From positions 1 to 33,101 of the forward strand of contig CAJWGB010000037.1 of NCBI GenBank assembly GCA_913031625.1: a DNA stretch of 33,101 nt, read 5' to 3'. Origin of the DNA: an uncultured Planctomycetaceae bacterium (GTDB taxonomy: Bacteria > Planctomycetota > Planctomycetia > Planctomycetales > Planctomycetaceae). This document shows, in pieces, positions 1 to 33,101 of the stretch. Both the position numbers and the translations under genes were made by a program. How positions within the stretch are numbered: the first letter of the stretch is position 1; each line of letters opens with the position of its first letter. The notes below the pieces were generated by a model. The model did no database searches and was not told the origin of the DNA. It saw nothing but the letters and a program-made list of their open reading frames with translations.

Positions 1-129
1 GCAGCCGATGTCGGAGTAGCCCAGGTCGTCGGTCAGCATGAAGATTACGTTCGGCCGCGCGTCCTGTTCAGCAGACAAACAAGAGTTCCAAAGCAAAGCC
101 AGGCACAGTAACTGGATGTTGATTCTCAT
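1..129 (-). CDS. Sulfatase, N-terminal 43 residues (runs off window)
   Basis: Reading the minus strand from the ATG at 129-127 gives a hydrophobic signal peptide (MRINIQLLCLALLWNSCLSA, residues 1-20) followed by ARPNVIFMLTDDLGYSDIGC. The PNVIFxLTDDLGYxDxG block is the first metal-binding motif of type I sulfatases (alkaline phosphatase superfamily); its paired Asp residues bind the active-site calcium. The formylglycine motif CxPSR would lie beyond the window edge, so neither substrate nor activity can be judged. Planctomycetes carry many exported sulfatases that desulfate marine polysaccharides, which fits the signal peptide. The start is chosen because it places the signal peptide at the N-terminus and the frame stays open to base 1. 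No other family is a serious alternative. Confidence 0.85.
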   Translation of the reverse strand, partial: MRINIQLLCLALLWNSCLSAEQDARPNVIFMLTDDLGYSDIGC

Positions 130-334
130 ATGCCGCTGCCTTCCAGTCCCTTTGCATGCCAGGCACGGGACTATTCACAAAAGCGTCCGAAGCAGATCCA
201 GTTGTCTCGATACTTCGCGGACTTTGATACCTGATTCGGTCGACGCCATTCTCCGATTACCGCCCTTGGTAATATGCATGGCAGAACCTCGGCGGCGATA
301 TCGAACATGAGACGCCGCGAACAGGTTAAATTAA

Positions 335-408
<74 letters not shown>

Positions 409-504
409 GTGATCAGTCATTCAGTCTACGCTGGAATCACTGAAACTACAACAATCTGGCTCACTGCTGAAGCGGGGAGGATCTATCGCTTCACACGGTT
501 CGGT

Positions 505-600
505 CACTCTCTCTGTACTCTGTGATGATTTGAGTTTTCGTGCGGTGCCCGTTCTTCTGGCAGGTGATTCACCACAGAGAGCACCGAGGAACACGGAGTT
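505..600. repeat. CACAGAG dispersed repeat, two arms with heads inward
   Basis: Two copies of a purine-rich motif resembling CACCACAGAGnnCACAGAG lie in opposite orientation in the spacer before the DUF1501 gene. The left arm, read on the minus strand at 530-505, begins AATCATCACAGAGTACAGAG. The right arm, read on the plus strand from 567, begins GATTCACCACAGAGAGCACC. Both arms are diverged from the copy at 4976-5076 and their AATCACC heads face each other. It does not encode protein. Confidence 0.6.
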
Positions 601-663
601 GGTTCTCTCTTTGGCAGTGATAGGTAAACTGATACCCATCCGGATTGTAAGAGGTACGTCCCC

Positions 664-2115
664 ATGACTGACACAAACGCAGTGATCCGCCGGCAGTTTC
701 TTGGCCATGTTGCAACGGCACCCGCTGGCATCGGCCTTATGCATTTGCTGGCGGGTGAGAGTGCTCGGGCTGAAGACGAAAACGCGCCGAAGGCAGACTG
801 GTCGCCGGGGATGGGGAAGACTCATCACGCACCGAAAGCCAAACGTGTCCTGCAGATCTTCTGTCCAGGAGCCGCGTCTCACATGGACCTGTGGGAACAT
901 AAGCCGTCGCTGGAGAAACATCATGGCAAGCCGTTGCCCGGGGAAGGGGAGTTCTTTTCGTTTCAGGGGAAGAATGGCAACCTGATGCGCAGCCCGTGGG
1001 ACTTTGTTCCCTGCGGCGAGAGTGGTAAGCGAATCACGTCAATGTTGCCCGGAATGGCACAACACGTGGACGACATTGCCTTCTTTCATGCCATGCACAG
1101 CAAGTCGAATACTCATGGGCCTGGCTGCATCTTTATGAATTCAGGACATCCCCTGGAAGGGTTCCCAAGTGCCGGTGCCTGGACCAGTTATGCACTGGGC
1201 AGTCTCAATGAGAACCTGCCGGCGTATGTTGCTATCACCGATCTTCGCGGAGAACCTCCCAACGGCAAGGCGAACTGGTCCAACGGGTTTCTGCCAGCTC
1301 GCCATCAGGCGATCATGATGAGCGACCAGAAACAGATCCGAAATCTGCAACGACCGGATTCCATTGGCGAAGCCGAGGAACGTGATGCCAGGTCTCTGCT
1401 GAATCAGCTCAACCAGAAGTACGCTGCGGCCAACCCGGGGGAGTCAGATCTCAGAGCACGCATCGCCGCCTATGAACTCGGAGGGCGAATGCAGTTGTCT
1501 GCTCCCGAGGTCTCTGAACTCAGTCGGGAATCCGCGGCGACTCACAAACTCTACGGCACTCAGGATGAGAACAGATTGAAGGCAGCGTATGCCCGCAATT
1601 GTCTGCTGGCTCGACGCCTGTTGGAACGCGATGTTCGTTACGTGAGTCTGTATTGTGCGTCGCGGGCGTCCGGAGTTGATGGTCTGCTGAACTGGGATGC
1701 TCATAAGACGCTCAAGGCAGACTACGAGCGACACTGTCCGATTTTTGATCAGCCGACCGCGGCGCTGCTGAGTGACCTCAAACAGTCCGGCCTGCTCAAA
1801 GATACGCTTGTTCTTTGGGCGACCGAGTTCGGTCGCATGCCCACCCATCAGGACGGCACAGCCGGTCGGGATCACAACCCGGACGGATTTACGTGCTGGA
1901 TGATGGGAGCCGGCGTGAAGGGAGGGGTGAGTTATGGTGCGACGGACGAGTTCGGGCGGCGCGCGGAGGTCAATCCCACGACGGTCTGGGACTTTTATGC
2001 GACCGTGCTGCACCTGCTCGGATTCGATCATGAACGTCTGACGTGGTACCACAACGGGCTCGACCGGCGGCTCACGGACGTGCACGGAAATGTAATTTCG
2101 GAGGTGCTGGCATGA
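664..2115 (+). CDS. DUF1501 domain-containing protein, Tat-type signal
   Basis: This 483-residue protein belongs to the DUF1501 family, a sulfatase/alkaline-phosphatase-like fold abundant in Planctomycetes whose function is unproven. Residues 9-40 carry a twin-arginine-like leader (RRQFLG, then a hydrophobic stretch), so export is likely. Family hallmarks are the early QIFCPGAASHMDLWEHKP block and the late segment around residues 385-420, ATEFGRMP followed by GRDHNPDGF, which resembles the metal-binding Asp/His region of the superfamily. An AGAGG box about nine bases upstream supports the ATG. Its stop overlaps the next start by four bases, so the two are probably translationally coupled. DUF1501 genes usually pair with DUF1549/DUF1553 genes, as here. 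They are presumed to act together on extracellular polymers, but that is inference. Confidence 0.9.
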   Translation: MTDTNAVIRRQFLGHVATAPAGIGLMHLLAGESARAEDENAPKADWSPGMGKTHHAPKAKRVLQIFCPGAASHMDLWEHKPSLEKHHGKPLPGEGEFFSFQGKNGNLMRSPWDFVPCGESGKRITSMLPGMAQHVDDIAFFHAMHSKSNTHGPGCIFMNSGHPLEGFPSAGAWTSYALGSLNENLPAYVAITDLRGEPPNGKANWSNGFLPARHQAIMMSDQKQIRNLQRPDSIGEAEERDARSLLNQLNQKYAAANPGESDLRARIAAYELGGRMQLSAPEVSELSRESAATHKLYGTQDENRLKAAYARNCLLARRLLERDVRYVSLYCASRASGVDGLLNWDAHKTLKADYERHCPIFDQPTAALLSDLKQSGLLKDTLVLWATEFGRMPTHQDGTAGRDHNPDGFTCWMMGAGVKGGVSYGATDEFGRRAEVNPTTVWDFYATVLHLLGFDHERLTWYHNGLDRRLTDVHGNVISEVLA

Positions 2116-4961
2116 GACACTGCCTCACAACAATCCTGCTCATAATCCTGTGCGTGACATGCACTGCAGATGAGAAGCTGGACTTTGCGGCTGATGTTGT
2201 ACCGATCCTTCAGGAACACTGTCTGCGATGTCATTCCAGCAACAACCGGAAAGGTGACGTGTCGCTTGAGACGGTGAACGATCTACGCGACGGCGACTAC
2301 CTTGTGGCCGGAAAACCAGAAGAGAGCCACCTCATTGAGTTGATCGCCGGTGTGGATGACGAGCCACCGGAAATGCCAAAAGAGGGTAAGCCGCTGTCGA
2401 AGGAACAGGTCGATGTGATTCGTCAGTGGATCGAAGGCGGCGCGGACTGGCCAGAGGATCTGGTTGTGCGTGAAAAGTCGCGGGCTGACGAATCATGGTG
2501 GTCCTTGCAGCCGCTGACACCGCCAGAGGATGGCCGGACGATTGATACCTACATTGACGCGGTGTTGAAGCGAGAGAAACTCCAGCGGAATCCTCACGCC
2601 TCACGAGCGGAATTGATTCGGCGAGCCACGTATGACCTGACCGGGCTTCCACCGACGCCCGAAGAAGTCGAGCAGTTCGTCAACAGTGATGACCCTGAAG
2701 CGTGGCCGAAGTTAATCGATCGTCTGCTGGAGTCTCCTCACTATGGCGAACGCTGGGGGCGGCACTGGCTGGACGTGGTGCGGTTTGGTGAAAGCAATGG
2801 GTTTGAGCGAAACGTAATTTACAAAGATGCATGGCCGTTTCGTGACTACGTGATTCGATCCATCAATGAAGACAAGCCGTTCAACACTTTCATCCGAGAG
2901 CATCTGGCAGGAGATGTATTTGGAAAGGATGATCCTCAGGTTGCGGTTGGAACTGTGTTCCTTGTGGCCGGGCCGTACGATGATGTTGGCAATCAGGACC
3001 CGGTGCAGAAGGCTCAGATTCGAGCCAACACCATTGACGAGATGATTCGAGCGAGCGGCGAAGCGTTCCTGGGGCTGACGATTGGTTGTTCCCGGTGTCA
3101 CGATCACAAATTTGATCCGATTCGTCAGGAGGACTACTACAGTTTCTACGCAACATTCTCTGGTGTGAGTCACGGCAGCGCACCTCTGGTGACTCCTCAG
3201 CAGCGCGACGAACGAAATGCGGCACTGACACCTCTTGAGAAACAATTGTCTGAGCTTCAGACGCAGCAGAAGCAGCTTTCCGATGCAATCGTGGGGCGCG
3301 GGCAGAATCGACTTGCTGAACATCAGGCGGTATGGACTCGTCCGGCCGTGGACCCGACCGGGACTGAAGACACCTTCGATCCCGTGGCTGCAAAGTTCGT
3401 GCGACTGGTGTGTGAGGCTCAGGACACGAATCCAGCGTCTCGCAGTGGCTTTGGAATCGGTGAATTCGAAGTCTGGTCTGCCGGGGACAACAGTCGCAAC
3501 GTTGCCCTGGCGTCCAATGGCGGCAAAGCATCCGGTGACGCACGAATTATCGAAGATTTCCCGGGAGCGTATGGCCCACAGCTGGCAATCGACGGAAGAA
3601 CGGGCGCTCGCTTCATTGCGCGGGGAAGTGATCTGACGATCGAACTTGCCGAAGTGACCTCGATCAATCGTGTGTTCTTCTTCAGTTCGGGGAAGGAAGA
3701 GACGCGGCGATTTCGGTTTGTGGCTGAATACCGCATTGAAGTCAGCACAGACGGGATGTCATGGCACACTGTTACCAGCAGCGCAGATCGGAAACCAATC
3801 GCCGGTGACCAGTTTCAGAGGCATCGCCTTCTGTTGCGGGAAGCGACTTCCAAAGAGCAAACCCAGCTCAGGGATTTGAAACGAAAAATTGCAGCAGTCA
3901 AAGCCACGATTAGCAAAGTTCCCACGCTGCCGACGGCATGGATAGGCAAGCGTTCGGCGGATGATGCGAAGGGACCCTTTTATATCTTTGAGGGCGGGAG
4001 CCCTCAAAAGAAGGGCCGTGAGGTTGTCCCGGCAAGTTTGTCTGCGCTGCAGAATCAGGGGGCCGGATATCGACTTGAAGCGGCGGCGGCAGAATCGGTA
4101 AGGCGTCAGGCTCTGGCAGACTGGATCGTTCACCCGACTAATCCACTGACGCCGCGCGTGCTGGCCAATCGGTTGTGGCATTACCATTTCGGCACGGGCA
4201 TTGTGGATACTCCGAGCGATCTCGGATACATGGGTGGTCGGCCCACTCATCCAGCCCTGCTGGACTACCTTGCACGTCGTCTGCTGGACCATGGCTGGAA
4301 GCTCAAGCCACTGCATCGCGAGATCATGTTGTCCCGGACCTATCAGCAGTCCAGTGCAAATCGTCCGGAGGCGGCCAAAGCAGATGCGGATGCACGGCTG
4401 TTGTGGCGGTTTCCTCCACGTCGCCTCTCAGCTGAGGAGATTCGGGACACGCTACTGGATGTCGCGGGCCTGTTGACGCACAGAGGAGCAAAAGCAAAGG
4501 GGCCGGTACCGGACGGGGGCCCTGGATTTCGGCTGTACCGATTCATGCAGGACAATGTCTGCACTTACGCTCCTTTGGATAAACATGGGCCGGAGACTTA
4601 TCGGCGAGCCGTCTATCATCAGAATGCGAGGGCGTCCGTCGTTGATCTGATGACCGACTTTGATCAGCCGGACTGTACGTTCTCTGCTCCGCGTCGCGCG
4701 GAAACGACGACACCTTTGCAGGCACTCACGATGCTGAATCACAGCTTTACGATGGATGTGTCAGTTGCTCTGGCGAAGCGGCTTGAGAAGGAGAGCGGTC
4801 CGACTGTCAGGAAACAGATTCAGCGAGCCTGTCAGCTTTGCTATGGTCGGGCAGCGACGCTTGAGGAATTGAAATCCTGCGAAGAGTATGCGACGAAGCA
4901 CGGGATGCCGTCATTGTGTCGTGTGTTGTTGAATACGAGTGAATTGATCTATGTTCGGTAG
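2112..4961 (+). CDS. PSCyt1-DUF1549-DUF1553 planctomycete cytochrome-like protein with discoidin-like insert
   Basis: I take the ATG at 2112 rather than an in-frame ATG at 2043. It overlaps the upstream stop as ATGA, has GGAGG about eight bases before it, and opens with a clean signal peptide (MRHCLTTILLIILCVTCTA). The product is 949 residues. A haem-binding CLRCH motif at 37-41 marks the PSCyt1 cytochrome domain. DUF1549 follows (YGERWGRHWLDVVRFGESNG) with a second CSRCH at 326-330 in the usual CSRCHDHKFDPI context. Residues about 422-560 look like an F5/8 type C (discoidin) carbohydrate-binding insert (FVRLVCE, EVSTDGMSWHTV). DUF1553 covers about 665-930 (LANRLWHYHFG, RRLSAEEIRD). These proteins are thought to be exported redox or polymer-degrading partners of DUF1501 proteins; the biochemical role is unknown. 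Confidence 0.92.
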   Translation: MRHCLTTILLIILCVTCTADEKLDFAADVVPILQEHCLRCHSSNNRKGDVSLETVNDLRDGDYLVAGKPEESHLIELIAGVDDEPPEMPKEGKPLSKEQVDVIRQWIEGGADWPEDLVVREKSRADESWWSLQPLTPPEDGRTIDTYIDAVLKREKLQRNPHASRAELIRRATYDLTGLPPTPEEVEQFVNSDDPEAWPKLIDRLLESPHYGERWGRHWLDVVRFGESNGFERNVIYKDAWPFRDYVIRSINEDKPFNTFIREHLAGDVFGKDDPQVAVGTVFLVAGPYDDVGNQDPVQKAQIRANTIDEMIRASGEAFLGLTIGCSRCHDHKFDPIRQEDYYSFYATFSGVSHGSAPLVTPQQRDERNAALTPLEKQLSELQTQQKQLSDAIVGRGQNRLAEHQAVWTRPAVDPTGTEDTFDPVAAKFVRLVCEAQDTNPASRSGFGIGEFEVWSAGDNSRNVALASNGGKASGDARIIEDFPGAYGPQLAIDGRTGARFIARGSDLTIELAEVTSINRVFFFSSGKEETRRFRFVAEYRIEVSTDGMSWHTVTSSADRKPIAGDQFQRHRLLLREATSKEQTQLRDLKRKIAAVKATISKVPTLPTAWIGKRSADDAKGPFYIFEGGSPQKKGREVVPASLSALQNQGAGYRLEAAAAESVRRQALADWIVHPTNPLTPRVLANRLWHYHFGTGIVDTPSDLGYMGGRPTHPALLDYLARRLLDHGWKLKPLHREIMLSRTYQQSSANRPEAAKADADARLLWRFPPRRLSAEEIRDTLLDVAGLLTHRGAKAKGPVPDGGPGFRLYRFMQDNVCTYAPLDKHGPETYRRAVYHQNARASVVDLMTDFDQPDCTFSAPRRAETTTPLQALTMLNHSFTMDVSVALAKRLEKESGPTVRKQIQRACQLCYGRAATLEELKSCEEYATKHGMPSLCRVLLNTSELIYVR

Positions 4962-4975
4962 TGGGGTGGGGTTTG

Positions 4976-5076
4976 AATCACCACAGAGAGCACAGAGAGC
5001 ACAGAGGTGCAGAGGTACACAGAGTAGAATCCGTGTCTGTCTTTCTCGGTGTACCTCTGTGTCCTCTGTGGTAATT
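4976..5076. repeat. CACAGAG palindromic element, complete copy
   Basis: This roughly 101-base element fills the spacer between two plus-strand genes. The left arm starts AATCACCACAGAG and continues with several CACAGAG units. The right arm, read on the minus strand from 5076, starts AATTACCACAGAG and is an imperfect inverted copy. The centre holds TAGAATCCGTGTCTGTC. Heads face outward, giving a long hairpin in RNA. It may act as a terminator or mobile palindrome. Minus-strand frames through it yield Cys/Leu-rich artefact peptides. Confidence 0.75.
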
Positions 5077-5090
5077 AAAGGGAGCGACAG

Positions 5091-6497
5091 ATGCGTGTGT
5101 GTACATTGTTGACATGTCTGGTTGTGCTGGTGCCGTTTGCAAGGGCCGATCTGAAGGCTGGAGCTGCAACAAGCAACATCACTCCTGAACTGGGGCGTGA
5201 GATCATCGGCGGCTTTGTACCGTTTCCGGCGACTCACATACACGACGAACTGCACGCTCGCTGCCTGGTGCTCGACGATGGCAGGACGCGTCTGGCGATT
5301 GTGGTGTGTGACCTTCTGGGCATCGACCGCATCGTGAGTGAAGACGCGCGGCTGTTGATTGAGCGGAACAGTGGCATCCCGAAAGAGCGAGTGTTGATCA
5401 GTGGGACGCATACGCATTCCGCGGCCAGTGCTCTCGGATCGGATCCTCGCGCGCTGAAGCAGCACCCGGATGAGTACCAGGCGTTTGTGTCGCGACGCAT
5501 TGCAGACGGAGTTGCTCGTGCGATCAACAACCTGCGGCCGGCGGAACTGGCATTCGGCACGGTGGATGTCCCGGAACACGTGTTCAATCGCCGCTGGCAC
5601 ATGCGTCCCGGCAGCATTCCCGCAAACCCGTTCGGAGGTGGAGACCTCGTGAAAATGAATCCTCCGCGAGGGAATGCGAACCTCGTGGAGCCTGCCGGAC
5701 CGACCGATCCGACTGTGTCTTATTTCTCCGTGCGGCACACCGACGGCACGCCCCTTGCGCTCTATGCAGCCTACTCATTGCATTACGTTGGCGGGGTTGG
5801 CAAAGGTCACGTTTCCGCGGACTACTTTGCTGTATTCAGTGAGCGTCTCAAGCAGCTGATTGCTCCCAATGAGCGGGGTGACCGGGCTCCGTTTGTTGCC
5901 ATGATGGCGAATGGGACGAGTGGCGATATCAATAACATTAACTTCCGGAACCCTCGCCCACGAAAGCAGCCCTATGAACAGATGCGATATGTTGGCAGGG
6001 ACGTTGCGGCCAAAGTGCAGGATTCCATGCAAGACCTGAAGTATTCCGCCGACATCTCTCTGGCGGCCGTCTATCGGGAGCCACTTATCCAGTGGCGGAA
6101 GGTGTCTGCAGAAACGAAGAAATGGGCGGAGGAGACGATCGCTGCCGGTAAGCAGAGCGAAAGAGACCTCTCATTTATCTATGCCCAGCGAACAATGCGG
6201 CAGGCCAACTATCCAGCAACGACGACGGTGCCGCTGCATGTGTTGCGGATTGGCGATCTATGCATTGGGACGATGCCATTTGAGGTGTTTTGTGAAATCG
6301 GGATCGAGTTTCGGGAGCAGTGTCCCGTGCAGCCCGCCTTCATGGTGGAATTGGCGCACGGTTACTTCGGGTATCTTCCAACTCCACGGCATCGTGATCT
6401 TGGTGGCTATGAGACATGGCTGGGCACGAATCGTGTGGAGAAGCAGGCTTCAGAGAAGCTGCTGAAGGAACTGCTGGAGATGGCTGAAGAGCTGTAG
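5091..6497 (+). CDS. Neutral/alkaline ceramidase-like exported hydrolase
   Basis: The 468-residue product has a short signal peptide (residues 1-19, ending FARA) and then LKAGAATSNITPELG, the typical opening of the neutral/alkaline non-lysosomal ceramidase superfamily. The zinc-binding hallmark GTHTHSA sits at residues 105-111. A second conserved block is HYVGG at about 227, and FVAMMANGTSGDIN (about 265-278) corresponds to the family's NGTSGDI nucleophile-region motif. True ceramidases are about 650-750 residues and have a C-terminal immunoglobulin-like domain. This protein is shorter and lacks it, so the substrate may not be a sphingolipid. An AAGGGAG box 10-12 bases before the ATG supports the start. 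It is separated from the upstream gene by the CACAGAG palindrome. Confidence 0.85.
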   Translation: MRVCTLLTCLVVLVPFARADLKAGAATSNITPELGREIIGGFVPFPATHIHDELHARCLVLDDGRTRLAIVVCDLLGIDRIVSEDARLLIERNSGIPKERVLISGTHTHSAASALGSDPRALKQHPDEYQAFVSRRIADGVARAINNLRPAELAFGTVDVPEHVFNRRWHMRPGSIPANPFGGGDLVKMNPPRGNANLVEPAGPTDPTVSYFSVRHTDGTPLALYAAYSLHYVGGVGKGHVSADYFAVFSERLKQLIAPNERGDRAPFVAMMANGTSGDINNINFRNPRPRKQPYEQMRYVGRDVAAKVQDSMQDLKYSADISLAAVYREPLIQWRKVSAETKKWAEETIAAGKQSERDLSFIYAQRTMRQANYPATTTVPLHVLRIGDLCIGTMPFEVFCEIGIEFREQCPVQPAFMVELAHGYFGYLPTPRHRDLGGYETWLGTNRVEKQASEKLLKELLEMAEEL

Positions 6498-6538
6498 GGT
6501 TAGTGTATTGCCCGGATGGCACGTGTTGGGTTGTTCGT

Positions 6539-6556
6539 GTCAGGTTGAAACCTGAC
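6539..6556. terminator. Stem-loop between convergent genes
   Basis: GTCAGGTT-GA-AACCTGAC is a perfect 8-bp inverted repeat, 41 bases after the ceramidase-like stop and about 90 bases after the end of the opposing transporter gene. Its place between convergent genes suggests a bidirectional terminator or a REP-like element. No strong T tract follows on either side. Confidence 0.5.
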
Positions 6557-6643
6557 CTGCGGATACAGCGATCAGTGTTGCGGGACTGTTGGATGGCCGA
6601 CTCCCAGAGCTGTCGCTCGACCCTCCTCGGGGACGCTGATGTG

Positions 6644-7975
6644 CTACGGCAAAGCGACCGTAAACAGGACTGTAAATACGAATTCGATCCCCAACGCAGT
6701 CAGCAACGCCGTTTGGATCAGGGTTCGTGTGTCCACCTTCTTCTGACCACTGATGAGCTGGCCCACCGCAAACACCGTCACGGCGGTCGTGACCGCAAAT
6801 GGCAGGTCCGTCTTTTCCAGCAACAGGACCCAGACGGAAACGATCAGCAGACACCCGATTGCTGCCGTATGTCTGAGGGGGGCAGTCCGTGACTCTTTCT
6901 GGTCCGTTCGACCTGCCAGAACAATGACAATCGCCAAAACAACACACAGTGTTCCCGCCCAGAATGGAAAGTCAGGCAGGTCTGCCTCTGACTGTTCCGC
7001 CAGAGGAGCCAGTTCGTTCATTCTGGCCACCATGCGGTCGTTGAGTTCCACGCCATCGAGATAGTTGCGTTCGATCGACCACTTTGTCAGTGCCCCGATT
7101 ACTTCTGTGTCCTGCATGGTCTGCTTCAATGCCGACCGCAGGTTGTCCTTCACAGACTCCGGTGTGCCCTGGGGAGCCAGCCAGTAGTAGGCGTTACCGG
7201 AAGTGACTTCGATTCCTTCATTCAGGCAGGTCGACGTGGTTCCGAGTGCTGCGGGAGTTTTCTCTGACAGTGAAACGAGTGCTCGGATGTTTTTGTCAGC
7301 GGGTGTTCCTTCTTCGTTGACAAAGCTGAGATACTCGGCCAGCGAAAAGATGCCGGCTTCGAGGTGCCCGCCAATGAGCTCGATGTACCGTTTCTGTCCG
7401 CCTCCTGATGTGATCAGGTTGAAGCGGGCACCGGGAACAGCCGCTTCCAGCTGCCGCGCTGTGAAGTGAGCGGGAGACCCGGCGTTCGCTCCAAACCGAA
7501 GTGTGCCAGGTTCGGCCTTCGCGTCGTTCAGAAGTTCGGTCACTGATTTCCACGGGGCGTCTTCACGGACTACCACGACAAGGTGAACCGTTCCGGTTCT
7601 TGCGATGAGATCGAAGTCTGCAGGTCCGAAGGGGACCGTGCCTGATAACTGTGTTGTGATGAGTGATTCATGATGACACAAAATGCGATAGCCATCCGGC
7701 CGAGCGTCTTTTACGTAGCGGCTGCCAATCGTCCCGCTGCCTCCCGGCTGATTGATGATGACCAGCGGCTGCGGAAGTCGTTGATTGTCCTCGATACTCT
7801 TTGTCATCAGTCGGACAAAACTGTCGGTACCGCCGCCAGCAGAGTAGGGCACCACCACATGAATCGGACGTGCGGGCCATCCATCGCTGTCAGCAGATGG
7901 CAGACTGGTGAAAATCTTCCATCCACACAGGCATGCGATGATGAGCCAGATTGCAGGTTGTAAGATGCGAATCAC
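6644..7975 (-). CDS. Fused TctC-type (Bug) substrate receptor and TctB-type membrane subunit
   Basis: I choose the GTG at 7975-7973. It overlaps the TctA stop as GTGA and has AGAGGA about 12 bases upstream. The protein is 443 residues. Residues 7-23 are one hydrophobic helix. Residues about 36-310 are a Bug-family periplasmic receptor (VPYSAGGGTD at 42-51, NQPGGSGTIGSRYVKDARPDGY, then the SGGGQKRYIELIGGHLEAG ligand loop). Residues about 332-443 hold four further hydrophobic helices and end in a short VALP tail like TctB. In TctABC systems the receptor captures carboxylates and TctA/TctB form the sodium- or proton-coupled carrier. Here no separate tctB or tctC is present. The topology suggests that the receptor sits in the periplasmic loop after TctB helix 1. 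The substrate is unknown. Confidence 0.85.
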   Translation of the reverse strand: MIRILQPAIWLIIACLCGWKIFTSLPSADSDGWPARPIHVVVPYSAGGGTDSFVRLMTKSIEDNQRLPQPLVIINQPGGSGTIGSRYVKDARPDGYRILCHHESLITTQLSGTVPFGPADFDLIARTGTVHLVVVVREDAPWKSVTELLNDAKAEPGTLRFGANAGSPAHFTARQLEAAVPGARFNLITSGGGQKRYIELIGGHLEAGIFSLAEYLSFVNEEGTPADKNIRALVSLSEKTPAALGTTSTCLNEGIEVTSGNAYYWLAPQGTPESVKDNLRSALKQTMQDTEVIGALTKWSIERNYLDGVELNDRMVARMNELAPLAEQSEADLPDFPFWAGTLCVVLAIVIVLAGRTDQKESRTAPLRHTAAIGCLLIVSVWVLLLEKTDLPFAVTTAVTVFAVGQLISGQKKVDTRTLIQTALLTALGIEFVFTVLFTVALP

Positions 7976-9468
7976 GCTGTGGTTTCCTCTTTGGGAAGAC
8001 TTCGGAATCGTCTTCGAAGAAATGGAAACGCGGTCAGCAGCAGAGCGACACATAGAAAAATGAGTGAGATTGGGCGTGTGACGAGCGGGCTCCAGTCTCC
8101 GTTGGTCGACATCAGGCCGGTGCTCAGGTTTTCTTCTGCGATGGGGCCCAGAACAAAACCAATCACAAACGGTGCCAGGGGTATGCGACGTGATTCAAGC
8201 ACGAAGCCGAGCACACCGAATGCCAGCATGACCCAGACGTCAAAGATACGGTTGGCCAGTGCATACGAACCAATTACGCAGAACGTAATGATGACTGGGT
8301 AGAGCACAGATCGGGGAATAGACGTCAGCCGGGAAAGCAGCTTCAGTGATCTCATCATCAGAAACAGCATGACAATATTTGCCAGCAGCATGGCCCCCAT
8401 AATGGTGTAAACAACGTCCGGGTGGTCCGTGAACAGTCGAGGTCCAGGCTGCAGACCGTGGATGATGAGTGCACCCAGCAGGACAGCTTCGACAACACTG
8501 CCGGGAAGTCCCATGGAGATCAACGGGATCAGTGCTCCGCCGACGGTGGCGTTATTCGCCGATTCGCCGGCAATGATACCGGGTTCGTGTCCCGTCCCGA
8601 ACTCTTCCGGTTTATCTGAAGTACTGCGGGCGACGGAGTACGCGGTGACAGCGCCGATGTTCGCGCCAATTCCAGGCAGCATGCCGATGAATGTCCCGAT
8701 GAAGGAAGACCGAACCATGTTGACGCCATGCGTCTTCAGATCGGACAGTGTGAGTCGGCCCGAATTATTCGAGATATCGATCGCATTGGGGACAGCATCC
8801 CCGGAAAGAATGTCGCGCAGGATCTGGTTGATGGCAAACATTCCGATAAGGACCGGCAACAGTTGAAAGCCATCATTGAGCTCCGCGAATCCAAATGTGA
8901 GGCGTGTCTGGCCGGTGGCTGCTGCGATGCCTGGCATTGAAAGAAGAATCCCCAGCATTCCGGCAAACAGTGATCGCGGAAGTGATTCGCCGCCGACGCT
9001 GGCGATGAGCACAAGAGCCATGGCAACCAGTGAGAAATACTCAAACGGGCCGAATCGGGTCGACAGGTCGGCAATCGGTCCCGCAAGGAGCACCAGGAAT
9101 CCCCATGAAATCATGCCTCCCACAAAAGATGCCATGACACCCAGCAGGAGCGCGCGGCGCGGCTGTCCGGCTGCGGCCATCGGATAGCCGTCCAGCGTGG
9201 TGATGATCGAAGCAGGAGTTCCTGGCATGCGGAGCAGGGTGGCAGAAATCAGGCCACCGCTGATTGCCCCAACATAGATGCTGATTAACAGCGTCATCGC
9301 GAGCAGCGGGTCCGCGCCGTATGTCAGCGGAAGCGTCAACGCAATCAGCATTGTTCCAGTGAGACCAGGGATCGCTCCGACAAAGATTCCGAGTGCCGTG
9401 CCGCCGACTACCAATAAGAGCCCGAGTGGACTCAGAAGAATGCTGGCTGCTTCGGCAATAGCGGGCAT
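7972..9468 (-). CDS. Tripartite tricarboxylate transporter large permease TctA
   Basis: The 498-residue protein is strongly hydrophobic with about 12 membrane segments, the usual TctA length. Signature blocks are near the N-terminus: GIFVGAIPGLTGTMLIALTL, followed by YVGAISGGLISATLLRMPGTPASI, and TTLDGYPMAAAGQPRRAL. A second conserved loop is GMLPGIGANIGAVTAY with GIIAGESANNATVGGALIPL in the middle. It would form the inner-membrane transport channel for a carboxylate. Its stop overlaps the GTG start of the receptor/TctB fusion, so both transporter proteins are made from one coupled transcript. No Shine-Dalgarno is obvious before the ATG, which is common here. No two-component regulator of the TctDE kind is nearby, so regulation cannot be inferred. 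Confidence 0.93.
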   Translation of the reverse strand: MPAIAEAASILLSPLGLLLVVGGTALGIFVGAIPGLTGTMLIALTLPLTYGADPLLAMTLLISIYVGAISGGLISATLLRMPGTPASIITTLDGYPMAAAGQPRRALLLGVMASFVGGMISWGFLVLLAGPIADLSTRFGPFEYFSLVAMALVLIASVGGESLPRSLFAGMLGILLSMPGIAAATGQTRLTFGFAELNDGFQLLPVLIGMFAINQILRDILSGDAVPNAIDISNNSGRLTLSDLKTHGVNMVRSSFIGTFIGMLPGIGANIGAVTAYSVARSTSDKPEEFGTGHEPGIIAGESANNATVGGALIPLISMGLPGSVVEAVLLGALIIHGLQPGPRLFTDHPDVVYTIMGAMLLANIVMLFLMMRSLKLLSRLTSIPRSVLYPVIITFCVIGSYALANRIFDVWVMLAFGVLGFVLESRRIPLAPFVIGFVLGPIAEENLSTGLMSTNGDWSPLVTRPISLIFLCVALLLTAFPFLRRRFRSLPKEETTA

Positions 9469-9581
9469 TGGGCGTTGTTACTCTGACGGAGAATTTCTGG
9501 CACAGTGTAGCCGTGTGTCGGCACGAGCGGAATTATTGAAACGTGGATTGAGTCTGACAGAACAGAGAAGGTTCTTTGGGG

Positions 9582-9613
9582 GCACCACAGAGGTCACAGA
9601 GAATCACGGAGGC
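9582..9613. repeat. CACAGAG dispersed repeat, single arm
   Basis: A single plus-oriented arm, GCACCACAGAGGTCACAGAG followed by AATCACGGAGG, lies in the 175-base spacer between the start of TctA and the end of the flavoprotein gene. It matches the arms at 4976 and 567 but has no evident inverted partner here. Confidence 0.6.
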
Positions 9614-9643
9614 TGTTGATCAAAACAATGGGAAGCTCACGAG

Positions 9644-10924
9644 TCAGGCGTGTTGTCCGGCCAGCCAGCCGGTGCTGAAGGCTGCCTGAAAGTTGTAGCC
9701 GCCGATTGGGCCGTCCACATCGAGAATTTCTCCGGCAAGGAAGAGCCCCGGCTGGACTTTACTTTGCATGGTTCGGCTGTCGACTTCCTTCAGGCTGATT
9801 CCTCCGGCCGTGACTTCTGCCTTTTGGTATCCCATCGTTCCGTGAGCGACGATGCGATGTCGTTTCAACGCTTCGATGAGGGATCGCAGTCCGGTGCGGG
9901 GAATCTCGGAGCAGCGAGTCTGTTGAGCGAGATTACACTGCTCAAGGAGTGCCTCAGAGAATCGTCGCGGCAGCCAGTCATTCACCACGGACGCGACCGT
10001 GCGTTGTCCGGCCGTTTGTCTCAGGTCAGCAAACGTCTGTTGCACACTGGCTTCGGATTGTTGGGGCACAAAGTCACAGATCAACTCTGTATGCTGACCG
10101 GGATTCTCTTCGTAGTGGCGTGCGACCTCGCGGCTGAGGTTCATCACGGTTGGGCCGGACAGTCCGAAATGTGTGAACAGGACCGGGCCTGACTCAATAC
10201 GCTGTGCCTTCTTCTTACCGGATGCAGGCACTTTGGTTGTGATCGATGAAGACTCAAGCGTGATGCCACTGAGATCCCGGATCCAGTCAGTGTGACTGAC
10301 GACAGGTGTCAGTGCCGGAACGGTCGAAATCAGCGTGTGGCCCAGCTGCTTTGCCCATGCATATCCATCGCCCGTCGTTCCGCAGCCCGGGTACGAACGA
10401 CCTCCCGTGGTCAGAATCACTGAACGACAGTGAAATGTGTCTGAGTCTGTCTGAATCTCGAATCGAGGGGCTGTCTCCGAATCTGACAACGTACCGATCT
10501 TCTGCACCGGCTGTGACTTGAGTATTTTTACGCCGGATTCCCGAGCGTAACCGGCCAGAGCGTCTCTGACGTCGATTGCGCGATTGGACACGGGAAACAC
10601 TTTTCCAGTGGACTCCACTTTTGTCACTACGCCGCGCGACTCAACCAGTGCGATGACTTCTTCCGGAGACAGTGCGGCCAGGGCAGAACGCAGGAATCGT
10701 CCCTGGTTTCCGAAGGCTTCAGCTATTCCCCGAGCATCGCAGGCGTGAGTGATATTGCAGCGGGTTCCCCCGGACATCAGTATCTTGACACCCAGCTTGC
10801 TGTTCTTCTCCAGCAGCACGACCTTCCGTCTTCGGCTCCCGGCACTCGCTGCGGCCAACAGGCCCGCAGCACCTCCGCCAATGACAATGATATCAGCGTC
10901 TCCTGTGTCGTTCGCCGGAGTCAT
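9644..10924 (-). CDS. HI0933/YhiN-family FAD-dependent oxidoreductase
   Basis: This 426-residue flavoprotein begins with a dinucleotide-binding fold, DIIVIGGGAAGLLAA (GxGxxG at 16-21), followed by the family-defining block LLEKNSKLGVKILMSGGTRC and NITH. It ends with the typical FAD-contacting segment GLFLAGEILDVDGPIGGYNF. HI0933/YhiN proteins (NCBI family NAD(P)/FAD-dependent oxidoreductase) include BaiN-type enzymes, but the physiological reaction of most members is not established. Its ATG overlaps the stop of the radical SAM gene as ATGA, so it is the second gene of a coupled pair. It might supply or accept electrons for the radical SAM enzyme; this is inference from context only. Length and motifs look intact. 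Confidence 0.9.
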   Translation of the reverse strand: MTPANDTGDADIIVIGGGAAGLLAAASAGSRRRKVVLLEKNSKLGVKILMSGGTRCNITHACDARGIAEAFGNQGRFLRSALAALSPEEVIALVESRGVVTKVESTGKVFPVSNRAIDVRDALAGYARESGVKILKSQPVQKIGTLSDSETAPRFEIQTDSDTFHCRSVILTTGGRSYPGCGTTGDGYAWAKQLGHTLISTVPALTPVVSHTDWIRDLSGITLESSSITTKVPASGKKKAQRIESGPVLFTHFGLSGPTVMNLSREVARHYEENPGQHTELICDFVPQQSEASVQQTFADLRQTAGQRTVASVVNDWLPRRFSEALLEQCNLAQQTRCSEIPRTGLRSLIEALKRHRIVAHGTMGYQKAEVTAGGISLKEVDSRTMQSKVQPGLFLAGEILDVDGPIGGYNFQAAFSTGWLAGQHA

Positions 10925-12795
10925 GCTGGCTGCTCCAGCCCGGCAATTGCCTGCTCGATGAAGTCAGACGCCACGCGTGTTCGAGGCACACCTCGCTCGA
11001 ACCAGCTCCGGACATCATCCTCCAGACACACGCCGTGCATATAGTTGTACAGCGCTCTGTTCAATGCTTTGCCCAGCTCATCATGATCCACTCCGGTTGG
11101 GTCATGAAATTCGACGTCGTTCTTCGCGAAGGGTGATTCCGGCAGTGGCACAAGTTCAATGCCGTATTCCTCCGGGTTGAGTCCGACGGGCGAGTGGACC
11201 GTACACGTGAATCGATGAAAGAAGCCGGACTGGATGCAGTCGTTCAGGAACAGTTGTCGCACATACTCAAGTGCGTCGACTGTGTCGCGAACCGTCTGTG
11301 TGGGAAAGCCATACATCAGGTATGCATGTACCAGAATGCCGGCATTGCTGAATGACCTGGTGACTCGCGCGACCTGTTCGACGCTGACTCCTTTTTTCAT
11401 CAGATTGAGCAGACGATCTGAGGCAACCTCAAGCCCCCCGGAAATTGCGATACAACCACTTTCGGCCAACAGCTGACACAGTTCGGGCGTGAATGATTTC
11501 TCAAAACGAATGTTACCCCACCATGAAATGTGCAGGTCACGGGCCAGCAACTCTTCTGCAAGGGCCTGCAGGCTTTTTGGGGGAGCAGCTTCGTCGACGA
11601 AGTGAAAGCCTGTCTGTCCGGTCTCTTCCACGATGGCCTGCACTCTGTCAGCCAGAGTCTTTGCGGCAGCACCTTCATAGCGGCCGATATAGTCGAGTCC
11701 GACGTCACAGAAACTGCACTTTTTCCAGTAGCAGCCGTGTGCGACTGTGAGTTTGTTCCAGCGACCGTCTGACCACAAACGATGCATCGGGTTGAGCATA
11801 TCGAGCGTGGAAAGGTAGTCGTGGATGGGCAGGCCGTCCCAGGTGGGCGTGCCAACCTCCGCAAAAGGGACGTCCGGTTCGAGGTGCTTGTTGAGGATCA
11901 CTTTGCCGAGGTCCTCGTCCCGGCTGAATGTGCGGACCAGCATGCTGGCTGAACGTTGCCCCTGCAGGTGATCCATGAGTGCCAGCAGCGGGCGTTCTCC
12001 ATCGTCCAGCGTGACAAAATCGAAGTAGTCGAAAACTCGTGGTTCGGCGAGTTCTCTCAATTCCGTGTTGACGAACCCACCACCCAGGGAAAGTGTTATA
12101 TTGGGGTGGTGATTCCTGATTGTCTGTGCGATTCGAAATGCAGCATACACGTTGCCGGGAAAAGGGACTGACACCAGGATCACGTCTGGTTCTGTCTCCT
12201 CAACGGCATTAAGTGTGAGCCGTTGAAGAGTTGTGTCCACAAGATTGGCAGGTGCGGCAAGGGCTTCAGCAAGCGGGTCGAAGGTTGGCTGACTCGCGGC
12301 GAGTGATTCTGCATAGCGGACGAATTCGAACCGGGAATCAATCCCGTCTCTGATGACGTCGGCAAGATCACTCAGGAACAGAGTTGCCAGGTGACGAGCT
12401 CGATCGCGGACTCCAAGGGCTCCGAACGCCCAGTACAGCGGGTCCGGATCGTCGTCTTCTGACTGCTCATCAAGAGGAGCAAACCGTAGCCCTTCGGGGA
12501 GAAACTGCCGGCTGTTAATGCGGTGAGCGAGTGTGGAATCACGTCCCTGCAGAAACTGTATGACGCGATCGACGGCCGTTTGATACCGATCGAACTCCTC
12601 AAGGAATCCAGTCACAGAGGGGCTATGGTTTTCGTCAGCAACAACGGCAGCACGGATATGTTCGAGCCCGTCTGAGGACATCAGTGTCAGAACAAGCTCT
12701 AGCGCGAGGTCACGTTGTTCTGCGTGAAATCCTCGCGAGCGCAGGAATCCAGTCAGATACGCCGTGGAAGGGTAGGGCGTATTCAGCTGGGTCAT
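10921..12795 (-). CDS. B12-binding-type radical SAM protein with CX4CX2C cluster motif
   Basis: The 624-residue protein has an N-terminal region resembling cobalamin-binding Rossmann folds of BchE-like enzymes (DVILVSVPFPGNVYAAFRIA, then LSLGGGFVNTEL). I see no DxHxxG motif, so lower-ligand binding is doubtful. The radical SAM core begins with GCYWKKCSFC; cysteines at 355, 360 and 363 are spaced CX4CX2C, not the canonical CX3CX2C. Core features follow, including GFHFVDEAAPP, SGGLEVASDRLL and LMYGFPTQT. It should bind a [4Fe-4S] cluster and SAM and act in the cytoplasm; the substrate is unknown. The opening LNTPYPSTAYLTGFLRSRG suits this family and supports the ATG at 12795, although no Shine-Dalgarno is visible. 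It is coupled to the downstream flavoprotein by a four-base overlap. Confidence 0.85.
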   Translation of the reverse strand: MTQLNTPYPSTAYLTGFLRSRGFHAEQRDLALELVLTLMSSDGLEHIRAAVVADENHSPSVTGFLEEFDRYQTAVDRVIQFLQGRDSTLAHRINSRQFLPEGLRFAPLDEQSEDDDPDPLYWAFGALGVRDRARHLATLFLSDLADVIRDGIDSRFEFVRYAESLAASQPTFDPLAEALAAPANLVDTTLQRLTLNAVEETEPDVILVSVPFPGNVYAAFRIAQTIRNHHPNITLSLGGGFVNTELRELAEPRVFDYFDFVTLDDGERPLLALMDHLQGQRSASMLVRTFSRDEDLGKVILNKHLEPDVPFAEVGTPTWDGLPIHDYLSTLDMLNPMHRLWSDGRWNKLTVAHGCYWKKCSFCDVGLDYIGRYEGAAAKTLADRVQAIVEETGQTGFHFVDEAAPPKSLQALAEELLARDLHISWWGNIRFEKSFTPELCQLLAESGCIAISGGLEVASDRLLNLMKKGVSVEQVARVTRSFSNAGILVHAYLMYGFPTQTVRDTVDALEYVRQLFLNDCIQSGFFHRFTCTVHSPVGLNPEEYGIELVPLPESPFAKNDVEFHDPTGVDHDELGKALNRALYNYMHGVCLEDDVRSWFERGVPRTRVASDFIEQAIAGLEQPA

Positions 12796-13110
12796 CGGGG
12801 GGATGACAGACAGGATGCGCGGAGTCGGAGTGATGAGTCTTCCCTGAGAGAGAAAAAGAGAGAGTGATTCTGGCTGTGGTGAGCGTATCGGACGGCAGGA
12901 GCTGCCCGCAAAACCTGCATTTGCTCAAAATACGTCAGATTTCCGAAGCCGTTATCGGTCAGTTGTGCTGGCTGATTTTCCGTGGGCTTGATGGCCGAGG
13001 AGGGGTATTAAGACGTATGGTGACTACAATACCGCAGTGGACCAGACTCTTCATGGTGACGGTCTTCATTTTTGCCATCAGTGACATTTGCCTGCATTAG
13101 AGGTATCGAT
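12796..13110. other. Divergent intergenic region, no gene recognised
   Basis: This 315-base spacer lies between the divergently oriented radical SAM and Kelch genes and must hold promoters for both. I could not identify convincing -35/-10 pairs. Short open frames cross it on both strands, but none shows a recognisable motif. An AGAGG box at about 13100-13104 serves the Kelch gene. Confidence 0.5.
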
Positions 13111-14136
13111 ATGCGGCTCATTTTCCGTTCTGTCTGTGTGATCATCGCCTGCAGCGTTTCATCGCCTGCTCAGGTCGCAAAAGAACTCCCGGATCTTCCG
13201 AACCCGGTTACCAGCTTTGGGGCCGCTGTGGTGAAGAATTCGGTTTACATGTATGGCGGGCACACCGGGAGTGCACATTCGTATTCGAAGGAGGAACAGT
13301 CAAATCAGTTGACTCGCCTGAATCTCCGAACGGGTCAATGGTCAACTCTGATCAAAGGACCTCACCTGCAGGGCCTCGCCCTTGTGGCGCACGGCGGCGC
13401 GGTTTATCGGATCGGTGGTTTTACAGCGGAGAATGCAGAGGGCGAAGACCAGAAGCTCGTGTCTCAGTCCAGTGTCGCTCGATTTCGTCCCGGCACAAAG
13501 AACTGGGAAACATTTCCGTCACTGCCACAGGCTCGATCATCTCACGATGCCGCTGTCGTAGGCGATACCATCTATGTGGTCGGCGGATGGTCCATGAAAG
13601 ACGGTAAAAAGACATGGCATTCCTCGGCCCTCAAGCTGGACCTGAACTCCAAAGACCTCAAATGGCAGGCGATTGCAAAACCACCGTTTCTTCGAAGAGC
13701 TCTGGCAACGGCCGCACATGCGGGCAAGCTGTATGCAATTGGCGGAATGAATCAGAAGGGTGGTCCGACAACGGCAGTGGCTGTCTATGACCCCGCAAGT
13801 GATTCATGGAGCGACGGTCCATCACTGTTCGTAAAGAAGGATCCGGCCCCGCAGGATGGCGAGCCGCGGCGCAGTATGTCATCGGGGGCAATGGCCGGTT
13901 TTGGGGCATCGGCTTTTGCGACTGGTGGTTCCCTGTATGTTTCGACCGTACAGGGGATTCTCATGCGGCTTTCAGGGGATAGATCAAAGTGGGAAGTTGT
14001 CTCGTCTGAGATTTCTCCGCGATTCTTTCATCGTCTGTTGCCCGTCAATCAACATACTCTTGTTGTTGTCGGTGGCTCCAACATGAGCATTGGGAAGTTT
14101 GAGGAGGTTGAGGTCATCAGCCTGAACGCGAAGTGA
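13111..14136 (+). CDS. Exported Kelch-repeat beta-propeller protein
   Basis: The ATG at 13111 is preferred over an upstream in-frame ATG at 13072. It has AGAGG seven to ten bases upstream and begins a signal peptide (MRLIFRSVCVIIACSVSSPAQ). The mature part of this 341-residue protein carries Kelch motifs at regular spacing: VYMYGGHTG, VYRIGGFTA, IYVVGGWSM, LYAIGGMNQ and LVVVGGSNM, with a degenerate blade around LYVSTVQG. Five or six blades fit one propeller. Kelch propellers are binding scaffolds, sometimes sugar-oxidase or sialate-mutarotase related. No catalytic motif is evident, so no reaction is assigned. It precedes an exported alpha/beta hydrolase on the same strand by 127 bases, so co-transcription is possible. 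Confidence 0.85.
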   Translation: MRLIFRSVCVIIACSVSSPAQVAKELPDLPNPVTSFGAAVVKNSVYMYGGHTGSAHSYSKEEQSNQLTRLNLRTGQWSTLIKGPHLQGLALVAHGGAVYRIGGFTAENAEGEDQKLVSQSSVARFRPGTKNWETFPSLPQARSSHDAAVVGDTIYVVGGWSMKDGKKTWHSSALKLDLNSKDLKWQAIAKPPFLRRALATAAHAGKLYAIGGMNQKGGPTTAVAVYDPASDSWSDGPSLFVKKDPAPQDGEPRRSMSSGAMAGFGASAFATGGSLYVSTVQGILMRLSGDRSKWEVVSSEISPRFFHRLLPVNQHTLVVVGGSNMSIGKFEEVEVISLNAK

Positions 14137-14263
14137 GTTTGCTCTGCAACTCGTTCATTCAGGAAGGGCAGACACTGCAATTCCGGCTAAGCGACCTGCC
14201 TCACATATTTTCGCCCATACATCCTGAAACAACCACTCATTATTTGCACTCAAGAGGTTTCGA

Positions 14264-15067
<804 letters not shown>

Positions 15068-15158
15068 AGATTGGCCCCATGAAAATGTGCTCCGGCTCAG
15101 CCTGAGAAGGGGAGCTGGTCTCGGCCACTCATGACGACACGGTGTCTGCCTGGCCAGC

Positions 15159-16049
15159 CTACTTAGCTTCTGTGTCAGTTGCTTCTGTGTCAGTTGCTTC
15201 TGTGTCGGTTCCTTCGGTGTCAGTTCCTTCGGTGTCAGTTCCTTCGGTGTCAGTTCCTTCGGTGTCTGTTCCTTCGGTGTCTGTTCCTTCGGTGTCTGTT
15301 CCTTCGGTGTCTGTTCCTTCACCCGTCACATTGTCGCCCGTTTCCTGTTCGAGTTTCTCTGCCTCAAGTTCGCTGGGTAGCGGATCACCGCTCAGGCCGA
15401 GTTCCACGGCTTTTTCCAACTCATCCGCAAAGTTGATCTCCGGGATGTCATCCGCAATCCCAGCTTCATCGGCTGCTGCTTTGGCGTCGGCAAGAAAATC
15501 ACGAAGTTCTGAGTCGGAGACAGTGTCTGAAAACCGTCGTTCGCCGTTTGGCCCCTGGGTACTGATGTAGTCCAGCACCTCATTGACGCGCGCTTCTGAG
15601 ATTTCCTGATTCGTAGCGCCATAGACCAGACGCCGCAGGGCCATCTTGCCGTCGCTCTTCTCTTCCTGAGACAGTCCCGACTTGTCCAGGTAAGCCTGTT
15701 CCGCGAATGTCACGATGGCGTGCTTAAACAGAGGGCTTTCGAGAATCGCCTGGAACACTCGCGTCGCCTGATCTTCTGTGATCTTCTCGTCGATGTAATC
15801 CTGTTTGACGCGTTCGATCGTGGCAACGATTTGTTCTTTCTGATTCTCCGGGATCTTCATGTCATCGATTGCTGCCTCAAGAACGAGGGCTAGAAATCCA
15901 GCCTTGGCTTCTCTTGGGTTGTTTGCGACCCAGACGACTCCGGCAATGATCGCCCCAATTACGAGGAGACACACGATGCCGCATCCGATGGCTGTTTTTG
16001 CGCAACCGCCCATCCCCTGTTTTGTGGCCTGTGGAATTCCCTGTGACAT
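15159..16049 (-). CDS. Single-pass membrane protein with TDTE[G/A] pentapeptide repeat tail
   Basis: I do not recognise a named family. The 296-residue protein starts MSQGIPQATKQGMGGCAKTA, then has one transmembrane helix at about 19-42. A charged helical region of about 200 residues follows, with acidic and Lys-rich heptad-like stretches and a possible EF-like segment YLDKSGLSQEEKSDGK. The last ~52 residues are ten perfect pentapeptides, seven TDTEG and then three TDTEA, ending in Lys. The repeat region is strongly acidic and Thr-rich, so it is likely disordered and could be glycosylated or bind divalent metal; that is inference. A GGAAGAG box before the ATG supports the start. It is a single gene between fabF and a convergent hydrolase. 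Confidence 0.75.
   Translation of the reverse strand: MSQGIPQATKQGMGGCAKTAIGCGIVCLLVIGAIIAGVVWVANNPREAKAGFLALVLEAAIDDMKIPENQKEQIVATIERVKQDYIDEKITEDQATRVFQAILESPLFKHAIVTFAEQAYLDKSGLSQEEKSDGKMALRRLVYGATNQEISEARVNEVLDYISTQGPNGERRFSDTVSDSELRDFLADAKAAADEAGIADDIPEINFADELEKAVELGLSGDPLPSELEAEKLEQETGDNVTGEGTDTEGTDTEGTDTEGTDTEGTDTEGTDTEGTDTEGTDTEATDTEATDTEAK
15165..15314 (-). repeat. Ten-unit 15-bp coding minisatellite
   Basis: Ten 15-bp units lie in tandem without interruption at the 3' end of the membrane-protein gene, each encoding TDTEG or TDTEA. Units differ by a few substitutions, and adjacent units are most alike, so the array probably grew by recent duplication. The unit length is a multiple of three, so copy-number change keeps the reading frame. 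Confidence 0.9.
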
Positions 16050-16551
16050 GATCTCTTCCCGCTCTGGTAACCTGGCAAACGACTTCGGCCCACGATGTTA
16101 AGAAACACGGCACCTTTACGCTTGTTCACTCGCCTCAGGTCATGGGAAATTGGCATGAATCCTCAAAACACCGGATTTGGATGCAAATTCAGGCGATTCA
16201 GGGCTCTTCAAACGCCTTGATGCGCGGTTCCCATGATCTTTACAGGTCATTCACAGCGTGTGCGACTTCAGAAAGCTCGCTCGCCGACGCACCTTCCAGT
16301 GGTGAGTGCATCGTGGTCGTGCCTCTTGATGCGGGGCAATGGGCAGGGCGTGTGGAGTCGGCTGTGGGCTGAATTCCTGCGAATCCGGCGACGATGGGCG
16401 TTCGCCTGCGTCTGCCGGTTGAACGAACGACAAGGGATCACGACGTTTTCGTTTAACGATCACCCTGTGGGTGACCACGCTGTCAACTCGTTGCCTGAGT
16501 TAGAGACGCTACAGATATCTCAAGAGCATACGAGTGCTCAGAATCGAGCAA
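16050..16551. other. 502-base spacer between fabF and the repeat-tail gene
   Basis: No convincing gene is seen. Open frames on the plus strand run into the fabF antisense strand and show no motif. Two small stem-loops are present: GAGCA/TGCTC at 16524-16539, directly after the fabF stop, and TCACCC/GGGTGA at 16460-16474. Neither is followed by a clear T tract. The part near 16050 should hold the promoter of the repeat-tail gene. Confidence 0.5.
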
Positions 16552-17820
16552 TCAGCGTTTCAGGTAAGCGTCGTCAACTCGGCGAGCGACCAATGAGACG
16601 TTGTGTCCACCGAAGCCGAAGCTGTTGTTGACGGCAAACTCGACGTCTGCGGCCTGGGATTCGTTGGGGACGTAGTTCAGGTCACAGTCCGGATCCGGCG
16701 TCTCGTAGTTGATCGTTGGAGGCAACTGCCCATTCCTGAGTGCAAGGCAGCAGGCACTCATCTCAACTGCACAGGCAGCGCCGATCATGTGACCGAGCAT
16801 ACTCTTGATGGAGCTGATTCTCAGGTCGGATGCTGCGTCGCCAAACACTGCCTTCAACGCAACGGTTTCCATGCTGTCATTGAACTTTGTGCTGGTACCG
16901 TGAGCGCTCACGTAGGTGTTCCGGGCGATGTCAGCTGGATTCAGCCCCGCTGTCTTCAGTGCCTTTTCAATTGCGATAATGGCCTGTTTGCCTTCCGGGT
17001 CCGGTTGCACGAGGTGAAATGAGTCTGCCGTAGAGCAACCGCAGATGACTTCCGCCCATGCTTTGCCGCCACGTGCTTTCAAGTGTGATTCTGTTTCAAA
17101 GATCAGGACTGAGGCGCCTTCAGACATGATGAATCCGGAACGGTCTGCGTCGAAGGGACGCATTGAGCGTTTCGGTTCTTCATTGCGATTACGGCACATC
17201 GCCTTCATGTTGGAGAAAGATGCAATCCCCAGTCGTGTCAAAGAAGCTTCGCAGCCACCGGTGACCACAACGTCTGCATTCCCGTTGCGCAGGTAGTCAA
17301 TCGCGTCGATCATCGCGTGACCCGAAGACGAACACGCGCTGCTTGTTGTGTAGGCTGTCCCGTTGATTCCGAACGCAAGGCTGATGTTTCCCGGAGGTGC
17401 ATTGGGCATCAGCATCGGAATTGTGAATGGGCTGACACGGGATGGTCCGCGCGTCAGCAGTTTTTCCATCATCGCCTCGTAGGTTTCCAGACCGGCAAGT
17501 CCGGCTCCCATGATGACAGCCGTCCGGTCACCGATGTCTTCTGTGGGCAGTCCTGCATCCTCGAGGGCTTCATGGGCGGCGTAGACGGCGAACTGGCTGG
17601 CCCGATCCATACGTTTGGCAGCCACCCGATCGTTGACGTTGACCCGCGAGAGATCCAGGTCCCGAACTTCGCCACCAATATTGACGATCAGGTCGGTCGT
17701 GTCGTGCAACTCCAGCGTGTCGAGTCCACACACTCCGGAGGAGAGGTTTTTCCAAAAGGTCTCGCGATCATTTCCAATGCATGTCGCGAACCCAAGTCCT
17801 GAAACAAAGATGCGTTCCAT
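16552..17820 (-). CDS. fabF: Beta-ketoacyl-ACP synthase II
   Basis: The 422-residue protein matches FabF in length and motifs. The nucleophile Cys163 lies in TTSSACSSSGHAM, and the two catalytic histidines are His307 in SAHGTST and His344 in SMLGHMIGAA. The C-terminal NNSFGFGGHNVSL block is also present. It condenses malonyl-ACP with acyl-ACP in fatty-acid elongation in the cytoplasm. The start MERIFVSGLGFATCIG is the usual FabF N-terminus. No acpP, fabG or fabD is next to it, which is unlike the classical cluster. A KS of a secondary-metabolite pathway is a less likely alternative because no partner chain-length factor or ACP is present. Confidence 0.9.
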   Translation of the reverse strand: MERIFVSGLGFATCIGNDRETFWKNLSSGVCGLDTLELHDTTDLIVNIGGEVRDLDLSRVNVNDRVAAKRMDRASQFAVYAAHEALEDAGLPTEDIGDRTAVIMGAGLAGLETYEAMMEKLLTRGPSRVSPFTIPMLMPNAPPGNISLAFGINGTAYTTSSACSSSGHAMIDAIDYLRNGNADVVVTGGCEASLTRLGIASFSNMKAMCRNRNEEPKRSMRPFDADRSGFIMSEGASVLIFETESHLKARGGKAWAEVICGCSTADSFHLVQPDPEGKQAIIAIEKALKTAGLNPADIARNTYVSAHGTSTKFNDSMETVALKAVFGDAASDLRISSIKSMLGHMIGAACAVEMSACCLALRNGQLPPTINYETPDPDCDLNYVPNESQAADVEFAVNNSFGFGGHNVSLVARRVDDAYLKR

Positions 17821-18021
17821 CAGGAATTTCCAGTCGGCACTATCACTTTGAGGGGAGTCCGGACCGCGAAATCAGGGGTCCCAATTCTGACTGGTTGTAC
17901 TACAGCAAACCAGTTCGCACCTGCAATGTCAGCCCTGCCAAAATGCCCGGGAACGCTGGTTTTCGAGCCAGAATTGCTCGAATCTGACCCGATTCTCAGG
18001 TGGCGGAATGTCACGGCACAT

Positions 18022-18651
18022 TCAGGAGGCCGCGGTTCGATACAGCTCGTGCTGCTCGATGTACACTCCGACCGCTCGTGGAGTCATGAATCGAATGCTC
18101 AGATTGGCTGCAACCTGGCTTCGCAGTGTTGACGAGGAGAGATCGGTTCCCAGCGTCTGAATAACCTGGATACTGTCGGCAAGATCTCCCGCCCAGACCC
18201 TCACCTCGGCCGTCTCCGGGAGCGGGATTCCGGGGCGGTTCACGGCAACGACCGTTGCCAGCTGCAGGATCTGTTGAGGGTCTTTCCAGCCCGGAATGTC
18301 ACGCAGCGAGTCGGCTCCCATGAGGAAGTACAGCGTGGAGTCCGGCTGTTCTGACGAGAGTTCCTGGAGCGTCAACACGGTGTACGACGGTCCTTCGCGT
18401 TTCAATTCCCGTTCATCAATCTGAAATTCCGGGCATCCGGAAACAGCGAGTTTCAGCATTTCAAGGCGGTGGCTGGCAGGCGAGATGTCACTGTCTGACT
18501 TGTGCGGAGGGCTTCCTGCAGGAAGCAAAACCACAGAATCCAGATTCAGTTGCTCACGGCACGTTTCAGCCAGCAGGAGGTGGCCGTAATGCACGGGATC
18601 GAATGTCCCGCCGAAGATACCAATCCGCTGGTGTTTGGCGTGATCACTCAT
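18022..18651 (-). CDS. nadD: Nicotinate-nucleotide adenylyltransferase
   Basis: The 209-residue product carries the nucleotidyltransferase signature GIFGGTFDPVHYGH (His21 and His24) and, near the C-terminus, SSSTLRSQ, which corresponds to the ISSTxIR motif. FLMGADSLRDIPGWKDP is the substrate-binding block. NadD makes deamido-NAD from nicotinate mononucleotide and ATP in NAD biosynthesis. I take the ATG at 18651, which overlaps the stop of the TolC-like gene by eight bases. An in-frame ATG at 18681 would lengthen the overlap and add residues not expected in NadD. It may be translationally coupled to the upstream lipoprotein gene. Confidence 0.92.
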   Translation of the reverse strand: MSDHAKHQRIGIFGGTFDPVHYGHLLLAETCREQLNLDSVVLLPAGSPPHKSDSDISPASHRLEMLKLAVSGCPEFQIDERELKREGPSYTVLTLQELSSEQPDSTLYFLMGADSLRDIPGWKDPQQILQLATVVAVNRPGIPLPETAEVRVWAGDLADSIQVIQTLGTDLSSSTLRSQVAANLSIRFMTPRAVGVYIEQHELYRTAAS

Positions 18652-20797
18652 TGCCGGGCAGCGACACAGGCTTGAGTTCAAGGTGACCGGCTGTCTCCAG
18701 ACTGTCCTCTCGCTGTGCCTTGTTGTCGGTTGGAGGGTTTGTCATCGGAACAGGCTCTGGCTCCGGAGGATCGACATTTCCGTCCGGAAGCTGCACGCGT
18801 CCAGATTCACTCCACTCTTCCATCGCACCGGGTGTTGAAGGTCGTCCGGGGACTCCCTGAGATTCCCATGCAGAACGAGCCGAGCCGCCAACAAATTCAA
18901 TTGGCTTCGACTGCAGACGATGAGCGTCTTTGGAATGAGTGCGTCGCTCAGCACGCCGCAGAGCTCCGTGGTAAGCGGCCGGGTGCCATGGTCCTTCTGC
19001 CAGGTAGATGGAGTTGTCTGTCAGCAGAGTTCCCTTGCGGAATGCAAATTCAGTGAGTGCCTGATTGTACTCAGTAATGGCTCGCATGTAGCCCTGTTCA
19101 GCATCTCGAATGGCCGCCTTGGCCTGCAGCTGCTGATGCAGAAGCTGTTGATACTGGCTCTCATTCTTTTCACGTTCAAGCCGACTCGCGATGACTTCCT
19201 GATGGTCACGCGACTTGGCGACCCGTCGCTTCTGACTTTCAGCAAGTGAATACCATCGCTGCATATTGAACATCATGTCAGACAGTTCATACGCGACTTC
19301 TCGTTCCTGCTGAGCGATCATGGCCCGCGCTTTTTGCAGCCTCAGTTCGTAGTTGCGAACCTGTGTCCTCGCGGCTCGCAGGCCAACCGGCATGGAAGCT
19401 CGAAAGCCCATCGTCCAGCCATCGGTCTGACTTGTGAAGAGGTTCCGGCCATACGTGTTGCCGCCTCCAAGGAATCGGTCCCCCAGAGCGTTGCGGTCGT
19501 ATCTGGCCACCATGTCCAGGCTTGGGCGAGTCAGATTCTTTGCTGCTTTCAGCTGCAGTTCCAGACTCTTGATTTCCCACTTCTGTCGTCGAATCTCGAC
19601 GCGGTTTGAAAATGCTTCCTGCAGGACGGACGACCATTCAGGCAGCAGTTCCGCTGACGTGGGCATGTCTGCAGGAGTCAAAAATGTTCCGTCGTTAATT
19701 GGCAGGTGGCACAGGCGACGCAGGCGTGCTTCAGATTCCAAAACGTCCGCCAGTGAACCGCGAATACGAGCGTCTGCTTCCAACAGTCGAGAGTCAGCTT
19801 CCACGACAGCCGGGCCGCCGACCTGTCTCCCCTGCAACCTGCCTTTCAGTTCCAGCAGGTCATGGAACGCCTTTCGTTCCGACTGGTACAGCTCCAGCTT
19901 GAGCCGCAGGTCCCAGTATCGACGTTCCACATCGCGTACCATGGTCGATGTTGACTGCTCAAACTGAGTATGTGAAATGTCACGATTAATACGTGAAATC
20001 AGGACACCCTGCGATACACCGGAGACGCCTCGCAGATTCTGATTAACCGGACCGGCGATCTGGTTGAATTCCACGCCACTTCCGGCCAGCAGGGGCTGGC
20101 GGAATTCGGCTCGCAGGAAACCGTTATACGACGAAGGAAACAGCTGGACTGATCCCGGGCCGGGACCGGATGGACGGTTGTTGCCGTCGTAAATTGCATC
20201 CATCTGGACGAGTGCCGATCCACCCGTCATGAATGGCTTCTCCAAAGCAACCGACGCGTTCATTGTTTCAGTTGTGAGCACGCTTCCCTGAGGCAGGCCG
20301 CTGTTTGCAAGGTTCTGCGGAACTTCGCTGCGCCCCCAGGAACCGGTTCCGGTCAGTGTCGGATCGTAGTCCGCCAGACTCGCTTCAATGCCGCGATTGC
20401 CAAACAGAAAGCCAGACTCCTGCAGCGCGATGTCGTAGATCGACGGAGCATTCGCGGGACGAGACAGAACCGGATTGCCCGGGTTTCCCAGACTTGTGTC
20501 ATCGATGATCACTTCCGAATCGAGTGCCATCAGAATGCACTCGGACAGCGTCACTTCCCGGTGCTTGACTTTGTCGAGGGAGTAGATTGACCGAGGTGCG
20601 GTGAGTAGGTCCTCAGCGATCGGGCGAGGTTCACTTTCGACCGGATATTCAATGGAAGACGCCTTGTCGACGTAGTACGCAAGTTCTTCCTCAGACTGCC
20701 ACAGGTACTGGATCGGACGAGGTCCCATCGCGCACCCTGTCAGCAGCATGCAAGCCAGCAGCGTGATCGCTGTGAGTCTGGTTCGCGTTGTATGCAC
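18644..20797 (-). CDS. TolC-like outer-membrane efflux lipoprotein with long C-terminal tail
   Basis: The GTG at 20797 gives a compact lipoprotein signal, with the lipobox LLTGC at Cys22 and a G-rich stretch upstream. The frame is also open to an ATG at 20854, which would add 19 residues before that signal. The 717-residue product shows outer-membrane efflux features: long amphipathic helices with duplicated architecture (RLQGRQVGGPAVVEADSRLL around the middle and EREVAYELSDMMFNMQRWYS later), and beta-strand segments such as MGFRASMPVGL. TolC family members are usually about 450-500 residues. Here about 120 polar, Pro-rich residues follow the last helical hairpin (ITEYNQALTEF), ending LELKPVSLPGNE. 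No RND or membrane-fusion gene is adjacent, so the pump partner is unknown. Confidence 0.85.
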   Translation of the reverse strand: MHTTRTRLTAITLLACMLLTGCAMGPRPIQYLWQSEEELAYYVDKASSIEYPVESEPRPIAEDLLTAPRSIYSLDKVKHREVTLSECILMALDSEVIIDDTSLGNPGNPVLSRPANAPSIYDIALQESGFLFGNRGIEASLADYDPTLTGTGSWGRSEVPQNLANSGLPQGSVLTTETMNASVALEKPFMTGGSALVQMDAIYDGNNRPSGPGPGSVQLFPSSYNGFLRAEFRQPLLAGSGVEFNQIAGPVNQNLRGVSGVSQGVLISRINRDISHTQFEQSTSTMVRDVERRYWDLRLKLELYQSERKAFHDLLELKGRLQGRQVGGPAVVEADSRLLEADARIRGSLADVLESEARLRRLCHLPINDGTFLTPADMPTSAELLPEWSSVLQEAFSNRVEIRRQKWEIKSLELQLKAAKNLTRPSLDMVARYDRNALGDRFLGGGNTYGRNLFTSQTDGWTMGFRASMPVGLRAARTQVRNYELRLQKARAMIAQQEREVAYELSDMMFNMQRWYSLAESQKRRVAKSRDHQEVIASRLEREKNESQYQQLLHQQLQAKAAIRDAEQGYMRAITEYNQALTEFAFRKGTLLTDNSIYLAEGPWHPAAYHGALRRAERRTHSKDAHRLQSKPIEFVGGSARSAWESQGVPGRPSTPGAMEEWSESGRVQLPDGNVDPPEPEPVPMTNPPTDNKAQREDSLETAGHLELKPVSLPGNE

Positions 20798-21148
20798 TGC
20801 AGAAGCCCCCAATTCTCCGTTCAGGCAACGCCTGTCTCCGTACGCACTTCCCATGCGCTATAACCGATATCGTCAGTTGAATCGTTAAACTTTGCCGTAA
20901 GCAGGGAACTGGCGGAATCCATATAACCGTCAAAGTTCAACACGCAGATTCTGCCGGAATTCATGGGCGGCGGTATGTGCGCTGGAGACCGTTCGTCTCG
21001 CGTTGTTGACGCTGGCCTGGCAGAATCAGACCGGACTTCGTCGTTTTACTCCTCACTCCGGACTGCGTAGGCCGGAGCGAACGAAGTGAGGTTCGGCGTT
21101 GCGGCGCAATGGATTGCGGTTCGGCGTTGCGGCGCAATGGATTGCGGT
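20798..21148. other. 351-base spacer with direct repeat
   Basis: This spacer lies between the coaX end and the TolC-like start. It holds an imperfect inverted repeat near 21050-21090 (CCTCACTCCGG paired with CCGGA and GTGAGG) and a tandem duplication at 21091-21146. The part near 20850 should hold the promoter of the TolC-like gene. No coding region is supported. Confidence 0.5.
21091..21146. repeat. Exact 28-bp tandem duplication
   Basis: Two identical 28-bp units (21091-21118 and 21119-21146) starting GTTCGGCGTTGCGGCGCAAT are followed by the first four bases of a third. The repeat ends two bases before the coaX stop codon region on the minus strand, so it forms the immediate 3' flank of coaX. 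Confidence 0.9.
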
Positions 21149-21937
21149 TCACTCGGCGAGTAGCGCGAGGCCGTGCAGTGTGAGGCAATCAACAAACTGG
21201 CACGGCTGAAGGACCTGAGCCATGCGTTTGCCGCCGCCTCCGGTCACAAGGCAGGCGGGCTGGATACCGTCATCTGCTGTGGTGATTCGCTGCCGGATTT
21301 CCCGCACAGCGCCCACCTGACCCCAGAACAGGCCACTTCGAATGGCGTCTTCCGTGTTTCTGCCGGGCAGTTCGGGCTGATCCGTGACGTCGAGGAGGTC
21401 CATATCCAGCAATGGTAGCCGTGCTGTGTAATCATGAAGCGCGCGGGCCGAGAGTCTCATTCCCGGCAGGATCACTCCACCGCAGAATTCGCCCGCGGCG
21501 TTCAAAAAATTGATGGTTGTTGCCGTGCCGGAATCGACAACAACAGTCGGCTCACCTGGATGAAACGTCCGGGTGGCAGCAAGTGCAGTGAGCAGTCGGT
21601 CCATCCCAACTTTGGACGGCTCGTCCACTGCGACTGTCAACGGGATCTGTTCTGCCCGCTCAATGATGTGCGGCTGGGGCAACTGATCAGGCCAGCTCTG
21701 CAGCAGTTCATCACGGACCGGAGGATTTGAGCCTGAAATCAAAGTCTGTTCAGGAGAGTCAGTCTGCCGACTGAGCCATGTGTTCAATGCTGCAACCTGA
21801 TCGGCCGACGAAGTGTGCTCGATAGCAGTTGTTGCAAGGACACGCGGAGGCTGCTGTTCGAGAAGCTCAAACAGCCCAAACTTTGCTCGCGTGTTTCCGA
21901 TGTCACAGGCGAGCAGACACGAGCCGCCCATCGTCAT
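21149..21937 (-). CDS. coaX: Type III pantothenate kinase
   Basis: The 262-residue protein has the ASKHA-fold phosphate-binding motif CDIGNTRAKFG (Asp12-Thr16), then VGMDRLLTALAA (GxDR), VDSGTATTINFL and GGVILPGMRLSARAL. These are the CoaX signatures. It phosphorylates pantothenate, the first step of coenzyme A synthesis, and usually needs a monovalent cation. The ATG at 21937 overlaps the stop of the CehA-type gene by four bases. A second in-frame ATG two codons later (21931) is also possible. Many bacteria couple coaX to birA or place it alone, so following an exported PHP hydrolase is uncommon. The function call itself is firm. Confidence 0.9.
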   Translation of the reverse strand: MTMGGSCLLACDIGNTRAKFGLFELLEQQPPRVLATTAIEHTSSADQVAALNTWLSRQTDSPEQTLISGSNPPVRDELLQSWPDQLPQPHIIERAEQIPLTVAVDEPSKVGMDRLLTALAATRTFHPGEPTVVVDSGTATTINFLNAAGEFCGGVILPGMRLSARALHDYTARLPLLDMDLLDVTDQPELPGRNTEDAIRSGLFWGQVGAVREIRQRITTADDGIQPACLVTGGGGKRMAQVLQPCQFVDCLTLHGLALLAE

Positions 21938-23223
21938 TCGGCTGCTTTCTTATGGACAATCACTGGCTGCACCCATGCCTTTTGGAACTCTCCGACTTCG
22001 GAAGGGTTGGGGTGTTTCAGAGATGAGGTTACTCGTGCTCGCACATAAACCTCGTTGCCAGTGAACTCATACGTTGCTGAATTTCCGGTGACGGTCTTGA
22101 GAACTCTGCCGACATCATCGCTGTAGACTCGTGTCTGACGAGCGGCCGCCTGTTCGTCTTCTACCGCTGGTTTGGAAGAGGTGTCTGTACCAGACATCGT
22201 GCCAATAAAGTCGATTGTATAGGTGACGTCCTTCTGTGCAGTGATTTCGACGGACAGCCCTTTGGCGTTTGCCTCGATTGCATTCAGGGTGACACCGCTG
22301 GAAGAATAAAAACGTCCTGCTTCCAGAGCTTCGACGAGCTTGTCGGGTGTCAGCGAGTCGGCCAGAACATTCACCCAGCCTCGGCCTGGCTGGCTTCCCT
22401 GCCCAGGCGCGGTCTGGTGGTAGTTGTGACCATCGTCTGTGGCGAGTCCGTATAGCACTGGCAAATCATATTTGGTCAGTCGCATGGTGTTGATGATGTC
22501 CCACATGCGTTCGGTGGACGCATGAGTCCTGTCACCGGAATCACGAACAGTGGGGTGCCCGTTGAAGACCTCAAAAAAGTTTTCTCCTTCGATTCGCATC
22601 ATGTCTTCGGCCGTCACTCCCCAGCCGAAATTAGGATGATTCAGGTGGACGAGTGTTTTCTGTCCGGTCCGTTCGCGATGCGCAATTGCTGCTCTGAAAT
22701 TTCGCTGCATCACGTCCGCCACGCTGTCCCCGTGTAACGGTGGCAGCAGCGTTTTCGTGTTGGTGGCGCACATGTGAACGGGGGCATTGCCAAAGCGGTC
22801 GGTGATTTCTTCACCTTGGATCAGCAGATACTTCTGTGGTCTGGCGAGGCGTTCGAAGACCTGGTCAAACGTCTTCAGGCGAACCTGTAGTTTTTCGTCC
22901 CTGGTACGAGTCTCCACCCAATCTCCCGGATATTGTTTCTTCAGTCGATCCAGCGCCTTCTGCCCCGAACCATTGCGGTCCACGCTGATCCATCGCTCTC
23001 CCTGGTGCAGCACGTTGTGGTCGGTGTAGACCAGAAACTGGTAACCATGATCGCGATACCATGCTCCGATCACTTCGGGATAGTCATCGCCATCACTCCA
23101 CAGCGAGTGGGTGTGCATGTTTCCCTTAAACCATTGTTGATTACCATCAGCCTTAAGGACCTGAGCCTGAGTTTCAGACGCGTAGAGCAGGCTTAGCAGG
23201 AGCAGAGTTGGAAGGAACTTCAT
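21934..23223 (-). CDS. Exported CehA/McbA-family PHP-type metallohydrolase
   Basis: The start ATG at 23223 opens a signal peptide (MKFLPTLLLLSLLYASETQA) and has AGGA about seven bases upstream. A longer ATG at 23238 would add five residues ahead of it. The mature 429-residue protein carries the PHP metal-binding motif NMHTHSLWSDG (His37, His39), then YTDHN (about 66-70) and HLNHPNFGW. CehA and McbA cleave carbamate or ester bonds, and related PHP proteins are phosphoesterases. Here the substrate is unknown. The protein is likely periplasmic or exported. Residues about 320-400 look like a C-terminal beta domain (TYTIDFIGTMSGT, VYVRARVTSS). It overlaps the coaX start, so it is the first gene of a coupled pair. 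Confidence 0.85.
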   Translation of the reverse strand: MKFLPTLLLLSLLYASETQAQVLKADGNQQWFKGNMHTHSLWSDGDDYPEVIGAWYRDHGYQFLVYTDHNVLHQGERWISVDRNGSGQKALDRLKKQYPGDWVETRTRDEKLQVRLKTFDQVFERLARPQKYLLIQGEEITDRFGNAPVHMCATNTKTLLPPLHGDSVADVMQRNFRAAIAHRERTGQKTLVHLNHPNFGWGVTAEDMMRIEGENFFEVFNGHPTVRDSGDRTHASTERMWDIINTMRLTKYDLPVLYGLATDDGHNYHQTAPGQGSQPGRGWVNVLADSLTPDKLVEALEAGRFYSSSGVTLNAIEANAKGLSVEITAQKDVTYTIDFIGTMSGTDTSSKPAVEDEQAAARQTRVYSDDVGRVLKTVTGNSATYEFTGNEVYVRARVTSSLKHPNPSEVGEFQKAWVQPVIVHKKAAE

Positions 23224-23490
23224 GACGGTCCTGTGCAAATGGGGAGGTTGGAGGAGTCACTCGACTGTCATAGCGAGCGGTGGTTCTGCAATCTACCGAA
23301 GTGACCGCGCAGGCAAAAGCGGGCCCCGGTTTGAGGCCTCAAAATGCACCAGGCAGATTCAGTTTCCTCATTCGCGGACAGAATTGCGCGAACCATTTTG
23401 CCCGGGTCGCGATCCGCAACTAGAATCCCGGGCTTCATTTCTCCCGTGAGCTGTCGCCTGTGTGGCAGCGAAGACAGTAAGAATTCCTTC

Positions 23491-26400
23491 ATGTTCCAGC
23501 CCGTATCTGACAGCAGCTTTGTTCCCGGTGAACACTCGGTCCTCAAATTCTGGACGCAGCACGACACGTTTCGCCGGTTGAGGGAACGCAACCGAGGTGG
23601 GAAACGCTGGAGTTTTCTGGACGGACCGATCACGGCCAATAATCCGATGGGGGTCCACCACGCATGGGGACGTACCTACAAAGACACGTATCAGCGTTTC
23701 TTTGCGATGACCGGGCATGATCAGCGATATCAGAACGGATTCGACTGCCAGGGTCTGTGGGTTGAAGTGGAAGTTGAAAAACAGCTCGGACTGGGAACCA
23801 AGACGGCTGTCAACGAGTACGGCATCGACAACTTTGTCAATGAGTGTAAACGCCGTGTGCTCCGCTTTGCCGCTCGCCAGACCGAACAATCGCAGCGGCT
23901 TGGCTATTGGATGGAATGGGACGATCCGGAGCAGCTAAGAACTCTGGCGGAACACCTTGGGACTGACGAGCAGGTCACGTTTCAGCCACCTCGGGGCGAA
24001 GCGGTAACAGCAGCCGCTCACCAGGTTGTCGAGAAACTGGGTAACCCGGAATGGGGCGGCAGTTACTTTACGTTCAGCACTGAGAACAACGAGACGATTT
24101 GGGACTTCCTGAAGAAGTGTTTCACGCGCGGGAAGATTTATCAGGGGCATGATGTCATGCCATGGTCGGGGCGTGGTGGCAGTGCCTATTCCCAAATGGA
24201 AATCGCCGAAGGCCGAAAACTGACGACTCATAAGTCAGTCTTTGTTCGATTCCCGCTCAGGGATCGCGACAACGAGTTCCTGCTGATCTGGACAACTACT
24301 CCGTGGACGCTGACGAGTAACGTTGGAGCGGCCGTCAATCCGGATCTTGACTATGTGAAGATCAAGGCGAATCGCGACGACGCTGTCTACTATTTTGCGA
24401 AAGAGAATCTCAACTACCAGCGGCTGTCAACAGAGTTCAGGGAAGGGTTCGGACGCCCCGAATGGAAGTGGCCAAAGGGTCTCGGCAAACTCAAGACGAT
24501 TGCTCAGATTTTTAAAGAGCAGGGCGGCTTTGATGAACTGGGCGTTGTGAAGGGCGCGGAACTCGTTGGCCTTGCTTACGAAGGTCCATTTGATGATCTC
24601 CCGGCACAGCAGTCAGATGGTGGCTTTCCAGTCGATGAAAATAACCTGGCTGTCAATGGAGCATCATGGCATCAGGTCATTGATGGAGGACGTGACAGCC
24701 GTGGCAATGCTCACGTTGTCGCCGGCGAAGGTACGGGCATTGTGCATATGGCTCCGGGCTGCGGTGACATCGACCACAAGATTGGCGTTTCCGTTGGTAT
24801 GCCGGTCATCGCTCCGTTACACGAAGACGGAACCTATGCGGACGCCTTTGGTGAGTTCAGTGGTAAAGAGGCGATCCTGCCGGAAACTGCTGAGCTGGTC
24901 TTCGAGAAGCTGAAAGAGAAGGGTCTTCTGGTTGCCGTTGAAACGTACCCTCACATCTACCCTCACTGCTGGCGCACGGGGGATGAACTTGTGTTTCGGC
25001 TCGTAGATGAGTGGTTCATCAATATGGACTGGCGGGATGAGATCAAGGACGTCACCCGGGAGATCCGCTGGCTGCCCGACAGCATCGATGGCCAGAATCG
25101 TGAAGTCGAGTGGCTCACCAATATGGGCGACTGGATGATCTCCAAGAAACGGTTCTGGGGACTTGCTCTTCCGATCTGGGTGGACGAAGAAACGGGCGAC
25201 TTCGAGGTCATGGGGTCTCTCGCTGAGCTGAAGGAACGAGCAACCGATGGAGGCGAAGGATGGGATGAGTTTGAAGGGCACACGCCTCATCGTCCATGGA
25301 TTGACAAGGTCAGGATTCGGAATCCAAAGACCGGCAATTTGATGACTCGGATTGAAGACGTTGGCAACCCATGGCTGGACGCCGGGATCGTTCCGTTCAG
25401 TACCATGAACTTCAATGAACGGTACCCAACGGACGCACTGAACTGGTCTGACTGGTATCCCGCAGATCTTGTCACGGAGTGTTTTCCGGGGCAGTTCCGC
25501 AACTGGTTCTATTCGCTGTTGTCGTTGTCCACGATGATGCGGTACGACGAGAGTGACGCTCGGACGGCGGAAGAGAAACGTCCCTTCCAGACATTGCTTG
25601 GGCACCGCCTTGTACAGAACGAAGAGGGTGCGGCCATGCATAAATCAGATGGTACTGCCATCTGGTTTGAGGAAGCGGCCGAACAATTGGGCGTCGACAC
25701 GATGCGTTGGATGTACCTTGCCCAAAACCCTGCTCAGGATCTGCGGTTTGGTACGCGTCACCCTGACCAGCCTGAGACCCTGCACACAGTGGATGGTCCT
25801 CTTGAGCTGACTCGCGAGGGTGTTCCGACCTGCAAGGTGACAAGCGGGCCTGCGGATGAGACTCGACGTCAGATCCTGATTCCTCTCTGGAACTGCTACA
25901 AATTCTTTGTCGACTATGCAGTCGCCGACGGATTCGTACCTTCGGAAGAGTTGAAGGCGAGAGTCAGCGGTGGTGACGGGGCGATGGGAACCGTTCCGGT
26001 TGCTGATCGCCCGGAGATTGATCGCTGGGTATTGTCAAACCTGCAGACACTGATTCAGACAGCTCATGCTGAGTTTCCACAGTACAACGTGGCGGGCTTC
26101 TGTGAAGCAGCAGCCGGGTTTATTGATGATCTGAGTAACTGGTATATTCGCCGGAATCGTCGGCGTTTCTGGCGGAGTAAGGATGCGTCCGATACAGATA
26201 AGACGGCTGCCTACGAAACGCTGTATGAAGTGCTGGTAACCCTGTGTCGACTGCTGGCTCCCTGCATTCCGTTTCTCACCGAACGAATGTACCAGAACCT
26301 GGTTCTTGGACGCGATGTGAAGGCAGATGAGTCTGCCGGAGAATTGCCGGGGAGTGTGCATCTCTGCACTTATCCGACAGCGGAAGAGGGGTTGCTCGAT

Positions 26401-27153
26401 GAAGCCCTCAACCACCGTATGGCGGCTGCTCAGCTGGTCGTCAGACTGGGGCATAAACTCCGTGAGGAAAACACACTGCGAGTTCGCCAGCCACTGGCAG
26501 AGTTGCAGTTTGCATCTGCGGACTCCAATACCGCAGCAGCAATTGGCCAGTTGTCTGATGTGATTCGTGAAGAATTGAATATCGAACAGGTCACCGCTCA
26601 GGATAACCTCGATGATCTTGTTGGGTACAGCTACAAGCCCAATCTGAAGACGCTGGGGCCACGGTACGGAAAACTGCTCGGTGTTTTGCGACAGCAGATT
26701 CCTGAACTCGGCGATGATGTGCTCGGGCCGCTACGTCGCGGGGAAAACGTTTCAATCGATGTGGATGAGCAGACCGTTGACCTCACGCCGGATGATGTTC
26801 TTGTCAGTACCGAACAGGCGGCTGACTGGGTCTGCACTGACGAGGTTGGCGTACAGATTGCAATCAGCACCGTATTGACTGATGACCTGATTCGAAAGGG
26901 CATGTCTCGTGACTTTGTTCGTCACGTTCAACAGTTGCGAAAAGATGGAGGGTTGCACATTCAGGATCGCATTCGGATTGAATACTCCTCTGACACTAAT
27001 CTGGTTCAGGCGGCGGTCGAGGAATGGGGTGACTACATTTGTGGTGAGACGCTGTCTGACGGGATTGAGTCTTCCGGTGCCGTGCCCGACGGTGCGAAGA
27101 GCGTCAGCGTGGGCAATGCTTCCGTCACCATCTGGATTGCGCCGCTTCAGTAG
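23491..27153 (+). CDS. ileS: Isoleucyl-tRNA synthetase, variant with GVHH and AMHKS signatures
   Basis: The ATG at 23491 opens [20 protein letters not shown], which suits a class I synthetase. The frame is open from 23344 but that part has no conserved residues. The product is 1220 residues, longer than the usual ~930-1050. The first nucleotide-binding signature reads [17 protein letters not shown], so HIGH is replaced by GVHH at 54-57. The KMSKS loop reads AMHKS at 715-719. IleRS-specific features include [20 protein letters not shown] (start of the CP1 editing domain), [13 protein letters not shown], and GLALPIW with [20 protein letters not shown]. The domain order matches IleRS and not ValRS or LeuRS. 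No T-box leader is seen. It stands alone, divergent from the CehA-type gene. Confidence 0.88.
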
Positions 27154-27311
27154 GTCGAATTGAGGCGGGCGTCGAATCGCCGTTGCTCGGTACGGCCCAC
27201 GCAGGCTGGATTATGGAACACAGCGACAAGCTGGTGCACCCTGACGGTTGACCAGTCTGGCCCCTCGCGCTACAACGGGGCTCAATCTGCTCTTTGTCAC
27301 GAGAGGTGTCT

Positions 27312-28439
27312 ATGTCATTCCGAGTGCTCCCTGCCGTCGTTCTGCTTTCCTGTCTTTCATTTACATCTGCCGGCGAGGTGGACGTCTGGTTGGGCACAGG
27401 CGGGGCGCCGAGCAAAGGAATCTATCACTGTATTCTGAATGACGAGACCGGCCGTCTCACGACTCCCACACTGGTCGCTGAGATTGGTCGCCCTGGCTTT
27501 CTGGCAATGCATCCGAAACTGCCTGTCCTGTACGCAGCAGGATCACTCGACGGGAAACCCGGCGTCGCTGCGTACGACATCACCGGAACACTCAGGAAGG
27601 CCGGGCTGTCTCTGAAGAACTTTGTGGAGATCGGGGACGGTGGAGCCGCTCATCTGGCCGTCGATCCGACAGGGAAGACGATCGTGACCGCACAGTATGG
27701 CGGTGGATCAACGGCTGCTTTCGCCTTGAATGATGATGGTTCCGTGAGGGCCCGAACTCAACTGGTTGATCATGAAGGAGGGTCGAGGGTGGTGGCTCGA
27801 CGGCAGGATGCGGCTCATGCTCACTGGGCAGGGTTTTCTCCTGATAATCGATTTGCATTCGTGCCCGACCTGGGGCTGGACGAGGTTGTGATTTATCAGT
27901 TCAATGCGGCCGAATCAAAAATTGCACCTCATGGAGTTGCGACAATTTCTCCAGGTGGTGGCCCACGTCATATGAAGTTTCACACGTCCGGCAAATGGGT
28001 TTATGTGCTTCATGAGCTGGACCTGAAGGTCACTGTGTTTGATTACGACGCAGCGAACGGTCGCATGACCCCGAAACAGACGATTGAGACAGTGCCTCGT
28101 GAGGATCTTGCGAAAGAGAAGTTTAAGAGCTGTTCCGAAATTCGCGTCCACCCGAGCGGGAAGTTTGTGTACGCGGCCAACCGAGGGCACGATACCATCA
28201 CTGTCTACTCAGTGGATCAGACAACGGGCCAGCTGACGTTTGTGGAGCGCGAGAACGCACGAGCGGCAACACCAAGAAACTTCAATCTTGATCCGACCGG
28301 TCGATGGGCTCTTGTTGGTGGTCAGGCTTCGCACACGCTCGGCTCCTTTGAAGTGAATCAGAAAACCGGAGAGCTGACCTACAACCAGAGCATTGTGCAT
28401 GCACCGTCCTGCATCTGCGTTCTGTTTGGGCATGAGTAA
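27312..28439 (+). CDS. Exported lactonase-family seven-bladed propeller protein
   Basis: The ATG at 27312 has GAGAGG five bases upstream and begins a signal peptide (MSFRVLPAVVLLSCLSFTSA). A TTG at 27294 is the longer alternative and lacks a good ribosome site. The 375-residue protein matches the lactonase (6-phosphogluconolactonase, YbhE/Pgl-like) family: HPKLPVLYAAGSL, HLAVDPTGKTIVTAQYGGGS, HWAGFSPDNRFAFVPDLGLD, GPRHMKFHTSGKWVYVLHEL, EIRVHPSGKFVYAANRGHD and NFNLDPTGRWALVG. Export argues against a pentose-phosphate role, because YbhE-type enzymes act in the cytoplasm. A lactone or other sugar-derived substrate outside the cell is likely. It follows ileS by 158 bases and may have its own promoter. 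Confidence 0.88.
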   Translation: MSFRVLPAVVLLSCLSFTSAGEVDVWLGTGGAPSKGIYHCILNDETGRLTTPTLVAEIGRPGFLAMHPKLPVLYAAGSLDGKPGVAAYDITGTLRKAGLSLKNFVEIGDGGAAHLAVDPTGKTIVTAQYGGGSTAAFALNDDGSVRARTQLVDHEGGSRVVARRQDAAHAHWAGFSPDNRFAFVPDLGLDEVVIYQFNAAESKIAPHGVATISPGGGPRHMKFHTSGKWVYVLHELDLKVTVFDYDAANGRMTPKQTIETVPREDLAKEKFKSCSEIRVHPSGKFVYAANRGHDTITVYSVDQTTGQLTFVERENARAATPRNFNLDPTGRWALVGGQASHTLGSFEVNQKTGELTYNQSIVHAPSCICVLFGHE

Positions 28440-28452
28440 CACGGAAACGCGT

Positions 28453-28480
28453 GTTTCTCGGTGCCCTCTGCGGTGGTCAA
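28453..28480. repeat. CACAGAG dispersed repeat, inverted arm remnant
   Basis: The plus strand reads GTTTCTCGGTGCCCTCTGCG followed by GTGGTCAA. On the minus strand this is TTGACCACCGCAGAGGGCAC, a diverged arm of the same repeat as at 4976. It lies just after the lactonase stop. Confidence 0.55.
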
Positions 28481-28560
28481 TGCAGCGGCTTCTGTTGATC
28501 AGACTCTGATTTGGGGCGGAAGGTTCCTGCCGAGCCACTGTGAGCTGTGAAAGCATGGCT

Positions 28561-28585
28561 CATCGGGAGATTCTTCCTCCCGGTG
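28561..28585. terminator. Stem-loop between convergent genes
   Basis: A nine-pair stem (CATCGGGAG with CTCCCGGTG, one G-T pair) closes a seven-base loop. It lies between the convergent lactonase and methyltransferase genes, where a bidirectional terminator is expected. No T tract follows. Confidence 0.4.
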
Positions 28586-28631
28586 ATCTGATCCGAAATG
28601 AGTTGATCAACACACGCTGGGCAGTCACCGG

Positions 28632-29669
28632 TTAGCTCTTTTGACCGACCAGGGTATGACAGTGGATGAGAGTCGGGACTGGTGGCTTCACAGTCAGCCC
28701 GGCTGCCTGCAGCCACTCACTGAATTCCGCGGCTGAGTAGGCTCGTCCTTCGGTCAGCGTGAATAGCGCTGACGAATAGAGTGCGATTGGAAGGGGGCCG
28801 TCCAGTTGATCGTTTAGCAGAACGTCGTGGATCACCAGTTGGCCACCAGGTCTGAGTGCGGCGGCACATCGCTGAACGAGCTGGCGACATTCAGGGACGT
28901 CCCAGTCGTGCAGGATATTGGACAACAGGATGACGTCTGCTTCAGGGAGTTCGTCGGCAAACATGTCTCCTTCCTGAAGCTGCAGACGATCTGCGACTTC
29001 GTACTCTTCGGCGAATTGTGCGGCGGTTGTGAGGACGTCGGGTCGATCAAAGACAATGGCCTTAAGAGACTCTGATTCTCGCAGGCAGGCGATGCTGTAG
29101 ATTCCCGTTCCGCCGCCGACGTCAAGGAGTGTTGCGGCGGTCGAAAGATCCACTGTATCGGCCAGAAACGGAGCAACGTTCTTTGCGCGACCAGCCAGTG
29201 CGAGCGTGAAGTGCTGTGCCAGTTCCGCCTGTTCCATCGCAGACTTCATACCATCGCGGTAGATGAACGCAGCGCCGTCACCGGAGAGATTTGCTGGTTC
29301 GTTGGTTCGGAGACGCTCAACCATCTCCGTCACTCCTGCCGATGTTGCAGACAGCCCGACGTAGTTACCGACGTCGAACGGGGAACCTGGAACAAGGTGG
29401 TTTCTGGAGAGATCCGTAAGACTGAGTGTTCCAGCCCCATCCTGCTGCAGAAAGCCCATTGCCAGCAGCGCAGTTGTCAGCACGATGACTGGTCGGCGTT
29501 GCAGGCCAATGTCTTTGGCCAGCTGATCACGAGTCATTGGCTGACGCAGGAGGGTGCCAAAGACATCAAAGTGCCCGACGGCAGCACCGAGCAGTTCGGA
29601 GCCGTAGCTGCCACGATAGATTTCGAAGATCGGAGTTGGGTCGTGTTCAGGGCGGGGCAGAGGAGTCAT
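28632..29669 (-). CDS. SAM-dependent O-methyltransferase (Methyltransf_2 type)
   Basis: The 345-residue protein has an N-terminal winged-helix dimerisation domain (about 14-90: GHFDVFGTLLRQPMTRDQLA, GLQRRPVIVLTTALLAMGFL) and a C-terminal class I methyltransferase fold. Motif I is LLDVGGGTG at 181-189. The catalytic segment is NILHDWDVPECR, where the His is the usual general base in hydroxyindole and carminomycin O-methyltransferases. The end ALRPGGQLVIHDVLL also fits. It acts in the cytoplasm on a hydroxylated acceptor that cannot be named. It stands alone between convergent and tandem neighbours, without other genes of a natural-product pathway. The ATG at 29669 lacks a clear Shine-Dalgarno. 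Confidence 0.87.
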   Translation of the reverse strand: MTPLPRPEHDPTPIFEIYRGSYGSELLGAAVGHFDVFGTLLRQPMTRDQLAKDIGLQRRPVIVLTTALLAMGFLQQDGAGTLSLTDLSRNHLVPGSPFDVGNYVGLSATSAGVTEMVERLRTNEPANLSGDGAAFIYRDGMKSAMEQAELAQHFTLALAGRAKNVAPFLADTVDLSTAATLLDVGGGTGIYSIACLRESESLKAIVFDRPDVLTTAAQFAEEYEVADRLQLQEGDMFADELPEADVILLSNILHDWDVPECRQLVQRCAAALRPGGQLVIHDVLLNDQLDGPLPIALYSSALFTLTEGRAYSAAEFSEWLQAAGLTVKPPVPTLIHCHTLVGQKS

Positions 29670-29696
29670 ACTGAAACCAGGGTAACAAAGACAGAA

Positions 29697-29719
29697 GGGT
29701 CACAGCATTGCTGTGACCC
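29697..29719. terminator. Perfect 11-bp stem-loop
   Basis: GGGTCACAGCA and TGCTGTGACCC form a perfect 11-bp inverted repeat separated by one base. It lies between the end of the DinB-like gene and the start of the methyltransferase gene, both minus strand. On that strand the hairpin is followed by TTCTGTCTTTGTT, a modest T-rich tract, so it may terminate the DinB-like transcript. It could also be a binding site. Confidence 0.5.
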
Positions 29720-29937
29720 CTGTCGTTGCAAACGAGCGAATCGTTCTATCTCGATGATTTAAGAATTTTGTTTGTGACTGTCTCAAGAGTCTACGAGAGT
29801 TCGCGTTCCTGCTGGACACCTTTTCTCGCTCGGCGTTCCGGTTCAGATGGCCAGCCGTCGTTCGAACGGTCTGGGAAGCACCTGAGTGAATGCGGACGTG
29901 AGGCACAATTTTTCGCAAGACTCTTTTCTCTAAAACC

Positions 29938-30459
29938 TCACGCTGGACCCAGTCCTTCCATTCGTCGCCATGCGCTCATCTGTCCCATGTGGATCATGAC
30001 GTGACCGCCGACGTAGAAATTGTGAAGTGATCCCAGCGACGGAAACAGTTCCGTCATGCGCCCGCCCAGTGGATTCGGGCCCTGATAGACAGACTCATCG
30101 GCTGCCTGCAGAGCGGCTGCGACGGCTTCGTATCCGGCGAAGAAGAATTCAGTGATCGCATCCTGTGCGGGATAGATGCTGCCGTCCGCGTCGTCCTGGC
30201 AGTCGGTATCCTTGGCGAACAGCTCTGTGAATCCGTCGGGAATCTCCAGAACAGCGGCACCGAGGTCTTCAAGAATGCGCGGTGCGTAGGTGGAGAGGTG
30301 CCCGTAAATGAACGCTGGGTGATTGGACTGAATTGTCTGTCCACCAGGTGCAGACAGTCGAGCAAATCGATCTGTGGATACGTCAGTCAGCAGACGATGA
30401 GCGTAGCCAAGACTGAGCTGGAGCGAATCGTTGATGACCTGACCTGTAGAGCGTGACAT
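29938..30459 (-). CDS. DinB-like domain protein
   Basis: The 173-residue protein resembles the DinB/YfiT-like putative metalloenzyme family, a four-helix bundle that holds a metal with three histidines. Candidate ligands are in NHPAFIYGHL (about 46-55) and in the C-terminal block HNFYVGGHVMIHMGQMSAWR (about 146-165), which is characteristic. DinB-like proteins include bacillithiol and mycothiol transferases, but most planctomycete members are uncharacterised. A weak AGG precedes the ATG at 30459. The next gene upstream on the same strand is the PLP enzyme, about 120 bases away, and the two could be co-transcribed. No signal peptide is present. Confidence 0.78.
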   Translation of the reverse strand: MSRSTGQVINDSLQLSLGYAHRLLTDVSTDRFARLSAPGGQTIQSNHPAFIYGHLSTYAPRILEDLGAAVLEIPDGFTELFAKDTDCQDDADGSIYPAQDAITEFFFAGYEAVAAALQAADESVYQGPNPLGGRMTELFPSLGSLHNFYVGGHVMIHMGQMSAWRRMEGLGPA

Positions 30460-30577
30460 ATGGCACCTGTAAGATGTGATTATTGACTGCCTCAGGATAG
30501 CAGATCCGGACTTACGACGCGCTTTCTGTACGCACGCAGACGCCAGATTGGCAGAGTCTCGGTTCCATTCGCGGACC

Positions 30578-32062
30578 TCAGTCTGCTGTTTGATCAGCCA
30601 TCCGTCGAATGGCGTTCAACAATTCAATCAGGTCTGTGCGTGTTGTCAGCGGGTTGATGATTGTCACTCGCAACGCCGCCTGCCCGTCAAGTTTCGTCTG
30701 GACGATGTAGTAATCTCCGGACTCGATCAACGCCCTGCGAACTCGCAGTTGAAGTGCGCTGATGTCTTCGTTCGAGGCGGCCGCCATTGATTCAGGTACG
30801 AATCGAAATACCTGAATGTTGCACTGCGGACTATGGAGAGGCTGAAAATCTGCAGCCTCTGTGAGTTGGCGATGAAAGAACGCGGTCAGTGCAAAAGTGT
30901 GGTCAATCAGCTGTTCGAACAGTTCCTCGCCGTACATCGACCACATGCCCCATAATCCGAAACCGAGCGTTCGTTTTGTACATTCGACGGTACTGATGCC
31001 GCTGTCGAATTCGGCAAGGCCCGGACTTGACGGGTCAAACAAATAGGGTGCGTCCTGCTGGAACGCTGCGTAACGGTGTTCTTTGTTTCGGTACAGAACA
31101 GCCGCACACAGAGCCGGGACGAACATCATCTTGTGAGCATCCCACACAATGCTGTCTGCTCGCTCAATTCCATTGAGGAGCGTGCGGTGAGTGGAACTCA
31201 TGAGGGTTCCGCCACCGTGAGCTGCGTCGACATGCAGCCAGACGTCGTGCTTCTCACACACGTTCGCAATATCGTCGAGTGGATCGAATGCTCCAATCGG
31301 AGTTGCGCAGGCCGCAGCAGCGACCGCGATAACTTTTTTCCCGTCCGCCTTTAGTTTGCAGAGAATCCCGTCCAGTTGCTGAGGATTCATTCGTCGCCGG
31401 TCATCCAGTGGGGCGGCGACAATTCTCTGAGTCCCGATTCCCAGGATTCCAGCGGATCGAGTGACACAGTAGTGAGCATCGGCCTGGGCGACGATTACTG
31501 CGTGATCAGGAACTCCCTGCTGCCATGCTTCCGGAAAGCACACGTTTCTCGCGGTCAGAAGAGCCGTCATGTTTGCCAGCGAACCGCCACTGGTCAAAAG
31601 TCCGGCACAGGTTTCGGGATTCCACCCGATTTTCTTTTGCAGCGCCCTGAGAACTGCTCGTTCAACGGCAGTGCCCCATGGGCCCATTTCGCAAATGGCC
31701 ATCGGCTGATTCGTCACCGTTCCCGTAGCATCAAACAGGGCGGCTGAAGGAATGCTGGCCGGGACCTGATGGCCGATGTAGCGAGGATGGTGCAGGTTCT
31801 GGCCGGAGGCGAGTGCCGTTTCAATAAGCTCAGAGAAGCTGTGGCCGGCTGGCGAATGCATCATTCCGGATGCTGCGTCGACCAGTTCCTTTGGGTCACT
31901 CCAGTTGAGGACTCGACCTTCCCCCGACATGATGGCCGACATGTGCTCAGAAAGCTGTGTCGCCCACGTGGCAGACAGGTCCTGAAAAGTGTCCGGCGCA
32001 TATGCTGCCTGAATCAGTGACGGCAGTTCTTGGTCTGTGAGTTGATCGGTCTCGTCGCTCAT
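30578..32062 (-). CDS. PLP-dependent decarboxylase/aminotransferase (group II decarboxylase fold)
   Basis: The start is set at the ATG at 32062 (MSDETDQLTDQELPSL). A longer frame to 32182 has no conserved residues. The 494-residue protein shows the group II decarboxylase layout: HHPRYIGHQVP (about 91-101), TSGGSLANMTAL (157-168), ADAHYCVTRSAGILGIG with His197 that stacks on the cofactor, VDAAHGG with Asp279, and WDAHK with the Schiff-base Lys311. Members of this fold decarboxylate aromatic amino acids, glutamate or diaminobutyrate, and some are annotated as aspartate aminotransferases. The sequence alone does not settle the substrate. It lies 22 bases downstream of the truncated propeller remnant. 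Confidence 0.87.
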   Translation of the reverse strand: MSDETDQLTDQELPSLIQAAYAPDTFQDLSATWATQLSEHMSAIMSGEGRVLNWSDPKELVDAASGMMHSPAGHSFSELIETALASGQNLHHPRYIGHQVPASIPSAALFDATGTVTNQPMAICEMGPWGTAVERAVLRALQKKIGWNPETCAGLLTSGGSLANMTALLTARNVCFPEAWQQGVPDHAVIVAQADAHYCVTRSAGILGIGTQRIVAAPLDDRRRMNPQQLDGILCKLKADGKKVIAVAAAACATPIGAFDPLDDIANVCEKHDVWLHVDAAHGGGTLMSSTHRTLLNGIERADSIVWDAHKMMFVPALCAAVLYRNKEHRYAAFQQDAPYLFDPSSPGLAEFDSGISTVECTKRTLGFGLWGMWSMYGEELFEQLIDHTFALTAFFHRQLTEAADFQPLHSPQCNIQVFRFVPESMAAASNEDISALQLRVRRALIESGDYYIVQTKLDGQAALRVTIINPLTTRTDLIELLNAIRRMADQTAD

Positions 32063-32084
32063 GCCCCGGAATCTACCGGCCGGG

Positions 32085-32471
32085 CTACTGAATGCAATAC
32101 AGCGTCGTGTTGCTTCGAAGGATGAGCCGACCGTCGGAGACTGCTGGTGTGGAGTTGAAGTCGGAATCGTCAAGCGGCTCATTGACGGCCACCCGTTTCA
32201 TTTCACTGTTGGCTTCAAACACGTAAGTGCCGTTGCGACGAGTCACCACATAGATGTGTTTGCCGGAAAGAACAGGGGACGCGTAAATTGCGCGACCGCC
32301 GGATGCGAGTCCGTTTAGTCGTCGTCGAGTAACGAGGTCGCCAGACTTGCAGTCCATGACAATCACCATGCCCTTCTCTGAGACCCATTGCAGGTTGCTG
32401 TGGAGGCTCAGTGGTGTCGGAACATAGCTGCTTTCTCGTGCCTGCCACATGCCGCCATTTTTCGGAATCAT
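32085..32471 (-). pseudogene. C-terminal remnant of a PQQ-like beta-propeller protein
   Basis: From the ATG at 32471 the minus strand encodes 128 residues: ESSYVPTPLSLHSNLQWVSEKG, then CKSGDLVTRRRLNG, YASPVLSGKHIYVVTRRNGT, and the ending STPAVSDGRLILRSNTTLYC. These are the last two to three blades of BamB/PQQ-like propeller proteins that are common in planctomycetes and normally exceed 350 residues. No N-terminal blades or signal peptide are found upstream, where a CACAGAG repeat arm starts directly at the break. The most likely reading is a truncated gene. A short expressed protein is possible, but a partial propeller would not close. Confidence 0.7.
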
Positions 32472-32502
32472 GCTGTGTTCCTCTGTGCCTTCTGTGGTGA
32501 AT
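32472..32502. repeat. CACAGAG dispersed repeat at the propeller break point
   Basis: On the minus strand this reads ATTCACCACAGAAGGCACAG followed by AGGAACACAGC, a copy of the same arm as at 4976 and 9582. It abuts the first retained codons of the PQQ-propeller remnant. Confidence 0.65.
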
Positions 32503-32723
32503 CGTCTGCGAGTGACTGCCGTCTGGCTGCGGCAGCTGCTTTCCAGATCCCGCAGGCACTGGCAGGCGTTTTTCCGTCGCTGCCCGATGCGCGTGCGTCT
32601 TCGGCTGCCGGTTAGACAATGACAGTATTCATTGTCGCATTTCCTCCCGAGGGAGCCCGACCTTAGGCGATCAGCCCAAGGCAACGAGCTCACTGTTCTC
32701 TCCACATTCCCGCGCATAGAAGA

Positions 32724-32753
32724 GTCGCCACGAAACCCGCATTTCGTGGCGAC
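32724..32753. terminator. 12-bp stem-loop with CCCGCA loop
   Basis: GTCGCCACGAAA and TTTCGTGGCGAC pair perfectly around the loop CCCGCA. On the minus strand, the direction of the secretin gene, it is followed by TCTTCT, a weak terminator tract. Confidence 0.55.
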
Positions 32754-32839
32754 CGGACCCCAAAACTGCCGTGGGCAGCGAGGAATGAATGAAGAAGGCA
32801 TGGCCCCGTCCGGTCAGACCGCACCTGATCCGGAAGGAA

Positions 32840-32871
32840 CGGTCAGTTCAGGCCCGCACCTGAACTGACCG
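32840..32871. terminator. 13-bp stem-loop with CCCGCA loop
   Basis: CGGTCAGTTCAGG and CCTGAACTGACCG pair perfectly around the loop CCCGCA. It lies ten bases past the secretin stop on the minus strand and is followed by TTCCTTCC. This is probably the main terminator of the secretin gene. Confidence 0.65.
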
Positions 32872-32881
32872 ACCGAGCCTT

Positions 32882-33101
32882 CTAAATATCCGCGGAATTG
32901 CCGATTACCAGCTCTTCCTCTTCTTCCTGAATGATGATTCGCGGAGTCACCATCAGCATGACACTTTCCGTTTCACGACCAACACCACTGTTCTTGAACA
33001 GTCGGCTGACGTAAGGAATCTTGTTGAGGATTGGCACACCAGCCATGTTGCGTCCTTCACGGAGGCGTTTAATTCCGCCAAGCAGAACCGTACCGCCGTC
33101 T
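32882..33101 (-). CDS. Type II/IV secretion-type secretin, C-terminal 73 residues
   Basis: The minus-strand frame entering at the window edge reads GGTVLLGGIKRLREGRNMAG, then VPILNKIPYVSRLFKN, RETESVMLMVTPRIII, an acidic stretch EEEEE, and a stop at 32884-32882. VPxLxxIPxxxxLF followed by a MxxxTPRII strand is the conserved end of the secretin domain (GspD/PilQ family), which forms the outer-membrane gate of type II secretion or type IV pilus systems. Which of the two cannot be told from this fragment. The N0/N1 domains and start lie outside the window. The stop is followed by a strong stem-loop. Confidence 0.9.
   Translation of the reverse strand, partial: DGGTVLLGGIKRLREGRNMAGVPILNKIPYVSRLFKNSGVGRETESVMLMVTPRIIIQEEEEELVIGNSADI

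Follow-up and report, generated by a model that had tools for sequence, protein, structure and literature searches.

The window, by which we mean the whole 33,101-nt stretch of planctomycete DNA that was analyzed, carries a gene for a 443-residue protein in which a TctC/Bug-type receptor is joined to a part of TctB, the small membrane subunit of TTT transporters. The start of this gene overlaps the end of tctA, and the two genes include the following features.

6644..7975, minus strand: TctC-TctB fusion gene, 443 aa, GTG start, stop codon at 6646-6644 (open frame, Pfam)
7904..7972, minus strand: N-terminal helix, residues 2-24, an export signal and probable uncleaved anchor (AlphaFold2; not TctB helix 1 by HMM)
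7931..7933, minus strand: Cys15, possible lipobox cysteine in the motif IIAC (pattern scan)
6986..7882, minus strand: TctC/Bug receptor domain, residues 32-330 (Pfam; Bug27 Z 34.9)
6647..6970, minus strand: TctB part, residues 336-443, four helices equivalent to TctB helices 2-5 (Pfam profile, AlphaFold2)
7972..7975, minus strand: GTGA overlap of the fusion gene start and the tctA stop (read from the sequence)
7972..9468, minus strand: tctA, large membrane subunit, 498 aa (Pfam TctA 1.4e-141)

The GTG start codon of the fusion gene (7975-7973) shares the letters GTGA with the TGA stop codon of tctA (7974-7972). Because of this overlap, the GTG at 7975 is favored over an ATG at 8053, which lies inside tctA. 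The upstream gene matches TctA (PF01970) with an E value of 1.4e-141, and in the fusion gene both families that the preliminary description had named are matched over their cut-offs in one frame. TctC (PF03401) matches residues 65 to 312 with 93.5 bits (E 2e-26; cut-off 27), and TctB (PF07331) matches residues 336 to 443 with 37.1 bits (cut-off 29.1), wherein profile positions 32 to 137 of 137 are covered. The C-terminal ~110 residues are thus TctB, as had been supposed, in the form of a homolog that exceeds the cut-off yet is shortened, with helix 1 absent (Pfam, HMM). The receptor shares its reading frame with four TctB helices and, as encoded, does not appear to be a free, diffusing one. 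None of the DctP, DctQ and DctM families of TRAP transporters (2.A.56) is found among the Pfam matches to E 1, and no NCBIfam family matches the fusion or the TctA protein at E values up to 1. A Pfam scan of the neighboring genes in the window gave no clue to the substrate. One neighbor, at 5091-6497 on the plus strand, contains a neutral/alkaline ceramidase N-terminal domain (Pfam 1.1e-11) and adjoins a planctomycete PSCyt/PSD1 protein.

An AlphaFold2 model of the fusion (14 sequences; mean pLDDT 84.5, pTM 0.71) places a helix at residues 2-24, then the receptor, and then helices at 336-358, 365-388, 393-408 and 416-437, with linkers of ~13 residues on one side of the receptor and ~10 on the other. 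The receptor domain forms a complete Bug fold, residues 34 to 330 of which align with Bug27 (2qpq_A) with a Z score of 34.9 and an rmsd of 2.2 over 288 residues. The preliminary description was therefore right to count one helix before and four helices after a full Bug-type receptor in a single protein. The separate TctB of locus L094, the nearest separate one, is modeled with five helices, and therefore one anchor plus four helices gives the right TctB helix number. A fold search with the separate TctB model returned generic helical matches alone (best Z 8.4).

This helix count, together with a predicted topology that also fits, is consistent with a true insertion, wherein TctB would be complete, helix 1 included, and would carry the receptor in its first periplasmic loop. 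Such an arrangement had been put forward in the preliminary description, and it would require that the N-terminal helix be TctB helix 1. To score this helix, an HMM was built from 69 helix-1 segments of separate TctB proteins (rows L161 and L233, which had been misread, were left out). Start codons and N-terminal classes (anchor, lipoprotein, signal peptide) had been assigned by eye, and 13 of the 14 anchors were scored, one of three near-identical single-chain proteins being left out. In a first test, held-out helix-1 segments averaged 17.4 bits (n=34), as opposed to 3.8 bits for anchor-type N termini (n=13), 2.6 for lipoprotein or signal-peptide N termini (n=30), 3.1 for signal peptides of separate TctC proteins (n=42, taken by pattern from 42 of 62 loci), 4.7 for other TctB helices (n=253) and 1.0 for shuffled anchors (n=260). 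With a six-fold hold-out, the median was 18.1 bits for true helix 1 (n=69) and 4.0 for anchors (n=13, best 7.8), and the window helix scored 1.7. Nine of the 69 true helices score no higher than the best anchor, that of locus L076, which is also the 1 anchor of 13 to score as high as the 10th percentile of the true helices in this looser test; with a shorter segment, the corresponding counts are 6 of 69 and 0 of 13.

Anchor scores are therefore at the level of signal peptides and of unrelated helices, and the candidate in which TctB helix 1 is kept at the N terminus was rejected. A pattern of aromatic and Gln residues at the anchor helix ends, which by eye resembles helix 1 of L094, also received no support from the HMM. 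These low scores mean that the sequence holds no helix-1 signal, and fast drift could mask such a helix. Within lineage I of the TctA tree described below, anchor-type N termini, as labeled by eye, fill two of its three main clades, which favors an insertion, whereas cleavable signals are found by motif at the same place in relatives. We consider a true insertion quite improbable. What stands from the earlier proposal is the topology, which an uncleaved anchor, likely in the clade of the window, would give, but by the HMM the helix is not that of TctB.

The N-terminal helix in the window clade is most likely an uncleaved anchor. Its cleavage as a signal peptide, which had been named as the finding that would overturn an insertion, is indicated by motif in many relatives, which carry a lipobox or a type I signal-peptidase site at the N terminus. 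The N termini were scanned, after the classes had been assigned by eye, with a PROSITE-type lipobox pattern. It is matched by 18 of the 30 N termini classed as lipoprotein or signal peptide and by 1 of the 14 classed as anchors, which is the window protein itself, at Cys15 and with Arg3. Cleavage of the window helix at this candidate cysteine is possible, and the receptor would then be held by a lipid and by four TctB helices. The hydrophobic residues continue beyond Cys15, however, and the pattern is missing from the other 13 anchor-class rows (classes by eye), including the nearest relatives L076, L078, L002 and L081 and the three single chains, such that a lipoprotein form of the window protein seems rather unlikely. 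Where the signal is cleaved, TctB would work with four helices.

We favor, with a probability of roughly 0.78, a two-gene TTT transporter composed of tctA and a receptor fused ahead of a TctB that is without helix 1, wherein the receptor would be tethered. Since the helix-1 HMM is negative and relatives carry cleavable-signal motifs, the event is best described as the joining of a receptor to TctB minus helix 1. The receptor's own N-terminal signal would drive export and, if uncleaved, would act as the first helix, and the receptor C terminus would pass directly into TctB helix 2, which would serve as a stop-transfer. Held in this manner at both ends above TctA, the receptor would catch a ligand, which by family is probably a carboxylate, and pass it to the co-translated TctA without diffusion, presumably in ion-driven uptake. 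A TctC joined end-to-end to a whole TctB would leave helix 1 misdirected, and we infer that the loss of helix 1 therefore fixes the orientation. The stoichiometry would be one receptor per permease, and the counts in the window genome fit this, with two TctA and two TctC, both of the latter fused.

Two other readings of the gene were weighed. A protease might cut the protein after translation to give a free receptor and TctB with ordinary function. This is highly improbable, as separate genes already provide that arrangement, the fusion is recurrent and apparently arose twice, and the AlphaFold2 model is without a long exposed linker. Some Bug-type receptors feed two-component systems, and the protein might accordingly be a sensor and not a transporter subunit. 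The gene overlaps tctA and carries TctB, however, and no kinase or regulator was found among the scanned neighbor genes, which makes a sensor scarcely credible.

The same architecture recurs in planctomycete genomes, where the preliminary description had suggested a survey. Matches to the fusion were found at 21 places in 17 of 58 genomes (own, genus, family and class, with the window included). Eighteen of these were read as the same fusion, one as a separate TctC (L012), and two as cut by contig ends (L016 and L021). A sequencing error or artifact was rejected, as the fusion is present in 18 of the 21 places, in many species and in three closed genomes. L011 and L021 appear to be one gene split between two contigs, and L010 and L093 appear to be one contig with the same protein; both pairs were counted unjoined. 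The window genome holds a second copy on contig 144 (L018), in which receptor-TctB lies ahead of tctA and the TctB part scores 19.3 bits, under the Pfam cut-off. The sole TctB over the cut-off in this genome is that of the window fusion; the absence of further Tct genes is uncertain because the assembly consists of 444 contigs. Around the fusions L004, L005 and L006, the 8-10 kb retrieved for each showed no tctA, and one or two tctA genes are present elsewhere in each genome. Genetic coupling to tctA, which is plain in the window, is therefore not universal.

A sample of 199 planctomycete genomes contained 17 TctB places over the cut-off. Twelve of these, several from the same genera, belong to frames that are at least 465 aa long, with a match that starts at profile position 21-32, and the other five lie in frames of 150-233 aa that match from profile position 2-5. 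These 199 genomes also have 24 TctC places, of which 13 belong to fused frames and the remaining 11 to shorter ones; several of the latter are truncated at contig ends.

A single chain of 973 aa is encoded by three closed planctomycete genomes that belong to one genus (G104, G125 and G233). It combines, in order, TctA, a linker rich in lysine, a single helix, the receptor and the TctB helices, such that the helix before the receptor is internal. These frames are located at 3695-6646 (L247), 3623-6574 (L248) and 3771-6722 (L249), all on the minus strand. A whole-protein hmmscan of two of the chains gave TctA and TctC with no TctB at E 0.01; a six-frame search gave TctB at 29.6, 29.2 and 34.4 bits (cut-off 29.1), and blastp aligns the window TctB part with the single chains at 33-35% identity (E 4e-8 to 2e-11). 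Between L247 and L249, raw codon differences, which are not a formal dN/dS, number 86 synonymous and 33 non-synonymous in TctA, 11 and 24 in the linker and helix, 58 and 35 in the receptor, and 18 and 23 in TctB. By these counts the parts of the chain look constrained, the linker excepted.

A further form consists of a receptor with one helix, followed by TctA (L085, L088, L089, L091 and L092). A sixth one-helix receptor gene, L253, comes from the genome that also carries L076. In the two genomes checked, those of L085 and L253, no separately encoded TctB exceeds the Pfam cut-off. Just downstream of the tctA beside the L253 receptor is a frame that by eye resembles an amidohydrolase-type enzyme (L253:3-1076, minus strand).

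Two apparent origins of the fusion are the simplest reading of a TctA tree that was built quickly from 57 of 69 rows (12 duplicates dropped) and that carries a warning of long branches. In this tree, the sister of lineage I (29 rows, support 98) is the separate-gene system L094 of Spirochaetia, and lineage II (9 rows, support 100) is sister to separate planctomycete systems. A clade with support 91 unites the rows of tctA-first order (5 rows, 99) with the single chains (3 rows, 99). Forcing all fused rows into one clade, a group that was named after the tree had been seen, is 152 log units worse (p-AU 8e-5).

A scan of 84,980 species genomes gave more loci than the best 80 considered here, among which 18 (L076-L093) belong to the window lineage and have hosts in Planctomycetota, Verrucomicrobiota and Lentisphaerota. 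Twelve of these 18 read as full fusions, one (L078) is cut by a contig end, and five are one-helix forms. In the other 62 of the best 80 (L094-L155), the matched frame is without a hydrophobic segment after the receptor. In Verrucomicrobiota, TctC is over the cut-off in just 2 of 194 sampled genomes, G251 included, too few for a fusion rate.

For Pseudomonadota and Bacillota, a fusion was defined as a frame of at least 380 aa with a TctB match that starts at position 20 or later. By hand count, no TctC-TctB fusion was present in 150 Pseudomonadota genomes with 100 TctB places over the cut-off, or in 149 Bacillota genomes with 111 TctB places. In the two long Pseudomonadota frames (488 and 481 aa), the TctB frame reads on upstream in a register other than that of a separate TctC, and the two long Bacillota frames (674 and 682 aa) carry TctA ahead of TctB. 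Eleven further rows were retrieved, namely five long and two shorter frames below the cut-off, picked for their length, and four more rows, and none is a TctC-TctB fusion. By blastp, seven of these are without TctC or TctA nearby, two are TctA-TctB frames (one over and one under the cut-off), and the remaining two are ordinary neighbors of a separate TctA. TctA-TctB fusions are found in Bacillota at L252, L270 and L271. In a plasmid collection with receptor matches in 829 records, none covers at least 80% of the fusion in one place, among the matches listed.

The fusion is real and recurrent, and it is apparently an undescribed tethered-receptor variant of TTT transporters. No description of a TctC-TctB fusion was found in the available text of the open-access literature, as distinct from subscription papers and preprints, and a sequence search of the PDB returned no solved TctA structure. 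According to the available parts of PMC5812351, a TTT system consists of a 12-TM TctA, a 4-TM TctB and a receptor, a TctAB fusion may occur rarely, and the role of TctB is unknown. A natural receptor-TctB fusion would indicate the meeting place of these subunits and a TctB helix that is dispensable, and it would set their stoichiometry at one to one. The forms may constitute a PVC series that comprises separate C, B and A genes, a C-B fusion, a C-B fusion overlapping tctA, an A-C-B chain and a one-helix form, which we offer tentatively and with the odds somewhat against it. If this series is true, then the main job of TctB would be to seat the receptor on TctA, and helix 1, even helices 3-5, would be dispensable once the receptor is tied down. 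The single-chain form would then be a ready object for a first TTT structure. Purification of these relatives could yield an entire transporter.

The window genes resemble the TctABC systems (TC 2.A.80) in that TctA, TctB and TctC homologs are present, as judged by Pfam and by the receptor fold, but differ in that the receptor and TctB form one protein and TctB helix 1 is missing. The TctA-TctB fusions of Bacillota are likewise subunit fusions within the TTT family, but the receptor is separate in L252 and L271, and the TctB of L252 matches the profile from position 2. With a tethered receptor, the TTT family would join the TRAP and TAXI families, in which such receptors are known. DctQ-DctP fusions of TRAP transporters, in which a small membrane subunit is also joined to the receptor, are even rarer than Q-M fusions in the available text of PMC8276074. 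Unlike these, the window proteins are without any TRAP family by Pfam. TAXI-GltS fusions and lipid-anchored TAXI receptors, as described in the available parts of PMC12344293 and PMC11574862, similarly tie a receptor to a secondary transporter, but their receptor and permease families are other than those of the window.
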